Positions 1-64,000 of a stretch of DNA of 64,000 nucleotides are shown here, piece by piece. The translations under genes were made by a program, and so were the position numbers. The stretch is from Helicobacter sp. TUL (GTDB lineage Bacteria > Campylobacterota > Campylobacteria > Campylobacterales > Helicobacteraceae), in NCBI RefSeq assembly GCF_002287135.1, contig NZ_NESU01000004.1, positions 1 to 64,000 of the forward strand. Direction: 5' to 3'. How positions within the stretch are numbered: position 1 is the first letter of the stretch; each line of letters opens with the position of its first letter. Below the pieces are notes generated by a model. That model ran no database searches. It was not told the origin of the DNA and saw only the letters and a program-made list of their open reading frames with translations.

Positions 1-83
1 ATAAATACAAGAAATTTATTGACTTTATTTTATAACATGATTATTATTAAGACATTACTCTATCAACACTCAAGGGGGTTTTT

Positions 84-2063
84 ATGAGCATTAGCAAAAA
101 GATCATCTGTTCTATCCTTGTATTCATTATTTTGGGTTTTGGAATCTTTATCACCATAAACTACAATACTTCTAAACAAGACATTCTCACAAGCATTACT
201 GCTGGCAAACAAGAAACCATACGAAACGCCGAAAGTTTTGTCCATGAATTTTTTACTACCAAAATTAAAGGTGTAGAGATTTTTGCCAAAGAAATAGAAA
301 AAAGCAGTGATCTTTCTGTAGAACATCTCCGAGCTATGCTAAAAGATGCATTTACTTACACACAAATTGATGCGCTATTTATCGGATATGAGGCAGATGG
401 ACTACTTATCAAAACTGATGATATCTCCAACAATCAACCTTGGATTCTTACACCTGCCAAGGATAACTTTGACTCGCGCACAAGAGCTTGGTTTAAAGAA
501 GCTAAGGCAAGTGGTAAATCTGGACTTTCTACGCCCTATCACGACATCACAACTGGCAAACTTATCACAACTGCATATGCACCTGTATTTGTCAATAATA
601 AACTTGTAGCAGTAATAGGGGGTAATATATTCCTAGATGAGCTTCAAGAAAGTATGAATAAACTCAAAACTACACCTAGCACAACATTTTTTCTCACAGA
701 CAAAAACAATCATATTATTTCACACTCCAACCCTGAACTAATAATGTCTGATGATCCGGAGCTAAAAGACGTCATTGAGCGATATTCTGCATTAGCAGAA
801 AAATTCAAAGGAGAGCCAACTGATCTCATGAAATATAACCTACATGGCGATGAACGCATAGGATTATGCACGCGCAGTAGCAATGGAGGGTGGCTCATAT
901 GCACGGCAAATTCTACTGATGATTATGGGGAAATTTTAGGCACACTTATCATACATCAAGTGCTTTTTTCATTTGTCTTTATGATCGTAATCATCGCGAT
1001 TTTGGGCTTTATTGTGCAATATTTCTTAAAGCCTCTTACACATATTTCAGATGGATTAAAGGCGTTTTTTGCCTTTCTTAATCATACAAGTGATTCTATC
1101 ACGCCAATCACGATCAAATCTAATGATGAATTTGGCAAAATGGCACAAGCCATTAATTACGAAATACAAAATATTCGTGATTCTATTACAAAAGACAGAG
1201 AGCTTGTCAATGAAGCCCTAAGCATAGTCGAAGATGTCAAAATTGGCAAATTCACGAAAACTATCACTCTCCAAAGCAACAATCCACAAACAAATCGTTT
1301 GCGTAATTCGCTAAATGAAATGATAAAAACACTGCGCAATCTGTTGGGTTCGGATCTCGATGAGATTAAAAAGATCTTTGGTAAATTTGAAGCCAATGAT
1401 TTCTCTCACAGAATCTCTAATCCTATTGGTTTGCAAAACAATGTCAATACTCTTGCTCAAGTCATTGTTAATATGCTCCAAGTCTCTGCAGACCACGCAA
1501 AAATCCTCAGTGATAAAGCCCAGAATCTTCAAGATTCTATGCATAAATTACTAGAAGGCTCTCAATCTCAAGCAAGTGCGCTCGAACAATCTGCCGCTGC
1601 CGTAGAAGAAATAAGCTCATCAATGCAAAGTGTCAATGACAAAACCACAGAAACAACAAAACAAGCAGAGGATATTAAAAATATCGTAGGCGTGATTAAA
1701 GACATTGCTGATCAAACAAACCTCTTGGCACTTAATGCTGCTATTGAAGCCGCAAGAGCAGGAGAACATGGAAGAGGATTTGCCGTTGTTGCTGATGAAG
1801 TAAGAAAACTAGCAGAAAAAACAACAAAATCTCTAGGCGAAATCGAGGCTAATGTAAATGTTTTGGTGCAGTCTTCTAATGAGGTCGCAGAATCTATTCT
1901 TGAGCAAACTGAGGGCTTACACCAAATTAATATATCTATCTCACAACTAGAAACTCAAACACAACAAAATGTTGAGATCGCGCATACAACAAACGACATC
2001 ACACAAGAAGTCAATGTCATTGCCACAGAGATTCTTGATGATGTGAAGAAAAAGAAATTTTAA
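84..2063 (+). CDS. Methyl-accepting chemotaxis protein with double Cache sensor domain
   Basis: This is a transmembrane chemoreceptor that passes ligand binding in the periplasm to the CheA/CheW complex. A first membrane segment spans about residues 6-26, followed by a periplasmic region of about 260 residues with dCache character ([13 protein letters not shown] and GGNIFLDEL are typical). A second membrane segment lies at about 290-315, then a HAMP region, then the signalling coiled coil. The conserved hairpin tip, including [19 protein letters not shown], lies near residues 542-577. The length of 659 is normal for the family. The start follows an AGGGGG-type ribosome site a few bases upstream. 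No C-terminal CheR/CheB tethering pentapeptide is visible. The ligand cannot be told from sequence. It stands alone, with the opposite strand used downstream. Confidence 0.93.
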
Positions 2064-2070
2064 GACACAC

Positions 2071-2094
2071 TAATCCCCTAAGTAATGGGGATTA
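2071..2094. terminator. Possible terminator hairpin between convergent genes
   Basis: An 8-bp perfect inverted repeat (taatcccc / ggggatta) with an 8-base loop lies 8 bases after the chemoreceptor stop and 43 bases before the stop of the convergent ferredoxin gene. There is no strong T-run after it, so termination is inferred from position and stem only. Confidence 0.45.
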
Positions 2095-2136
2095 ATACAT
2101 ATATAATATAAGAATCTAGCCACTACAAGATAAGAT

Positions 2137-2643
2137 TTATGTAAGTGTGCCTTTTATGGTAATGCTAAAACTTGGACATCTTGCATAGCATAACCCACAA
2201 GCACTGCATCGCCCTAAATCTATTTCAGGATACAATCCCCCGCTAAATATAACTGCATTTTCTCCACAGGCATCTTTGCAACTCATACACAGAGTCTTTT
2301 GCCACGCCAAACATGTAAGAGGATCAATAGAAACCTTAGCTGCAATAGCAGAAGGTTGTTGTGTATGCACTATTTCCAAAGGTGCCTCATCGCCCCATAA
2401 TTCTTGACATGCGTGAGCGCATTGCTCACAAAATACGCAACCAGCGATCATAAAATTAAGATATGGGGTGCTATTGGCATTCTTAATAATAATATGTTCT
2501 GGGCAGCTTGTGGCACATTTTCCCTCACATTGCGCACACTTGTGTAATGCGTGGAGGTTTTTCACATAAGGCAAAGGGATAAAATCTGCTTTTCTCCCAA
2601 AAGTCGCACTAAATACACCAAAAATTCCACCACGCTTTTGCAT
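2137..2643 (-). CDS. NapF-like ferredoxin-type 4Fe-4S protein
   Basis: A small cytoplasmic iron-sulfur protein of 168 residues. Several cysteine clusters are visible: CAQCEGKCATSCP near residue 36, CVFCEQCAHAC near 70, a looser CLAWQKTLCMSCKDAC near 111, and CSACGLCYARCP near 141. This is the layout of NapF-type multi-cluster ferredoxins, which in Campylobacterota accompany periplasmic nitrate reductase maturation. No nap genes are in view, so the napF name is not applied. The start codon lies 2 bases after the stop of yraN, so the two are probably co-transcribed. Confidence 0.7.
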   Translation of the reverse strand: MQKRGGIFGVFSATFGRKADFIPLPYVKNLHALHKCAQCEGKCATSCPEHIIIKNANSTPYLNFMIAGCVFCEQCAHACQELWGDEAPLEIVHTQQPSAIAAKVSIDPLTCLAWQKTLCMSCKDACGENAVIFSGGLYPEIDLGRCSACGLCYARCPSFSITIKGTLT

Positions 2644-2645
2644 AT

Positions 2646-2984
2646 CTAACCTTGTGTAATATTTTCTAAGAGTTCAAATTCTATCTGCTCCCCATAACGC
2701 ACAATAAGCGCATCAATACAATAAGGCAATCTTGAGGGATATTTGGCAAGATATATACGCACCGCCTTTTGCACCTTGGCAATCTTGGCAGGAGTGATAT
2801 TAAACACAGGCTCAAACCCTATGCCACTCTTAACTTCTATAAAATGCAAGAGGTTTGCACGCTTGGCAATAATATCAATCTCACCATAACGGGCAAAAAA
2901 ATTACGCTCAATAATTTCAAATCCTAAGCCCTCAAGATATGCACAAGCCTCACTTTCAGCCTGTAATCCCTTAGCTCTGCTCAT
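2646..2984 (-). CDS. yraN: YraN (UPF0102) family endonuclease-like protein
   Basis: A 112-residue member of the UPF0102/YraN family, which has a Holliday-junction-resolvase-like nuclease fold and no settled function. The family signature is present: a G-x-x-x-E start (KGLQAESEACAYL), then RNFFARYGEIDIIA and the catalytic-like FIEVKSG, giving the E...D...E-x-K pattern of PD-(D/E)XK proteins. It sits between hom and the ferredoxin gene with 2-5 base gaps. In C. jejuni the corresponding gene (Cj0148c) is next to hom as well. Confidence 0.9.
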   Translation of the reverse strand: MSRAKGLQAESEACAYLEGLGFEIIERNFFARYGEIDIIAKRANLLHFIEVKSGIGFEPVFNITPAKIAKVQKAVRIYLAKYPSRLPYCIDALIVRYGEQIEFELLENITQG

Positions 2985-2989
2985 AACAT

Positions 2990-4270
2990 TTAGTCTTGTA
3001 TGCGGATTTTATAAGGCTCACTAAGCACACTTGAGAGAGATGTAAAGGCGGCTAGGGCGTTGTTTATGTCTGATTCTTTACTTGTGTGTGTAGAAAACAA
3101 AAGTTTTGCTACTCCCTTATCTTGATGTTCTTTTTGTAAAAATGCCTTGATAGAAATATGATTATCCCCTAGAATCTGTGCTATTTGGCTTAGCACCCCA
3201 GGCTTATCTTGTGTATAAAGGCGAATATAATATTTAGAAAGAATGTCTTTTGGGGCTTTTAAGCTAAGCGAGGTTTGGATAGATTCTGAAAATCCAAGCA
3301 TACTAGAATGTGTATCACGCGCAATTTCAATAAGATCTGAAATTACAGAACTTGCCGTAGCCTCACCACCAGCTCCAGCACCATAATACATACTTTCCCC
3401 AACACAATCTCCCAACACACTAATGCCATTCATCACACCACTTACCTTGCCAATCATACAATCTCGATTAATAAGCGTAGGGTGCACACGCAATTCAAGT
3501 GTATCATCTTGTCGTTTGGCAATACCTAAGAGCTTAATCACATAGCCAAACTCTTTGGCAAATTCCATATCATCGGTAGTGATACCCTCAATACCTTCAA
3601 TCAAAATATCTTCAGGCACTGCATTAATACCATATGCCAAAGAAGCAAGAATAAGTAGCTTTGCGCCAGCGTCATAGCCATTAATATCTAGCGTAGGATC
3701 AGCCTCGGCATACCCTAAATCTTGTGCTTCTTTAAGCGCATTTGCAAAGCTTTTGTTATGCTCAAACATTTGTGTCAAAATATAATTACTTGTGCCATTT
3801 AAAATCGCATTCAGCGCCAAAATATGATTTGATCCTAACCCATCTTTTAATGTGCGAATGATAGGAATCCCACCACCCACACTCGCTTCAAAACCTATAG
3901 GAATATCTCCTGCAATTTGCTCTAGCTCAAAGCGATGATACGCTAACATAGCCTTATTGGCGGTGATAAGTGCCTTGCCTTTTTGAAGTGTCTTTTTGGC
4001 AACTTCATAGGCGTCATGCACACCACCCATTAACTCTAAGACAACATCAATGCTTTCATCTTCTAGCACATCATTTATATCCGTGCTAAGAGGTATCACA
4101 TAATCACCAAGCCTTTTTTTAGCCTTGGCAATATCTCGCACCACGCCTTTTTTCAGACAAAATTCTGCACCGGCACGCGCACTAATAAGGGCTTTGTTTT
4201 GCTCTAGAATCTTAACAACTGCACTTCCTACTACACCAACACCAATGATACCTATATTTAAGCTTCGCAT
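2990..4270 (-). CDS. hom: Homoserine dehydrogenase
   Basis: Reduces aspartate semialdehyde to homoserine with NAD(P)H in threonine and methionine synthesis. The N-terminal nucleotide-binding motif [13 protein letters not shown] is at residues 6-18. The catalytic-domain signature [11 protein letters not shown] and the [16 protein letters not shown] stretch follow. The C-terminal ACT domain (about 345-420) contains [16 protein letters not shown]. The 426-residue length matches bacterial monofunctional Hom with an ACT tail, which suggests feedback control by threonine. It follows the aminotransferase gene by 10 bases in the same operon. Confidence 0.95.
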
Positions 4271-4280
4271 ACAATCCTAC

Positions 4281-5504
4281 TTATTTTTGCTTTGTATCTT
4301 CAAAACGCTTCAAAAATACCTTGAGATTACGCGCAGCTTGGCGAATACGCTTTTGATTTTCAATAAGCGCGATACGCACATATCCTTCACCATGATGTCC
4401 GAATCCAACACCCGGACTTAATGCAATTTTTGCTTCCTGCAACAATTGCTTACAAAACTCCATACTGCCCAAATGCTCTACCACTGAGGGAATCTTTGCC
4501 CAAATAAACATACTCGCCTTTGGTTTTTGAATCTCCCACCCCGCATCTTTAAAAGATTGTATCAAAACTTCCATACGCGTTTGATACTTTTCTTTTATCT
4601 CTTCAATACAACTTTGATCGCCATCTAGCGCAATTGTAGCGGCTATTTGCATAGGTGTGTAGATTCCATAATCAAGCCAACTTTTGATTTTTTGCAAAGC
4701 CTGCACAATCTTAGGATTGCCCACAACAAACCCTACACGCCACCCTGCCATATTATAGGTTTTACTTAGCGTATAAGTCTCTACAGCGACATCTTTAGCG
4801 CCCTCAATCTCCAAAATGCTTGGTGTTTTATAATCCCCAAAACATAATTCAGCATACGCAATATCCGAAATAATATAGAATCTCTCTTTTTTAGCAAGTG
4901 CCACAAGACGCTCATAAAAGCGTTTATACACAATAGTTGTAGTCGGATTGTGTGGAAAATTTACCACAACAAATTTTGGTTTTGGCACATTTTCGCAAAG
5001 TGTTTGTGTCAAAGAAGCAAAAAATTCCTCCTCATCAAGCTCCATATTTTCATTCCACTTGATAGGAAAATTATGCACATTAGCACCATTAAGAATAAAG
5101 GCATAAGAATGAATAGGATACGCTGGTTCAGGCACTACCGCGCTATCACCGGGATTTGTTATGGCTTGGATAAGATGTGCATAACCCTCTTTGCTTCCCA
5201 TTGTTACACACGCTTCAAGTTCGGGATCTAAATCTACATTATACGTGCGTTTATACCAATTGCAAATCGCCAAACGAAGTTTATAAATTCCCTTGCTTAC
5301 AGAATAGCCGTGATTTTTTGGTTTGTTGGCAGCTTCACAAAGTTTATCAACAATATGTTGCGGAGTCGCACCATCTGGGTTACCCATAGAAAAATCAATC
5401 ACATCTTCGCCATTTTGTCGCATTTGTAGCTTGATTTCATTTATCGCGGCAAACACATACTTTGGCAAACGCTTTATTTTTTCAAATTCGATCTCATCAA
5501 ACAT
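4281..5504 (-). CDS. PLP-dependent aminotransferase, class I/II (AlaC/AspB-like)
   Basis: A cytosolic fold-type I aminotransferase of 407 residues. The Schiff-base lysine is K248 in the context TLSKTYNMAGWRVGF. Other family marks are SMGNPDGATP near residue 39, NFPHNPT near 182 and SDIAYAEL near 213. The sequence is closest in feel to the AlaC / LL-diaminopimelate aminotransferase-like branch, and the C. jejuni counterpart next to hom is annotated only as an aminotransferase. The substrate could be alanine, aspartate or a diaminopimelate intermediate; sequence alone does not decide. It is operon-linked to hom. Confidence 0.85.
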   Translation of the reverse strand: MFDEIEFEKIKRLPKYVFAAINEIKLQMRQNGEDVIDFSMGNPDGATPQHIVDKLCEAANKPKNHGYSVSKGIYKLRLAICNWYKRTYNVDLDPELEACVTMGSKEGYAHLIQAITNPGDSAVVPEPAYPIHSYAFILNGANVHNFPIKWNENMELDEEEFFASLTQTLCENVPKPKFVVVNFPHNPTTTIVYKRFYERLVALAKKERFYIISDIAYAELCFGDYKTPSILEIEGAKDVAVETYTLSKTYNMAGWRVGFVVGNPKIVQALQKIKSWLDYGIYTPMQIAATIALDGDQSCIEEIKEKYQTRMEVLIQSFKDAGWEIQKPKASMFIWAKIPSVVEHLGSMEFCKQLLQEAKIALSPGVGFGHHGEGYVRIALIENQKRIRQAARNLKVFLKRFEDTKQK

Positions 5505-5523
5505 TCTTCACTCCTTATTTAAC

Positions 5524-6327
5524 CTAATCATACTCCACATTAATGCCACTTCTAAGATTCATAGGATTATTCCCATCAGTAATCATCACAAAGCTTACAC
5601 CTTGTGGGACTTTGACGCTCACGCTTGTTTTAGAATCTTGGCTCAAAATCGAATCTAAAATTCGCAAATTTCTATCATAAAGCACGATACGAGGATACCA
5701 TTTAGATTGTGCAGAGATTTTAATCTTGCCTTGTGTTTGGAGGCTAAGCCAATATTGACCAGACACATCGCGCAAGGCAAGGGGTTGATTGGTAAGCAAA
5801 AGTCGTGCATTTGGAATCTGTGGATTATCAATCTCTAAGAGATATTCCCAATTTTGTGCATTCTGATGTTTGATGTCAATGCAGCGTATTCCGCGCTTTT
5901 CTAACTCACTCATAATAATACTAAGATCGGGCGTGTGTTCGGTTACAAACACAAAGCTAAGCGAGGTAATACCATTGTTATAATCTGCCTTTTGGACATT
6001 AAAAAACGCATATCCCATACTAGAGAGTATGTCATTTATCGTGCGTGTTAGCAATATAGGACTCGTGCGTGCAACAAAGTTAAGTTGCACCTCAAGAGGA
6101 CTTGAAAATTTAAGAATAAGCAAACCATTATTTTTAAGTGCTTGGACGACATTTTTCATATTAATGCCGCCATTAGTATAAAAAAGACTTTTGTCGCGAA
6201 AAATATTTTGGATAAAATTTGCATTTACTTGGTAGTTTTTCTCGCCGATGAGATTTTTTATTTTTTCATCAAGCACATCGCCCCAAAGTAATTGCAAACA
6301 CAAAACAAACACAAAATATTTTTTCAT
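5524..6327 (-). CDS. Exported protein of unknown function (Cj0151c-like position)
   Basis: A 267-residue protein starting with a clear signal peptide (MKKYFVFVLCLQLLWGD, cleavage near residue 16), so periplasmic or envelope-attached. The middle contains a repeated alpha/beta pattern reminiscent of secretin N-domains (RTINDILSSMGYAFF and the following YNNGITSLSFVFV), and the C-terminal third looks like a beta-sandwich. I do not recognise a named family. Its place between an aminotransferase and a membrane protein matches the C. jejuni pair Cj0151c/Cj0152c. The 14-base gap to the next gene suggests that they work together. Confidence 0.7.
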   Translation of the reverse strand: MKKYFVFVLCLQLLWGDVLDEKIKNLIGEKNYQVNANFIQNIFRDKSLFYTNGGINMKNVVQALKNNGLLILKFSSPLEVQLNFVARTSPILLTRTINDILSSMGYAFFNVQKADYNNGITSLSFVFVTEHTPDLSIIMSELEKRGIRCIDIKHQNAQNWEYLLEIDNPQIPNARLLLTNQPLALRDVSGQYWLSLQTQGKIKISAQSKWYPRIVLYDRNLRILDSILSQDSKTSVSVKVPQGVSFVMITDGNNPMNLRSGINVEYD

Positions 6328-6341
6328 CTACTAACCTTGCA

Positions 6342-7478
6342 TTACCAATTATCCTGAGGGTGAAGCCGTCTATATGTGGCATAGTTTATTTCTTTAAGAG
6401 ATGTGCCATCATAATAAAAACGCACAAAATTTTGTGTCCTGTGCTGGAATGTTTGATTATCTACCAAACTCTCAAAATCACTATGTCCAAACACAAAAAT
6501 ATAGCGCCTATCAAGATCAATATCATAAGTATTATTAAGATTAAGTTGTGTGGATTTGTCATTGGTAAGATCCACTACACCCACCCATAATGCACTATTT
6601 GGCATAATAGTAAGTTTTGGAATAGGTTGAGGCAAAGCTCTATCTACAATTGCTCGCTGTGGAAGTTGCTCTGGAAGCGGTGTCTCTTGTATAGAAGTTT
6701 GAGGATTTTGTGGTAAGGCATTAAAATCTATGTAGATTCCATCATAATCGCTTGTATTACTAGCTTGGGCATTTGCAGTGCCTTGTGAATCTGGAGAATC
6801 TACAAGAGATTGAGATTGCAAATCCTGATTTCTTGTCATCTCATTACTAGATGCTTCATCATTAGTTACCTCATTGTCAGATGCAGTATCACTAGCTTGT
6901 GTATCCTCTAAGATAACAATTTCTGAAGTCTGTGGTTTTGGCATATCCGCCTTTTTGACAATGGGTGCTGGCTTCATAAACATCTTGTATCCCAAATACA
7001 ACACACAACCCACCACAATAGCACCCAAAAACACAAAAAACACTACATTTGCTACATTGTTTTTTTGTTCGCTAGTAGGCTGTTTAGTGTTTGTTGCTTC
7101 TTGTAAATCTTTTTTGGGAAGTTTCAAATCTTTAATCATTGTCGAAACTTCCTTAGGAGCTTTGGGTGCTTGAGACTTTTGTTTGATATCAATATCTACA
7201 ACAGAACTTGCCTTAGGAGTTACTTCTGGCTGTGGCTCTGGTTGAGAAATTTTATTGTGATAGAGGGCATACTCTTTGAGCCAATCGGACAAATCAAGTC
7301 CGTATTCACGCTCCAACATACTCACAAAGCCCTTGACACGCACATCTTCTATCTTGTCAAAACGCTTTTGTAAAATATCATCAATTTTATTTGTAGCAAG
7401 TCTTGTTGTTTTATTGATTTCCTTAATCCCAATTCCCTTGAGATATTCAAGTTGCTCATCTAATGTTTTGTCTTTCAT
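6342..7478 (-). CDS. Single-pass membrane protein of unknown function (Cj0152c-like)
   Basis: A 378-residue protein with three parts. A charged helical N-terminal domain (about 1-75) is followed by a proline/lysine-rich linker. One membrane helix (about 148-170) contains VVFFVFLGAIVVGCVLYLG. The periplasmic part starts with an Asp/Ser/Thr/Asn-rich low-complexity stretch (about 185-255) and ends in a small folded domain (about 290-378) with LWVGVVDLTN and RRYIFVFGH. The topology is N-in, C-out, like RodZ-type scaffold proteins, but I cannot show homology to RodZ. It overlaps nothing and ends 14 bases before the exported protein gene. The same pair lies beside rlmB in C. jejuni. Confidence 0.7.
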   Translation of the reverse strand: MKDKTLDEQLEYLKGIGIKEINKTTRLATNKIDDILQKRFDKIEDVRVKGFVSMLEREYGLDLSDWLKEYALYHNKISQPEPQPEVTPKASSVVDIDIKQKSQAPKAPKEVSTMIKDLKLPKKDLQEATNTKQPTSEQKNNVANVVFFVFLGAIVVGCVLYLGYKMFMKPAPIVKKADMPKPQTSEIVILEDTQASDTASDNEVTNDEASSNEMTRNQDLQSQSLVDSPDSQGTANAQASNTSDYDGIYIDFNALPQNPQTSIQETPLPEQLPQRAIVDRALPQPIPKLTIMPNSALWVGVVDLTNDKSTQLNLNNTYDIDLDRRYIFVFGHSDFESLVDNQTFQHRTQNFVRFYYDGTSLKEINYATYRRLHPQDNW

Positions 7479-7480
7479 TA

Positions 7481-8269
7481 CTAACCCTTAAGCGATAATA
7501 ATCTATGTAACAAAATAGCACACGCGTGTGCTACATTTAACGAATCAAAAGTGTGTGCCATAGGAATGCTAAGTATTGTATCTAATTTTTTAGAAACTTT
7601 GGCACTAAGCCCCTCTCCCTCGCTTCCCATAAACAACGCCCATTTTTTGTATTGTGATTTCAAAGGAGTTATTATACCTTGTTTTTGCGAATTTAGCGAT
7701 GTTTGGGATAAGGATTGTGGCACAGATGAAGGGGATATGTTTGCTTGTATAAAACTATGGATACTCTCCCCTGCCATATCAGCACCAAAAAGCCTAAAAT
7801 CCGCCATTTTTAGCTCATTGATACAATCAAGCGCACGCGGAATGACGCAAAATGGCATATCCAAAAGTGCTCCTGCACTAGATCGCATAATGCCTTCTAG
7901 CGCATTTTTTTGCAAATTTACATCGCACAACACCACACCTGCAGCCCCCAACGCATAAGCGCTACGCACAATTGCACCGATATTGCCCACATCACTTAAT
8001 CCACACAATATCACTAGTGTATCAAGCTCAAGCATAGGGCGTATGTCTTTGCTAGGTTCATACATAACCTGCAATAACACGCCTTGATGATTGCGTCCGT
8101 GTGCGAGGGCTTGGGCTTTTTTAAAATCTAAAATCTTTATGGGTTTATGCATTTGTTTAAGGCGCGCGAATTGATCTTTTGGTAAATCTTTGGCAACATA
8201 GATTTCTTGAATCTTTTCCTTGTGATGTGCTAGCACATAGCTTACAGGCTGCTTCCCAAAAACAATCAC
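7481..8269 (-). CDS. rlmB: SpoU/TrmH-family rRNA 2'-O-methyltransferase (RlmB-like)
   Basis: Probably methylates the 2'-O of a guanosine in 23S rRNA. The N-terminal RNA-binding part starts MIVFGKQPVSYVL. The knotted SPOUT methyltransferase domain has the three family motifs: LCGLSDVGNIGAIVRSA near residue 88, ALFMGSEGEGLS near 211 and IPMAHTFDSLNVAHACAILLH near the end. It uses a GTG start preceded by AAGGA at good spacing. The length of 262 is typical. A serine/glutamine-rich insert (about 179-205) is not found in E. coli RlmB. It lies in the conserved rsmI-rlmB block. Confidence 0.85.
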   Translation of the reverse strand: MIVFGKQPVSYVLAHHKEKIQEIYVAKDLPKDQFARLKQMHKPIKILDFKKAQALAHGRNHQGVLLQVMYEPSKDIRPMLELDTLVILCGLSDVGNIGAIVRSAYALGAAGVVLCDVNLQKNALEGIMRSSAGALLDMPFCVIPRALDCINELKMADFRLFGADMAGESIHSFIQANISPSSVPQSLSQTSLNSQKQGIITPLKSQYKKWALFMGSEGEGLSAKVSKKLDTILSIPMAHTFDSLNVAHACAILLHRLLSLKG

Positions 8270-8278
8270 AACTATTCC

Positions 8279-9169
8279 TTATGGTAAAAGCGAAGTGTCT
8301 GTGGTATGGCTAGATTCTCTGTGGGGTTTCATCGTATGAGATTCTAAAAGCTCTTGGTAACACTCCTTGACATTTCTTTGTGTCAAATGCGCAAGAATCT
8401 TAGCCTTTGCTTTTGGCGCTATATCGAGTGCTTCTACCTCGCTTAAACGCAAACTTGGTTCTTCCTTGCTTTCATCTACAAGGCATAGCACCCATTCTCC
8501 AAGAATCTTTGTCCTCTCTAATTGTCGCAAAATCTCTGTAGCATTACCAAAAAATCTTGCTTGGTGAATCTTGCTAAGCTCCTTGCATACGCACAAATAA
8601 GCATTTGGCAATACAATCTCTATGTCTTTTAGGCTTTGGAGGATTCTATGTGGGCTTTCATACCAAATACAAGGCACACCAAGCATGGCATAATGTCGGA
8701 GGATTTGCTGTCTTTGGGATTGCTTGTGTGGCAAAAAACCACCGAAGAAAAAGCCTTGAGATTCTATACCACTAGAGGCAAAACACACATTAAGGGCACT
8801 TGCACCGGGCAAGACATCATATGCTATGTCATGAGTGATACACCATTGCACAAGTTTCGCACCCGGATCACTGATAGTGGGCATACCCGCATCACTCAAA
8901 TATACGACATTTTGACTAAAAAATTCCCGATCAAAAGTCTCTAATATGTGTTCTTCGTTATGAGAATGTAGTGAAATAAAACGTTTATGAGAGAGTGCTA
9001 CTGAATCTAGTAAATCACCAAAAAGCGATCGCTCCAAAAGTAGCGTATAGAGTTTTTTTGTTATGCGTGTATCTTCACACAACACAACTTGAGCTTGTGC
9101 TAGAGCCTGTAAACTCCTAAGGCTAATGTCTAAAAGATTACCAATAGGGGCTGGGAGGATCGTAAGCAC
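8279..9169 (-). CDS. rsmI: 16S rRNA (cytidine(1402)-2'-O)-methyltransferase
   Basis: A tetrapyrrole-methylase-fold enzyme acting on 16S rRNA C1402. Marks are the N-terminal LPAPIGNLLDISLRSLQAL, VLCEDTR, LSDAGMPTISDPG and the ASGIESQGFFFGGFLP region. The length of 296 agrees with the family. Translation appears to start at GTG with little visible ribosome site, 9 bases after the rpmE stop, so it may be coupled to rpmE. The C-terminal 30 residues (SHTMKPHRESSHTTD) are low-complexity and probably disordered. Confidence 0.92.
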   Translation of the reverse strand: MLTILPAPIGNLLDISLRSLQALAQAQVVLCEDTRITKKLYTLLLERSLFGDLLDSVALSHKRFISLHSHNEEHILETFDREFFSQNVVYLSDAGMPTISDPGAKLVQWCITHDIAYDVLPGASALNVCFASSGIESQGFFFGGFLPHKQSQRQQILRHYAMLGVPCIWYESPHRILQSLKDIEIVLPNAYLCVCKELSKIHQARFFGNATEILRQLERTKILGEWVLCLVDESKEEPSLRLSEVEALDIAPKAKAKILAHLTQRNVKECYQELLESHTMKPHRESSHTTDTSLLP

Positions 9170-9178
9170 AACACAGAA

Positions 9179-9382
9179 TTATTTGAGATTATACTTTTGG
9201 CGGAACTTCTCTACTCTACCTGTCGCATCAGCGATTTTGTCACTTCCTGTATAAAATGGATGACAAAAACTTGAAATATCAACGCGAAGCTGTGGTTTAG
9301 TGCTTAATACTTCAATTTCTTTGCCACTTGTAACACAAGTTACCTTGCATGGAACATATTCTGGGTGAATACCTTTTTTCAT
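9179..9382 (-). CDS. rpmE: 50S ribosomal protein L31
   Basis: Ribosomal protein L31 of 67 residues, beginning MKKGIHPEY and ending in RVEKFRQKYNL. The ATG at 9382 is chosen because AGAGG lies about 7 bases upstream; an in-frame TTG two codons earlier is a less likely start. Zinc-type L31 has two cysteine pairs. Here there are CKVTC and then a single cysteine in SSFCHPFYTG, so one zinc ligand of the classical set is replaced by serine. It leads the rpmE-rsmI-rlmB block and has its own promoter upstream. Confidence 0.95.
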   Translation of the reverse strand: MKKGIHPEYVPCKVTCVTSGKEIEVLSTKPQLRVDISSFCHPFYTGSDKIADATGRVEKFRQKYNLK

Positions 9383-9422
9383 CTCCAAACCTCTTTAAGA
9401 AATGTAGTTTTAAAAACTTGGG

Positions 9423-9428
9423 ATTGTA
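9423..9428 (-). promoter_or_regulatory. Extended -10 element for rpmE block
   Basis: On the minus strand the sequence reads TTGCTACAATCC: a TACAAT -10 box with the TGN extension typical of Helicobacter vegetative promoters, about 41 bases before the rpmE start. No matching -35 box is obvious, which is normal for this group. Confidence 0.45.
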
Positions 9429-9515
9429 GCAAAAAATTATTAAAAAACTTTTAAATTATCATTAAGAAAACGATAACCATACACAAGTTACAATCACTCT
9501 AGATTCTAGCAAGGC

Positions 9516-9521
9516 TATAAA
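9516..9521 (+). promoter_or_regulatory. Possible -10 element for the SafE-like gene
   Basis: TATAAA lies 28 bases before the TTG start, which would place the transcript start near 9529, just upstream of the AAGG ribosome site. No -35 element is evident. Confidence 0.3.
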
Positions 9522-9548
9522 AATCACTTTGAAATTAAGGTAAGGCAT

Positions 9549-10286
9549 TTGCAATATTTTGATGTATTGAGTATTTTTAGTATCGCGTTTATTTCATCAC
9601 TAGGGCATTGCGTAGGTATGTGTGGAGGATTAGTTATCGCCTATACACGCGCCAAGATTCACAACCCCCACGCTCTAGCACATAATGCTTTTTTACATTT
9701 TTTATATGTCTGTGGGCGTGTGTGTATGTATATGCTTTTGGGAGCAATCTTTGGAAGTTTTGGTGCAATCTTTACACAAAATATGCATACCAAAGCCATT
9801 GTAGGCATATGCGTAGGTGCGCTCTTGCTTATCTTTGGGTTTGCATATTTGCTATTTCCAAAATTTTTGAGAATCTTTGAATTTTCTATCTTTCCTGCCA
9901 ATCCCACCCCACAAGATTCTACCAAAGATTCCACACACACACAATCCGCTAAAAAACATAGCTTTGTAATTTTTAGGCTTTTTACTTATTTGCTTGCATC
10001 ACGCTCCACATTATCATTTTTTTTACTAGGTATGTTAAATGGAATCCTGCCTTGTGGCATTGTGTATTTTTTTCTCATTAGCGCCATAGCAAGTGGCAAT
10101 GCTTTTGGTGGAGCTATGATAATGGGAATTTTTGGACTTGCAACTGCTTTTGTTATGTATCCATTTGCACTCTTTGCATCAAGTCTTATGCGTATCATAA
10201 AACCTGCAATTTTTAATACTTTGGCTGGGTTGTGTATGGTGGGTTATGGTGGCTGGGGAATCTTTAGCAATATCGCATTGCTTTAA
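9549..10286 (+). CDS. Sulfite exporter TauE/SafE-type (DsbD_2-like) membrane protein
   Basis: A polytopic inner-membrane protein of 245 residues with about six hydrophobic segments. The N-terminal motif SLGHCVGMCGGLV is the hallmark of the UreH/CcdA-like DsbD_2 group; the two cysteines may bind metal or carry thiol chemistry. A second inverted half contains GMLNGILPCGIVYFFL with another conserved cysteine-proline site. Such genes are often linked to cytochrome oxidase or copper handling, but no such neighbour is present. Translation probably starts at TTG, with AAGG 8 bases upstream; there is no ATG that retains the motif. A charged loop with TKDSTHTQSAKK separates the halves. Confidence 0.75.
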   Translation: MQYFDVLSIFSIAFISSLGHCVGMCGGLVIAYTRAKIHNPHALAHNAFLHFLYVCGRVCMYMLLGAIFGSFGAIFTQNMHTKAIVGICVGALLLIFGFAYLLFPKFLRIFEFSIFPANPTPQDSTKDSTHTQSAKKHSFVIFRLFTYLLASRSTLSFFLLGMLNGILPCGIVYFFLISAIASGNAFGGAMIMGIFGLATAFVMYPFALFASSLMRIIKPAIFNTLAGLCMVGYGGWGIFSNIALL

Positions 10287-10406
10287 CCTCTACCACCAAA
10301 CATTCCCCTAAATCCCTACAGCACAATTTATACTAAGCCCCTAACATGCATTTAGAATCTCATACTAGAATACCGACTTTTATTAACCCACGACAAGGAG
10401 AATAAT

Positions 10407-10904
10407 ATGCGAGAAATACTCACACTACAAGCACGTTACAATCAATTTGCAAATGATAACATGCTAAAAGTTTTAGAAACACTAAGCCCTAGCGACCTCC
10501 AAAAAGATGTCGGCGTGTATTACACCTCAATCATAGGCACTTTTATTCATATCTTGGAAGCTGATATAGCGATTTTATTAGGTATCATCAATTCTTATGC
10601 ACCAAATCCATTAGATACCAAACCTTTGCAAGATGCTCTTGCTAGTGGCTTGCAAAACAAAAGTTTTGAATCCCTTATCACTCTACGCAGACAAGCAGAT
10701 AGACTTATCATTGATCTTGTAGATTCAATCGCAGATTTTAGTGCTGTGCGAGAACTCTCATTTCCTGGTATAAGCTTTAAAAAATCCATAGCGCAGTATT
10801 TTTTGAGTATCCTTAATCACGGCACACACCACAGAGGACAAATTGCTGCGATATTAGACATTATGAATGTGCCAAATGATTTTGCCGGTATGTTAGGTAT
10901 GTAA
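10407..10904 (+). CDS. DinB-family (DUF664-like) four-helix-bundle protein
   Basis: A 165-residue protein of the DinB/YfiT metal-binding superfamily, a probable thiol-dependent enzyme of unknown substrate. Family marks are the N-terminal YNQFANDNML, the first metal-ligand histidine in TFIHILEADI (about residue 48) and the paired histidines of LNHGTHHRGQI (about 136-141). The start has AAGGAG at good distance. It is monocistronic, with a hairpin directly after the stop codon. The actual reaction cannot be inferred; some relatives transfer small thiols or act in stress. Confidence 0.82.
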   Translation: MREILTLQARYNQFANDNMLKVLETLSPSDLQKDVGVYYTSIIGTFIHILEADIAILLGIINSYAPNPLDTKPLQDALASGLQNKSFESLITLRRQADRLIIDLVDSIADFSAVRELSFPGISFKKSIAQYFLSILNHGTHHRGQIAAILDIMNVPNDFAGMLGM

Positions 10905-10929
10905 TGCGACTCTTCACAAAAAGTCGCAT
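10904..10929 (+). terminator. Hairpin after the DinB-like gene
   Basis: An 8-bp perfect stem (atgcgact / agtcgcat) with a 10-base loop starts at the last base of the stop codon. It is followed by a moderately T-rich stretch. Its placement suggests 3'-end formation. Confidence 0.5.
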
Positions 10930-10989
10930 ATGCCCTTGAAATTTTCTTTGTATTTCTTTCTTTGTGTTTCTTAATGTAACATGATATAT

Positions 10990-11007
10990 TTCCCTACCTT
11001 AAGGGAA
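10990..11007. other. Inverted repeat upstream of prpB
   Basis: A ttccct / agggaa inverted repeat with a 6-base loop lies in the 258-base gap before prpB and is followed within a few bases by ctcctttttt. It could be a second terminator for the upstream gene or an operator of the prp operon; the sequence does not decide. Confidence 0.3.
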
Positions 11008-11100
11008 AAACTCCTTTTTTCACACATTAGATTCAAAAAAAATCCTACATTTTTGTAAAAAATTGAAGATAGTCACTAGCCTAATTTAAAACTTTTTGCT

Positions 11101-11106
11101 TACAAT
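11101..11106 (+). promoter_or_regulatory. Probable -10 element of the prp operon
   Basis: TACAAT preceded by TGCT lies about 57 bases upstream of the prpB ATG. It is the best vegetative -10 match in the gap and would give a leader of roughly 50 bases. Confidence 0.4.
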
Positions 11107-11162
11107 AAAAGCAGGTTACGATTTGAAGTAATCTTAAATTGGGAAGCAAAGGAGAAAGTTAC

Positions 11163-12029
11163 ATGAGTGCTGGAAAAAAATTTAGAGAAGCAGTCAAAAA
11201 CAATCATCCCCTACAGATTCTGGGCGTGATTAATGCATATTCGGCAATTCAAGCACAAAAAAGTGGTGCCAAAGCCCTATACCTTAGTGGTGGTGCGTTG
11301 GCTGCTATGAGTTTGGGTGTGCCTGATCTTGGCATTAGTTCATTAGAAGATGTCTGTATTGATGTGAGAAGAATCACTGCTGTGAGCGATTTACCATTGC
11401 TTGTCGATGCAGATACAGGTTGGGGTGGTGCATTTAATATTGCAAGAACAATTAAAGATTTGACAAGAAGTGGCGCAGCTGGTTGTCATATAGAAGATCA
11501 AGTTGCCCAAAAGCGTTGCGGACATCGCCCAAACAAAGAACTTGTAAGCAAAGATGAAATGTGCGATAGGATAAAAGCAGCGATTGATGGCAAGATAGAT
11601 TCTGAATTTGTCGTGATGGCGCGCACCGATGCACACGCGAGTGAGGGACAACAAGCAGCAATTGAAAGGGCTTTAGCCTATGTGGAAGCAGGGGCGGATA
11701 TGATTTTTGCTGAAGCAATCCACACTCTTGAAGAGTATAAACAATTTACAGATGTCATCAAAGTCCCTGTGTTGGCAAATATCACAGAATTTGGAAAAAC
11801 ACCATATTTCACAACCGATGAACTTAAAAATGTCGGAATCTCTATGGTGTTATATCCACTCTCTGCAGCTAGAGCAATGAATAAAGCCGCACTAGAAGTC
11901 TTTAATGACATTCTCAAAAATGGATCACAAAAAGCGAGTATTGAAAAAATGCAAACGCGTGATGAGCTTTATGAAATGCTTGGCTACCATGCTTATGAGC
12001 AAAAACTTGATGCTTTATTTAAAAAGTAA
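11163..12029 (+). CDS. prpB: 2-methylisocitrate lyase
   Basis: Cleaves 2-methylisocitrate to pyruvate and succinate, the last step of the methylcitrate cycle. The isocitrate-lyase/PEP-mutase fold is clear: the early [10 protein letters not shown] segment, metal-site VDADTGWGG near residue 79, the catalytic loop [12 protein letters not shown] near 116 and MARTDAHA near 150. The KRCGH cysteine loop is the PrpB signature. The ATG at 11163 is chosen because AAAGGAG lies 7 bases upstream; an earlier in-frame TTG is less likely. This gives 288 residues, the usual size. It is the first gene of the prpBCD-CoA transferase operon. Confidence 0.94.
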
Positions 12030-12049
12030 TCTTACCTAAAGGAGATATT

Positions 12050-13195
12050 ATGGGAGAAGCAGCAAAAGGAAAAGTTGGCGGACTCGCTGGAGTTATTGCT
12101 GGAAAATCAGCAATTTGCACCGTTGGAACAGGACATGGATTAAATTACCGCGGTTATGACATTTATGACTTGGCAAAATATGCAGAGTTTGAAGAGGTGG
12201 CATACCTTCTTCTTAAAGGGACATTGCCTACAAAAGCAGAGTTGGTGGATTTTAAAGCAGAACTCATCAAGGCAAGAGCGTTACCAAAAGAAATGCGTGA
12301 AGCCCTCAAGCTTTTACCAAAAGACGCACACCCAATGGATGTGATGAGAACGGGTTGCTCTGTTTTGGGATGTTTGGAGCAAGAAAATCTCAGTGTGGCT
12401 AAAATGAGTTTCCCTGATCAGCTAAAAATTGGGATTCGCTTACTTGGAATTTTTCCTTCAATCTTACTTTTTTGGCATCATTGGCACAAAAGCGGGACAG
12501 AATTAAACACAGAATCTAAACAAGATTCTATCGGGGGATATTTCCTAGAAAAACTACACAACAAAGAGCCAAAGGAGCTTTGGGTAAAAGCTATGCATGT
12601 AAGCCTTATTCTCTATGCGGAGCACGAGTTTAATGCATCTACTTTTACAGCGCGTGTAGTAAGTGCGACACTTTCAGATGTGTATTCGGCTATCACTGCG
12701 GCAATTGGCGCTCTACGAGGACCGCTACATGGTGGAGCAAATGAAGCCGCTATGGAACTTTTAGAAGAGTTTAAAAGCGTGGAAGAAGCGACAAAAGGAA
12801 TCTATGAAAAACTTGCTAACAAAGCAAAAATTATGGGATTTGGACATCGCGTATATGTCAAAGCCGATCCTAGAAATGTTGTCATCAAAGAATGGAGCAA
12901 AAAGCTTGGTGATGATGTAGGTGATACCAAACTTCTCTATCCTATTAGCGAGGCGATAGAAAAGATTATGTGGGACGAGAAAAAACTTTTCCCAAATCTT
13001 GACTTTTATAGCGCGAGTGCTTATCACTTTATGGGGATTCCAACCTCATACTTCACACCGATATTTATTATGAGTCGCACAAGTGGTTGGCTTGCGCATG
13101 TATATGAACAACGCGCGGATAACAAACTCATACGCCCTAGCTCTGAATACACAGGACCAGAAAATAGAGCGTATGTAAAAATTGAGGATCGCTAA
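12050..13195 (+). CDS. prpC: 2-methylcitrate synthase
   Basis: Condenses propionyl-CoA with oxaloacetate to 2-methylcitrate. Citrate-synthase fold of 381 residues. Active-site segments are LRGPLHGGANEAAMELL (histidine near residue 227), MGFGHRVYVKADPR (histidine near 265) and the C-terminal aspartate region with LDFYSASAYH. The early phrase GLNYRGYDIYDLA and the TESKQDSIGG segment are typical of methylcitrate rather than plain citrate synthases. It has a good AAAGGAG site and follows prpB by 20 bases. Confidence 0.93.
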   Translation: MGEAAKGKVGGLAGVIAGKSAICTVGTGHGLNYRGYDIYDLAKYAEFEEVAYLLLKGTLPTKAELVDFKAELIKARALPKEMREALKLLPKDAHPMDVMRTGCSVLGCLEQENLSVAKMSFPDQLKIGIRLLGIFPSILLFWHHWHKSGTELNTESKQDSIGGYFLEKLHNKEPKELWVKAMHVSLILYAEHEFNASTFTARVVSATLSDVYSAITAAIGALRGPLHGGANEAAMELLEEFKSVEEATKGIYEKLANKAKIMGFGHRVYVKADPRNVVIKEWSKKLGDDVGDTKLLYPISEAIEKIMWDEKKLFPNLDFYSASAYHFMGIPTSYFTPIFIMSRTSGWLAHVYEQRADNKLIRPSSEYTGPENRAYVKIEDR

Positions 13196-13212
13196 AATTT
13201 AGCGCAAAACAA

Positions 13213-13239
13213 GTGAGTTATCTCCCAAAGATAACTCGC
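13213..13239 (+). other. Hairpin in the prpC-prpD intergenic region
   Basis: An inverted repeat gagttatc / gataactc (extendable by a wobble and a G-C pair) with a 7-base loop tcccaaa lies 18 bases after prpC and 37 bases before the prpD start. There is no T-run, so an RNA-processing or stability element within the operon is more likely than a terminator. Confidence 0.45.
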
Positions 13240-13275
13240 AAATCACATAAACATTTACTTTCTAAGGAGAACACG

Positions 13276-14730
13276 ATGAGTGCTGATATGGGTATTTTAG
13301 ATACAAAACGACCAGAGTTTGATGAGTTATTGACAAAAATTGCAAAATACGCACTAGAGTTTAAAATAGATTCTAAACTTGCGTATGAAACTGCACGCTA
13401 TTGTCTTATGGACACTATTGGGTGCGGACTTTTGGCATTAGAATTTCCAGCTTGCACAAAGCTTTTGGGACCAGTAGTTGAAGGTGCGGAATTCCGCCCA
13501 TTGGGAGCAAAGATTCCAGGCACTAGCTACCAACTAGAACCAGAAAGAGCAGCATTTAATGTGGGTGCTATGGTTAGATGGTTAGATTTTAATGATACTT
13601 GGCTTGCAGCAGAATGGGGACACCCAAGCGATAATTTAGGTGCGATTTGGGCGGTAGCCGACTATATGAGTCGCAAAAATATCGCTCAAGGCAAAGCACC
13701 ACTCACGGTAAAAGACGCGCTTAGTGCGATGATCAAAGCTCATGAGATTCAAGGGGTTTTGGCACTTGATAATTGCTTTAATAAAGTGGGATTAGATCAT
13801 GTATTGCTCGTGCGCATTGCCTCTACTGCTGTAGCTTGTGCTATGCTTGGAGGAAATTTTGAGGAAATAAGAAATGCTGTAAGTCACGCATTTATTGATG
13901 GTGGTGCATTACGAACTTACCGCCATGCACCAAATACAGGAAGTCGCAAAAGTTGGGCAGCAGGAGATGCAAGTAGCCGAGGCGTGAATCTAGCACTCAA
14001 AGCCTTAAGTGGTGAAATGGGCTACCCAAGCGCATTAAGTGCAAAATTTTGGGGATTTGAAGATGTCAAAATGAGAGGACAAAAGCTTACTATTCCACAA
14101 GAATTTGGTAGCTATGTAATGGAAAATGTGCTCTTTAAAATCAGTTTCCCAGCCGAATTCCACGCACAAACTGCTGTAGAATGCGCACTAAAACTTCACG
14201 ATGAAGTCAAAGACAAGTTAGATTCTGTAGAAAAAATTGTCATTACTACACAAGAATCTGGACATAGAATCATTAACAAAGTAGGACCTCTTGCAAACCC
14301 TGCAGATAGAGATCATTGTATCCAATACATGGTAGCTGTGCCACTCATTTTTGGACGCTTAACTGCTAATGATTATGAAGATAGTGTGGCAAGCGATCCA
14401 CGCATCGATGCCTTGCGTGATAAAATGGTAGTAGAAGTTGATGATCGCTACACAAAAGAATATCTTGAATCTGATAAACGCTCTATTGCCAATGCTGTGC
14501 AAATTTTCTACAAAGATGGTAGCCAAAGCCAAAAAGTAGAAGTAGAATATCCTATCGGTCACAAACGACGCAGAGATGAGGGGATTCCAGTCCTTGTGGC
14601 AAAATTTGAGCGCAATATCGCACGCAAACTTAGTCCTAAAAAATGTGCCAAAATCAAGGAAGTTTGCGCCAATCAAGCGACATTAGAATCTATGCCATTC
14701 AACGAATTTAGCGATCTCTTTGCGCTTTAA
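13276..14730 (+). CDS. prpD: 2-methylcitrate dehydratase (MmgE/PrpD family)
   Basis: Dehydrates 2-methylcitrate to 2-methyl-cis-aconitate. The MmgE/PrpD fold is shown by ARYCLMDTIGCGLLAL near residue 45, the active-site region RWLDFNDTWLAAEWGHPSDNLG near 97-118, and YRHAPNTGSRKSWAAGDA near 215. The ATG at 13276 has TAAGGAG 7 bases upstream; a longer reading from 13213 would begin inside the hairpin and adds residues alien to the family. The 484-residue length equals classical PrpD. An aconitase-type hydratase, needed to form methylisocitrate, is not in the window. Confidence 0.93.
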   Translation: MSADMGILDTKRPEFDELLTKIAKYALEFKIDSKLAYETARYCLMDTIGCGLLALEFPACTKLLGPVVEGAEFRPLGAKIPGTSYQLEPERAAFNVGAMVRWLDFNDTWLAAEWGHPSDNLGAIWAVADYMSRKNIAQGKAPLTVKDALSAMIKAHEIQGVLALDNCFNKVGLDHVLLVRIASTAVACAMLGGNFEEIRNAVSHAFIDGGALRTYRHAPNTGSRKSWAAGDASSRGVNLALKALSGEMGYPSALSAKFWGFEDVKMRGQKLTIPQEFGSYVMENVLFKISFPAEFHAQTAVECALKLHDEVKDKLDSVEKIVITTQESGHRIINKVGPLANPADRDHCIQYMVAVPLIFGRLTANDYEDSVASDPRIDALRDKMVVEVDDRYTKEYLESDKRSIANAVQIFYKDGSQSQKVEVEYPIGHKRRRDEGIPVLVAKFERNIARKLSPKKCAKIKEVCANQATLESMPFNEFSDLFAL

Positions 14731-14775
14731 TAAAAGCTAGGATATAGATTCCAAACATAATCAGGAGGAGGTTAT

Positions 14776-16119
14776 ATGGATTTTCGAGAAATATATCGGC
14801 AAAAACTCAAAACCGCACAACAAGCGGTTAGTGTTATAAAATCTGGAGATTGGGTGGATTATGGTTGGGCGATCACTACTCCTGTAGCTTGTGATCAAGC
14901 CCTAAGTGAGCGTATCAAAGATTTGCAAGATGTAAAATTGCGTGGTGGCATACTCTTGCAAGTCCCACAAGTCTTTCGAGTCGAGAATCCAACACCTCAT
15001 GTTTCTTGGTATACTTGGCATGCAAGCGGTATAGGGCGCAAACTCATCGATCAAGGGCTTGGATTTTATGTGCCTATGCGTTATTCGGAGTTGCCACGCT
15101 ACTATCGTGATAATGCGCCACGCCCAAATGTCGTGATTATGCAAGTTGCGCCTATGGATAAGCATGGGTATTTTAACTTTGGACCTTCAGCCTCTCATAT
15201 GCAAGCTTGCGTAGAAATGGCAGATATTGTTATTGTCGAAGTGAATACAAACCTACCACGATGTCTAGGTGGAATGGGCGCGGATGTGCATATTTCTCAA
15301 GTCGATATAATCGTAGAGGGCTCAAATCCACAACCTATAGCGCTCCCACCAGCCAAAACAACGGACGCAGATAACATAATAGCAAAGCTCATTGTAGAAG
15401 AGATTCGCGATGGAAGCTGCATACAATTAGGCATTGGTGGTATGCCAAATATTGTGGGATCTTATATCGCTAAGTCTGATCTCAAAAATTTGGGCGTGCA
15501 TACTGAAATGTATGCGGATGCATTTGTTGAGATGAGCTTGGCAGGTAAAATCAATGGTAGCAAAAAAACTATTGATAGAGGGAGACAGACATACTCATTT
15601 GCTATGGGAAGCCAAAAACTCTATGATTTCTTAGATGACAATCCCGAGTGTATGAGTGCGCCAGTAGATTATACCAATGACATACGCACTATTTCAGCGC
15701 TAGATAACTTTGTCTCTATCAACAATGCTGTAGATGTGGATTTATTTGGGCAAATAAATTCAGAATCTTCTGGCACTAGACACATTAGTGGGGCTGGTGG
15801 ACAACTTGATTTCGTGCTAGGTGCATATCTAGCCAAAAATGGCAAGAGCTTTATTTGCTGCACCTCAACATTTGTCGCAAAAGACGGAACACTCAAATCA
15901 CGTATCTTACCAACCCTAGAATCTGGAAGCATTGTTACTGCCACACGCGCAAATGTGCATTATCTCGTGACAGAATATGGCAAAGTCAATCTCAAAGGGT
16001 TATCAACTTGGCACAAATGCGAAGCAATCATATCGGTGGCACACCCAGATTTTCGGGAGGAACTCATCGCACAAGCCCAAAAAATGAAAATTTGGCGACA
16101 AAGCAATAAGATTGTCTAA
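14776..16119 (+). CDS. Acetyl-CoA hydrolase/transferase family CoA-transferase (probable propionate activation)
   Basis: A 447-residue class I CoA-transferase of the Cat1 / 4-hydroxybutyrate CoA-transferase group. The two-domain architecture is visible: [24 protein letters not shown] at the start, then the CoA-binding [13 protein letters not shown] near residue 216, then [14 protein letters not shown] near 239, which resembles the active-site glutamate region of the family, and the C-terminal [12 protein letters not shown] near 335. As the last gene of prpBCD, with a very strong AGGAGG site, its likely job is to move CoA to propionate from acetyl-CoA or succinyl-CoA, in place of the missing PrpE ligase. 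The acceptor is inferred from context. Confidence 0.82.
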
Positions 16120-16151
16120 TCCTACAATACGCGCATAAGCATATAACTAGC

Positions 16152-16171
16152 GCTAGGGCTCACCCCCTAGC
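16152..16171 (+). terminator. Possible terminator of the prp operon
   Basis: A 7-bp perfect stem (gctaggg / ccctagc) with a 6-base loop lies 32 bases after the CoA-transferase stop. It lacks a T-run, so assignment as the operon end is tentative. Confidence 0.4.
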
Positions 16172-16265
16172 CAACAATCACCAAATCATACACAAAAGAC
16201 ATATTCTTAGTAAAATCTAAGCCCACAATGCCTATAATACCTTAAAATTTTATCGGTTGGGTAAT

Positions 16266-17402
16266 ATGAAAAATGTTCCAAAAATTCTACAAGTAGGTAA
16301 GTTTTATCCTCCAGTAGTTGGAGGTATAGAGACTACTATGCAAGACATTTGTAATGGCATTAATGCTAGTGGCTTAACTTGCGATGTATTGTGTTCAAAT
16401 TCAATCAAGTCCTTTCAGCTTGATATCTTAGATTCTAAGGCTAGAATTTATCGCACTAAAAGTTATGGTAAAGTGGCTAATACCTCTATTACACCACAAA
16501 TGATTTATTTTCTAAAAAATGTTGGCAAAGCTTATGATATCATTCATTTACATTTGCCAGATCCTATGGCAAATCTTGCACTTTTATGTGCAAATTTGCA
16601 CGATAAAATAGTTATTTTACATTGGCATTCAGACATCATTAAACAAAAATATCTTCTACAGCTTTACAAACCACTGCAATCCTGGTTACTTAAGCGTGCA
16701 AATGCAATAATCGGTACAAGTCCAAAGTATATAAAACAATCACCATTTCTCAAAGCCTATCAAGATAAATGTGTCGCTATACCATCTGGGATTCAAAGTC
16801 CACAATCCATTCAAAGCTCTCCTATTCGCAATCCAAAACTCCTTTTTGCATTAGGACGTCTTGTTGGTTACAAAGGCTTTGAATATGCTATTAAAATGAT
16901 GCAATATCTACCGCAAGACTATTGTTTGTGTATTGGGGGAAAAGGAGAATTAGAATCTAGTCTCAAGGCTCTTGTATCTGACTTAAATCTTAACCATAGA
17001 ATAAGTTTTTTAGGTTTTATAGCTGATAAAGATCTCCCTGAGTTATATGCTAAGAGTGGTATTTTTATCCTTTCATCAATTACAAAAAACGAAGCCTTTG
17101 GGCTTGTCCAGATAGAAGCAATGAGTCATGGTGTTCCGGTAGTATCTTGTTCAATCGAGGGATCAGGAGTAGATTGGGTCAATCAAAATGGCTATAGTGG
17201 TATAGTTGTTCCGCCAAAAGATCCAAAAGCCTTAGCACAAGCAGTTTTAGAAATCTCAAAAAATCATGACTTTTACTCCAAAAATGCTATACAACGCTTC
17301 CAAGAACACTTTACTAAAGAAAAAATGATCTCTTCGCTAAAAGATCTCTATATACGCCTTATGGACCAAAACATAAATGATAAATCCATTCACAGTGTTT
17401 AA
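16266..17402 (+). CDS. Glycosyltransferase family 4 (GT-B fold)
   Basis: A GT-B glycosyltransferase of 378 residues, probably acting on lipopolysaccharide or another surface glycan at the cytoplasmic membrane face. The N-terminal domain starts KILQVGKFYPPVVGGIETTM. The C-terminal donor-binding domain has LLFALGRLVGYKGFEYAI near residue 195 and the EX7E-type element EAFGLVQIEAMSHGVPVVS near 277. The start is the ATG at 16266; the weak ribosome site leaves some doubt and an in-frame TTG lies three codons earlier. It is a single gene between unrelated operons, with no other glycan genes nearby, so the donor sugar is unknown. Confidence 0.88.
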   Translation: MKNVPKILQVGKFYPPVVGGIETTMQDICNGINASGLTCDVLCSNSIKSFQLDILDSKARIYRTKSYGKVANTSITPQMIYFLKNVGKAYDIIHLHLPDPMANLALLCANLHDKIVILHWHSDIIKQKYLLQLYKPLQSWLLKRANAIIGTSPKYIKQSPFLKAYQDKCVAIPSGIQSPQSIQSSPIRNPKLLFALGRLVGYKGFEYAIKMMQYLPQDYCLCIGGKGELESSLKALVSDLNLNHRISFLGFIADKDLPELYAKSGIFILSSITKNEAFGLVQIEAMSHGVPVVSCSIEGSGVDWVNQNGYSGIVVPPKDPKALAQAVLEISKNHDFYSKNAIQRFQEHFTKEKMISSLKDLYIRLMDQNINDKSIHSV

Positions 17403-17437
17403 TAGCTAAGAATCCAAATTAGTGTTGCCACAACCCC

Positions 17438-18220
17438 CTAGAGAAGCTTTGGCATGCCACTTGTGGGTGATGAGGCACTTGCATAAGGCTTTTTCTCCAT
17501 GCGTCCGGCTAAAAAGCTTTTGCGTCCGGCTTTTATAGCATCTCTCATTGCTTCTGCCATAAGAATGGGATTTTGAGCGGTGGCTATAGCTGTATTTGTG
17601 AGCACACCATCAGCTCCCAACTCCATAGCAACACTCGCATCAGAAGCGCAACCTATCCCCGCATCGACAATCACAGGCACTTTAAGAGTATCTTTGATAA
17701 ACATAATATTATATCTATTTTGGATTCCAAGTCCGCTACCAATAGGTGCAGCAAGTGGCATAACCGCACTTGCCCCAGCAGATTCTAATTGCTTAGCCAC
17801 TATGGGATCATCATTGGTATAAGCCAACACTACAAACCCTTCTTTTGCGAGAATCTCACACGCTTTTAGTGTCTCTATCACATCAGGATAGAGCGTTTTT
17901 TGTGTATCACCGATAATTTCTAGCTTTATAAACTCAATCCCACAAGCCTCACGCACAAGCCTAAAAAGTGTGATTGCTTCTTTGGCATTGACACACCCTG
18001 CGGAATTTGGTAAAAAACTTATATTGGTATCCTTAAAATAATCTAATAAATTTTCCTCATCTTTGTTAAGAATATTGACGCGTCGCACTGCCACGGTGAT
18101 CATCTCCGCACCTGATGCCAAAGTAGCTTCCCTAGTAGTCTGAAAATCCTTATACTTTCCGCTTCCTACGATAAGGCGTGAGTGGAATTCCTTATTCCCA
18201 ATTGTCAAAACATCATTCAT
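17438..18220 (-). CDS. thiG: Thiazole synthase
   Basis: Forms the thiazole phosphate of thiamine from deoxyxylulose phosphate, the ThiS thiocarboxylate and dehydroglycine. A TIM-barrel of 260 residues. The Schiff-base lysine is K99 in [16 protein letters not shown] at about 70-76, [13 protein letters not shown] near 154 and [27 protein letters not shown] near 185 complete the family signature. The start overlaps the stop of the upstream nnrDE gene by 8 bases, implying translational coupling. No other thiamine gene (thiS, thiF, thiH) is in the window. Confidence 0.95.
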
Positions 18221-19634
18221 AATATTTCCTTTCTAATTTTGCAAGATTTTGTATGAGTTTTTGGGGTGTGAGTGCATATGTGCTAGTTTCAAGATGACTT
18301 GCCAATGCGTGTGCGAGAGAGGCGTGGATTGCAGATTCTATACCACTATGCCCCTGTGCCAAAAGCGCACCTATCATACCAGCAAGCACATCGCCACTAC
18401 CACCCTTAGCAAGAGCCACGCTCCCAAGTGGGTTAATATACACTCTTTCCTTATGCGCAATGAGCGTATTTGCACCTTTGAGTAAAAGCGTAACTTCAGG
18501 ATATCTTTGAGTAAATTGCAAAACATATTCCAAACGATTGGTAGCATTTAGTCTCACACTACCAAACCCACAAACCTCAAGAAGTGCGACAAATTCCTTA
18601 GGGTGTGGCGTAAGCACGATTTGCCTTTGGGTGCTTTCAAGCAAACTTCTGTATTCCAAAAGCTCCTTAAGCTCCGAGCAATACAAAGCATCAGCATCAA
18701 TCACGCAAGGCTCTGTGCGTTGGGTATTTTCACTCAAGATTTTTGGTGCAATCTCTCCTAACCCCATACCAAACGCAAATGCAGTAGTATTTTGTGGTAT
18801 CGCTTTACTTGCCATAAGCTCATACGGCAATGTGAGTTTATCACCTATCACGCTTACAAGTCCAGCACCAAAATGCAAGGCACTTTGTGCGGCAAGAATC
18901 GCTGCGCCACTTTTGCTCCCAGCATACACACACAAATGCCCAAAATCTCCTTTGTGCGCATTTTGACTTGTGCGTGTAGGCAATATGAGATCATGAGATT
19001 CTAAAAGTCTAATAGGCGAAGCAATCTCATAATTTTGACGCGAAACACCAAGTTCAGCGATATGAATCTCCCCCACAAAATCCTTTGCAATATCAAGCAA
19101 TAGCGCATATTTGATCGCACCCATACACATCGTGTGGTGAGCACGAAAAATCGTGGTATCTTCTTCAGAATCCAAGCTAAGCCCACTTGGTATATCGCAC
19201 GCAATTCGTAGCGGTGCGATAGAGTTAGCAAGTTTTAAGATTTGCTCAAATTCTTCACTCATTTTGCCTCTAAATCCACTACCAAAAAGGCAATCCACCA
19301 CAACATCACAAGGTGTGAGTTTAGTGATAAATCGTATATCTTCAAATAATCGTGCTTTTTGGCACATCTCCACACACAAAGGACTTTTAGGCTCTAAGGC
19401 TTGGTAGATTCTCACACGATAGCTACCAGTAAGTTTTCGTGCAAGTGCATAACCATCGGCACCATTATCTCCACTCCCACAGATAATCGTTACAACGCTT
19501 TTACTATGTGTCTTTTGTTTGATAAGCGTTACAAGCGCATTGGCAGCATTTTCTACTAGAATCTGTGGCGTGAGCTCAAAACGATCGCATATGCGCTTAT
19601 CTAAAGATTTGACATCTTGATAAACATTTTGCAT
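18213..19634 (-). CDS. nnrDE: Bifunctional ADP-dependent NAD(P)H-hydrate dehydratase/epimerase
   Basis: Repairs hydrated NADH and NADPH. The N-terminal epimerase domain (YjeF_N, about 1-205) includes [26 protein letters not shown] and [11 protein letters not shown]. The C-terminal ribokinase-like dehydratase domain (about 215-473) includes [38 protein letters not shown] and the catalytic [19 protein letters not shown] region. The ATG at 19634 has GGAG 7 bases upstream and follows the accC stop by one base; a TTG further upstream is less likely. Fusion of both activities in one chain is normal in bacteria. Confidence 0.92.
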
Positions 19635-19635
19635 T

Positions 19636-21057
19636 TTATTCTCCGCACCTACTCGCAATAGCTGCAGCTATGGCTACTACCATATCATCTGTATTTTTGC
19701 TATCTTCAGAAATAAGTGAATCTATCTTGGTTTCTAAAAATGATGTATCAAAGTCTCCGCGCCTAAAATCTTTGTCTTTACAGATATTGCGCAAAAATGG
19801 GATTGTCGTCTTTACGCCTCTAATGGTAAATTCTTGCAATGCCCTATCTAATTTATTGACAGCAAGATCGTAACTTGAAGCGCGCACGATAAGTTTTGCC
19901 ACCATAGAATCATAAAAAGGTGGTATCACATAATCCTTATAAATACAGCTATCCACGCGCACAAAAGGACCAAGTGCAGGATAATATGTCGTAACCTTGC
20001 CAGGATTTGGGACAAAGTCATTATTCACATCTTCAGCATTGATACGCGCTTCAATCGCATAACCCTGCGTATGAATGTCATTTTGTGTAAGATCCAAAAT
20101 CTCTCCACTAGCAATCCGAATCTGTCGCCCTATGAGATCTAGTCCTGTAATCTCCTCTGTGATCCCATGCTCAACTTGGATACGCGTATTCATCTCCATA
20201 AAATAGAATCTATTATAATCATCAAGCAAAAACTCCACTGTTCCGGCATTTGTATAATGCACAGCCTTAGCAGCTGCTACAGCAGTAGCACCCATTCTGC
20301 GTCGCAAATCTTCACTAATAAGAGGGCTAGGAGCAATTTCGATAAGTTTTTGATGGCGTCTTTGGATTGAGCAATCACGCTCCATAAGATGAATGACATT
20401 GCCATAATTATCAGCTAGGATTTGAAACTCTATGTGGCGTGGGTTGCTAATGTATTTTTCCATAAATACATCATCATTTTTAAAAAATGCCATAGCCTCA
20501 CGCTTGCATGCATTAAAGTTTTCTTCCAAATCTTGCTCTTGGGTAACAACGCGTATGCCTCGCCCACCACCACCAGCACTTGCTTTTAAAATCACAGGAT
20601 AACCGATTTTTTGTGCGATTTTTGCGATTTTTTCCATACTAAGGTGATTGAGCGGTTCTGTGCCAGGCACGATAGGAATGCCATTTTGTTGCATGATTGA
20701 TCGCGCTTGATTTTTATCGCCCATTTTGGTAATCACATCAGCATTTGGACCAATCCAAATAAGCTTTGCTTCTTGCACTTTACGCGCAAACGCAGCATTT
20801 TCACTCAAAAATCCATACCCTGGGTGGATCGCATCCGCACCCATCTTGAGCGCTGCTTCCACGATAAGATCCGCATCAAGATACCCACGCAATGGATCAT
20901 CACTAATCTCATAAGATTCATCAGCCATTTTTACATGCATAGAATCTCTATCAGCACGAGAATAAATAGCCACACTTTGTATGTGTAAATCCCTACAAGC
21001 ACGAATAATTCGCACAGCTATTTCGCCACGATTTGCGATGAGAATCTTACTTAACAT
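19636..21057 (-). CDS. accC: Acetyl-CoA carboxylase, biotin carboxylase subunit
   Basis: Carboxylates biotin on AccB with ATP and bicarbonate, the first step of fatty acid synthesis. ATP-grasp fold of 473 residues starting MLSKILIANRGEIAVRIIRACR. Family marks: IHPGYGFLSENA near residue 76, the glycine-rich loop ILKASAGGGGRGIRVV near 155, ERDCSIQRRHQKLIEIAP near 218, and FYFMEMNTRIQVEHGITEEITG near 280. The ATG at 21057 gives the usual N terminus; reading further upstream adds about 80 residues foreign to the family and crosses the lolA promoter. accB, which is often adjacent, is not next to it here. The operon continues into nnrDE and thiG. Confidence 0.95.
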   Translation of the reverse strand: MLSKILIANRGEIAVRIIRACRDLHIQSVAIYSRADRDSMHVKMADESYEISDDPLRGYLDADLIVEAALKMGADAIHPGYGFLSENAAFARKVQEAKLIWIGPNADVITKMGDKNQARSIMQQNGIPIVPGTEPLNHLSMEKIAKIAQKIGYPVILKASAGGGGRGIRVVTQEQDLEENFNACKREAMAFFKNDDVFMEKYISNPRHIEFQILADNYGNVIHLMERDCSIQRRHQKLIEIAPSPLISEDLRRRMGATAVAAAKAVHYTNAGTVEFLLDDYNRFYFMEMNTRIQVEHGITEEITGLDLIGRQIRIASGEILDLTQNDIHTQGYAIEARINAEDVNNDFVPNPGKVTTYYPALGPFVRVDSCIYKDYVIPPFYDSMVAKLIVRASSYDLAVNKLDRALQEFTIRGVKTTIPFLRNICKDKDFRRGDFDTSFLETKIDSLISEDSKNTDDMVVAIAAAIASRCGE

Positions 21058-21128
21058 TGCTTTATCCTTGATATTTGCTTTAAGCAAACATTGTATCTTA
21101 GTTTGGTTGTGTTTTGCTTTAATTTCTG

Positions 21129-21134
21129 TATAAT
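21129..21134 (+). promoter_or_regulatory. Extended -10 element for lolA
   Basis: TATAAT preceded by CTG, 44 bases before the lolA ATG, in the divergent accC-lolA gap. It is a very good match to the Helicobacter vegetative -10. Confidence 0.55.
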
Positions 21135-21177
21135 GCGAGAACTTTTGTATCGCAATCAACAAAAAGGAACGACGATT

Positions 21178-21735
21178 ATGAAAAAGTATTGCACAATGTA
21201 TGTTTTTGTTATGTGTCTTATTGCGCCACTTTTTGGTGCGCAGATTCAAAAAAACCTCAAAAGCCTTGAGGCTGATTTTGAACAAATCATCATCACCCAA
21301 GATGGTGCAGAGGCGAGTTATTTTGGCACGCTACAAGCCAAAGCACCAAATAAAGCAAAGTGGATTTATGAACCCCCTATGCAAAAAGAAGTATATGTCA
21401 ATGAAGGGAAAATTAGCGTTTATGAACCACCACTAAAGCAGGTGCATATCAGTGAACTTACAACACAAAGTGATATATTTGAGATTTTAGACAAAGCTAC
21501 TCCGGAGCTAGATTCTAATGGTAAGCCTACAGGCAAATACACCACCACAATCGATGATACGCTATATGCGATAGTCCTTGATTCTAAAGGAATGCCACTT
21601 GAAATTAGCTATGAAGATTCACTCCAGCAAACCACGCGCATTGTGTTTAGCCACCATAAAATAAACCCAAAACTTGTAGATTCACTTTTTGTCTTTAACC
21701 CACCACAAGGCGTAGATATCATCACACCAAAATAA
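21178..21735 (+). CDS. lolA: LolA-like outer-membrane lipoprotein carrier
   Basis: A periplasmic chaperone that ferries lipoproteins across the periplasm. A signal peptide covers about residues 1-21 (YVFVMCLIAPLFGA). The mature part begins with the LolA-type sequence LKSLEADFEQIIITQDG, then GTLQAKAPNKAKWIYEPPMQKEVYVNEGKISVYEP, which is the conserved half-barrel strand pattern. Length is 185 residues. The ATG at 21178 is preceded by AAAAAGGAA; an upstream in-frame start would bury the signal peptide. It is divergent from accC and appears monocistronic. Confidence 0.85.
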   Translation: MKKYCTMYVFVMCLIAPLFGAQIQKNLKSLEADFEQIIITQDGAEASYFGTLQAKAPNKAKWIYEPPMQKEVYVNEGKISVYEPPLKQVHISELTTQSDIFEILDKATPELDSNGKPTGKYTTTIDDTLYAIVLDSKGMPLEISYEDSLQQTTRIVFSHHKINPKLVDSLFVFNPPQGVDIITPK

Positions 21736-21838
21736 AGCAAAATTTGAAAAATTTTTGCTGTATTTTCATGTTAGAATCCATAACAAAATGATATAATCCG
21801 CGCTTTGAATACACAAGCTTTTCTAACTAAGGACAGAT

Positions 21839-22090
21839 ATGAGTAGCATAAAAACCATTACCCTAGCAACGATTTATGAAAATCAAGGCTTAAAAGAAGA
21901 TGCGCTCAAAATCTATCAAGATATCCTAGAACTTCAGCCAGATAATCAAGAAGCGCGTTTGGGTGTCATACGCCTAAGCACAAACTCCACGAGCACACTT
22001 GCTAATCCTCAATGGCTAGAGGTTTTTGCACAACTTGCAAATCCCGCACAAAATAAAAAATTTCAAGAATGGTTACTCCAATGGAACTAA
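21839..22090 (+). CDS. Small TPR-like protein at the head of the dynamin-pair operon
   Basis: An 83-residue protein with a single tetratricopeptide-like helix pair (LATIYENQGLKEDALKIYQDILELQPDNQEARLGV, about residues 9-43) followed by a short amphipathic C terminus rich in Trp and Gln (WLEVFAQLA and EWLLQWN). The start follows AAGGACAG. It overlaps the start of the next gene, so the two are coupled. A single TPR usually needs partners, so it may be a docking module for one of the downstream proteins. I know no function for it. Confidence 0.72.
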   Translation: MSSIKTITLATIYENQGLKEDALKIYQDILELQPDNQEARLGVIRLSTNSTSTLANPQWLEVFAQLANPAQNKKFQEWLLQWN

Positions 22091-22614
22091 AAGATATTAT
22101 CTTAGAGACAATTAACACACTTGAGAGTGATAACACTTTAGATACACCAGCGCATTCTCCAACACACAAAGCCACAACACAAGATTCACACACACAAACA
22201 ACGCAGCTCACACCTGAATCTATAGATACTAATACAGAACCTATGGATCTAAAAACCCTTAATACAATGCTTCAAGGACCTTTTACACAAGACAAAGTAG
22301 CCACAAACACACCACCTACATCCACAAATCACACAACAAACCAAATCCAAACAACACATACTAACCCCAAGACACGCTTAAAACCCTCTATGATTTCTGT
22401 AATTAATGAATCTCACAACAAACAAGCCCTCAATGATGAAAAAACATTTCTAAAACTCTTGCAAGATCGCTTATTGGTGCTTTTTGAGGGTTTGAGTATG
22501 CCACAACAAGATCCACAAAAACTCACAATGGTGCTCAATTTTTTACAATACCAATTAAGTGTTATTGCCAAACGCCTAGAAAATCTTGAGGATACCAGTA
22601 AAAAAGGATTATAG
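22081..22614 (+). CDS. Hypothetical protein with disordered middle, dynamin-pair operon
   Basis: A 177-residue protein of unknown function. It has a short helical N terminus (MELKDIILETINTL), then a region of about 90 residues very rich in Thr, His, Gln and Asn that looks disordered, then a folded helical C terminus (about 110-177) with FLKLLQDRLLVLFEGL and VLNFLQYQLSVIAKRL. The ATG at 22081 is preferred over an ATG four codons earlier because it overlaps the preceding stop by a few bases in the usual coupled fashion. It ends 2 bases before the first dynamin gene. The C-terminal helices could bind the GTPases; this is inference from position only. Confidence 0.68.
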   Translation: MELKDIILETINTLESDNTLDTPAHSPTHKATTQDSHTQTTQLTPESIDTNTEPMDLKTLNTMLQGPFTQDKVATNTPPTSTNHTTNQIQTTHTNPKTRLKPSMISVINESHNKQALNDEKTFLKLLQDRLLVLFEGLSMPQQDPQKLTMVLNFLQYQLSVIAKRLENLEDTSKKGL

Positions 22615-22616
22615 AT

Positions 22617-24839
22617 ATGACACAAGAGCAGCTACACAAGCTAGATACATATCTCTTAGAAAATGATGAAATGCTTGCTCTTGTCTATGCGTGTGATGAA
22701 GCGCTTTTGCCAAAATTTAGCCAAACACAGGTTATGCAGGATTTTTTTACACAATTTTTTGACAAAACCCCTACTATCAATGATCTTAATACAATAAAAC
22801 ATCTTATCACCCCCAAACTTACACAGCCTCTGTATGCTACACTTATGAAACATTTTCTCACACTCTGTGAAGCACAAGTCATTAGCAAGGCGTATTTTCA
22901 TCATCTTTTGCTTAGTATCCAATCACACAAACAAGATTCACAAACTCCCACGCACACGCACTCTACCCAAAAAGATCTTTGCCACATACACGCGCGCATA
23001 GAAGAATTTTACCAAGCTCTCCAAAGCCTATGCACTCAAGATTCTCAAACACAAGCCCTCCACAAAATATGGCACAACACAAAAGAGCAAAAATTTTCCA
23101 TAGGCGTTACAGGAGTGCTTAGCGCAGGAAAAAGCACCTTTTTAAATGCGTTACTTGGTGAGGAAATTTTGGGAAGCTCTACGATCCCAGAGACTGCCAA
23201 TCTCACGGTGTTACAATACGATACAACACAATATGCTAAGGTGCATTTTTGGAATCAAAAAGAATGGGAGGAGATTCTGCTAGATTCAGCTACCGATGAA
23301 GGACTTAGGCGCTTTGTGCAACAAACACAAGAAGCATTTGCAGATACATTACAAGAATACATCACGCCACAAGGCTTACAAAAACACATTGAACTTCACG
23401 AGCTTAACGCCTATACTTCAGCCAATCACACAAGCAAAATGTGCAACCTCATCAAAAAAGTAGAGCTTTTTACTCCTCTAAAATTTTTGCAAGGTGGCGT
23501 GCATATAGTCGATACACCCGGATTAGATGATCCAATTACTAAGCGTGAAGAAATTACCAAAGACTATATTAAAGATTGTGATTTGCTCATTCACCTTATG
23601 AATGCAAGTTGTGCCGCGACACAAGTTGATGTGGATTTTATACTAGAAACTCTCATAGAGCGCAATATTTCACGACTTCTTGTGGTGCTCACACGATCAG
23701 ATCTCATCACACCAGAGGAGCTACACCAAAGTTTAGAATACACAAAGCAAAGTCTCCAAAATGCTATTGTAAAAATTTCTCAAAGCCTTGATTCACACGC
23801 AATTCTTTCGCGCATTACATTTTTGCCAATCTCTAGTTATAACGCCCTTATGGCACGCACACAAGATGTTGCACCAATGCCTATAGAGCAAACAGGTATT
23901 TTGGCTATCGAAGAATACCTAGATACTATGCTTTTAGGTGAAAATAGCCTTAAAGCGCGTGATATAGCCTATCTTTGTCTCAAATCTTTTGCCAACATTG
24001 CCCAAGACATCACACAAAATCTCTCTTTAGAATCTAAGATTTTACATGCAAGTAAAGAGGAATTACAAGATTTTATCGCTCAACAACAAGCACAAAATGC
24101 CCTACTAGAAAAGAAATCTGCACATATTGCCCAGACAATTACAACCCAAAAACAAGAACTCCAAAGCACACTCAAGATTCTCAATGACTTTATCACAATG
24201 TCGCTCCAAACTTCTCAAGATAGACTAAAAGAGCGCGTTACACAAAACCTCACATACGCGACAAAACAAAACCGCAGTATTACCAAAGACGATCTTAATG
24301 AACTCTTTAGTATCGCGCTCAAAGATATTTTTACAGACATCACACGCGAATACAAATACAAACTTAACACCAAAATCACACATCTTATCCAAGAAGTGGA
24401 TACAAAATTGCAAGAATTTTGCATAAATCTCAATCTCTCGCACACACCACCAAGCTTTAGTTTTTATGCCAAAGATGAACAAATTGCACATTTTGTGCAT
24501 ACACTAAGCCAAGAGGTTTTTACGCTTAAATCATCAAGCGCACTTGCAAATAAGCTAGATTCACTATTTAGCGATACCTTTAAGCAATTTAGCGAATTAA
24601 TCTTTACTAAATCCACACATACAAAACAAGCATTATTGGAGTTTTTTGATAGCATTAGTATGGCTATCGCACAAGACTTTCAACGCCAAATCGCACACAA
24701 AAATGAGGCATTGCAAAAAGCCCTAGAACAATTTGAAAAAAGCAATAATCAAGAAACAAAAGATGCTCTTGCCTCCAAGCTAGATTCTATCATACAACTT
24801 AAAGAGCGTATCACACAAGCCTATAAGGAGCTAGAATGA
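22617..24839 (+). CDS. Dynamin-like GTPase, first of a pair
   Basis: A 740-residue bacterial dynamin-family protein. The GTPase domain begins after about 155 helical residues: P-loop GVLSAGKS at 166-173, switch-I threonine in SSTIPETANLT, DTPGLDD near 299 and the TRSD base-specificity motif near 358-362. A long helical stalk follows (about 460-740) with ASKEELQDFIAQQQAQN and KLDSIIQLKERITQ. It corresponds to the paired DLPs of C. jejuni (Cj0411/Cj0412), for which a hetero-oligomeric membrane-tethering role has been described. It ends with a 4-base overlap with the second DLP gene, so equal synthesis is likely. Confidence 0.85.
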   Translation: MTQEQLHKLDTYLLENDEMLALVYACDEALLPKFSQTQVMQDFFTQFFDKTPTINDLNTIKHLITPKLTQPLYATLMKHFLTLCEAQVISKAYFHHLLLSIQSHKQDSQTPTHTHSTQKDLCHIHARIEEFYQALQSLCTQDSQTQALHKIWHNTKEQKFSIGVTGVLSAGKSTFLNALLGEEILGSSTIPETANLTVLQYDTTQYAKVHFWNQKEWEEILLDSATDEGLRRFVQQTQEAFADTLQEYITPQGLQKHIELHELNAYTSANHTSKMCNLIKKVELFTPLKFLQGGVHIVDTPGLDDPITKREEITKDYIKDCDLLIHLMNASCAATQVDVDFILETLIERNISRLLVVLTRSDLITPEELHQSLEYTKQSLQNAIVKISQSLDSHAILSRITFLPISSYNALMARTQDVAPMPIEQTGILAIEEYLDTMLLGENSLKARDIAYLCLKSFANIAQDITQNLSLESKILHASKEELQDFIAQQQAQNALLEKKSAHIAQTITTQKQELQSTLKILNDFITMSLQTSQDRLKERVTQNLTYATKQNRSITKDDLNELFSIALKDIFTDITREYKYKLNTKITHLIQEVDTKLQEFCINLNLSHTPPSFSFYAKDEQIAHFVHTLSQEVFTLKSSSALANKLDSLFSDTFKQFSELIFTKSTHTKQALLEFFDSISMAIAQDFQRQIAHKNEALQKALEQFEKSNNQETKDALASKLDSIIQLKERITQAYKELE

Positions 24840-26689
24840 GTGTTTTGCAAGATTTTATCACCCAATTTAGCGCGCTTGCCTACCAAAATCCTCTAGCCAA
24901 AAGCATCATTGCTACACGCACACTTCTTAGCCAACATTTTGTGCTAGATTCTACAGATTCTGCACTATTTCAAAAACTTCTTACACAGCTTGACGCACCG
25001 CTAAAAATTGCGGTAATAGGACAATTCTCTAGCGGTAAAAGCACTTTTTTAAATGCGTTGCTTGAACAAGAAATCCTACCTAGTGGAATCATACCGCTTA
25101 CCTCCAAAGTGTGTGAGATTAGCTATGGGGAAAATTTGCACCTAGAGATTTTTTATAAAGATGGCACACATACTTTTGCACCACTTGAGTTTTTAGAACA
25201 AGTGCAGCCAACGATAAATACACAAATTAGCCATTACAAACTCTATGCACCCGTGCCACTTCTCCAAGAAGTTACATTTTTGGACACACCAGGTTTTAAC
25301 TCCCAAAATCAAGAAGATACCGACATAACCAATACAATCCTCCAAGAAGTCGATGGAATCATTTGGGTAAGCCTCATTGATAATGTTGGCAAAAATAGCG
25401 AACGCGAAATCCTCAATACACATATCCGACATTATCGCGCTAAAAGTTTATGTGTGCTAAACCAAAAAGATAGATTAAAAAATGCTACCGAACTTCATAC
25501 GAGTTTGCGTTATGCACAAGAAGCATTTAGCGGAATTTTTGAAAACATTATCGCAATTTCTGCCAAAAATGCACTCAAGGCAAAATCCCAAAAACAATCC
25601 CAAATCACAAATGACGAGAAAGAAACGCTTTATATAGAATCTGGCTTTAATGAAGTGTTGGAATTTATTCACACGCACCTTATGCCACAAAAAACGCAAA
25701 ACAAGGTGCATAAAACATTGTATGTCTTGCGTGGATTAGTGCTTAAATATTATCGGCGTTTGCATATCCCACAAATTCATCTCAACAACCTAGCAACAAG
25801 CCTAGAATCATATGGCGCATTGGAGATGAACCAAGAACTTATCAAACAATCCCAACAACTTTTTGGTGCATTAGATTCGCGTTTGCTCACGCTCACGCAG
25901 CAACTTTTTGGTGCATTGGAGCGAACCAAGCTTTCTTTTAGCAAGGCGCGAAAGAATGCTATAGGACTAAAAACGACACAAGAATATGAAAAAGATGTGT
26001 ATATATTGCCACTAGATTCGGTGCTAAATACCTTGCAGAGACAAGATAACCCACTTACATCACAATGGCATACCCTTTTTGGTGCAATAAAGCACTTTGG
26101 CATGGAATTTCTTGATACTCTCCCATCATTTACGACAATCTTGCAAGAATGGGAAAACCGCGCTTTACACACGCACCAACGACATACACCCCTCTTTTTA
26201 CCCTATGTCTCAAGTCTCCCATCGCATTTGCAAGAATGGTTTTTATGTTTTCATGAAATTCCTCTAGCATTTCAAGCCACCATAGACATACTCAAAACCT
26301 CTCTACAAGGTCAAACACAAGCACTCGCGCAACTTTTGGACAAAACACTAAAAAATGCCATTAAACTTGTGTGTCTTGAAATAGATTCTAAAATCAAACA
26401 AGGAATCCAAAATCACCAAAAAGACAGCGACACATTTCCACTTTATGAACCAAATATGGAAAATATTCGTGATATGCTAAATAATGCAATAGGGTTTGAA
26501 TACTATCAGGATCGGCTTTTTTTGCACAACAACATCGCCAAAGCCCTTATACGAGATACACAATCTGCACTCAAATCCGTGAGTGAGCAACACATACAAA
26601 CATTACAAACTATAAAAACACTCAATACACAGATTCTCACACAGCTAAAAGACCATATCCAAAAATTACAATCTTCTTACACAATATAG
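24836..26689 (+). CDS. Dynamin-like GTPase, second of a pair
   Basis: A 617-residue dynamin-family partner of the preceding gene. The N-terminal helical lead is short (about 55 residues). The GTPase motifs are GQFSSGKS at 62-69, PLTSKVCEI (switch I), LDTPGFN near 148 and NQKDRL near 208. After the GTPase domain come helical segments (about 290-345 and 500-617), with a stretch between them containing several Trp and Phe (TILQEWENRAL, LQEWFLCFHEI) that could form a membrane-contacting tip. The ATGAGT start overlaps the previous stop. The likely role is membrane bridging or remodelling together with the first DLP. Confidence 0.85.
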   Translation: MSVLQDFITQFSALAYQNPLAKSIIATRTLLSQHFVLDSTDSALFQKLLTQLDAPLKIAVIGQFSSGKSTFLNALLEQEILPSGIIPLTSKVCEISYGENLHLEIFYKDGTHTFAPLEFLEQVQPTINTQISHYKLYAPVPLLQEVTFLDTPGFNSQNQEDTDITNTILQEVDGIIWVSLIDNVGKNSEREILNTHIRHYRAKSLCVLNQKDRLKNATELHTSLRYAQEAFSGIFENIIAISAKNALKAKSQKQSQITNDEKETLYIESGFNEVLEFIHTHLMPQKTQNKVHKTLYVLRGLVLKYYRRLHIPQIHLNNLATSLESYGALEMNQELIKQSQQLFGALDSRLLTLTQQLFGALERTKLSFSKARKNAIGLKTTQEYEKDVYILPLDSVLNTLQRQDNPLTSQWHTLFGAIKHFGMEFLDTLPSFTTILQEWENRALHTHQRHTPLFLPYVSSLPSHLQEWFLCFHEIPLAFQATIDILKTSLQGQTQALAQLLDKTLKNAIKLVCLEIDSKIKQGIQNHQKDSDTFPLYEPNMENIRDMLNNAIGFEYYQDRLFLHNNIAKALIRDTQSALKSVSEQHIQTLQTIKTLNTQILTQLKDHIQKLQSSYTI

Positions 26690-26776
26690 CCCTTGCATTT
26701 GCGACTACAAGCCTACTACTTATGCCACACACAGGGTGAGAATCCTAAATATCAAGGACTAACCACCCTCTATGTT

Positions 26777-27613
26777 TTAGTATTTTCTTTCTAAAATACC
26801 TTGCGCTTTTTTAATCATAGGAATATCCACTACATTGCCCTCAAAGCTAAATGTTTCTCCCTTATGAAGCTCTACTAAGCGCAATATTTCTTTTGCCCAT
26901 TCAATTTGATTATTGCCTTGAGCAAAAATTGCATTAATAATTGCAAGCTGATTTGGATAAAATGTCAATGATCCTCCAAAACCCATAGAATACGCTAATT
27001 CCATATTTGTCTTAAGTCTTGACTCATCTCTAGTATTTGGGAAAACACGATTAATAGGAGGCAACAGATTATTGATTCTACTAGCCAATGCCATTTGTGT
27101 GCGCACATAATTAAGCATAAAATCCTTACCTTCACCATCTCTCAAGCCCAAATCCAAAATCATATCAAATGCCCCAAAAGCGAGCTGTTTTACACATGGT
27201 TGTGAGGCTGTGATAGGTAAATTTTGCACACCCAATGCGCTTTCGATAAGCAAAAGTAATGGAATCTCTCCAAGTGCATTGATGACAGATTCTATATGTG
27301 CTTTTTGCTCAGTTTTAGCCAACATAACACCATGAAGCTTATCTAAACCAAGCTCTAGCAAAAACTTCATATCATCTGCAAAAAATGGACTTTGCGCATC
27401 ATTGACACGAACAAAAAATTTATATTGTGCATTATCGAGACAAAAACGCAAAACATTAGCTCTACCCTCATCTTTGCGCTCACTTGGCACAGAATCTTCC
27501 AAATCCAAAATAATGGCATCGGCTTCACTTTCAAAACTTGGCATAAAATTCTCTGGCTTGATACTAGAAACAAAAAGGAGGCTTTTAGCCTTGGGATAAG
27601 TAGAATTAGACAT
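26777..27613 (-). CDS. HpcH/HpaI/CitE-family lyase (CitE-like)
   Basis: A 278-residue TIM-barrel lyase of the citrate lyase beta-subunit / malyl-CoA lyase group. Marks are SLLFVSSIKPENF, the metal-site segment AIILDLEDSVPSERKDEGR near residue 33, LLLIESALGVQNL near 118 and AFGAFDMILDLGL near 146. The citrate lyase partner subunits (CitD, CitF) are absent, so this is a stand-alone CitE-like enzyme; such proteins cleave citramalyl-CoA, malyl-CoA or similar thioesters. It is divergent from the GntR regulator, which probably controls it. The substrate is not decidable here. Confidence 0.8.
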   Translation of the reverse strand: MSNSTYPKAKSLLFVSSIKPENFMPSFESEADAIILDLEDSVPSERKDEGRANVLRFCLDNAQYKFFVRVNDAQSPFFADDMKFLLELGLDKLHGVMLAKTEQKAHIESVINALGEIPLLLLIESALGVQNLPITASQPCVKQLAFGAFDMILDLGLRDGEGKDFMLNYVRTQMALASRINNLLPPINRVFPNTRDESRLKTNMELAYSMGFGGSLTFYPNQLAIINAIFAQGNNQIEWAKEILRLVELHKGETFSFEGNVVDIPMIKKAQGILERKY

Positions 27614-27661
27614 TGTATATCCTTTAAAAAAAGAATGTAATCTGTAATAGATCTAGCAAAG

Positions 27662-27667
27662 ATTATA
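27662..27667 (-). promoter_or_regulatory. -10 element for the CitE-like gene
   Basis: On the minus strand the sequence reads CTATAATC, a perfect TATAAT box 49 bases upstream of the CitE-like start. AAATATAC-type motifs (27693-27709) fall where the -35 region would be. Confidence 0.45.
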
Positions 27668-27818
27668 GCAGAAATACAAAATTTTTAAACAAAAATATAC
27701 TAAAATATTAAAATGTATTCTATTGAATGCAACATACTTTCTTTTACTATAAGTTTGAGTATGCAACTTTCACGCAACGTTTAGCAACATCATATCAAAA
27801 TATACATTAGCGTTATCT

Positions 27819-27838
27819 AAGTATACAAAATACACATC
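27819..27838. promoter_or_regulatory. Candidate GntR/FCD operator near gntR
   Basis: The sequence aagtatacaaaatacac shares the 10-mer GTATACAAAA with the perfect palindrome upstream of tcuC. FCD-type GntR proteins often bind TTGTATACAA-like palindromes. Another AAAATATACATTAG element lies at 27797-27810. Confidence 0.35.
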
Positions 27839-27877
27839 AGAAACCAAATCTACTCTATCAAGAATAAAATTTTAAGT

Positions 27878-27883
27878 TATAAT
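27878..27883 (+). promoter_or_regulatory. -10 element of the GntR-family regulator gene
   Basis: A perfect TATAAT. It overlaps an upstream in-frame ATG at 27882, which argues that this ATG is not the translation start and that the ATG at 27915 is used. Confidence 0.45.
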
Positions 27884-27914
27884 GTGTCAAACAAATCAAA
27901 CAAAAGAAGTGTTC

Positions 27915-28565
27915 ATGCAAAAAAGTAACCAAAAAAATTCTAGTGATAAAATCTATGATTACATCATAGAATCCATTAAACAAGGCAAATTTAAACCCAA
28001 GGATAGAATCAAAGAACAGGATTTGATTCAAGAAACAGGATTAAGCAGAACGCCTATACGAGAGGCATTGGGAATCTTGGTTAATGAGGGTATCTTAGTC
28101 CAAGATGGAAAAAAGGGATTAATGGTTTCTGGTTTGGACTTAATTTCTATTACCAAACTTTATGAAATGCGCGAGTTTTTAGAGGGAGAAGCAGCACGAT
28201 TGGCAACTTTGTTTGTCTCTAAGGTTGAGATAGAAATTTTGCACAATATCATAGAAGAACAAAAACATATTAGTGATATTGCAGAAGCAAGAGCTAATAA
28301 TGTGTTGTTTCACGAGATGATTTATCGTTGCTCTAATAATAATTACCTTTTTAAAATTATGCAAAATTTGGATAAATCCCTTATCTTGCTTGGAGAAAGC
28401 ACTTTGGCAAAGCCAGAGAGAATCCAAGAAACTTATATGGAACATGCAAATATTTTTGAAGCCATTAGAAAAGGTGATGAAAAAAAAGCACAAGAAATGG
28501 CACGATTTCATATTCATCAAGCCTACAAAATACGCCTTGAGAGAGTTTTAAAAAATAAATCTTAG
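27915..28565 (+). CDS. GntR-family transcriptional regulator, FadR/FCD subfamily
   Basis: A DNA-binding regulator of 216 residues. The N-terminal winged helix has IKEQDLIQETGLSRTPIREALGILVNEG (about 33-60), the standard GntR recognition motif. The C-terminal FCD domain (about 80-205) has the metal/ligand signature EMREFLEGEAARLA, FHEMIYRCSNNNYLFK and EHANIFEAIRKGDEKKAQEMARFHIHQ. FCD ligands are usually organic acids. Neighbours are a CitE-like lyase, putAP and tcuCAB, so it may sense a tri- or dicarboxylate. The start at 27915 is preferred because the earlier ATG sits inside the TATAAT box. Confidence 0.85.
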   Translation: MQKSNQKNSSDKIYDYIIESIKQGKFKPKDRIKEQDLIQETGLSRTPIREALGILVNEGILVQDGKKGLMVSGLDLISITKLYEMREFLEGEAARLATLFVSKVEIEILHNIIEEQKHISDIAEARANNVLFHEMIYRCSNNNYLFKIMQNLDKSLILLGESTLAKPERIQETYMEHANIFEAIRKGDEKKAQEMARFHIHQAYKIRLERVLKNKS

Positions 28566-28660
28566 TTCACACATCCTACATTTATATTTCCTTTTATCTC
28601 ATTACTTGATTCCTCATTCAATACCATGATTGAGGTTTATTAGTATTATTAATGTTACTA

Positions 28661-28677
28661 AAATATACACTAATATG
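28661..28677. promoter_or_regulatory. AAATATACACTAATATG element upstream of putA
   Basis: This motif 84 bases before the putA ribosome site resembles the AAATATACTAAAATATT and AAAATATACATTAG elements in the citE-gntR gap. It may be a shared regulator site, although the AT-rich background makes chance likeness possible. Confidence 0.25.
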
Positions 28678-28760
28678 AGTTTTGATGTAACTTTATTTCT
28701 GAAACCCTATTGTTTTTTATAGAATAAAGCAAGGTAATGAATTTCAAAAAGGGAGTGATC

Positions 28761-31700
28761 ATGGAACAAGTAATAGAAGAATCTCTTAAATTTGCTGAAG
28801 AGCTACAAAGCAAGATTGAAGCAAATATTTCACAAAGTGAGCAAGAATTTCATGGCAAAATGCAAAAATTACTTAACAATCCCAAAAATAAAGTTATGCT
28901 TATAGAGCTTTTGGATCGCTCTTTTAGGTGCAAAGATAAAAGAGCCTCTTTTGAGTTAATAGAACATACTTTAAATAAATTTGGTATAGCAGACTTTTTC
29001 TCGCCTTTTGAGAAATTCTTGCTTTATAGTTTTATTACTTTGGGTCGATTCGCGCCAAATGTTTCTGTTCCCTTTTTTGTCTCTCATTTGAGAAAAGATA
29101 CAAGTGCTATGGTGTTAGATGCAGATAAAAACTTTTTAAAACCTCACATAGAAAAAAGAAAACAAAATGATCACATTACTTTAAATGTAAATTTAATTGG
29201 TGAAGAGGTCTTGGGTGAAGCAGAATCGCAATATAGAATCCAAAAGTATGAAGAAGCTTTGCAATCAAGCTTTATTACATATATTTCTATCAAAATCACC
29301 ACTATTTTTTCACAAATCAACATTATAGACTTTGAATATTCAAAAAATGAAGTGGTAAAAAGACTCGATCATCTTTATGCCCTAGCCGAAGTGGAGGAAA
29401 AAAGGCAAGGTGTGGAGAAATTTATCAATCTTGATATGGAAGAATTTCGGGATCTTGAGCTAACAGTTGCTGCCTTTATGGAAAGTCTTTCTAAATTTAA
29501 TATTAAAGCAGGTATTGTTTTACAGGCTTATATACCGGATTCTTATGAATATCTTAAAAAACTCTTTGCTTTTTCAAAACAAAGAGTGCAGGAAGGTAAA
29601 AAACCTATAAAAATTCGCTTTGTAAAAGGTGCAAATATGGAGAGTGAGGAGACAATCGCTAGTCAAAGGGGCTGGGAGCTTCCTACTTTCTCTAAAAAGA
29701 TTGATACAGATAGTAATTATAATAAAATGCTTGATTTTATCTTACAAGATGAAAATTATAAATATATCAACATTGGTATAGCAAGTCATAACATTTTTGA
29801 AATTGCTTATGCCTATACAAGAATCAAGGAAGCAAACGCGTTTGAAAGCTTCACCTTTGAAATGCTTGAGGGTATGAGTTTGCAATGTTCTTATGAGATT
29901 TCTAAACTTCATAATCTTATTTTGTATGCGCCCGTGTGTGATGAAGCACATTTTAATAATGCCATAGCTTATCTTGTTCGAAGACTTGATGAAAATACAA
30001 GTGAAGATAACTTTATGCGATATTTCTTTAATTTAAAGGTAGGTGATGCAAATTGGCAAGCACAAAAAGCATTGTTTTTAAAAAGCCTTGAAGGCATCAA
30101 AAATTTGGATAATAGCACCCATAGAACGCAAGATAGAAATAAAGAACCAACAATCAAAAGCGCCTATGAAACTAAGGTATTCAAAAATGAAAGTGATACA
30201 GATTTTATTTTGCCTCAAAATAGAGAATGGGCAAAAAAAATCAAAGAAAAATATGAAAATTTAGAAGCCTATAAAGTCTATCCTGTGATTTCTGAAGTGA
30301 TTAAAAAGGCGGATTTAAAACACATAGAAGTAAGAGATAAGATTAAAAATCGTTTGATTGCTCAAGTGCATTTAGCCGGTGAAAAAGAGATTAAACAAGC
30401 CCTAGAAGTTGCTAGAAATTCTAAATTTAAAGAAAAAAGTTTTGATGAGATTCATCAAATTTTAGCCAAGGCAGCTAAGATTATGAGGGAAAAAAGAGGG
30501 GATTTAATAGGAATTGCAGCCCTAGAAGTAGGAAAGACTTTTTTAGAAATTGATCCTGAAGTGAGTGAAGCTATTGATTTTACTGAATTCTATCCTCATT
30601 CTTTGGCTACATTAATCAAGCAAAATCCAAAAACAAAATTTGCACCCAAAGGTGTTGGAGTAACAATAGCCCCTTGGAATTTCCCTGTTGGAATCTCAGT
30701 GGGGACAATAGTAGCTCCATTGGCAGCAGGTAATGCAGTGATTTATAAGCCTTCATCTTTATCTACACTCACAGGGTATATGATATGTGAATGTTTGTGG
30801 GAAGCTGGAGTGCCAAAAGATGCCCTTATTTTCTTGCCTTCAAAAGGAAGTGATATTTCAAAATATTTACTCACTAATGAAGCGATAAAATTTGCTATTC
30901 TCACAGGAGGAGAAGAGACAGCCTATAGGATGCTAGAAGCTAACCCAACCTTGCTTTTAAGCGCAGAAACTGGCGGTAAAAATGCTACCATTGTCTCAAA
31001 ATTTGCCGATAGGGATAGTGCGATTAAAAACATTATCCACTCTGCTTTTTCAAATTCAGGACAGAAGTGTTCAGCTACTTCTTTGCTTGTTCTTGAAGAT
31101 GAGGTTTATAATGATAAAGAATTCAAAAAAACCCTTGTGGATGCAGCTTCATCTATGCTAGTTGGCTCACCTTTTGAATTTAAAAATAAAATTGCAGCAC
31201 TTTGTGATGAAATTGATCCAAAAGTCCAAAGAGCCTTAGATGAATTGAAGCCTTATGAAGAATGGGCGTTAAAACCAAAATTTATAGATGACAATAAACA
31301 TTTAATGAGTCCGGGCATAAAATATGGCACCAAAAAAGGTGATTTTACGCATATGACAGAGCTTTTTGCGCCCATTCTTAGTGTGATGAGGGCAAAAGAT
31401 CTTAAGGAAGCTATTGAGATAGTTAATGCTACAGGATATGGTTTGACAGCTGGTTTTGAAAGTCTTGATGAAAGAGAATGGGAGTATTTCCATACGCATA
31501 TAGAAGCAGGAAATATTTATATCAATAAGCCAACTACTGGTGCTATCGTGCTTCGCCAGCCTTTTGGTGGAGTGAAAAAATCAGCCATAGGTTTTGGTAG
31601 AAAGGTGGGAATTTATAACTACATTACGCAATTTTTAGAAATTACCCAAGAAGAAGCAGATAATCATTTGCTTGAAAATAGAATTTCAACAACACTTAAA

Positions 31701-32240
31701 GATTTGGGAATGAGTGAGCTTGATAAAATGGCACAATCTTATGCCTATCATTATAAAAATGAATTTTCTGTAGCAAAAGATTATGTTGATATTAGGGGCG
31801 AGGATAATCTCTTTTCTTACACTAAGATTAAAAATCTAGCTTACAGGGTTTGCAAAGAGGATAGCCTAAGAGATATTTTGGGGGTTATTTTGGCTGCAAA
31901 TATAGCAACAATAGAGCTTTTAGTAAGCTTTGAAGAAAATCCATACATACAAAAAGCAAAGGAATTGTGTCAAAAGCTAGGCTTTAAAGTTGAGTTCTTA
32001 GAAGAAACACAAGAGGATTTTGTGAATAAAATTTCAAATTATGAAAGAATCCGCTACCACTTGATACCAAATGTTGATGATAAGATTTATAAGGAAGCTT
32101 CAAGATTGGCTAAGATTATTATTAGAGAGAAGCCACTTATAAATGGTCGATTTGAGCTTCTATTCTATCACAATGAAAAATCTGTGAGTATATCTTATCA
32201 TCGCTATGGAAATTTAGGAATCCGAGCTTTAGAAAAATAA
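28761..32240 (+). CDS. putA: Bifunctional proline dehydrogenase / delta-1-pyrroline-5-carboxylate dehydrogenase
   Basis: Oxidises proline to glutamate at the membrane with FAD and NAD. Length is 1159 residues from the ATG at 28761, which has GGGAG 7 bases upstream. The PRODH barrel (about 90-430) includes KAGIVLQAYIPDSYEYL and IRFVKGANMESEE. The P5C dehydrogenase domain (about 500-980) includes VTIAPWNFPVGISVG, the glutamate in SAETGGKNATIV and the catalytic cysteine in SGQKCSATS. A tail of about 180 residues follows. The gene lacks the N-terminal DNA-binding domain of enteric PutA, as is usual in Campylobacterota. AGATTC/GAATCT words are scarce in it compared with core genes, which suggests recent acquisition. 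putP follows by 12 bases. Confidence 0.94.
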   Translation: MEQVIEESLKFAEELQSKIEANISQSEQEFHGKMQKLLNNPKNKVMLIELLDRSFRCKDKRASFELIEHTLNKFGIADFFSPFEKFLLYSFITLGRFAPNVSVPFFVSHLRKDTSAMVLDADKNFLKPHIEKRKQNDHITLNVNLIGEEVLGEAESQYRIQKYEEALQSSFITYISIKITTIFSQINIIDFEYSKNEVVKRLDHLYALAEVEEKRQGVEKFINLDMEEFRDLELTVAAFMESLSKFNIKAGIVLQAYIPDSYEYLKKLFAFSKQRVQEGKKPIKIRFVKGANMESEETIASQRGWELPTFSKKIDTDSNYNKMLDFILQDENYKYINIGIASHNIFEIAYAYTRIKEANAFESFTFEMLEGMSLQCSYEISKLHNLILYAPVCDEAHFNNAIAYLVRRLDENTSEDNFMRYFFNLKVGDANWQAQKALFLKSLEGIKNLDNSTHRTQDRNKEPTIKSAYETKVFKNESDTDFILPQNREWAKKIKEKYENLEAYKVYPVISEVIKKADLKHIEVRDKIKNRLIAQVHLAGEKEIKQALEVARNSKFKEKSFDEIHQILAKAAKIMREKRGDLIGIAALEVGKTFLEIDPEVSEAIDFTEFYPHSLATLIKQNPKTKFAPKGVGVTIAPWNFPVGISVGTIVAPLAAGNAVIYKPSSLSTLTGYMICECLWEAGVPKDALIFLPSKGSDISKYLLTNEAIKFAILTGGEETAYRMLEANPTLLLSAETGGKNATIVSKFADRDSAIKNIIHSAFSNSGQKCSATSLLVLEDEVYNDKEFKKTLVDAASSMLVGSPFEFKNKIAALCDEIDPKVQRALDELKPYEEWALKPKFIDDNKHLMSPGIKYGTKKGDFTHMTELFAPILSVMRAKDLKEAIEIVNATGYGLTAGFESLDEREWEYFHTHIEAGNIYINKPTTGAIVLRQPFGGVKKSAIGFGRKVGIYNYITQFLEITQEEADNHLLENRISTTLKDLGMSELDKMAQSYAYHYKNEFSVAKDYVDIRGEDNLFSYTKIKNLAYRVCKEDSLRDILGVILAANIATIELLVSFEENPYIQKAKELCQKLGFKVEFLEETQEDFVNKISNYERIRYHLIPNVDDKIYKEASRLAKIIIREKPLINGRFELLFYHNEKSVSISYHRYGNLGIRALEK

Positions 32241-32252
32241 CAGGAGGACATA

Positions 32253-34043
32253 ATGGAAGCTGTAAGAATCAATACGCCTATTGCAGTTATGTTTGTTGCT
32301 TATGCAACTTTAATGCTTTTTATAGGTTTTTATTTTTACCGACAAAATAAAAGTAGTGAAGATTATTTTCTAGGTGGGCGTTCTATGGGTCCTGTGGTTT
32401 CAGCACTAAGTGCTGGAGCTTCAGATATGAGCGGATGGTTGCTTATGGGCTTACCGGGAGCATTATATATAAGTGGGTTTATCGATAGCTACATTGCCAT
32501 AGGTTTAACTATAGGAGCAAGTTTGAATTGGATTTTTGTCGCCAAGAGACTTCGCATTTATACGAGTGTTGTAGCTGATTCATTGACAATTCCCGATTAT
32601 TTTGAGACACGCTTTAGCGATGATAAACATATTTTACGCGTGGTTTGCGCGGTGGTGATTCTTATTTTCTTTACTTTTTATGTTTCATCGGGGCTTGTAA
32701 GTGGTGCGAAACTTTTTGAGGAAGTCTTTGGGATTAAATATTCTTATGCACTCACTACAGGAACTTTGATTATTGTAGCCTATACCTTTTTTGGAGGTTA
32801 TAAGGCGGTGTGTTGGACAGACATGATTCAGGGCTTACTAATGCTTTCTGCACTTGTCATCTTACCACTTGTAATGCTTTCACACATTGGGGGTTTGAGT
32901 GAAGCAAAGAAATATATTAGTCTCTCTGATGATTCGAGCAAAAAGATCGTAGAAATTCAAGGGCAAATCCCAAGCATACTCAGTAATCTCCAATCTACAG
33001 AATCTCAAGAAAAAATACAATCTTTAATTGCAGCGCTTAAAAATACTCAAGATCGTAATATTAGCGCTGCCAATCTCGATAAAAATCTTAAAAATGATAC
33101 ACAAATTTTGATGCTTTTTAATCAAGATTTAAACTCTTTAATTACTTCAAGCGATCTTGCTAAAAGACTTGAATTAGCAGTAGAAACCAATGATAGTGAA
33201 ACTTTAACTTCGTTGCTTTTGGCATTCTCAAAAATACCTTTTGCAGCAAAAGAGAGATTACAATGGCTTAGTGGTGTGTCATTAATTAGTATTATTTCTG
33301 CCCTTGCTTGGGGGATTGGTTATTTTGGGCAACCTCATATCCTTGTGCGTTTTATGTCAATTCGATCAACCAAAGATGTATCAAAAGCAACTTTTATTGG
33401 TATAAGTTGGATGATTATTTGCCTTGCTGCATCTTGCTCTATTGGTGTACTAGGTATAGCCTACATCAATAAATTTAATCTCACCTTAGCAGATCCAGAA
33501 AGAATTTTTATTATGATGTCTCAATTATTATTTAACCCATGGATTGCTGGAATCCTATTGAGTGCAATTTTGGCAGCTATTATGAGCACAGCTAGCTCAC
33601 AGCTACTTGTTTCTAGTTCCACGATTGCAGAGGATTTTTATAAAAAAATTTTCAAACAAGAGGCTTCTAGCGCCATGGTATTACGCCTAGGTAAAATCGG
33701 GGTGCTTATAGTCGCCTTGATTGCATTTGTTATTTCTACTGATAAAGATTCAAGTGTTTTAAGTATTGTAGCTTATGCTTGGGCGGGGTTTGGAGCGTCT
33801 TTTGGATCTGTGATGATTTTTTCACTCTTTTGGAGCAGAATGACAAGAATTGGTGCCATTGCAGGAATGATTAGTGGTGCGGCTGTAGTGGTGCTATGGA
33901 AGCAATTTTTTGGTTATACGGGTATCTATGAGATTATTCCGGGATTTTTGATAGCATCTCTAGCCATTGTTATTTTTAGTCTTATGAGTGATGTGCGTCC
34001 TGGAACTAAAGACGCTTATCAAAAAATGTTAAAGAACCTTTAG
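32253..34043 (+). CDS. putP: Sodium/proline symporter with enlarged loop
   Basis: Imports proline with sodium through the inner membrane. SSF-family features: [35 protein letters not shown] near residues 34-68, [14 protein letters not shown] near 176, [13 protein letters not shown] near 353 and [13 protein letters not shown] near 438. The length of 596 exceeds the usual 495-500 because about 100 hydrophilic, helix-forming residues (about 223-330, including [16 protein letters not shown] and LEISSDLAKR-like segments) are inserted before [14 protein letters not shown]. The rest aligns with ordinary PutP. It has an AGGAGG site and is co-transcribed with putA. Confidence 0.9.
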
Positions 34044-34067
34044 TCAGAAGTCCTCTACGCTTCTGAC
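34043..34067 (+). terminator. Hairpin at the end of putP
   Basis: A perfect 8-bp stem (gtcagaag / cttctgac) with a 9-base loop begins at the last base of the putP stop codon. The lack of a T-run lowers certainty. Confidence 0.45.
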
Positions 34068-34208
34068 CCTCAAAACACTCTTCAAGATATAAACCTTATT
34101 AAAATTTAGCATTCTTTTATGCTTCCCAACGCCACATTTCTACACGCATAAAACCTATATGTATTAGAGAATGGATTCCTATTGTGTTTTTTTGTAACAA
34201 AAATAAAT

Positions 34209-34222
34209 TTTTGTATACAAAA
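34209..34222. promoter_or_regulatory. Perfect palindrome TTTTGTATACAAAA, candidate GntR operator
   Basis: A 14-base perfect palindrome lies 97 bases before the tcuC start and about 37 bases before a TACAAT box at 34259-34264. TTGTATACAA is a typical FCD-GntR operator shape, and the GTATACAAAA half also occurs in the gntR promoter region. This links tcuCAB to the regulator at 27915-28565. Confidence 0.5.
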
Positions 34223-34258
34223 GAATTCTTTTTAATATTAAAAAAGAAAAATTTTTTT

Positions 34259-34264
34259 TACAAT
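34259..34264 (+). promoter_or_regulatory. Probable -10 element of tcuCAB
   Basis: TACAAT after a run of T, 55 bases upstream of the tcuC ATG, is the best -10 match in this 275-base gap. Confidence 0.35.
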
Positions 34265-34318
34265 CATTACAGGTAGAGCAACATTGTTCTACAAAATTCA
34301 AAACAGAAAGGAGCATTT

Positions 34319-35629
34319 ATGTCAAGAGCAAGAGAAGATGCTAAAGCGATTTTTCGCGTATCAAGTGGTAACTTTTTGGAAATGTATGATTTTGCGGTGT
34401 ATGGATTCTATGCTGCTTTTATTGCAAAGATTTTCTTCCCTGCAGAAAATGAGTTTCTTTCCATTATGCAAAGCTTTTTAGCTTTTGGAGTGGGATTTTT
34501 AATGCGTCCGTTGGGTGCGATTGTGCTTGGTGGATATATGGACAAACATGGTCGTAAAAAAGGACTTTTGGTTACGCTTACTTTAATGGCAATAGGCACA
34601 CTTACTATTGCGTTGTGTCCGGGTTATGAGAGTATTGGGGTTTTGGCACCAATTATTGTTGTGATTGGACGACTTTTGCAAGGTTTTAGTGCTGGAGCTG
34701 AAGTAGGTGGGGCAAGCGTGTATCTTGCTGAAATTGCACCAAAACACTTGCGAGGATTCTATGTTTCATGGCAAAGTGGTAGCCAACAAGTTGCCACCAT
34801 TTTTGCAGGAGCTATTGGGGTTGGATTGCACTATTGGATTGGGGATGCCATTATGGAAGCGTGGGGTTGGAGGATACCTTTTATCATTGGTTGTCTTGTT
34901 GTGCCATTTATTTTTTATATTAGACGCACGTTAGAAGAAACACCTGAATTTGAGGCAAAAAAACATCATGCCCCTAAAACTTTTGCAGCAATCTTTGAGA
35001 ATATGGCAGAAAATTTTCCTGTTATTATTGCTGGGGTATTTTTTGTAATGATGACAACGGTTACATTTTATTTTGTTACCTCCTTTACGCCACATTTTGC
35101 AAGCAATATTTTGAACTTTACTAAATTAGAGGCGTTTATTGTAACTGCGATTGTAGGGGTGAGCAATCTTTTTTGGTTGCCTGTCTCTGGATTTGTAGGT
35201 GATAAAATTGGTCGCAAAAAAGTCGCGTTGCTTATGACTTTTTTGGGTATGATTTCTGCTTATCCTATGTTGGGTTGGTTAGCAGGAATGGCAGAGAGTG
35301 GCACATTAACTTTTGGTAAATTTGTTTTGGTGGAGCTTTGGTTTAGCTTTATTTTTGGTGGATACAATGGAGCGATGGTGTGTGCATTATCTGAAATAAT
35401 GCCAAAACACGTAAAAGCCTTAGGATTCTCCTTTTCATATTCTATTACGGTAGCAATTTTTGGAGGCTTTACTCCTGCGGTTTCAACTTTCCTTACTAAA
35501 TATACAGGCAATCCAGCGTCTCCAGCGCTTTGGCTTACCTTTGCTGCGATTTGCTCTTTTATAGCCAGTGTGGTTATTTTTAGAAGAGGTGGTTTTTATG
35601 ATAGACAACAACAAGGAGAACATCAATGA
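34319..35629 (+). CDS. tcuC: MFS tricarboxylate:proton symporter, TcuC/CitA-like
   Basis: A 12-segment major facilitator (metabolite:H+ symporter family) of 436 residues. The N terminus GNFLEMYDFAVYGFYAAFIAK, the loop motif GGYMDKHGRKKGLL near residue 74 and LLQGFSAGAEVGGASVYLAEIAP near 120 are typical of the ShiA/CitA/TcuC branch. It is followed by tcuA with a 4-base overlap, so its most likely substrate is the one oxidised by TcuA: tricarballylate, or possibly citrate or aconitate. It begins with a good AAAGGAG site. Confidence 0.82.
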   Translation: MSRAREDAKAIFRVSSGNFLEMYDFAVYGFYAAFIAKIFFPAENEFLSIMQSFLAFGVGFLMRPLGAIVLGGYMDKHGRKKGLLVTLTLMAIGTLTIALCPGYESIGVLAPIIVVIGRLLQGFSAGAEVGGASVYLAEIAPKHLRGFYVSWQSGSQQVATIFAGAIGVGLHYWIGDAIMEAWGWRIPFIIGCLVVPFIFYIRRTLEETPEFEAKKHHAPKTFAAIFENMAENFPVIIAGVFFVMMTTVTFYFVTSFTPHFASNILNFTKLEAFIVTAIVGVSNLFWLPVSGFVGDKIGRKKVALLMTFLGMISAYPMLGWLAGMAESGTLTFGKFVLVELWFSFIFGGYNGAMVCALSEIMPKHVKALGFSFSYSITVAIFGGFTPAVSTFLTKYTGNPASPALWLTFAAICSFIASVVIFRRGGFYDRQQQGEHQ

Positions 35630-37023
35630 AATTAAAAGAATTTGATATTATTGTTATTGGCGGTGGTAATGCTGCATTGTGTGCGGCTATCAGCGCCAAA
35701 GAAGCAAATAATAATCTTAAAGTTGCTCTCTTAGAATCTTCGCCAAAAAAATGGCGAGGGGGCAACTCCCAACACACACGAAACTTGCGTTCTATGCACG
35801 ATGCTCCAACTGATGTTTTGACTGATACATATAGTGAAGATGAATTTTTTGATGATGTCTTTAAGGTTACAAAAGGACAAACAAACGAAGAATATGCAAG
35901 ATTTGTTATTTCTCACACACCAGAAGCGGTAGTGTGGGCGAAAAATCACGGCGTTAGATTCCAACCCTCTATGCGTGGGACTTTGCATTTGGGTCGGACA
36001 AATGCCTTTTTTCTTGGTGGTGGAAAGTCTTTAGTAAATGCGTATTTTGCCTGTGCAAATGAGCTAGGAATTGAGATTTTTTATGAACACGAGGCTTTAG
36101 ACTTAATCATAGAAGACAAAACTTGCAAAGAAGTGATTGTTTTAGATAAGCAATCTAAAGAAGAATTGCGATTTGTTGCAAAAGCCTTTATTATTGCAAG
36201 CGGTGGGTTTGAATCAAACCTAGAATGGCTTGAAGAAGCGTGGGGTGAAAAAGCAAGAAACTTTATCATTCGTGGCACACGATTTAATCAAGGCAAAATG
36301 CTACAAGCACTGCAAAAAGGAAATGCGAAAATCATTGGAGATCCAACACAAGGACATATGGTGGCTATCGATGCAAGAACACCAAAATATGACGGAGGGA
36401 TTGCCTCAAGGGTGGATTGCGTTTCTTTGGGGATTGTGGTTAATAAATATGCAAAAAGATTCTATGATGAGGGTGAGGATTTTTGGCCTAAGCGATATGC
36501 GATATGGGGAAGACTTGTTGCACAACAAGAAGATCAAATTGCTTTTTCTATCACAGATTCTAAAGTGCAAAAATGCTATATGCCTTCTCTTTTCCCTCCT
36601 ATTGTTGCACAAAGTATCGAGGAGTTAGCCCAAAAAATTGGACTAGATTCTAAAGCCTTGCAACAAACCATAACCGAATATAACGCAAGTGTGGTTGATG
36701 GAGATTTTAATCATACAATTCAAGATAATTGTCATACTAAAGGCTTAGAAGTAGAAAAAACGCATTGGGCATTGAGAATTGATACCCCACCTTTTTATGC
36801 CTATCCATTGCGACCGGGCGTTACCTTTACATATATGGGTGTCAAAGTCAATAAAAATGCTCAAGTCTATGCGAGTGATGAGAATCTCTTTGCCAATCTC
36901 TTTGCTGCTGGAGAAATTATGGCAGGAAATATCTTGACACAAGGCTATGTAGCAGGTTTTGGTATGAGCATTGGAACGGTGTTTGGTAGATTAGCTGGAC
37001 AAAATGCCGCCAAAAGTATATAA
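35626..37023 (+). CDS. tcuA: FAD-dependent tricarballylate dehydrogenase
   Basis: Oxidises tricarballylate to cis-aconitate, feeding the TCA cycle. A flavoprotein of the fumarate reductase/succinate dehydrogenase type, 465 residues. The FAD-binding VIGGGNAALCAAISA lies at 9-23; further marks are GGNSQHTRNLR near 45, GGGKSLVNAYF near 128, FIIASGGFESN near 188 and the C-terminal GEIMAGNILTQGYVAGFGMSIGTVFGRLAG. Context with tcuB and tcuC supports the TcuA reading. The ATG overlaps the tcuC stop (ATGA), indicating coupled translation. Confidence 0.85.
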   Translation: MKLKEFDIIVIGGGNAALCAAISAKEANNNLKVALLESSPKKWRGGNSQHTRNLRSMHDAPTDVLTDTYSEDEFFDDVFKVTKGQTNEEYARFVISHTPEAVVWAKNHGVRFQPSMRGTLHLGRTNAFFLGGGKSLVNAYFACANELGIEIFYEHEALDLIIEDKTCKEVIVLDKQSKEELRFVAKAFIIASGGFESNLEWLEEAWGEKARNFIIRGTRFNQGKMLQALQKGNAKIIGDPTQGHMVAIDARTPKYDGGIASRVDCVSLGIVVNKYAKRFYDEGEDFWPKRYAIWGRLVAQQEDQIAFSITDSKVQKCYMPSLFPPIVAQSIEELAQKIGLDSKALQQTITEYNASVVDGDFNHTIQDNCHTKGLEVEKTHWALRIDTPPFYAYPLRPGVTFTYMGVKVNKNAQVYASDENLFANLFAAGEIMAGNILTQGYVAGFGMSIGTVFGRLAGQNAAKSI

Positions 37024-37032
37024 GGAGTAAGT

Positions 37033-38145
37033 ATGCAAACAACACAACCTATTTGGACTATCAAAGAAACCAAAGATGATTCAAACATTTATACTATCGC
37101 GACAAAATCTTGCGTGATTTGCAATTCTTGTCGGTATTGCGAGGGGCTTTGTGCGGTATTTCCGGCAATGGAAAAATATCGAGAATTTTCAGATAGGCAA
37201 ATTGATTATCTAGCAAACCTTTGTCATCAGTGCAGTGAGTGCTTTTATGATTGTCAATACGCTCCTCCGCATGAGTTTAATGTCTCTATTCCTACACAAT
37301 TTGCACAAGTGCGCAAAGAAAGCTACAAAAAATACGCCTTTCCAAACTTTTTAGGTAGAGCGTTTGATAGCAGTGCGTGGCTGACAACGATTTTGCTTGT
37401 TGTAGCGCTATTTGCTGGATTTTTTGTAGCTTCTACGCAAACAATGGCAGGAGAACAAGCAAGAGGAGACTTTTTTGCCGTGATACCTTATGAATATATG
37501 GTAAGCACCTTTAGTATTGTTTCTATTTTTGTCTTGGTGGCTTTAATCACTGGATTTGTGAAATTTGCTAGGGCTATTGAATTAAGCGGTGTGAATGCTA
37601 GAGTGTTTGTGCGAAGTCTCAAAGATGCGCTCACGCTAAAATATCTTGGTGGGCATAAAAGCGAGGGCTGCACATATCCAAATGACAAAAGAAGCAACGC
37701 ACGCAGAATCTTTCACCATTTTACGGCATATGGATTTGTATTTTGTTTTATCGCGACAAGCTTAGGAGCGTTTTATCATCATTTTTTACATCTCTCTGCG
37801 CCTTATGACATAACACAACTTCCCAAGATTTTTGGTAGCATTGGTGGGGTTGCGCTTTGTATTGGTGTTTTGGGATTGTTTGTGCTAAAGCTTATAGCTG
37901 ATAGAGAAATTGTAGATGAAAAAAGTGTAAGTATGGATTATGCCTTTTTGTTTATGCTATTTATCGCAAGTTTTAGTGGATTGTTGTTGATGTTTGTCAA
38001 AGAAAGTGCTCTACTATCTTATGCATTGTGGTTTCACTTAAGCTGCATTATGGTCTTTTTCCTTATGATTCCATACTCGAAATTCGTGCATATTTTTTAT
38101 CGCTTTATAGCATTGCTCAAATACAATGCACAAGAAGAAGCTTAA
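37033..38145 (+). CDS. tcuB: TcuB/CitB-like membrane iron-sulfur electron transfer protein
   Basis: Reoxidises the FADH2 of TcuA and passes electrons to the quinone pool. The N-terminal ferredoxin-like part has two clusters: cysteines 27, 30, 33, 36 and 40, and cysteines 64, 67, 70 and 74 (LCHQCSECFYDCQYAPP). The C-terminal part holds about six membrane segments with heme-ligand-like histidines (RRIFHHFTAYGF, GAFYHHFLHL and FVHIFYRF). The 370-residue length agrees with TcuB. It follows tcuA by 9 bases and is the last gene of the tcu operon; its stop codon lies in the terminator hairpin. Confidence 0.85.
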   Translation: MQTTQPIWTIKETKDDSNIYTIATKSCVICNSCRYCEGLCAVFPAMEKYREFSDRQIDYLANLCHQCSECFYDCQYAPPHEFNVSIPTQFAQVRKESYKKYAFPNFLGRAFDSSAWLTTILLVVALFAGFFVASTQTMAGEQARGDFFAVIPYEYMVSTFSIVSIFVLVALITGFVKFARAIELSGVNARVFVRSLKDALTLKYLGGHKSEGCTYPNDKRSNARRIFHHFTAYGFVFCFIATSLGAFYHHFLHLSAPYDITQLPKIFGSIGGVALCIGVLGLFVLKLIADREIVDEKSVSMDYAFLFMLFIASFSGLLLMFVKESALLSYALWFHLSCIMVFFLMIPYSKFVHIFYRFIALLKYNAQEEA

Positions 38146-38156
38146 GGCTTCTTCTT
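38132..38156 (+). terminator. Strong hairpin across the tcuB stop codon
   Basis: A 10-bp perfect stem (aagaagaagc / gcttcttctt) with loop ttaag contains the tcuB TAA in the loop region. It probably ends the tcuCAB transcript, although no long T-run follows. Confidence 0.55.
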
Positions 38157-38550
38157 AGGTTATCCATATCTTATATGCATAGCGTATTTGGATACACTTA
38201 AAAACATCGCCTAATATTTCAAGGGCTTTGGTTTAGAATCTTTTAAAAACATTACGATACAAGACAAAGGTATCATTTTGCCTCGCTTGTGGTGCAAATA
38301 CACACTTACAAAAAATAAGAATATCCTAAATATATTCTTTAAAAAACTCATATAATCTTTGATAAATTTCTTTATTTCTAGATTCAATATCTTTTTTTTA
38401 GCTTATTCTTGGTGTAAGTATCTTTTTTAACTCCCTAATTTACCTCACTTTCTCGCCAAAATCCCATAAAACTAAATATTTTCTTAAGAGGCTTCAGAGA
38501 GATTTATACATTGCCCAAAATAGATTTTTGAATAAAATCTTTTGTTATGC
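38157..38550. other. Non-coding gap between tcuB and the defence cluster
   Basis: About 390 bases without an acceptable gene. The sequence is very AT-rich, with several homopolymer runs such as the 8-T run near 38392. On the minus strand a short reading piece near 38335-38400 ends with residues such as NKEIYQRLYEFFKEYI before a stop; it is broken on its upstream side by stops and a likely frameshift at the T-run. It may be the tail of a decayed gene, but it is too short to name. No tRNA or repeat was seen. Confidence 0.4.
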
Positions 38551-40038
38551 TTAAATTTTATTTGCATTCATAATATTTATACACCTTTGATACACGCTTT
38601 TATTGTTTATAATGACAATTGTTAACTCTTTCTTGGTTCTTGTAATAGCTTGAAAAAGCGTTTCAATTGGAGGATAATGAGATGCTGCTTTATACTGAAG
38701 TTTGTTATCCTGTGTATAGTAAAAGTCTTGAGTGATTGCCACTACAACCCTATCATATTCTTGTCCTATAGCTTGATGTGCGCTTGTCTTAGAATTAAAT
38801 CTTATGGCATCTAAGTTCTCTTCTGTAAATAAACTTGTTGAAAGATAAATATATTTCCAATCATTGCTTTCTAGATAATCTATGTATCTCCCTGCTTCTT
38901 GTATATCTTCTGTATAGAAAATAGATATATTTTTATAGTCCTGTCCTGTCAAATTATCACCTTTTAATTTATTAAAATCAAATAGCTTCCTGATAAAAGA
39001 ATACAATTCTTTATTGTGTCTAATTTTGTTTGTTAATTCAGAGCGAATTTTTGCTTTTTGCTTAATTTTTCCGACCACTTCCTCAGCATTGTTCTTTTTA
39101 TTAAGTCTTTGTCTCACATCATGTGAAAAAATAAGTATGCTTTCACTTAATTGCTCAAAAATATCATCAATTTCATTACCGATACGCTGTGCTTCATCAA
39201 AAATTACGACATCATATTTGACATTATTATTTTTTAATAGACTATTAAAATCTTTAATTGAAACGATATTCATGCCATTATCGTTTAATTTATGAACACC
39301 ATCATTTATCAAGGCACAATGAACTACGATTACTTTATAATTCTCACGTATAAGTGTTCTTGCAATATCATAAGTTAGTAGTGTTTTCCCTGTTCCAGCA
39401 CTGCCTGAAATTGAAAATATTTTATGTTTGTCTATATTTGTTATAATTCTCTTTTTAATCCCCTCTTGATGATCTGTAAGAAAGTATTGCTCATTTAAAA
39501 ATTCAATAGTATTATTAAAAGGAGAAACTAAGTATCGTGTTGGCACAAACAACTGATCTAGATGCTTGTTTACATCATCCATGTTTGCTATAATGTCTAG
39601 CATCTTTTTTATAGTTATATCAACAATACTTTTTGATTGATTATTGTAATAGTAAAATTGTTGCTTACTAGCAATAAAAACATAACAATATACTTTATCT
39701 CTTATTGCTGATAAATAATAATAATTTCTTTGAAGCTGCTTTACAATCTTATCCTCTTTAATTTCTTCATGTTTTAATTCTATATTTACAACAGCATTGC
39801 TTCCAATTTTTAGCAAATCGAATTCTTTACCAATTTGTGGTATCTGATAGCCAACATAATAATTTTCAAAAATTTGTAATTCTGAAGAGCTCTTTTTCAT
39901 AAGATTGCATAAAATATTAATATCTTCCAATTCATGTTTTTTGCACTTTGCAATATTCAAACAATGAGTCACATTTGCTTTATCTACCAAACCATATTTA
40001 ATTATATTGGCAAGATTTAATAGGTTTTGTTTAGACAT
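38551..40038 (-). CDS. Nuclease-helicase fusion (PD-(D/E)XK-like N terminus, DUF2075-type SF1 ATPase)
   Basis: A 495-residue protein of two parts. The N-terminal third looks like a PD-(D/E)XK nuclease: D74 in GKEFDLLKIG followed by E87-L-K89 in NIELKHEE. The rest is a superfamily 1 ATPase: Walker A GSAGTGKT at 212-219, DEAQR at 281-285, the later QAIGQEYDRVVVAI and the C-terminal QAITRTKKELTIVI arginine-finger region. Such proteins are common in defence islands, usually of unproven role. It starts one base after the stop of the small nuclease gene, so it belongs to the same operon as the R-M pair. It is low in the AGATTC word, in keeping with foreign origin. Confidence 0.75.
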   Translation of the reverse strand: MSKQNLLNLANIIKYGLVDKANVTHCLNIAKCKKHELEDINILCNLMKKSSSELQIFENYYVGYQIPQIGKEFDLLKIGSNAVVNIELKHEEIKEDKIVKQLQRNYYYLSAIRDKVYCYVFIASKQQFYYYNNQSKSIVDITIKKMLDIIANMDDVNKHLDQLFVPTRYLVSPFNNTIEFLNEQYFLTDHQEGIKKRIITNIDKHKIFSISGSAGTGKTLLTYDIARTLIRENYKVIVVHCALINDGVHKLNDNGMNIVSIKDFNSLLKNNNVKYDVVIFDEAQRIGNEIDDIFEQLSESILIFSHDVRQRLNKKNNAEEVVGKIKQKAKIRSELTNKIRHNKELYSFIRKLFDFNKLKGDNLTGQDYKNISIFYTEDIQEAGRYIDYLESNDWKYIYLSTSLFTEENLDAIRFNSKTSAHQAIGQEYDRVVVAITQDFYYTQDNKLQYKAASHYPPIETLFQAITRTKKELTIVIINNKSVYQRCINIMNANKI

Positions 40039-40569
40039 TTAATTGCTTTCTATCATTGGCAACCCAAGTTTTTGCAGTGGAATGTAATTAAAATAATACT
40101 GACATCGCACACTAATAATATAATCTAACACATCTTTATATTCAGGCTTTCTAAACCAATCATTTAAGAGATAAATATATTCCACCTCAACATTTGCTCT
40201 AGAAAATAACTTTTGGTATTGCTTTTTCTTAAAATCACAAGTTTGCAGTTTCTCGTCCGCAGATCCTTCTACACTTTGAAATTTACATTCAATAATATGC
40301 AAAGTATTATTAATGATTACATAAATACTATCATCAGGCAAAAGTTTTCTAGAAATGCACTCTTTCCAATTAATGTCTAATTCTTTTAAAAAATCATAAA
40401 GTTTGTGCTTTTTAAAAATCCTTGCTATTTTTTTATTGTTAAAAAATACCTCTTGCTTTTCGTTTATTGCATAGTCTTCTTGTTGTGATATAAACATTGC
40501 TAAATCAACTTGCCCCTCAAAAATTAATCCAGTTTGTGTATTGCCTCCACCCATTCCACCTTGTATCAC
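40039..40569 (-). CDS. Small PD-(D/E)XK endonuclease-like protein beside GATC R-M
   Basis: A 176-residue protein starting with GGMGGGNTQTGLIFE, a glycine-rich N terminus seen in some short restriction-endonuclease-like proteins. The catalytic pattern is visible: PDD at 78-80, then IIECK at 92-96, followed by SVEGSADEKLQT, together a classic PD-X13-E-X-K nuclease core. Its start overlaps the methyltransferase stop by 4 bases and it ends one base before the helicase gene. It could be a second restriction enzyme, or the effector of the nuclease-helicase. I cannot name its target. Confidence 0.7.
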   Translation of the reverse strand: MIQGGMGGGNTQTGLIFEGQVDLAMFISQQEDYAINEKQEVFFNNKKIARIFKKHKLYDFLKELDINWKECISRKLLPDDSIYVIINNTLHIIECKFQSVEGSADEKLQTCDFKKKQYQKLFSRANVEVEYIYLLNDWFRKPEYKDVLDYIISVRCQYYFNYIPLQKLGLPMIESN

Positions 40570-41384
40570 AATAATCCTTTTATATTTAAATCTTTTATTT
40601 TTGAATATATGGTTTTAAAATTATTTTCTAACTCCATTTTTCTTTTTATAGATATATCTATAAATTCATTTTCTTTCTCTATACCTATAAATCTTCTTTT
40701 AAGCAAATTTGCTGCAATTCCAGTGGTAGAGCTCCCGCTAAATGGATCGCAAATTACAGAATCCCCATTGCTTGCCATTAAAATTAAACGTGCAAGCAAA
40801 GCAAGAGGTTTTTGCGTAGGATGCTTACCATTTACTTTTTCCCAAGGAGCGATAGCAGGAAAAGTCCAAACATCTCGCATTTGTTTATTGTCATTTAATT
40901 GCTTTAAAAGTTCATAATTAAAAATATGTTTATGTTTAGCACTTTTTCTAGCCCAAATAACCTGTTCTGTAGAATGCGTAAGATACCTACAACTAAAATT
41001 TGGCGGTGGATTAGTCTTTTGCCATGTAATGATATTTAGAATCTTAAAATCAAGCTTTTGCAAAATCCTACCAAGTGAAAAAATATTATGATAAGTTCCA
41101 CTAATAAGAATGCTACCGGTATCTTTCAATGCAAGCTTTGCATTTTGTATCCAAGTAAGATTAAAAGCATCTATTTCATCTATATTGTCGCCCTTATCCC
41201 ATTGCCCCTTATTTACGCTTACAATTTTTCCACTTTGAATACTCAAACCATCATTTGATAAAAAATAAGGTGGATCGGCAAATATCAAATCTATTTTGTC
41301 TCTAAAGCTTGGCAATATCTCATTGCAATCCCCTTGATAGAGAGAAAATAAAGCATCCTTACTAGCAAAAGTAGCATTAGACAT
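40566..41384 (-). CDS. DpnA/HpyIII-type adenine-N6 methyltransferase (GATC)
   Basis: A beta-class DNA methyltransferase of 272 residues that probably methylates adenine in GATC. The catalytic motif DPPY is at 37-40 (IDLIFADPPYFLSNDG). The stretch ITWQKTNPPPNFSCRYLTHSTE and NGKHPTQKPLALLARLI are very like DpnA of the DpnII system. The AdoMet-binding CDPFSGSSTTGIAA lies near 213-226. The ATG at 41384 is chosen for its AAAGG 8 bases upstream and an 8-base overlap with the endonuclease stop; a start 10 codons earlier is possible. H. pylori has a related GATC enzyme (HP0092). Confidence 0.88.
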   Translation of the reverse strand: MSNATFASKDALFSLYQGDCNEILPSFRDKIDLIFADPPYFLSNDGLSIQSGKIVSVNKGQWDKGDNIDEIDAFNLTWIQNAKLALKDTGSILISGTYHNIFSLGRILQKLDFKILNIITWQKTNPPPNFSCRYLTHSTEQVIWARKSAKHKHIFNYELLKQLNDNKQMRDVWTFPAIAPWEKVNGKHPTQKPLALLARLILMASNGDSVICDPFSGSSTTGIAANLLKRRFIGIEKENEFIDISIKRKMELENNFKTIYSKIKDLNIKGLL

Positions 41385-42216
41385 TTTTTTTAACCTTTGA
41401 TACAAATTCATCAATATTAGAGAGATTGTAAATTTCTACTTTTTTATAAGCCTCTGCTAGCTTATTTTTAGCTTCTAACCACCCCTTTCCATCTGTTATC
41501 CAGATAAATTCATATTCATCAAAAGTTTCAAATTTTACAACCAAATCTTGATAAGCTCTTGCAACTTCATTCAATTTACTTCCCCCACTTGTATAAAAAT
41601 TACATTCTATACAATAAGTTTTATCAGGAGTAAAAATTACAAAATCAAATTTTTTTACATCATCACCAAAAGTTTTATAAAGCTTTGAAAATTCACCAAT
41701 ATAAACTTGCTCTTTAAAATCTAAGCCTGCCTTTGTAAAAATATTACTTATTATAGCCTCCATCACACTACCACCACGATTTTTTCGTGCATTTGTGTCA
41801 AGACCAACTTCTATCCCAAAAACAAAATCGTTTAAATCTTTTATTTTCCTATCGCTAAAAATTTTATCCAACCCACTTTCACAAATAAACTTATAAATTT
41901 TTTGCGGTTCTGTTAGATAAGAATTCATATCACACACTTTATTATTCTCATCCAACAATTGCTCATTACTAGACTTTCTAATAGCAATTAACAAAGGCAA
42001 TACTTGAAAAGCTTTAGGATACTCATCAAACAACACTGTAATCTTTTCTTGCAATTCACATTGCTGCACACCGAGCAGAAAATTAAGATGATTGAGTGAA
42101 ATTTTTACTTTATCTACATTTTGTATACATTTTTCCCAATCTACATAAAAATCAAGAGCTCTATTCGTGGGTTGCAAAGAACTGACAAAATCATCAAAAC
42201 ATAATACATTCTTCAT
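41377..42216 (-). CDS. DpnII-family type II restriction endonuclease (GATC)
   Basis: Cleaves unmethylated GATC, by homology to R.DpnII. 279 residues. The similarity is strong in GIEVGLDTNARKNRGG (134-149), FDFVIF (190-195), YCIECNFYTSGGSKLNEVAR (201-220) and FIWITDGKGW. The putative catalytic residues are D191 and E204. It precedes the methyltransferase in the transcript, and only 18 bases lie between the distal copy of the guaA-end repeat and its start codon. Without the DUF262 insertion it would sit directly behind guaA. Confidence 0.9.
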   Translation of the reverse strand: MKNVLCFDDFVSSLQPTNRALDFYVDWEKCIQNVDKVKISLNHLNFLLGVQQCELQEKITVLFDEYPKAFQVLPLLIAIRKSSNEQLLDENNKVCDMNSYLTEPQKIYKFICESGLDKIFSDRKIKDLNDFVFGIEVGLDTNARKNRGGSVMEAIISNIFTKAGLDFKEQVYIGEFSKLYKTFGDDVKKFDFVIFTPDKTYCIECNFYTSGGSKLNEVARAYQDLVVKFETFDEYEFIWITDGKGWLEAKNKLAEAYKKVEIYNLSNIDEFVSKVKKNV

Positions 42217-42233
42217 TTTAAATCCTAAAATCC

Positions 42234-42268
42234 TTCCCTACTCCCACTCAATCGTGCCTGGTGGTTTG
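42234..42268 (-). repeat. Distal copy of the 35-bp guaA-end direct repeat (putative att site)
   Basis: Thirty-five bases here are identical to 46252-46286, which encode the last ten codons and stop of guaA plus seven bases beyond. On the minus strand this copy reads AAACCACCAGGCACG then ATTGAGTGGGAGTAG. Flanking bases on both sides differ from the guaA copy, so this is a bounded direct repeat and not a long duplication. It is the pattern left by site-specific integration at a gene 3' end. Confidence 0.85.
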
Positions 42269-42315
42269 AGACAGAATTTGATTTGCAAGTTCTATGCTTT
42301 GATTTAGAAAGTGGT

Positions 42316-44529
42316 TCATTTGATAACTCTGTCCTCATCAATTAACTTTAAAATTCTATCAAATTCATTAAAAATATTACTGCCTTTTTCAAGATTGATT
42401 GGATATTCTTTTTCGTCAAAGTAAATCTTTGATTCCATACTATTGCATAAAACTTCCATATCATCTAAAGAAAAATGTGGTGACAAATCAAATTTATCTC
42501 CATATTGTTTATCACCACATTCATAATCTGAAACTTTTAAACCTTTATCTTCACAATAGCAGTAGAAACCATAATCAAGCAAATCTTTTACATTTGTTAT
42601 ATTTCTTAAACCGGGTAAAAGTTCAACCTTATTAACACTATACTCCAGATAGAAGTATCGGATTCTAGAATATCTTTGAAAAGTCTCTTTTCTCTCATTA
42701 AGGAAATCAAATAGTGCTGACTCTCCAATTAAAAGTTGCTCCCACCATTCTTTTTGTGATAAATCAGTTTTTTGTTCAATTATCTCTTGCATTTTATCGA
42801 TTAAATTTTTACCTTTGCACTCTAGCAAAGTGTCTAAAAACTGCTTGAAATAAGGCCAATTTGAATCATTTTTATCTCCTTTAAGAATCCAATTTAAGGC
42901 TTCCCTATCTCTAAAAATATCATAGGGGGAATTGCCATAAAAGTAATTTGTATAAGAAAAACTAAAATCCCCTATACATAAAAAGGCTCTTTGAAAAAGC
43001 GTAAGATTCTTATCTAAAAATCCCTCCTTATCTAAAATTTGCATTGTTATATTCGCATATTGCTGAAATTTATATAGGTTTGGTTGTTTTAAAAATTCGG
43101 ATTTTTTGCTATAAGATTCAAAATCAAACTCTTCATCACTAAAATCAAGGAGGAAATCCACCCAACCTTTTAAAATTTTATGCTCACTTGTCTGGTTGAG
43201 TATTTCCTCCCAATTTTCTCCTCCCTCACGACTAGCCAAAATCAGTTTTGCTTTTCTTGCTTCTAAATGGTAAATATTGGAATGAAAACTATGTGTAGGA
43301 CTATTTGCTAAAAATTGATAAATATTTTGATGTCCTTGCGAGAGATGTTTAAATAATCTAAAAAATTGGGGTATATGCTCTTCTGGTTTATCAAGGCGAT
43401 GATTTTCAATAAAATGCCTACACACTCTTAAATAATCATTAAATGCAGATTTATCAATATTCTCTACCTCTATATTTTCTTTCATAAAAAATAAAATAGA
43501 GAAAAAATAGCAAATATCTGGATAGCTCAATATTTTATCAAAAAAATAGGAATCCTTTATTTTTAAAGCTTCCTTAATTTCTAGAGTATCAAATAAAATA
43601 CATAAATTGATTACCCTATTAAGTAATTTGATATTCTCGATATCCTGCAAAGGTTTATAAAATTCATTTACCTGCTGATTAGGATTTTCAATAGCTTTTT
43701 TAATATCTTTAGATTCTATTTCCTCCCTTTCTAATGCAAAAAAGAGAGTAGCATAATGAAGGAAATTACACCCTCGTGTATCAAACTTTTCTGGATTTTT
43801 ACTATCAAAGAAATAATCACTCCAATTGGTATCTATATTCTTTAAAAGTTCTTGTTCTTTAGAGATTTTAGAATCTTTTTCAATAAAAGACTTAAGGTTT
43901 TCATATTTACTAAGCTGTTTGCCTCTTGCATTCATTTTGATATATAGCTCTTCACCAAGCTCAAACTTCCCCATATCAAATAAATCAAAGGTGATACTAT
44001 CTAGATTTTCCACAAGTTTTTGAATATCTTTTTTATTCTCAACTATTTCAAAGATTAAATCAAGCATATTTAGCATTGCTTTAATAGTGGGGTCATTATT
44101 GAGATTTTCTGCTTTCTCAAACTCCCCACCTTTATTCCTAATAGCTTCACTTGGTTTTTTGTTTAAATCAAAGTCTTTTTGCAATAAATTTTTGCAAAAA
44201 TTTGCAGAGCTTGTGCGCGTGTTGTAAGAAAACTTTTTCAACAAATCTTTTATTTGCTCCAAACAATCTGCTTTTTTATAAAGGTAAAAATGTAATAACC
44301 AAAGCGTTGTAATACGCTGTTGTCCATCAATGAGCAAAAATTTATCATTTTCTTGGTAGCCATAAATAAAATCGATATGTAAGGATTGCCTTTTGCCGTT
44401 TAATACATTAAAGATTGCAGATAAAAACTCATTGGCAATTTTACTTTGAGACTTTCTGCCCTGTGCGTAGTCTCTTTGTAATATAGGAATTTCAATTCTA
44501 TATTTTTCTAGCAATTCTTTGAGATTCAT
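42316..44529 (-). CDS. DUF262 (GmrSD-like) protein, large partner
   Basis: A 737-residue protein whose N terminus is a DUF262/ParB-like NTPase domain: IPILQRDYAQG at 14-24 and IDGQQRITTLW at 67-77, the defining motif of the GmrSD/DndB-like fold. FELGEELYIKMNARGKQLSKYE (near 190-215) is the second DUF262 signature. The C-terminal half is helical and lacks an obvious HNH (DUF1524) motif, in contrast to its partner. The gene starts inside the stop of the upstream DUF262 gene (4-base overlap). A defensive role against modified or phage DNA is likely from family and context, but unproven. Confidence 0.82.
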   Translation of the reverse strand: MNLKELLEKYRIEIPILQRDYAQGRKSQSKIANEFLSAIFNVLNGKRQSLHIDFIYGYQENDKFLLIDGQQRITTLWLLHFYLYKKADCLEQIKDLLKKFSYNTRTSSANFCKNLLQKDFDLNKKPSEAIRNKGGEFEKAENLNNDPTIKAMLNMLDLIFEIVENKKDIQKLVENLDSITFDLFDMGKFELGEELYIKMNARGKQLSKYENLKSFIEKDSKISKEQELLKNIDTNWSDYFFDSKNPEKFDTRGCNFLHYATLFFALEREEIESKDIKKAIENPNQQVNEFYKPLQDIENIKLLNRVINLCILFDTLEIKEALKIKDSYFFDKILSYPDICYFFSILFFMKENIEVENIDKSAFNDYLRVCRHFIENHRLDKPEEHIPQFFRLFKHLSQGHQNIYQFLANSPTHSFHSNIYHLEARKAKLILASREGGENWEEILNQTSEHKILKGWVDFLLDFSDEEFDFESYSKKSEFLKQPNLYKFQQYANITMQILDKEGFLDKNLTLFQRAFLCIGDFSFSYTNYFYGNSPYDIFRDREALNWILKGDKNDSNWPYFKQFLDTLLECKGKNLIDKMQEIIEQKTDLSQKEWWEQLLIGESALFDFLNERKETFQRYSRIRYFYLEYSVNKVELLPGLRNITNVKDLLDYGFYCYCEDKGLKVSDYECGDKQYGDKFDLSPHFSLDDMEVLCNSMESKIYFDEKEYPINLEKGSNIFNEFDRILKLIDEDRVIK

Positions 44530-46196
44530 TTATTCTCCTTTGTGTATCTTTTTAAAGACTCTTTGATAGCTGCAAGATAATCCTCTTGGTCTTTTTGCTC
44601 AAAAATATCAGGATTACTCTTGTTTTCAGAAAATACTTTTTCAAACACTTTTCTTGTAGCAATGGGAATGAGTTTGTCCTGTTCGCCGAGTTTCTGTATT
44701 GCTTTGCGTTTTTGACTAAATATTTGATTGCCAATTCGACTATTTGAATCTTTGTCAAGCAATGTGAGATTTTGGATTGTATGTAAAGTTTCATCGTTTT
44801 TAAAATTGTCATTAATTTCATTAAATAATTCATCGGCAAAATTAGATTCTTTGATGCTTTGTTTAATTTCTTGCTTGAGCTTATCATCATCAATGTATAA
44901 TAAAGTTTCCTCAAGCCATTGAGTAATACTTTCATTGTCTTTGCCTTTTATACTTTTAGAATTTTGAGCGTAAATATGCTCTAAACTCCATTGCTCCAGC
45001 ACAAAACGATTGAATTTAAAATATTCATTGGAACTTTCCTCACGAATAAGATATTCCAAATTAAAAAGTAAGAGAATCTCTTTTATTTTTGCATTATCTT
45101 TTTTATACCGTAGTTGCTCCATATTTTCAATCTTTGAAATTTTATTTTGAATTTTTGCTAAAAGCTTTTGCGAAAATAATTCTTTGTTGGTATAATTTTT
45201 CCATTCTTTATAGAGGGAATAAATATTTTCTCCACTTAAAATCAAAAATCCAAGATAGTGAAAAATTTCTCTATCTATTTTGTCATTCCCATCTCCACTT
45301 GCAAAGCCAGAGAGTGTACTGATTGCATTCTCTAACTCACTCCATTGGTCATTGAGTGTCCCATTTTTATAGCATTTGTAGAAATATTCAAACAAATAAT
45401 ACTTTTCTTTAGAATAGGGAACAAGTGATTTTAAATATGCCTCAATTCGTTGAATATCATCTTTTAGAATTTTGTTCTCTATATCTTCTTTCTCATTAAT
45501 TTTATTTAATACACAATATCTAAAATCCCTATTTTTTCTCGCTTCAATCTCGCTTTGATACCAAAGTTCTGCCCTACGTTTCAAATCATCGGAATCTAAT
45601 TCATCATTTTTACTCAAAAATAAGGCTTTAATATTTTCTGCTTCTTCTAAAGGGATTTTTCCAATATTCAGGCGAATAAAGACTTCATTTTCATTTTCTT
45701 TGGGGGCTATTTCATACCAGAGAACTTTACATTTATTGAGCAATGTCTTTAAGAATTCATCTTTATCAATGTTTTCATCTTTGAAAAATTTTTGTATAAC
45801 TTCATAGGCTTTATGAAAATGGTAAAAATCTATATTTTCAACTTCTTTTTTGCTTTTATCTTTGATATTTTTCAAAAAATCAGTGCTCTTGAGACGAGTT
45901 TTATAGGAAATATGAAAGAAATCTTTATTTTCAAGGAATTTTATGATTAAAAATATTGTCGTTAATCTTTGTTGCCCATCAATGATTTGATATTCTTCTT
46001 TATTGTTTTTCACAACCACAGGCTGTAGGCAATAAAAATCAGGTTGATTCTGCATTTGTGCGAAATCACAAATATCTTGCAACAAAGCTTGAACTTCTCT
46101 TTCACCCCAGCGATACCCTCTTTGATAGCTTGGAACAATAAAGCTTTTGTCTTTTAAATCCTCAATGGCTCTTAAAGATTGATTTTCTTGATTCAT
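44526..46196 (-). CDS. DUF262-DUF1524 (GmrSD-like) protein, nuclease-bearing partner
   Basis: A 556-residue protein. The N-terminal DUF262 domain has VPSYQRGYRWGEREV at 21-35 and IIDGQQRLTTIF at 71-82, then NENEVFIRLNIGKIPLEEAENIKA near 168-191. The C terminus carries a DUF1524 HNH-like nuclease: WSLEHIYAQN at 403-412 and, about 75 residues later, NLTLLDKDSNSRIGN followed by FSQKRKAI. This is the type IV restriction (GmrSD, SspE-like) architecture. It is the first gene of the pair, 55 bases behind guaA. The pair is probably translated at a fixed ratio because of the ATGA overlap. Confidence 0.85.
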   Translation of the reverse strand: MNQENQSLRAIEDLKDKSFIVPSYQRGYRWGEREVQALLQDICDFAQMQNQPDFYCLQPVVVKNNKEEYQIIDGQQRLTTIFLIIKFLENKDFFHISYKTRLKSTDFLKNIKDKSKKEVENIDFYHFHKAYEVIQKFFKDENIDKDEFLKTLLNKCKVLWYEIAPKENENEVFIRLNIGKIPLEEAENIKALFLSKNDELDSDDLKRRAELWYQSEIEARKNRDFRYCVLNKINEKEDIENKILKDDIQRIEAYLKSLVPYSKEKYYLFEYFYKCYKNGTLNDQWSELENAISTLSGFASGDGNDKIDREIFHYLGFLILSGENIYSLYKEWKNYTNKELFSQKLLAKIQNKISKIENMEQLRYKKDNAKIKEILLLFNLEYLIREESSNEYFKFNRFVLEQWSLEHIYAQNSKSIKGKDNESITQWLEETLLYIDDDKLKQEIKQSIKESNFADELFNEINDNFKNDETLHTIQNLTLLDKDSNSRIGNQIFSQKRKAIQKLGEQDKLIPIATRKVFEKVFSENKSNPDIFEQKDQEDYLAAIKESLKRYTKENK

Positions 46197-46251
46197 TTTT
46201 ACCCTTTTATAATTTCTCTAAATTTTACAACAAAAATTGCAGCATATTACA

Positions 46252-46286
46252 TTCCCTACTCCCACTCAATCGTGCCTGGTGGTTTG
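46252..46286 (-). repeat. guaA-proximal copy of the 35-bp direct repeat (putative att site)
   Basis: Identical over 35 bases to 42234-42268. It covers the final guaA codons (KPPGTIEWE and stop), so guaA keeps a complete reading frame on this side. The strongly conserved C terminus of GMP synthase explains why it can serve as a stable target. Confidence 0.85.
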
Positions 46287-48931
46287 GAAGTAATGTCATA
46301 CACCACGCGGTTTATGCCCTCTACTTCATTAATGATACGATTAGACACAGATTCTAAAAATTCGTGAGGCAAATGCGAAAAAGTCGCTGTCATTCCATCA
46401 AGCGCTTCTACTGCTCGCACACAAATTGTGTTATCATAGGTGCGGTTATCGCCCATTACCCCCACGCTTTTGACATTCAAAAGCACACAAAACGCTTGCC
46501 ACACGCTATCATATAGATTCCACTTATGCAACTCTTCTATAAAAATGCAATCCGCTTCTTTCAAAAGATCCAAATCCGCTTGATTGACTTCTCCCATAAT
46601 ACGAATAGCAAGTCCTGGTCCTGGGAATGGGTGACGCATAAGCATAGATTCTGGCATACCAAGCTCTCGCCCCAAAGCCCTCACCTCATCTTTGAAAAGC
46701 TCCCTTAGTGGCTCGATTAGCTCAAATTTCATCCATTCAGGCAAGCCCCCTACATTGTGATGAGATTTTATCGTTTTGCTTGGTCCTTTTACGCTCACAG
46801 ATTCGATTACATCAGGATACAGCGTGCCTTGTGCGAGGAATTTTATCTCGCCATTAGCATTATGTTTTTTTGCCTCTCTTTCAAAAACCTTGATAAAAGT
46901 CTCACCGATGATTTTACGCTTACTCTCAGGATCTCGCACACCTTTAAGCAATCCCAAAAACTCTTCACTTGCATCAATGGTGATAAGTGGCACATGCAAG
47001 TTTTCTCTAAACATTTTCTCCACCGCTTCTCTCTCGCCTTTACGCAGAAGCCCAGTATCCACAAAAATAGGGATAAGGTTTTCCCCAATCGCACGATAAA
47101 GCAAGGTAGCTACGACGCTAGAATCCACCCCACCACTCACCGCACATAGCACCTTGTGAGGTTTAGCTTTTGGCGATACATCGTGGAGCTTGTTTTTTGC
47201 TTCGTCAATAGATGCTTTAGCCTTATCTGTATGCCCAAATGCACAGCTTGTCAAATGATCGCACACAAGCCCCACAGACTGCATAAAGGCATAAATCCCT
47301 GTGCTTCCTACAAAGCTAAAGCCTCGCTTTTTGAGATCATTTGCGATCGTATCAGAAAGTGGCGTATGTGTGGGAATCTCCTCCAAACTCTCGAAATGAT
47401 TGATAATTGGTGTATTATCTACATAATCCCAAAGAAACTTCGCAAAGCTCCCAAACTCACGCTCAATCTCTAAGAATCTTTTGGCATTGTTGATAGCAGA
47501 TTCTATCTTGGCACGATTGCGGATAATATCTGGATTTTCCATAAGTTCTTGTATCTTTGCCTCATCATAAGTGGCTACAATATGAGGATCAAAGTCATCA
47601 AAGGCTGCCCTAAAAGCCTCACGTTTTTTAAGTATCGTGATCCACGAAAGCCCTGCTTGCATACCCTCTAGCACAAGTTGCTCAAAAAGTCGCTTATCAT
47701 CGTGCTGTGGAATGCCCCACTCAAAGTCATGATAATCTTGATAAAGTTTTTGTGTGGCTTTATCAGAGGCATCATACCCTCGGTAAATCCAACCGCATCG
47801 TTGTAGTGGCTGTGTAGTCGTCGCTACATAATCCAAAGCTAACTCCACCATATCACCACATACCGCACCTTTTTCAAAACCAAGTTCGCTAAAAACCTTT
47901 AGCCCCTTTTTGTCGTGTGTATCCCATTGTGTGTGGAAGCTCTGTGCATTTTCAAATTGCATAAGCGTATCTAAAAAAGATTGCACTACTTCTTTTTGTG
48001 TTAGATTCCTATCGATGATATAACACTCAAAATTGCACCGATAGCCGCTTGTATCCTCTACATACACACAAAAGCCAAAGGCACTTACATTTCCTACATC
48101 ATCTTTTCTAGCAAAAAAATGCTCTGAATTATGAATGCGTTGTTTTAGCGTCGTGGCAATATGCTCTAATAATTTTGCTCCCATAAATCCGTGTGCTTTT
48201 GTGAAGCTCTCTTGCCATAGGGCAAAAATTTGCTCTTGTTGCGCACAATCCTTGGTGCGTTGGAATGTGGGTGTTTGGGATAGTATCCCTGTGATTTTAC
48301 GAATCTTATCTATCTCATAGGTGATAAAATTTTTCATATTCCAGCTTGTGTCTGCTCTGCAAATATTCACCGCGAAATTTTTGAGAATCTCCCCACCACA
48401 CTCGCTATGCACGACTTCAGGGTGAAACTGCAAGGCATAGATTTGACGCTTTGTGTCTGCTATGGCGCAATAATGTGTATTGACACTTTTGGCTAATTCA
48501 CTAAAGCCTTGCGGAATTTTTTCTACCTTATCAGCGTGACTCATCCACACAATAGAATTATTTTTGACATTTGCAAAAAGTGCTGTATCAGGAGCTAGAA
48601 TCTCTAATTGTGCCTTGCCAAACTCCTGCTCTTTGGCTCGCACCACCGCACCGCCAAAATGATACGCGATATATTGCATACCATAACAAATCCCAAGCAC
48701 AGGAATGCCAAGCTCAAAGACTTTGTTATCAGGCTTATACGCTCCCTCCTCATACACACTCGCAGGACCGCCACTTAAAATAATGCCCTTAGGATTCTTA
48801 GCCTTGATAGAATCTATGCTTTCAAAATAAGGCACGATCTCGGTATAAACGCCAAACTCCCGAAGTCTCCTAGCGATAAGCTGCGTGTATTGACTCCCAA
48901 AGTCAAGCACTAACATTTCAACATTATTCAT
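46256..48931 (-). CDS. guaA: GMP synthase with inserted GNAT-like and Tag (3-methyladenine glycosylase I) domains
   Basis: Makes GMP from XMP and glutamine, but is 891 residues against the usual 510-525. The glutaminase domain (1-195) has C82 (GICYGMQ) and H170/E172. The ATP-pyrophosphatase domain (about 572-891) has SGGVDSS at 599-605 and the normal dimerisation tail. Between them, within the linker, lie about 360 extra residues. Residues 215-375 look like a GNAT acetyltransferase fold ([13 protein letters not shown] and FSELGFEKG). Residues 377-571 are a complete Tag glycosylase: [37 protein letters not shown], and the zinc ligands C379, H401, H559 and C563, with E422 as the base-excision glutamate. 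All active residues of the three recognisable enzymes are intact. H. hepaticus also has an oversized GMP synthase, so this is likely a lineage trait. Confidence 0.92.
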
Positions 48932-48944
48932 TTTCTTTCCTTAC

Positions 48945-49895
48945 TTAGTCTAAATATATGGTGTTTTTGAGATATTTTTCTAGGGCTTCTTCCTCTAGCA
49001 CCTCATCAAAACAAGCTTGGATTTTTGTATCCGCTCCGACTTTGATTTGTTTGTTGATATCCGCTACAAACTCCCTAAAATTAGGATTTGAATCCACAAG
49101 TCTATCCATAGTTTGCAAATCAATCTCGCTTCTTTTTGCCGACAACAACACTCGAGAATCCAAAGGATTTGCCTCTAGCTTAATCACTCCTATCCCAAAA
49201 CTTGCATTAAGTCGCCTTAATTCCTCTAGCACATCATCTTCTATGTCTTCAAAAATCACCAAATAGCCTTCATTTGCCCAACTAGAATTAGAAACTGCTT
49301 GGAAATAAGATTCTTTTAGATTCCCAAAATTTACCTTGACTTTTAATTCAAACGAAAAGAGGCTGTACACATTGTGATTGATATGTTTGAGGATTTCAAG
49401 GGTTTGGGGTTCATAATCATTAAAAGGTATATAAACGCCTGCAATATCGGGGTTTTCCCATTTGTCTTTGCCACTTATTTGTTTTTTGCTTTTTTCGTGA
49501 TAGATTGTTTTGCATTGCAATCTAAATTCAGTTGCATTTGCGAGATAATACACAAGCAAAGGGTGCAAATCTCGCTCTTTGTATTTGGTGTTTTTTAGGC
49601 TTTCTGTTTCTTCTTTGGTGATGAGTTCTTGCACATCTTCTTTGAGTTCATCTTTGCGAGATTTGAGCCAAAAGGTGGTAGGTCGCTTGGTAGTAATGAA
49701 AAAGATAGAATCTTGCCTTTTAGTATTAAAATAAAGCTGACCTGCCAAGGTTTTCCAAGGTATTTTACTGGTGCTGTCTAAGAATTGTATAAGTCCCTTT
49801 TGCGTAGCCATATCCCATATTTGTTGGTAAGTCATAGGCTGCTTAGCTTCTTGCAAAATCTGCTTTGCTAACTCCAAAAATGTCATTTTTGCCAT
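48945..49895 (-). CDS. HARE-HTH domain protein, HrgA-like (COG2958 type)
   Basis: A 316-residue protein. The N-terminal HARE-HTH winged helix (about 1-75) reads FLELAKQILQEAKQPMTYQQIWDMA then IPWKTLAGQLYFN, a module found in restriction-related and chromatin proteins. The C-terminal part (about 105-290) has a nuclease-like alternation with LHPLLVYYLAN, the acidic FELKVKVNFGNLKESYFQAVSNSSWANEGYLV and FGIGVIKLEAN. This layout resembles HrgA of H. pylori, the gene that replaces the endonuclease of the HpyIII (GATC) system in some strains. It ends 13 bases before guaA and may share its transcript. The biochemical function is unknown. Confidence 0.7.
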   Translation of the reverse strand: MAKMTFLELAKQILQEAKQPMTYQQIWDMATQKGLIQFLDSTSKIPWKTLAGQLYFNTKRQDSIFFITTKRPTTFWLKSRKDELKEDVQELITKEETESLKNTKYKERDLHPLLVYYLANATEFRLQCKTIYHEKSKKQISGKDKWENPDIAGVYIPFNDYEPQTLEILKHINHNVYSLFSFELKVKVNFGNLKESYFQAVSNSSWANEGYLVIFEDIEDDVLEELRRLNASFGIGVIKLEANPLDSRVLLSAKRSEIDLQTMDRLVDSNPNFREFVADINKQIKVGADTKIQACFDEVLEEEALEKYLKNTIYLD

Positions 49896-50077
49896 AGGAT
49901 TCCCTGCTGTTAGGTTTTGATGTGGGGTATTATATTGTATTTTTACTTAAAGACATAAGGCTAGTGTATAAGCAATTTTGTTAAAATGCAAGTATTCTAG
50001 CTTAAAAAGTATAAAAAGATTTTTCACACAATATTTTTAGATAATAGGTAAATAACATTACAAAAAGCAAGGTAAAA

Positions 50078-50191
50078 ATGAGCAAATTTAAACTTACTCA
50101 AATCCAAACTAAAAGCATTTTGAGCAAATCCAATCTTCCTGTGGCTGATTATTCGGTAAATCCTTGTAAATTATTTTTCACAAAGAAGTGA
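50078..50191 (+). pseudogene. 5' fragment of a SplB-like radical SAM gene
   Basis: A good start (AAGG five bases before ATG) opens a frame reading MSKFKLTQIQTKSIL then SNLPVADYSVNP, which is the N terminus of a conserved radical SAM protein of the spore-photolyase-like group. In intact relatives the sequence continues YVGCSHACKYCYA with the cluster-binding cysteines. Here the frame departs right after VNP and stops 8 codons later, so the cysteine motif is lost. Nothing of the remaining gene is seen downstream. It is a truncated relic, 37 codons long. Confidence 0.65.
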
Positions 50192-50335
50192 AGAAAAATC
50201 CCACAAAGCAGGACTCAATACATTAAAGCTTAATGGGATAAATCTTGTGATGAAAATATCACGCATTTTTAGTTCTTGTGTTAGCCCATTACCAAGCAAA
50301 ATTTTGTGCTTGTTGGGGCTTTGTTGTTAGTAATT
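50192..50335. other. Non-coding remainder of the hrgA-aldo/keto reductase gap
   Basis: The whole gap (49896-50335) is about 440 bases. Apart from the radical SAM relic I see no gene, tRNA or repeat. The part after the relic has no similarity I can recognise to the missing radical SAM body, so the truncation was probably a deletion or replacement. Confidence 0.4.
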
Positions 50336-51370
50336 TTAATACAGATTCACAGGATAAGGATCTCTGTTATCTACCGTAAATCTCTGATGCCAATATGGAT
50401 ATGCCAATTTTGTTTGACTAGCCTTATCTAATCTTTTGATATGTTCTACATCAAGCTGTAACTCACTAGCTTGCAAATTTTCTTTTAATTGCTCAACTTT
50501 TGTAGCACCTATCACAAGGGAGCTAATTGTCGGTCTTGATAATACCCAAGCAAGTGCAATTTGTGCTATTGAATGACCAATTTCTTTGCTAATAGATTCT
50601 AACTCATCTACAATACTTAATAAATGCTCTCTATCCATATCCCAAGCACCGCCTCTTCCTAATCTAGAATCATCGATGTTTTGCTTACTTCTTGTGATTT
50701 TACCTGATAGCAGAGATCCACTCAAAGGACTCCAAACAAGTGTGCCTATTTTTTCTTCTATGCCAAGTGGCATTAACTCATTTTCAAATTCTCTCGCACC
50801 AAGCGAATAATACGCTTGATGCACCACGGGTCTTTGGAGATTATAGGCATCTGCAACACTAAGCATTTTCATCAAATGCCAACCTGAATAATTGCTCACT
50901 CCAAAATAGCGTATTTTGCCTGATTTGACTAAGTCATTAAGTGTTTGTAAGGCTTCTATATGTGGAGTTCTTGCATCATAGCAATGCAAATGATACAAAT
51001 CAATATAATCTGTTTGCAATCTCTGCAAACTCGCTTCAACACTTTGTAAAATCTTTGATCTTGAAGTGCCGATGTCATTTGGATTATCGCTCATCCACAT
51101 ACCTGTTTTTGTAGAGATAAAAACTTCAGATCTTTTGTAGTCCTTAAGGGCTTGTCCCAAAATAATTTCAGAATCTCCAAGAGAATAACAATCTGCGGTA
51201 TCAAAGGCATTAAACCCCAAATCCATACACACTTTAATCAAAGCCTTAGCCTCATCTACTTGAGTGCTACCCCATTTTTTAAAAACTTCTGTGCTGCCTC
51301 CAAATGTCGCAGTTCCTAGCATCATATTTGGGATAACTTGCCCACTATTGCCTAAATATCTGTATTTCAT
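50336..51370 (-). CDS. Aldo/keto reductase
   Basis: An NADPH-dependent TIM-barrel oxidoreductase of 344 residues. The catalytic tetrad is visible: D57 in FDTADCYS, Y62, K88 in ISTKTGMW and H129 in LYHLHCYD. The NADPH-binding C terminus has SSLVIGATKVEQLKENL. It looks like the group of YajO/Tas-like reductases with broad specificity for aldehydes or sugars. It has a clear GGAG site before the ATG. It is separated by 73 bases from the MFS gene and is probably independent. The natural substrate is not predictable. Confidence 0.88.
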   Translation of the reverse strand: MKYRYLGNSGQVIPNMMLGTATFGGSTEVFKKWGSTQVDEAKALIKVCMDLGFNAFDTADCYSLGDSEIILGQALKDYKRSEVFISTKTGMWMSDNPNDIGTSRSKILQSVEASLQRLQTDYIDLYHLHCYDARTPHIEALQTLNDLVKSGKIRYFGVSNYSGWHLMKMLSVADAYNLQRPVVHQAYYSLGAREFENELMPLGIEEKIGTLVWSPLSGSLLSGKITRSKQNIDDSRLGRGGAWDMDREHLLSIVDELESISKEIGHSIAQIALAWVLSRPTISSLVIGATKVEQLKENLQASELQLDVEHIKRLDKASQTKLAYPYWHQRFTVDNRDPYPVNLY

Positions 51371-51443
51371 ACATATCTCCTATAACAAATAATTAAACTT
51401 GGCATTATACACGCCATGCGATACATTTCAACAAACCCTAGAT

Positions 51444-52697
51444 TCAAAAATGCACTTGTGCAAGATGTCTAAAAACAACCCAAGAAAAACTCCACACAAT
51501 TAACCCAAGCAACGCTGCACTACCCAAAGCTATATATGCATAAAAATACCCAAAATACTGCGCTACAAAACCACCCAAACTTCCACTTAATGCACCACCG
51601 ATACCACCCCAAGTCATCACAAAACTAAATCCGGCATTGATATGCCCACTACCACGCAAGACTATCGCCACCAAAATAGGCACAATCACACCTGTAATCC
51701 CAGCACCAACTCCATCTAGAATCTGTGTAGCGACCATACCGCCCAAGCCCTCATAATTTGCCGCAATCATCGCACGCACACAAAGTCCTAAAAGAGAAAT
51801 TGCCATAAGAGCAAAAAGGGTTTTTGAGAGCTTGGAATTACTATCATCGTGCAAATCTCTATGAGAATCCCCCAAAGGATTTACAATAAGTTTGCCACAT
51901 ACAAGCGCGATAAGAATCATTGTGCTTTGAGCGATGATAATAGTAGCTGCTGCATACGCACCACTTGAATCTATCCCCAAAGTATGCGCGCGCTGACTTA
52001 AAAGCGGAAGCATAGCAGCATTGCTAAGATGAAAGCAAAACATTGCAAAACTTAGCGCCATAATGCGTTTATCCATAAAGCTTCTTTTAAGAGATTTTGG
52101 CTTAAGCATAGTGGCAGTAGATTCTTCATCACCCCTTGCTAAAGCGTGGTTTATAGAGACATTGCGTAACAATGCAAGACATAATAACGAAAAGACTCCC
52201 ATAAGAATAGTGATGATAAAAATCGAGGTTATCCCATAATACCAAGCACACACGAGGCTTAATCCTGCGCTAAAAGCAGTCCCAGCGTGTTTGTAAGCTT
52301 CATTTTTGCTTGTTTGGAGTGCATATTGCTCTCTACCAACAATCCCAAGCGTTATCGCCGCAAAAGCAGGAGCGAGAAACACGCCACACAAAGCGATAGC
52401 AAGTTGTGCGATGAGTGTAAAAAGAAATGTTGGATACAAGAAGTTTAACAACACACTACCACTAATAGCACAAATACAAAATGCAATAAGTGTGCGTTTA
52501 TAAGGTGTCTTATCGACTAAGATTCCAAGTGGCACACCAAAAAGCAACGCGCAAAGAGAAGTAATTGTGCCAATAAGCCCAATTTGCCCCTCTGAGAAAT
52601 GATAGTTTTTTAAAAATACGCCTAGATAAGGACCTAAGCCATCACGCACATCAGCAATAAAGAAATTTAACCACGCTAAAGCGTTATAGGCACTCAT
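51444..52697 (-). CDS. Major facilitator superfamily transporter
   Basis: A 12-segment inner-membrane transporter of 417 residues. It starts with LAWLNFFIADVRDGLGPYLGVFL and has the loop 2-3 motif FGVPLGILVDKTPYKRTL near residue 53. The N-terminal DVRDGLGP is typical of a poorly characterised MFS group annotated as multidrug or nitrate/sugar-phosphate-like exporters. A central cytoplasmic loop (about 190-210) and a second hydrophilic loop with NPLGDSHRDLHDDSNSK are visible. It lies 20 bases after the radical SAM gene on the same strand and may be co-transcribed with it. The substrate is unknown. Confidence 0.8.
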   Translation of the reverse strand: MSAYNALAWLNFFIADVRDGLGPYLGVFLKNYHFSEGQIGLIGTITSLCALLFGVPLGILVDKTPYKRTLIAFCICAISGSVLLNFLYPTFLFTLIAQLAIALCGVFLAPAFAAITLGIVGREQYALQTSKNEAYKHAGTAFSAGLSLVCAWYYGITSIFIITILMGVFSLLCLALLRNVSINHALARGDEESTATMLKPKSLKRSFMDKRIMALSFAMFCFHLSNAAMLPLLSQRAHTLGIDSSGAYAAATIIIAQSTMILIALVCGKLIVNPLGDSHRDLHDDSNSKLSKTLFALMAISLLGLCVRAMIAANYEGLGGMVATQILDGVGAGITGVIVPILVAIVLRGSGHINAGFSFVMTWGGIGGALSGSLGGFVAQYFGYFYAYIALGSAALLGLIVWSFSWVVFRHLAQVHF

Positions 52698-52717
52698 CTA
52701 TTTTCTTTGCACAAAGT

Positions 52718-53680
52718 TTAGTATTCAATGCCTATTGCTTTTAGCCTATCGCGTATGTAACGCATTTGAATATTTTTATCAAAACACCATTGTGGCGCAA
52801 GAAGAGTTTCATCGTGTGCTCCTGCGCTAATGCGTTGCACCACGACTTCAGGTGGTAGGCGACGCAAAGATTCTACGATAAGATCTCCAAACATTTCTAA
52901 GCTAATAGGTTTATATTCTCCATCTTTATAGAGTTTTGCTAATCGCGTTCCATTCACAACATACATAGGGTGAATCTTGATACTATCAATCCCCCATTCT
53001 ATAACGCAATCTAGTGTATGCAACATCATTTCTTCAGTTTCTTGGGGCAATCCATAGATAATGTGTGCGCACACCTTTATCCCTCTAGCGCGAGTTTTGG
53101 CAAAGAGTTCCTTAGCACCATCTATGCTATGTCCTCTGTTGGTGAGCTCTAAGGTTTTGTTATATACTGATTGAATCCCATATTCAAGCCAAATCTCTTT
53201 CCCTGCCTTGACATAGCCCTCTAGTAAATCTAGCACCTCATCACTCACACAATCAATCCGAGTGCCAATGCTCATACCCACGACATTGGGCAACCCTAAT
53301 GCGCAATCATACAAGGCTTTAAGCGTATCGATATGGGCATATGTGTTGGTATAAGATTGAAAATACACCATATATTTTGAAATGCCAAATTTTCGCTCGT
53401 GAAACTCCGCATGCCACGCAAATTGTTCTCTAAGTTGTGTAAGTTGTTTGTCTAAAAGTGGGTTATTTTTGAGTGTAAAATTCATTTTCACTTCACTACG
53501 CTTATCGATTTTCACAAGACTTGGCGAAAATGATTCGTTATCGCAATAAATACATCCTCCCTTTGCAACACTCCCATCGATATTTGGACATGTAAAGCCC
53601 TGTAAAGAAATGGGGATCTTGCGCACTCTACTCCCAAAACGCTTTTTAAAATACCGCCCAACAGTAAGGATCACACGCAT
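52718..53680 (-). CDS. TIGR01212/YhcC-family radical SAM protein
   Basis: A 320-residue radical SAM enzyme. The cluster cysteines are C31, C43 and C46 in FTCPNIDGSVAKGGCIYC, the expanded CX11CX2C motif that defines the YhcC/TIGR01212 family, related to Elp3-type proteins. Further marks are YFQSYTNTYA near residue 107, GIDSIKIHPMYVVNGTRLA near 232 and VVQRISAGAHDE near 276. The molecular function of the family is still uncertain; modification of RNA is often proposed. It follows purF by 24 bases in the same direction. Confidence 0.88.
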   Translation of the reverse strand: MRVILTVGRYFKKRFGSRVRKIPISLQGFTCPNIDGSVAKGGCIYCDNESFSPSLVKIDKRSEVKMNFTLKNNPLLDKQLTQLREQFAWHAEFHERKFGISKYMVYFQSYTNTYAHIDTLKALYDCALGLPNVVGMSIGTRIDCVSDEVLDLLEGYVKAGKEIWLEYGIQSVYNKTLELTNRGHSIDGAKELFAKTRARGIKVCAHIIYGLPQETEEMMLHTLDCVIEWGIDSIKIHPMYVVNGTRLAKLYKDGEYKPISLEMFGDLIVESLRRLPPEVVVQRISAGAHDETLLAPQWCFDKNIQMRYIRDRLKAIGIEY

Positions 53681-53704
53681 ATTTACTCCTTAAAATTTTT
53701 ATCC

Positions 53705-55108
53705 CTATTTAGCACTTTGGAGTAAATATTCATCGACATACTGCCCATCAAAACACGCCTTGCAAAATTCTTGATTTCCTCCTATGCTACGCAACATACC
53801 ATCAATAGACAAAAAGCCCAAAAAATCTGCCCCAATATACGATCGCACTTCCTCTATGCTTTTGTTTGCACAAATAAGCTGATCTTTATCAGGTGTATCC
53901 ACACCATAATAGCACGGCGATATGGTAGGAGGCGCAGAAATAAGGAGATATACTTTTTTCGCCCCTGCCTTACGCAGAATCTGCACAATCTGCTTACTTG
54001 TCGTCCCACGCACTACAGAATCATCAATCACAATGATTTCTTTGCCTTGTATAACACTAGAAATAGGATTAAGCTTAAGTCGCACTTTTAATTCACGCAT
54101 TCTTTGCAAAGGCTCGATAAATGTCCGTCCCACATAGTGATTTCTAATAATCCCAAGCTCAAAGTCTATGCCACTTTGCTTTGCGTATCCAAGTGCCGCT
54201 GCTACTCCAGAATCTGGGACAGGGATAACAATATCAGCATTGAGTTTATGCTCTTTGGCAAGTTCAATCCCCATATTTTTGCGAATCTCATACACATTTT
54301 TGCCATACACTTGACTATCAGGGCGAGAAAAATACATATACTCAAACACGCACGGCTTAGGTTTTGGTGCAAAAACCTGCACGCTTTTTGGCTCACACGC
54401 ATTAAGTGGTGTATATGCTCCTTCAAAAATTAGCATTTCACCGGGTGCAACATCACGCACATACTCTGCCCCCACAAGATCAAAGGCACAAGTTTCGCTT
54501 GCCACGATATACCCCACGCTGCCATCATCATTATATATCTTGCCCAAACTCAATGGACGCAATCCATAGCGATCACGCACGACAAACATTTTGCTTCGTG
54601 AAAGAAACACAAAACAATACGCGCCATCAACATAACTTAGCGCATCAATAATGCGATCTATGAGATGTTCTTTTTGAGAGTGGGCAATAAGATGAATAAG
54701 ATTCTCTGTATCAAGATGACTTTGAAATATCGCACCTTTATCTATGAGCATTTTACGCACTGCTTTGGCATTTGTGAGGTTGCCATTATGCACGATTGCC
54801 ATTTCACCAAGTGAATAGCGTGCAAAAATAGGTTGTGCTTCATTAATAGAATCTTCTCCTGCAGTAGAATAGCGATTGTGTCCTATGCTTGATTTACCTT
54901 GAAGTTTTTTGAGATTTTCTTCATCAAAAACTTTTGTCACTAAACCATTGCCTTTAAGTGTCGTGATTTTTGTGCCATCAGAGGTGCTAATACCACTAGC
55001 TTCTTGCCCTCTGTGCTGCATTGCAAACAACGAATAATAGCTTAAAATCGCGGCATTATTCACATTATAAACACCTACTACCGCACACTCTTCATTCCAA
55101 TCTTTCAT
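53705..55108 (-). CDS. purF: Amidophosphoribosyltransferase
   Basis: First committed enzyme of purine synthesis, transferring glutamine ammonia to PRPP. A short propeptide MKDWNEE precedes the catalytic Cys8 (CAVVGVYNV), which becomes the N-terminal nucleophile. The glutaminase domain includes MQHRGQEASGIS, GHNRYSTAG and NGNLTNA. The PRTase domain has VIPVPDSGVAAALGYA and the PRPP loop IIVIDDSVVRGTTSKQIV. The 467-residue length matches the B. subtilis type, and the C-terminal cysteines (FCKACFDGQY, plus the region around SAPPTISPCYYG) fit a protein carrying an iron-sulfur cluster. Confidence 0.95.
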   Translation of the reverse strand: MKDWNEECAVVGVYNVNNAAILSYYSLFAMQHRGQEASGISTSDGTKITTLKGNGLVTKVFDEENLKKLQGKSSIGHNRYSTAGEDSINEAQPIFARYSLGEMAIVHNGNLTNAKAVRKMLIDKGAIFQSHLDTENLIHLIAHSQKEHLIDRIIDALSYVDGAYCFVFLSRSKMFVVRDRYGLRPLSLGKIYNDDGSVGYIVASETCAFDLVGAEYVRDVAPGEMLIFEGAYTPLNACEPKSVQVFAPKPKPCVFEYMYFSRPDSQVYGKNVYEIRKNMGIELAKEHKLNADIVIPVPDSGVAAALGYAKQSGIDFELGIIRNHYVGRTFIEPLQRMRELKVRLKLNPISSVIQGKEIIVIDDSVVRGTTSKQIVQILRKAGAKKVYLLISAPPTISPCYYGVDTPDKDQLICANKSIEEVRSYIGADFLGFLSIDGMLRSIGGNQEFCKACFDGQYVDEYLLQSAK

Positions 55109-55187
55109 TCTCTACTCCTATGTTCAAACTTTTCACATAAAAAATAACAAACATGCATCTATAGCCTAACGCCCTTTGTAATTTTGG

Positions 55188-57983
55188 CTACATATCTAAT
55201 CCTCCTTGAATCGCTACGCACATTTGCGTTTTGGCAGGATAGATAAGATAACCCTTTGTAGGCTTACCACTTAGCATACCTAAAAAATCTACATATTCTT
55301 TGACCTGCATAAAATGCTCATCTTTTGGAAGATGAGAGCTTTTGTAATCTAGCACAATCAGCTCATTATCATCTTGCAAAATAGCATCTACCCTAAAAAA
55401 TCTTCCATTATGCAAATATGATACCTCTGTATGCACCTTGCGAGATGTGTAAAGCTCCATAAATTCTTGATTATGGATTGCACGCAAAAATGTATCTTGC
55501 ACTGCTTGTAGCGTATGTTGTGGAAGCACAAAACCATAGAGATTGCGCGCGATGTGTTGCATTTGCTCTGTATCTTGTGGTGTGCATTGTTTCCCCAACA
55601 AATACTCAAAATAACTATGCAATGCCTTTCCAAAGAGGATAGATTCTATAGAAAATTCTTGTGGCTCATTATCAGATTCTATACGCATAAAATCCCCTTG
55701 TCTTCCAAGCTTTGGAAGTGGTGTATAGGGATTTTTTAGCACCTGTGTTTGTTTGGGTGTGTGTGGCGTAATCTCATTAGATTCTAAGCTCCCTTGTGTG
55801 CAAGGCGTAAGATTTAGGCGTTCAAAACGCGATTTGGCACTTTTGGCTGCAACAATAAGGCTTTGTTTTGCACGTGTAAAAGCAACATAGAGTTGATTAA
55901 GGCTTTCTATCTCATCTAGTGCATTTTTGGCGTCCTTGGCGGTTTTATACGCACTATCAATATTCTCTCGCCCACCATATGCATAATACGCATTCACTAA
56001 ATTAATGCCTTTATATTCATACACGATCTTGCTATATGATGTGCCAAGCTTTGTTTTTAGAGAATCACTAACAATAAGATGTTTAAACTCTAGTCCCTTA
56101 GATTTATGGATAGTCATAATCCTAATGCCATAAGAGCTTTCTTTTGGTGCATTGACTTCAAGTAACTCATAGGCTTGAAGAAAATCTTGTATGTTTTCAT
56201 ACTCACACGCCTGCTCCAAAAATCGCATACTTGCTACACACCCTAAATGCAAAGATTCTATAACTTCATACACATATTGTGCACAATTGGTTACAGAGGC
56301 AGGAAGTGGCGGATTCCAAAACAATTCCTTGCCCAAAAGTTTAGCTATATTGTATTTATAGAGTATATTTTGGGTATGGGCATAATACAAGGCATTGAGA
56401 ATCACATTGCACGGAAACGTATCAAAGAAATTTTGTGAAGTCTCAACAATAATTTGCAAATTAGGATCACGAAATTTGAGAAAATCACGCAACATCTCAA
56501 CTTCTTGATTTGTAAAAGTTACAATCGTAATTTCATCAAGTTTAGCGCCATGTTCTAATAACTCGCACACGCTTTGATAGATAATCTCACATACCTCATC
56601 ACTCATTGCTTGTGAATCTTGTGTGTTTGTAAATCGCACCGACACATAGCCTTGTGAATCTTGGTTTTTGAGTTTTTGGGGGATATAACTTGCCCCATAT
56701 TGTGCGCCAAAAATCGTATTAATAAACTCTAGCACATTATTACTTGAGCGATAATTATAGGCTAACTCATCAACTTTAAGTCTTTGTGCCATTGTGTCAA
56801 ATACCTCGCTAAAGCCTCCTCTAAAGCCATAAATACTCTGTTTTGTATCGCCCACCATAAATACACTACGATCTTGGATTCTTCCACTACCAGAGAGAAT
56901 CTCTTCAATCAATGGCAAGAGGATTTGGTATTGCACAACACTTGTGTCTTGAAACTCATCAAGCAAGATATGCATAATCTTATCATCAAGCCGAAAATAA
57001 AAAAACGCGCGATCGTGATGCGTGTATAACAACTCCAAAACCTTATATGTAATATCATGATAATTCAAAATATTTGTTTGACTAAGATAGGCATTTTTTA
57101 TGGCTCTAAATCTTTCAATATATAAAAACACGCGCGAAAAAATCTCATTTTCCTTGCAAGAAAAATATTGTCTAAGTAACTCTCGCAATGCTTCAAATTC
57201 TGAATCTAGGGATTGAATCTTTAACTTTTTAAAATAATGATATTGTGAGCCATCAATCACCCATTTTTTGGTAGCAAGAGTTTCTATTTTTGTGTCTGCA
57301 AAAGCATTAATCCTGCTTTGGCTAATCCCCTCGATATTTGTAATTTTTGCTTGTAAAAAGGCGACTTTAGATTCTATGGCTTGTGTGATTTGCTTTAGTG
57401 GCGTGTTTGTGGTGAAATGCGAAAAAACTTCCTCTAACTCATCATAATGCCACAAGATATCCAAAAAATTCAGAATCTTTTGGTTTGTGCCAAAATATTG
57501 ATCACAAAATCGCACAAAATCGCGTAATTCATTTGGACTAAAAGATTGCAAAAATCGCTCATAAATATCTTTTTGCGTATATCTACCAATCTTAAAATCA
57601 CTTGCCACACCCACATACCAGCAAAACTTTTGCAAAATCGTATAAAAGAATGAATCTAGCGTCGTAATGCGCGTATGTGCTTGATTAAATTCATCATAAA
57701 TGCGTGCGATGTGTTGCTGTATGAAGTCTTGGGTAATGCCATTTTTTTGGAGTTCTTTAAAAAATACATTCTCTGTAAGTGTGTTATTTTGTGTGTCTTG
57801 GAGGAGATTTTTTAGGCTTTGAGAGATTCTATGACGCATCTCGTGCGAGGCTTTGTTGGTGAATGTGAGCGTTAAAATCTCATAGGGCTTAGCACCCTTG
57901 CACAATAAATACACATAGCGCAACGCTAGAGCAAAAGTCTTGCCACTACCAGCAGAAGCCCTAAGCGCTAGATACTGCTCCAC
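55188..57983 (-). CDS. addA: AddA/RecB-like helicase-nuclease
   Basis: The helicase-nuclease subunit for double-strand break repair, 931 residues, near the size of the H. pylori AddA (HP1553). Motif I is ASAGSGKT at 9-16; ILTLTFTNKASHEMRHRI is motif Ia. Motif II lies in HILLDEFQDTSVVQYQIL near 332, followed by VFMVGDTKQSIYGFRGG (motif III), IMTIHKSKGLEFKHLI near 652 and LYVAFTRAKQSLIVAA near 703. The C-terminal nuclease core is FRVDAILQDDNELIVLDYKSS, a D...D-Y-K motif. The partner addB is not in the window. It lies 2 bases upstream of nothing else, but its start overlaps the DUF2156 gene end closely (gap of 2 bases). Confidence 0.88.
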   Translation of the reverse strand: MEQYLALRASAGSGKTFALALRYVYLLCKGAKPYEILTLTFTNKASHEMRHRISQSLKNLLQDTQNNTLTENVFFKELQKNGITQDFIQQHIARIYDEFNQAHTRITTLDSFFYTILQKFCWYVGVASDFKIGRYTQKDIYERFLQSFSPNELRDFVRFCDQYFGTNQKILNFLDILWHYDELEEVFSHFTTNTPLKQITQAIESKVAFLQAKITNIEGISQSRINAFADTKIETLATKKWVIDGSQYHYFKKLKIQSLDSEFEALRELLRQYFSCKENEIFSRVFLYIERFRAIKNAYLSQTNILNYHDITYKVLELLYTHHDRAFFYFRLDDKIMHILLDEFQDTSVVQYQILLPLIEEILSGSGRIQDRSVFMVGDTKQSIYGFRGGFSEVFDTMAQRLKVDELAYNYRSSNNVLEFINTIFGAQYGASYIPQKLKNQDSQGYVSVRFTNTQDSQAMSDEVCEIIYQSVCELLEHGAKLDEITIVTFTNQEVEMLRDFLKFRDPNLQIIVETSQNFFDTFPCNVILNALYYAHTQNILYKYNIAKLLGKELFWNPPLPASVTNCAQYVYEVIESLHLGCVASMRFLEQACEYENIQDFLQAYELLEVNAPKESSYGIRIMTIHKSKGLEFKHLIVSDSLKTKLGTSYSKIVYEYKGINLVNAYYAYGGRENIDSAYKTAKDAKNALDEIESLNQLYVAFTRAKQSLIVAAKSAKSRFERLNLTPCTQGSLESNEITPHTPKQTQVLKNPYTPLPKLGRQGDFMRIESDNEPQEFSIESILFGKALHSYFEYLLGKQCTPQDTEQMQHIARNLYGFVLPQHTLQAVQDTFLRAIHNQEFMELYTSRKVHTEVSYLHNGRFFRVDAILQDDNELIVLDYKSSHLPKDEHFMQVKEYVDFLGMLSGKPTKGYLIYPAKTQMCVAIQGGLDM

Positions 57984-57985
57984 AC

Positions 57986-58951
57986 TTATCCTTGTATGCT
58001 AACCTTAAATTTTTCAAGCAAAAACGCAGGTTGGTAGCTTTGCTTTGCTTTGCGCAATCCCTCTATACCCAAATCTTCTTCGCGATTGACCCACACACAA
58101 TCACTAAAACAATGTTGCAACACTTGCTGATTGATAGCTTGATAGATTCCGCGGTATTGTGAATCTGCTTTTTCAATATGCATAACAGCAACCTTGCCAG
58201 ATTTGTTTATATAAGATTCTCCACTTGATGGCTGTGTAAGATCACTTTGTTCATACGCCAAATTGCACGCAAGCACTTCACCAAAGCTAAATGCCCCAAC
58301 TTTTCCATCAATAAAAATCACGCCACCCTGTAGCCCTAGATTCTCATACGAATTGAGTGCATCTTGTATCCCAAGGTATTCAAATTGTAAGCCATCACTT
58401 TTATTTAGATTTGCCTCAAACCACTTCTCATATGCCTCAAGAATCGCAGGGATATTATGCGCACTAATTTCCTCAAACACAAAATTACCATATTCTTGCA
58501 AAAAAGCATTTAAATGATTTTTTTTCTTGTGGTATTTACGCCCATTGAGCGCAATAAGCTCTGCTACATCATAGATATAATCAAATTTTTCTCGCACCGC
58601 CACACTCTGCACCCCAAAATGTGAATCTATCGCACTAGCTTGCTGTTTGCTAAGTGAAGCAAGGTGCAATCCAAAACCAAGTGCGCGATAATGCGTCTTT
58701 AATGCCTCTAAAACGCGCAATGCATGGGAAATAGAAGATGCACCTATAGGGAAGAATACAAAAGGCTCACTACCCTGATAGCAGGTTTGAATAATCAGCG
58801 TATCTTGCAGCACCGCATAATGTATCTCTCGCGCATGACGCCACATAAAACAATTTGTAAAATTCATATCAGAAAGTGCGATATTATCTCGCATCATATA
58901 TTGCCCAAAAATCTTTTGCGCATCTAAAGTAATGGGTGAAAACTCAATCAT
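57986..58951 (-). CDS. DUF2156 (LPG-synthase C-terminal-like) protein
   Basis: A 321-residue cytosolic protein of the DUF2156 family, which has tandem GNAT-like folds as in the C terminus of lysyl-phosphatidylglycerol synthase. The N-terminal MIEFSPITLDAQKIFGQY and SDMNFTNCFMWRHAREIHYA are typical; further marks are KYHKKKNHLNAFLQEY near residue 138 and AFSFGEVLACNLAYEQSD near 218, with the end VNREEDLGIEGLRKAKQSYQPAFLLEKF. No membrane domain is present, so it is not a full LPG synthase. It might use aminoacyl-tRNA as donor, but the acceptor is unknown. It lies between pheA and addA in a tight operon. Confidence 0.85.
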   Translation of the reverse strand: MIEFSPITLDAQKIFGQYMMRDNIALSDMNFTNCFMWRHAREIHYAVLQDTLIIQTCYQGSEPFVFFPIGASSISHALRVLEALKTHYRALGFGLHLASLSKQQASAIDSHFGVQSVAVREKFDYIYDVAELIALNGRKYHKKKNHLNAFLQEYGNFVFEEISAHNIPAILEAYEKWFEANLNKSDGLQFEYLGIQDALNSYENLGLQGGVIFIDGKVGAFSFGEVLACNLAYEQSDLTQPSSGESYINKSGKVAVMHIEKADSQYRGIYQAINQQVLQHCFSDCVWVNREEDLGIEGLRKAKQSYQPAFLLEKFKVSIQG

Positions 58952-58969
58952 TTCCTCACCTTTATCATC

Positions 58970-60079
58970 TCATTCAAAATCAAACCCTGCAACATAGCTC
59001 CCAAGCCACTTTAATTCTTCTTTGCGCTTTGCAAAAAGTGCTTGGACATTTTCATCAAGATAATGTCCCTTAAAATCGATAAAAAAGCCAAAGGCAAAGC
59101 TATGCTTAGACTTAATAGGGCGAGAATCTATCTTTGTTAAATTGATACCAAAATGTTTAAAATCCTCTAACAAGCCAAAGAGTGCAGCCGTTTCCTTATA
59201 ATTTCGTAAAGTCGCAAACACAGAAGTTTTGTCATTACCGCTTGGTGCATTGACAAAATCACTCACCACCACAAAGCGTGTGCGATTATCGTGGGTATCC
59301 TCGATATTTTCAAACATTATAGGAATCTCATACAACTTAGCAGCAACCTTGGAGCAAATCGCCGCACTCTGTGGATCCTCACTTGCAATTTGCGCGGCTT
59401 TAGCTGTCGAATCTACAGAGATAAACTCCAATTCATCTAAATTATGTGATTTCAAAAATTCACTACATTGCCCAAATGCTATATCTTTGGAATAGATTCT
59501 ACGAAGCTGGCTTAAATGCTCACATCTAGAAATAAAGCTATGATGAATAGGGAGCACCAACTCTGCAATAATCTTTAAATCAGAGTTATTTAAGTGATCT
59601 ATGGTAGCACCAACTACGCCATTTGTGTTATTTTCAATAGGCACGACACCATATTTCACGCGTTTTTGCTCAAGTGCCTTAAAAACCGCAGGAATAGTAT
59701 TTAGCGCGATATATTCACTCATCGCACCAAATCTCTCTCGTGCTGCTTGATGTGTGTAGCTCCCAATAGGACCCAAAAACGCGACTTTTTGGCGCATTTC
59801 AAGATTGCGAGAAATTGCAAAAATTTCTTGATAAATCGCACTTACTGCCTTTTTATCCAAAAAGTCCTCATCTCCAAGCTCTGCACTCAAGCGCTCAATA
59901 ATCGCCCTCTCACGCTCTGGGCGATAGATAGAACTACCGCTTTGGTGCTTTTGCACTCCTACTTGATGCACAAGCTTCATACGATTTTTGAGTAATTGTA
60001 AAATTTGTGTATCAACCTCATCAATACTCTTGCGTAATGTCTGCAAATGCTTATCATCATTGATATTGTGCTGTGCCAT
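58970..60079 (-). CDS. pheA: Bifunctional chorismate mutase/prephenate dehydratase
   Basis: Makes phenylpyruvate from chorismate. The chorismate mutase domain (about 10-90) contains LRKSIDEVDTQILQLLKNRMKLVHQVG. The prephenate dehydratase domain has VAFLGPIGSYTHQAARERFG near residue 97, GVVPIENNTNGVVGATID near 141 and NRTRFVVVSDF near 260, where TRF is the substrate-binding triad. The C-terminal ACT domain has NLTKIDSRPIKSKH, the ESRP-type phenylalanine-feedback motif with Asp in place of Glu. The ATG at 60079 lies one base after the lysA stop; a GTG four codons earlier is also possible. No tyrA is nearby. Confidence 0.94.
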   Translation of the reverse strand: MAQHNINDDKHLQTLRKSIDEVDTQILQLLKNRMKLVHQVGVQKHQSGSSIYRPERERAIIERLSAELGDEDFLDKKAVSAIYQEIFAISRNLEMRQKVAFLGPIGSYTHQAARERFGAMSEYIALNTIPAVFKALEQKRVKYGVVPIENNTNGVVGATIDHLNNSDLKIIAELVLPIHHSFISRCEHLSQLRRIYSKDIAFGQCSEFLKSHNLDELEFISVDSTAKAAQIASEDPQSAAICSKVAAKLYEIPIMFENIEDTHDNRTRFVVVSDFVNAPSGNDKTSVFATLRNYKETAALFGLLEDFKHFGINLTKIDSRPIKSKHSFAFGFFIDFKGHYLDENVQALFAKRKEELKWLGSYVAGFDFE

Positions 60080-60080
60080 G

Positions 60081-61397
60081 TTATCGCCCACTTTCTAGAG
60101 AATCTACTGCCAACCCGCGCCTCTTTTCTAAGATTTCTAGCTCATCAGCCACCATAGTTTCAAAACGATCGGCAGGTTTAATAAGAAAATCTTTGTTATC
60201 TAGCACCCCTACTTCTGGAGCTCGTGCCCTTGTGTTATAGGTGTGTGCCATACTATAGCCATATGCTCCAGCATTTGCAAATGCAATAATATCACCATGT
60301 GCCAAAGGTGGTAACTCGACATTTTTTGCTAAAAAATCACTAGATTCACAAATCGCTCCAACAACATCAGCTTGTGAAAAAGTCTGTGTAGAGGTGGATT
60401 GTGGCGATGTTTCTTGTGAATCTTGGCATATTACACCATCTTTTTGCACAATCTGTATGGTATGGATAGCATCATAAAGAGCTGGGCGCATAAGATCATT
60501 CATCGCGGCATCAATGATAACAAAGCGCTTGTGTCCATTATCTTTTTCATACAGCACACTACTCACAAGCACGCCACTTTTACCCACGATATATCTACCT
60601 GGCTCGCAAATAATAGTCACATCAAGTCCGCGTAACGCATCTAAAATCACTTGCGCATAATCATATAATGAAATCTCGCACTCATCTGTATAGCGGATAC
60701 CTACGCCACCACCTACATCAAAAAAGCGAATATCAATCCTAAGCGCCAAAAGGCTATGGGTAAGCTCGGCAATTTTTTTAGCACCCTGCTTGATAGGATC
60801 TAAATCTGTGAGTTGTGAACCTATATGAAAATGTATGCCTATGGGCTCTATGTGGGGAGAATTTTTGGCAAAAATATACATTTGTTTAGCACTTTGAATA
60901 TCTACGCCAAATTTATTTTCATGTAAGCCTGTGGAAATATAAGGATGTGTTTTAGCATCGATATTGGGATTAACGCGCACAGAGATTCTCGCCACAACAC
61001 CCAAATCTTTGGCAATAGATTCTATACGCTCTAATTCTGCCCTGCTTTCGACATTTAAAAACAAAATATCACTCATCAATGCCTCGCGTATTTCATCATC
61101 ACGCTTACCCACGCCGCTATAAATAATTTTATATTTAGGGATTCCTGCCATAATTGCGCGTCGCACTTCACCGATAGACACACAATCCGCACCTGAACCA
61201 AGCTTAGCGAGGTGATTAATAATACTAAGATTAGAGTTTGCCTTTAGGGCATAACAAATGAGAGACTTGCGCGCCTTAAAAGCATTCTTAAAGGCTTCAA
61301 ATTGCGTGGTAATGGATTGAAAATCATATACATACAAAGGCGTGCCATATTGTTTTGCACAATGTGCAAGTAAGGCATTATCTAGGGAATTATCCAT
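60081..61397 (-). CDS. lysA: Diaminopimelate decarboxylase
   Basis: Converts meso-diaminopimelate to lysine using PLP. A type III-fold enzyme of 438 residues from the ATG at 61397, which has GGAG about 11 bases upstream; an earlier GTG at 61445 would add 16 residues. PLP lysine in SLICYALKANSN near residue 46; GADCVSIGEVRRA, FHIGSQLTDL, FFDVGGGVGIRYT, ICEPGRYIVGKSG and the late CESSDFLAKN with GAYGYSM are all present. About 20 Ser/Thr/Gln-rich residues (SQETSPQSTSTQTFSQ) are inserted before the ADVVGAICESSD motif compared with H. pylori LysA. Confidence 0.94.
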   Translation of the reverse strand: MDNSLDNALLAHCAKQYGTPLYVYDFQSITTQFEAFKNAFKARKSLICYALKANSNLSIINHLAKLGSGADCVSIGEVRRAIMAGIPKYKIIYSGVGKRDDEIREALMSDILFLNVESRAELERIESIAKDLGVVARISVRVNPNIDAKTHPYISTGLHENKFGVDIQSAKQMYIFAKNSPHIEPIGIHFHIGSQLTDLDPIKQGAKKIAELTHSLLALRIDIRFFDVGGGVGIRYTDECEISLYDYAQVILDALRGLDVTIICEPGRYIVGKSGVLVSSVLYEKDNGHKRFVIIDAAMNDLMRPALYDAIHTIQIVQKDGVICQDSQETSPQSTSTQTFSQADVVGAICESSDFLAKNVELPPLAHGDIIAFANAGAYGYSMAHTYNTRARAPEVGVLDNKDFLIKPADRFETMVADELEILEKRRGLAVDSLESGR

Positions 61398-61479
61398 AAT
61401 TGTTAAGGCTCCATAGGGGTTTTGATAAGCGGTTATTCTAACCACATAGCTTTAAAATAGCCTTAATCACAAAAAATAC

Positions 61480-62427
61480 CTACTCATCATATATCCTTAA
61501 AAATCTCGTGTGTTTGGGAATGCCATTTTTACTAAAACCTGTGTATTGATAGGTGATAATAGCGCCTATTTTTGGAGGATTGGTGCGCAAAGTGTCAGTA
61601 AGTCCGCTACCAATTTTAAATGTTATGTGTTTATTATGCCACGCTTTGGGTAGTGGCGCATCTGCATTGCTTTGTAAAATCTGCTCACACACAAGCGCAC
61701 CAATTTTTCCGTGTAATCGTCCATTTCCTTGTGTATAGCCCACCACCTTGCATTCACTATCGGTATGAGCTTTGAGTTTAAAGGCATTTTTGGCTCTACC
61801 AGCACGATACCCCAACTCATCAGGACGAATGATAAGCCCTTCTCCACCGCGCCCTAAAACTTCTTTTAACATAGTATGCACATATGTATCAAATGTGGTT
61901 TTGTCTTGGAGCTGTATAGTATGTTGTGTGATAAGATGTATATTTGGTGGCTTATGTGTGTCTATAAATTTTCTCACTTCTTCCAAACGCTCACTCAATG
62001 TGCAATCCCCTCCCTTAATTCCACAACTAGGAGAATCAAAGATAAGATACTGCACACTAGCCCATTGCTCACATATAGAATCTTTGGTATTGACAAGACC
62101 TTGAATCTCCTCAAACTTCCCATATCCTATCCATAATTCTCCATCAAGCCCAAAAGGTGGTAATTGTTGTAAAAAACACTGCGGTGCGGAAATGAGATTG
62201 CCTCTTTTGGTTTGTAAATGTTTTGAATCCCATACAGCACGAACTCCATCATATTTTTCACTCACCAAATAACGCACAGAATCTAACAATTGCTTTTGGT
62301 AGATTCTAAACTCTATAACCTCTAACCCAAAAGCATAACACGCACATATGCACATAATACCGACAACGCGACACATACCCTTGCTCCAAAATCCTAAACA
62401 CATCGCAAGTTTCTTGTATCGCATCAA
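61480..62427 (-). CDS. Exported minimal ATP-dependent DNA ligase (LigE type)
   Basis: A single-domain ATP-dependent DNA ligase of 315 residues. The N terminus has a positively charged start and a hydrophobic stretch (about 19-34, VVGIMCICACYAFG) that looks like a signal peptide. The adenylation lysine is K58 in SEKYDGVRAVWD; motif III is LDGELWIGYGKFEEIQG, motif IV RGGEGLIIRP and motif V KNAFKLKAHTDSECKVV. The OB domain follows with ITYQYTGFSKNGIPKHTRFLR. There are no extra binding domains, as in Haemophilus LigE. A role in sealing DNA in the periplasm, perhaps in uptake or biofilm DNA, has been proposed for the group. Confidence 0.85.
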   Translation of the reverse strand: MMRYKKLAMCLGFWSKGMCRVVGIMCICACYAFGLEVIEFRIYQKQLLDSVRYLVSEKYDGVRAVWDSKHLQTKRGNLISAPQCFLQQLPPFGLDGELWIGYGKFEEIQGLVNTKDSICEQWASVQYLIFDSPSCGIKGGDCTLSERLEEVRKFIDTHKPPNIHLITQHTIQLQDKTTFDTYVHTMLKEVLGRGGEGLIIRPDELGYRAGRAKNAFKLKAHTDSECKVVGYTQGNGRLHGKIGALVCEQILQSNADAPLPKAWHNKHITFKIGSGLTDTLRTNPPKIGAIITYQYTGFSKNGIPKHTRFLRIYDE

Positions 62428-62430
62428 AAC

Positions 62431-64000
62431 TTATGAGTGGGTGAGCACCTGTAAGTGTAGAGCTTGATGTTGTGTGGTAATTTTTACCTTGCCACCTTTT
62501 TTCAGTTTGCCAAAGAGAATTTCATCACTAAGTGGTAGTTTAATTTGCGTATCTATCAATCGTCGTATCTCACGAGCGCCTAAAGTATTATCCACACTTT
62601 GATTTGCTAAATATTGCAGTGCTTTAGAATCTGGCAACAATTCAATATTTTTACTTGCTAGATTCTCATTAAGATCCTCTAGATATTTTTGTGCGATCAA
62701 GCGATATTCTTCCACACCAAGAGCGCTAAAATGCACCACTCCATCAAGACGCGATCGAAATTCTGGAGAAAAAAGATGTTTAATCGCTCCTTCACTCCTG
62801 CCCTTATTATCAGCATTAAATCCTAGCGTATTGCCTTCCTTGCTTCCAGCGTTGCTTGTCATAATCACAATGACATTTTTAAAATCCGCACGATTACCTG
62901 CATTATCTGTCAAACTCGCAGAATCTAGCACCTGTAAAAGCACATTATAAATATCGCTATGTGCCTTTTCAATCTCATCAAGCAATAACACACAATAAGG
63001 ATGTTTTCGTATAGAATCTACAAGCAATCCCCCTTGCTCAAATCCCACATAACCTGCCGGTGCTCCAATAAGCCGAGATATAGAATGTGGCTCCATATAT
63101 TCACTCATATCAAATTTTACAAATGCAATCCCTAATGCCTTGGCAAGTTCTATGCTAAGCTCTGTTTTCCCTACACCGCTTGGTCCTGCAAATACAAAAC
63201 TTCCAATAGGCTTATTAGATTCACCTAAACCGGCTTTATTTTTCTTGATGACGCGCACAACTTCTGTAATTGCTTTATCTTGTGAAAAAATGCGTTTTTT
63301 TAGCGTTTTTTCTAAATTTTTAAGCACTTTGCTTTCATCACGATTGACTTGCGTTTTTGGGATATGCACACTCTTTGAGATGATAAGTTCAATATCTTTT
63401 GGCTTGATGACAGGGATAGAATCTGTGGCATTTATCTTAAAATATGCACCACTTTCATCAAGTAAATCAATTGCTTTATCAGGCAAAAACCTATCTGTAA
63501 TATAACGATGAGAGAGATCTACACAAGCGTGCAAGGCAGATTCTGTATATTTGACATTATGAAACTTTTCATAAATAGGCTTTAAACCCTCTAAAATCTT
63601 ATAACAATCTTCTACACTAGGTTCTTTAACTTCTACCTTACAAAAACGCCTCAAAAGTGCTTTGTCTTTGTCAAAAGTCTGTTTAAATTCATTAAAGGTT
63701 GTCGCACCAATGCAACGCAAAGATCCATTAGCCAAAGCGGGTTTAAGGAGATTGGAGGCATCAAGACTTGAGCTATTTGCTGCACCAGCACCTACAATCG
63801 TGTGTATCTCATCAATAAATACAATACTATTTGGAATTGCTTCAAGTTCGGTTAGCACACCCTTAAGGCGTTTTTCAAAATCTCCGCGATATTTACTTCC
63901 AGACACCATAGCGGCAAGATCAAGCATAAAAATCTGTGCATTATGCAAGGCTTGTGGCACTCGTTTTTTGCTAATCTCTAATGCTAATCCTTCGGCTATC
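62431..64000 (-). CDS. clpA: ATP-dependent Clp protease ATP-binding subunit ClpA (partial, 5' end off the window)
   Basis: The frame runs through the window edge, so the N-terminal ClpN domain and the first Walker A are missing. Visible are the end of the first AAA+ domain (LDLAAMVSGSKYRGDFEKRLKGVL, FIDEIHTIVGAGAANSSSLDASNLLKPALANG) and the whole second domain: GPSGVGKTE Walker A, the pore-loop GAPAGYVGFEQGG, LLLDEIEKAHSDIYNVLLQVLDSASLTD and ARE sensor motif GAREIRRLI. A TLGF loop follows TSNAGSKEGN, in the position of the IGL/IGF ClpP-docking loop, so it should partner ClpP. The missing coiled-coil middle domain separates ClpA from ClpB. The stop lies 3 bases before the ligase start, so the genes are coupled. 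Confidence 0.93.
   Translation of the reverse strand, partial: IAEGLALEISKKRVPQALHNAQIFMLDLAAMVSGSKYRGDFEKRLKGVLTELEAIPNSIVFIDEIHTIVGAGAANSSSLDASNLLKPALANGSLRCIGATTFNEFKQTFDKDKALLRRFCKVEVKEPSVEDCYKILEGLKPIYEKFHNVKYTESALHACVDLSHRYITDRFLPDKAIDLLDESGAYFKINATDSIPVIKPKDIELIISKSVHIPKTQVNRDESKVLKNLEKTLKKRIFSQDKAITEVVRVIKKNKAGLGESNKPIGSFVFAGPSGVGKTELSIELAKALGIAFVKFDMSEYMEPHSISRLIGAPAGYVGFEQGGLLVDSIRKHPYCVLLLDEIEKAHSDIYNVLLQVLDSASLTDNAGNRADFKNVIVIMTSNAGSKEGNTLGFNADNKGRSEGAIKHLFSPEFRSRLDGVVHFSALGVEEYRLIAQKYLEDLNENLASKNIELLPDSKALQYLANQSVDNTLGAREIRRLIDTQIKLPLSDEILFGKLKKGGKVKITTQHQALHLQVLTHS

Follow-up and report, generated by a model that had tools for sequence, protein, structure and literature searches.

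In Helicobacter it has long been asked how restriction systems that lack a recombinase become mobile and why they accumulate at particular sites. The question is raised again by the 3′ end of guaA in the DNA analysed here, a stretch of 64 kb referred to below as the window. A first-pass annotation had described two DUF262 genes framed by perfect 35-bp copies of the guaA end and, with no recombinase beside them, had read the unit as an att-flanked island at a gene 3′ end, with a DpnII operon behind it as another layer. How such a unit comes to lie at guaA is the question that we address.

Restriction-modification genes of H. pylori are described as having been inserted with a long duplication of the target (Nobusato et al., 2000, as cited in PMC4978471, PMC1643837 and PMC3031569), and six H. 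pylori type II systems are flanked by direct repeats of 65–395 bp, with a single repeat where the system is absent (PMC10423294). GIsul2 targets the guaA 3′ end at 5′-GAGTGGGA-3′ and has its own integrase, a 19-bp att site and an 8-bp core (PMC9376610).

The repeat and the genes that it bounds

The features of the locus, from guaA onwards, are as follows.

46256–48931, minus strand: guaA, GMP synthase, 891 aa (Pfam GATase, Adenine_glyco, NAD_synthase and GMP_synt_C)
46252–46286, minus strand: guaA-proximal copy of the 35-bp repeat (exact match)
44526–46196, minus strand: DUF262-1, GmrSD-type, DUF262 plus DUF1524/HNH (Pfam GmrSD_N and GmrSD_C)
42316–44529, minus strand: DUF262-2, second GmrSD_N protein (Pfam GmrSD_N)
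42277–42319, minus strand: R.Tsp45I-type 5′ stub, first 14 codons, 43 nt (alignment with intact genes)
42269–42276, minus strand: 8-nt filler TTCTGTCT at the stub/tail junction, matching neither partner
42234–42268, minus strand: guaA tail, 35 bp, closing the DUF262 unit (exact copy; best match its own guaA)
41377–42216, minus strand: R.DpnII, first gene of the next predicted cassette (Pfam DpnII, E = 1.5e-92)
40566–41414, minus strand: M.DpnII, N6-adenine methyltransferase (Pfam N6_N4_Mtase; PADLOC MTase_II)
40039–40569, minus strand: small PD-(D/E)XK-like ORF of the outer defence cluster (weak Pfam PDDEXK_11)
38551–40038, minus strand: AbiO/Nhi-like superfamily 1 helicase of the outer defence cluster (PADLOC AbiO 1.7e-148, Nhi 7e-147)

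The 35-mer TTCCCTACTCCCACTCAATCGTGCCTGGTGGTTTG occurs at 42234–42268 and 46252–46286 with 0 mismatches, and the sequences flanking the two copies are unlike each other; scans of the window and the genome confirmed the first-pass description on both points. No third copy was found in the 64-kb window at ≤3 mismatches, shuffled sequences gave 0, and a 22-base core of the 35-mer has only two sites in the whole 1.7-Mb genome (≤2 mismatches). A chance origin is therefore excluded, and the suspicion that the 35-mer might be widely repeated in the genome was not borne out. The guaA-side copy comprises the final nine sense codons, the stop codon and four bases beyond it. When the window tail was compared with 34 guaA ends, its own guaA was the sole perfect match to the stop codon (31/31), the others matching at 25–30 of the 31 positions.

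The GuaA protein of the window carries an inserted DNA-3-methyladenine glycosylase domain (Pfam Adenine_glyco), and the 3′ end of its gene would be the recombination target. The DUF262-1 and DUF262-2 genes share a 4-base overlap; Pfam detects both the N- and the C-terminal GmrSD domains in DUF262-1 and GmrSD_N only in DUF262-2. Both proteins are predicted to be modification-dependent restriction enzymes, and the DpnII operon is predicted from its family to be a type II restriction system.

The window unit and its intact counterpart

Only two overlapping DUF262 genes had been recognized between the repeats. Both are present, but the interval also holds the 43-nt Tsp45I remnant (42277–42319), which was aligned with the intact R.Tsp45I genes of G001, G095, G116, G019 and G097 and whose start sits in the stop codon of DUF262-2 (ATGA overlap). 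The remainder of R.Tsp45I and its methyltransferase are absent from the window unit. In genome G097, guaA is followed by DUF262-1, DUF262-2, R.Tsp45I and M.Tsp45I, all intact. From this gene order, together with the remnant, the filler and the tail, the DUF262 pair of the window is the front half of a predicted DUF262-1/DUF262-2/R.Tsp45I/M.Tsp45I cassette and not a complete unit. A deletion would have removed the R.Tsp45I/M.Tsp45I part and joined codon 14 of R.Tsp45I to the terminal 35 bp of the tail; the perfect 35-bp repeat is probably what this deletion left of a longer tail. The junction shows no clear microhomology and contains the 8-nt filler. The closest sampled relative by purF, G001, carries the R/M.Tsp45I pair and a tail behind guaA. 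The DUF262 pair also follows guaA in H. cholecystus and H. japonicus, with DUF262-1 orthologues at 86% and 90%, respectively; orthologues of DUF262-2 occur in G025, G026 and G087 (86%) and G097 (63%).

The R.DpnII gene starts 17 bp past the window tail. A DpnII cassette stands directly or nearly directly behind guaA in six other genomes (G005, G062, G123, G078, G109 and G074). The DpnII operon of the window is therefore, by this comparison, a second predicted cassette following the DUF262 unit, and the earlier proposal of layered insertion is upheld, with two layers in the window.

Arrays behind guaA in related genomes

A search with the guaA C-terminus (E ≤ 1e-3) detected extra guaA-end fragments in 14 of 111 Helicobacteraceae genomes, one of which (G113) may represent guaA split between contigs, and DNA comparison added further fragments. 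These fragments, here called tails, are 24 to about 300 bp long; their 5′ ends vary, whereas the 3′ end is the guaA stop codon. Each tail is preceded by a single short operon, in most cases a type II restriction-modification pair. The cassettes so formed stand directly behind guaA, in its orientation and a few bases past its stop codon, and also occur in tandem, with up to four intact cassettes in G095: guaA-[R/M.Tsp45I]-tail-[MTase/HNH]-tail-[C5-MTase/R.HaeII]-tail-[MTase/R.CfrBI]-tail. The view of the guaA 3′ end as an insertion hotspot is thereby sustained and, on these comparisons, a putative guaA-end restriction cassette system is widespread in Helicobacteraceae.

A general tendency to duplicate gene ends was considered and set aside, the corresponding purF C-terminus control having yielded no convincing extra fragments in 102 genomes, although purF is less conserved than guaA and the control is therefore less sensitive. 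Nor was an order-wide distribution of the arrays supported: outside Helicobacteraceae extra fragments are few, and several of them represent guaA split between contigs. The sampled genomes of genus g7, whose genomes are mostly complete and which is probably the H. pylori group, contain no extra guaA-end fragments.

Breakpoints and mosaic structure of the tails

An Eco57I-like M cassette has an identical left edge, just past the guaA stop codon, and an identical tail breakpoint in five genomes from several genera. The TdeIII R and PabI R cassettes each keep a breakpoint of their own in three genomes, that of PabI differing from that of TdeIII. Since the same cassette has the same tail breakpoint across genera, the tail travels with the cassette. 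In the Eco57I-like cassette the tail is an in-frame replacement for the 3′ part of the methyltransferase gene, and the enzyme now ends in GuaA sequence; a relative in G210, which belongs to another family, has a different, unfused end. DpnII cassettes bear two different tails, one in G062 and G123 and the other in G078.

Many tails are most like the guaA of their own host. Some are closer to the guaA of other species, and these are read, from sequence similarity, as probably marking imported arrays. Within single tails, the 5′ parts are cassette-like and the 3′ parts host-guaA-like. The first 36 nt of the Eco57I-like cassette tails of G003 and G020, genomes of different genera, are 97% identical to each other and 75% and 83% identical to their own guaA, whereas the last 37 nt are 97% identical to their own guaA in both cases and 76% identical to each other. 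A similar switch is seen in the DpnII tails of G062 and G123, the 3′ part of the latter matching its own guaA, and also in the G210 tail, which over its last 53 nt resembles its own guaA at 96%. Three switch points could be placed, all within about q378–414 of the guaA 3′ end, in a numbering (q) over the last 450 nt of the gene. A uniquely conserved block was considered as the cause but found no support; the longest identical runs lie in several places and are not concentrated at q378–414.

Exchange between genomes

The genomes G095 and G116, which are placed in different genera, have 7935 bp in common at 99.7% identity, although their purF genes reach only 68% identity over 215 bp. One end of the common block lies 1.8 kb inside guaA and the other at the stop codon of the third tail, TAG in one genome and TGA in the other; beyond the block the sequences diverge. 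The comparison shows that several cassettes have passed between genera as one block, with guaA at one end and a tail at the other; these ends form the pattern that a pair of homologous crossovers would leave, the first in guaA and the second in the tail. Pairs of occupied and empty sites (L098 versus L044 and L100 versus L103) have exact junctions between the guaA end and the tail.

Proposed mechanism of insertion

We consider it likely that homologous recombination between the tail and the guaA end accounts for the insertion, stacking and loss of the cassettes, probably after DNA uptake. Incoming DNA consisting of guaA, a cassette and a tail would arrive by natural transformation or as a circle, and RecA-type recombination would then place one crossover in guaA and one between the tail and the 3′ end of the recipient guaA. 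The new cassette would enter ahead of whatever already followed guaA and leave guaA intact; repeated rounds would build an array, and recombination between tails would delete cassettes. Several points count against this reading: the 35-bp tail of the window is short for RecA-dependent exchange, some tails are closer to the guaA of another species than to that of their host, the placeable switch points are clustered, and the deletion junction of the window lacks clear microhomology and carries a filler.

The att-flanked reading of the first-pass annotation survives as a rival in which the cassettes would be islands that depend on an integrase acting in trans, a tyrosine recombinase specific for guaA (GIsul2-like, with the core GAGTGGGA) that is encoded elsewhere or has been lost. 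The guaA 3′ end is a known integrase target (GIsul2; PMC9376610), the direct repeats do lie at a gene 3′ end with the gene intact, most tails retain GAGTGGGA or a sequence close to it, and a site-specific enzyme could also explain the clustering of the placeable switch points. Unrelated integrase genes occur in these genomes too. Against this rival, G000 has two Phage_integrase matches, both on other contigs than guaA; one of the two, which we infer to be XerH-like, is common to all six genomes of the genus. The first-pass statement that no recombinase lies nearby stands, no Phage_integrase match having been found near guaA in 16 genomes or near any array examined. Att repeats of one length with a single crossover core are likewise absent. 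Tail length differs among cassettes, the shortest tails beginning 24 bp and the longest about 300 bp upstream of the guaA end; the mosaic tails, part cassette and part host guaA, switch 37–73 nt upstream of that end, well outside GAGTGGGA; and the G095/G116 block ends in a tail at one side and 1.8 kb inside guaA at the other. After the genome-wide integrase search and the mosaic analysis an integrase acting in trans was demoted to a rival, and we regard it as unlikely.

Long target duplication in its original sense, by which a cassette without a tail would re-duplicate the 3′ end of the host guaA at each insertion, accords with the frequent resemblance of tails to the host guaA, exact in the window, and with the process reported for H. 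pylori restriction-modification genes in citations of Nobusato et al. (2000) (PMC4978471, PMC1643837). As a general account it is contradicted by the identical breakpoint of one cassette across genera and by tail 5′ parts that track the cassette and not the host, and we hold it to be quite improbable; it may nevertheless be the way in which a tail first arises, DpnII having two different tails. That the 35-bp repeat of the window is the scar of a local tandem duplication beside an ancestral DUF262 pair might be supposed from the shortness and perfection of the repeat and the operon-like arrangement of the pair. Against this, the genes after guaA differ in all six sampled genomes of the genus, the identity of the window with its close guaA relatives G063, G030 and G094 ends at the guaA stop codon, and the DUF262 pair has a patchy distribution, lying ∼390 kb away from guaA in G026. 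An ancestral DUF262 neighbour, which the first-pass annotation had named as a possible objection, was discarded on the patchy distribution, and the scar is very improbable; the pair is, as had been proposed, better seen as foreign DNA bounded by copies of the guaA end.

Relation to known systems

Insertion and loss by homologous recombination through the tail, the reading preferred here, has its nearest parallels in H. pylori. As in long target duplication, the direct repeats of the target that bound the restriction-modification genes are long and variable, no recombinase is encoded and relatives have emptier sites (L044 and L103). Here, however, a single essential gene provides the target in every case, by its 3′ end and in many species, and the cassette brings its repeat along as a tail; insertions stack, and the mosaics point to recombination within the tail. 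Recombination between repeats can likewise remove the repeat-flanked type II systems of H. pylori (PMC10423294), and transformation can restore them, but their repeat is specific to each locus, whereas at guaA systems unrelated to one another lie in tandem at a single locus with a single type of repeat, and do so across genera. GIsul2 also inserts at the guaA 3′ end and leaves guaA intact, but it encodes an integrase and has a 19-bp att site (PMC9376610); the guaA-tail arrays have neither an integrase nor an att site of fixed length. Integrons resemble the arrays in that cassettes of one orientation are stacked behind a fixed platform and each is terminated by a recombination sequence of its own. 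They rely on IntI and attC, whereas no integrase was found near the arrays, the tails are guaA coding sequence and not attC, and recombination at this housekeeping gene end is apparently homologous. Target-duplicated and repeat-flanked restriction systems are known from H. pylori; no prior description of guaA-tail arrays was found in the literature searched, which left most subscription papers outside.

The arrays offer a testable account of recombinase-less mobility, in which the cassette bears a copy of the end of a core gene and uses it as homology. The tails preserve the order of insertion and the points of crossover, and extra copies of core-gene 3′ ends provide a handle with which to search for such cassettes elsewhere.

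Probable expression from the guaA end

Whether the guaA 3′ end as a whole constitutes an integrase-free, integron-like platform, its terminal codons serving both as the homology tail and as the translation start of the next cassette, with capture, stacking, expression from the guaA operon and exchange between genera and even families achieved by homologous recombination alone, is a proposal to which we give even chances. Expression of the cassettes probably relies on the guaA transcript, and a ribosome-binding site for the next gene may be provided by the guaA end (GAG-TGG-GAG-stop; GAGTGGGAG-stop). That gene is co-directional without exception behind guaA (34 of 34) and in 28 of 30 instances behind a tail, with a median gap of 6–8 nt.

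Relatedness of guaA across genera and families

The guaA block of the window was compared with its counterparts in three genomes that are assigned to a different genus from the window genome.

guaA block, window: 46256-48931 and flanks
guaA block, compared loci: L106, L107 and L108 in genomes G063, G030 and G094

The identity across this block is 94-97%, whereas the purF C-termini of the window genome and the same three genomes share just 56-58% protein identity. Because guaA is so much more similar than purF, guaA itself seems to have been exchanged between genera. A transfer between families is likewise likely, since the guaA C-terminus at locus L134 of G272, a genome from a different family, is 93% identical at the protein level to that of the window.

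The guaA product (46256-48931) is a GMP synthase in which a complete DNA-3-methyladenine glycosylase I domain (amino acids 393-565) lies between the two halves of the synthase. In relatives, where inserts are present, the guaA open frame extends up to about 1850-2290 amino acids.

Cassettes outside the family and away from guaA

Locus L133 of G210, a genome from another family within the same order, carries the Eco57I-like cassette known from the arrays, 4 bp after its own guaA stop, together with a remnant of the Tsp45I methyltransferase and a guaA tail, the 3' part of which matches the guaA of G210 itself.

In two one-contig genomes, a DUF262/Tsp45I or Tsp45I cassette lies approximately 390 kb from guaA.

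Distant cassette, G026: loci L118 and L119
Distant cassette, G109: loci L116 and L117

Near guaA in both genomes, Tsp45I remnants or an M.Tsp45I copy persist; this combination raises the possibility of an inversion or relocation tied to the array. In genome G074, one region (L122, 8540-10196) on a different contig from guaA combines a guaA tail with an internal guaA fragment (query positions 16-73) and a Tsp45I pair that has diverged.

In the window, an AbiO/Nhi-like superfamily 1 helicase adjoins a small PD-(D/E)XK open reading frame (38551-40569), and both sit outermost in the defence cluster at the guaA end.

Follow-up and report, generated by a model that had tools for sequence, protein, structure and literature searches.

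A probable GrwAB-type pair of DUF262 genes within a guaA-anchored array of restriction cassettes in Helicobacter

We found that two overlapping genes of Helicobacter sp. TUL, here called A and B, very probably encode a two-protein, modification-dependent (type IV) restriction system of the GrwAB type, an assignment made by analogy that rests on architecture, gene order, motifs and motif spacing, the Vibrio cholerae proteins being compared by their published description. The genes lie in the 64,000-nucleotide stretch of DNA that was analysed (the window). Such a defence pair is of an already known kind and not a new one: the suggestion in the initial annotation of a new kind of system is not supported, as GrwAB has the same architecture and order (PMC12137116), and A-B extends two-protein GrwAB-type restriction enzymes to Helicobacter. 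The more novel and less expected part is the array downstream of guaA in which the pair stands.

Both open reading frames were recovered where the initial annotation had placed them, with A transcribed ahead of B and a 4-bp overlap between the two (Table 1). Upon searching Pfam, A matched GmrSD_N/DUF262 (E 9.8e-30) and GmrSD_C/DUF1524 (E 1.8e-7, residues 359-507), and the sole domain match of B was GmrSD_N (E 2e-24). The IDGQQR motif is present in both proteins (residues 72-77 of A and 67-72 of B), and EHIYAQN with the asparagine pair N476/N485 occurs in A and is absent from B, in agreement with the earlier claim that only the first-transcribed gene carries the DUF1524 motif. These residues are strongly conserved: DGQQR is kept in 27/27 A and 25/25 B homologues, and each of the 27 A homologues also retains H407, N476 and N485, with the two asparagines spaced by 9 as in GrwA, whose H-N distance (90) falls inside the range of the A homologues. 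No DUF1524 match was found by Pfam in the 25 B homologues. A hidden nuclease in the C-terminus of B was rejected, since Pfam matched nothing there in these homologues and a PDB fold search gave none beyond SspE (E about 1e-3). In the B model (mean pLDDT 77), a DUF262-like N-terminus is followed by a long helical region and then by C-terminal beta strands for which the PDB gave no match.

Table 1. Features of the A-B locus and its flanks, in window positions
Feature	Position	Strand	Evidence
guaA, anchor gene of the array	46256..48931	-	
Direct repeat copy 1, end of intact guaA, 35 bp	46252..46286	-	
Gene A (GrwA-like), DUF262 + DUF1524 His-Me nuclease, 556 aa	44526..46196	-	ORF and Pfam
DGQQR of A, residues 73-77, R77 = GrwA R81	45966..45980	-	Invariant in 27 homologues
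EHIYAQN of A, residues 406-412, catalytic H407 = GrwA H431	44961..44981	-	H407 invariant
Asparagine pair N476/N485 of A = GrwA N521/N530, spacing 9 in both	44742..44771	-	Invariant
A/B stop/start overlap, ATGA, 4 bp	44526..44529	-	
Gene B (GrwB-like), DUF262 at the N-terminus, long unassigned C-terminal part, 737 aa	42316..44529	-	ORF and Pfam
DGQQR of B, residues 68-72, R72 = GrwB R86	44314..44328	-	Invariant in 25 homologues
Remnant, first 14 codons of Tsp45I-type REase gene, overlaps B stop codon	42278..42319	-	tblastn, 13/14 identical
Direct repeat copy 2, truncated 3' end of guaA, border with DpnII R-M cassette, 35 bp	42234..42268	-	
DpnII-family REase of the next cassette (F14)	41377..42216	-	Pfam E 1.5e-92; cassette recurs in other arrays
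N6/N4 DNA methylase of the DpnII cassette (F8)	40566..41414	-	Pfam

GrwAB was described in 2025 as a pair on VSP-II of V. cholerae (Nat Microbiol, PMC12137116), in which GrwA is a DUF262-DUF1524 protein and GrwB, the second gene, combines DUF262 with a long unassigned region. Its defence needs both proteins, is modification-dependent and targets phages carrying 7-deazaguanine or sugar-modified hydroxymethylcytosine, and the mutants GrwA R81A, H431A, N521A and N530A and GrwB R86A are inactive (PMC12137116). A-B has the same gene order, with the nuclease gene first and the DUF262 gene with a long region second, and residues R77, H407, N476 and N485 of A and R72 of B match those five positions. 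Both pairs are wide but sparse in distribution, and they differ in host and setting, A-B being found in Helicobacter within a guaA-anchored array of restriction-modification (R-M) genes. The R-M genes around the pair, like the match of the A model to DndI, SspE and BrxU, also count in favour of a restriction system of the GrwAB type.

When surveying genomes for co-occurrence, we find a relative of B encoded in 21 of 399 Campylobacterales genomes, with A immediately upstream in 19 of the 20 informative ones, decayed copies included; the remaining informative case (L058) is a divergent DUF262 pair, and one genome (G363), whose contig ends inside B, was left out of the count as uninformative. Plasmids gave a similar picture, with A present in 17/17 records that contain B and adjacent in 16, the A and B matches of NZ_CP136442 being 1.4 kb apart, and these pairs span Bacteroidota, Actinomycetota, Bacillota, Pseudomonadota, Spirochaetota and Campylobacterota. 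Among IMG/VR viral contigs, A was upstream in all 14 clear B matches (L214-L227). The initial annotation had proposed a nuclease-bearing and a nuclease-free DUF262 protein acting together in defence, and the survey supports this, since B stood with A wherever the pairing could be judged; a B that is only rarely paired, named there as the outcome speaking against it, was looked for and not found. A partnership kept across six phyla argues that B is mechanistically essential and not a local add-on. A solitary A without B occurred once (L243), which suggests that some A-type proteins work alone. Furthermore, the distance matrices of A and B are correlated (r = 0.96; 0/9999 permutations; r = 0.93 without near copies), a correlated divergence that is partly shared host ancestry. 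Both genes are under purifying selection, with dN/dS of 0.11-0.25 in each across four Helicobacter loci. Within B, dN at these loci is 0.015-0.045 over the first 240 columns and 0.056-0.114 over the remainder, and in the wider homologue set, identity with B of the window falls to about 10-25% past residue 240. As the less constrained and fastest-diverging part, the C-terminal region of B would be the likeliest seat of target specificity.

A different identity for the pair would be TgvAB, a two-gene DUF262 system of V. cholerae VPI-2 reported in 2024, in which the short nuclease-free gene comes first (PMC11411939); B would then correspond to TgvA and A to TgvB, in reversed order. Both systems consist of two DUF262 proteins, one with DUF1524 (PMC11411939), both are found among R-M genes, and TgvAB needs the DGQQR of both proteins and the nuclease. 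TgvAB-type pairs were seen on Vibrio, Klebsiella, Pseudoalteromonas and E. coli plasmids, the E. coli plasmid pair inside a type I R-M locus. As a separate observation, about 850 plasmid records from Klebsiella, many of them conjugative, carry TgvA-like genes, and both Klebsiella plasmid loci examined (L086 and L100) are TgvAB-type pairs. The gene order nevertheless differs, the nuclease gene being first in A-B, and B homologues are 660-912 aa long against 426-483 aa for TgvA-like proteins, in line with the report of the GrwAB authors that GrwB and TgvA are distinct outside DUF262 (PMC12137116). A DUF262-domain tree that took in five plasmid TgvAB-type pairs resolved A, B, TgvA and TgvB as four separate groups, with A+B (97/91) and TgvA+TgvB (93/85) on opposite sides of a branch, so that neither A with TgvB nor B with TgvA forms a group, and orthology was rejected. 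AU tests of a common clade were marginal (B+TgvA, p-AU 0.052; A+TgvB, p-AU 0.033), and for this reason the data suggest, but do not prove, that the two pairings arose independently. Taken together, we regard a reversed TgvAB as very unlikely.

The single-chain DUF262-DUF1524 enzymes GmrSD, BrxU, SspE and DndI share the domain order and fold of A, and the A model (mean pLDDT 75) matches DndI, SspE and BrxU at low global TM-scores. As the best PDB matches are DndI (9jfl) and SspE, which read phosphorothioate, A could be conceived as an enzyme of this sort that needs the phosphorothioate marks of its host, B then being an accessory. The single-chain enzymes, SspE and DndI included, differ from A in working without a DUF262 partner, and no dnd or ssp genes adjoin the A-B pair. 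A search by DndC alone found this gene absent from the window genome (G000) and from 13 of 14 other carriers, that is, missing in 14 of 15; its absence from the window genome makes phosphorothioate sensing by A-B unlikely, and as a reading of the pair we hold it to be very improbable. PADLOC matched the pair to neither Dazbog nor PD-T4-2, which also contain DUF262. A toxin-antitoxin-like arrangement, in which B would hold the nuclease toxin A in check, would share the strict pairing and translational coupling seen here and would suit a B without nuclease. It sits poorly with the invariance of the DUF262 motifs in B, with the solitary A of L243 and with GrwB R86A, which loses protection and does not become toxic (PMC12137116), and we consider it very unlikely.

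Under the GrwAB-type reading, for which GrwAB, TgvAB, BrxU and SspE serve as models, A and B would form a complex that senses a base modification on incoming DNA, which in tested GrwAB is hypermodified cytosine or 7-deazaguanine. NTP turnover at both DGQQR pockets would gate the His-Me nuclease of A, which would then cleave the modified DNA and so presumably act against phages. B, through its fastest-diverging long C-terminal part, may be the likelier carrier of target specificity. The initial annotation had hinted at a division into sensor (B) and effector (A); a strict split of this kind is not borne out by the analogous systems, and because GrwAB and TgvAB require the DGQQR of both proteins, A and B probably both join in NTP-gated sensing.

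We next consider the surroundings of the pair. A-B is flanked by a perfect 35-bp direct repeat of the guaA 3' end (0 expected by chance), and a 301-bp DNA search found two guaA 3' copies in this genome, both within the window. The proposal that the pair is the sole cargo of a small element thus stood as far as the flanking repeat is concerned, whereas no recombinase ORF was found between the window repeats, a Tsp45I remnant follows B, so that the interval is not a clean two-gene element, and the repeat turned out to be one scar of a wider guaA array pattern. A conventional integrase-borne island at guaA was likewise rejected, since the flanking repeats are present but a recombinase inside is absent, and the 35-bp repeat adjoins a truncated Tsp45I gene. 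At the related loci of H. japonicus (L038) and G375 (L039), an ATGA overlap of the same kind links B to a Tsp45I gene that is longer but damaged, and a shortened B is followed by a Tsp45I fragment in H. cholecystus (L037). With Tsp45I copies following B at these three loci, A, B and Tsp45I probably once formed a single unit, of which the R-M part has since eroded and A and B remain intact in all four Helicobacter loci. The guaA gene of the window itself encodes 891 aa, with an insertion between the amidotransferase and synthetase parts that resembles, by eye, an acetyltransferase and a 3-methyladenine DNA glycosylase, and the length of its open frame varies widely among relatives.

Across Helicobacteraceae, a strict search found partial guaA 3' copies downstream of guaA in 9 of 92 genomes with guaA, and the control, copies of the purF 3' end, in 0 of 87. 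A closer look found such copies with R-M cassettes at 14 of 78 guaA loci; several of these were included on account of their hits in the strict search, and one of the 14 (L149) is a 22-bp match only. The other copies measure 31-294 bp and reach to about the guaA stop codon. Stacked cassettes occur downstream of guaA in the window (42234-46286) and at L133, L135-L140, L147, L160, L162, L164 and L174. Between the guaA copies we observe mostly two-gene R-M cassettes in guaA orientation; for instance, the G437 array holds Tsp45I, an HNH-type system, HaeII and CfrBI, each with methylases. Several cassettes recur at different positions across genomes, namely F9-F10, F3-F4, F14-F8 (the DpnII R-M genes) and A-B: the window order is guaA, A-B, guaA' (a partial copy), DpnII R-M, and that of H. 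japonicus is guaA, a methylase (M)-containing pair, guaA', a second M-containing pair, guaA', A-B-Tsp45I. Four array-bearing genomes (G036, G432, G437 and G443) encode one tyrosine recombinase each, none of them near guaA. As a side observation, a 7.3-kb stretch made up of guaA and its array is 99.7% identical between G437 (L133) and G449 (L135), two genomes whose genus codes differ; this may reflect recent transfer, a matter of naming, or contamination.

On balance, these patterns tend to favour a reading in which the guaA 3' end of Helicobacteraceae serves as the anchor of an array that resembles an integron but lacks its own integrase, a dedicated collection of restriction systems. Its R-M and GrwAB-type cassettes, all in one direction, would come, go and change order from one species to another, probably through homologous recombination at the guaA copies. 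Natural transformation followed by such recombination would be the simplest mechanism. The nearest precedent comes from H. pylori, in which R-M genes inserted with a long duplication of the target (Nobusato et al. 2000, cited in PMC4978471 and PMC1643837) and likewise lie beside a long direct repeat of it. The guaA loci differ from that case in the repeated use of a single target, the guaA 3' end, which gives rise to arrays, in a right boundary that stays close to the guaA stop codon as repeat length varies, and in cassettes that are shared and reordered between species. Full-text literature searches, with many subscription papers outside their scope, returned no description of guaA arrays in Helicobacter. 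The array provides a specific explanation, open to testing, for the way in which species of Helicobacter gather and swap so many restriction systems without dedicated integrases.

Finally, other genes recur near the pair or its relatives. Downstream of the DpnII R-M genes, the window ORFs at 38551-40038 and 40039-40569 comprise an AbiO/Nhi-like helicase (PADLOC AbiO, E 1.7e-148, full length) and, ahead of it, a small PD-(D/E)XK-like ORF. Among the loci L089, L092, L090, L097 and L087, 3'-5' exonuclease genes are found directly upstream of the pair at L089 and L092, and WYL-domain regulator genes lie near several pairs of the A-B or TgvAB type. Additionally, five Campylobacterota loci (L046, L047, L050, L052 and L058) have, beside or near an A-B-type pair, a gene that starts like the DUF2779 protein of L046, the sole copy scanned, for which the DUF2779 Pfam match is E 2.2e-45.
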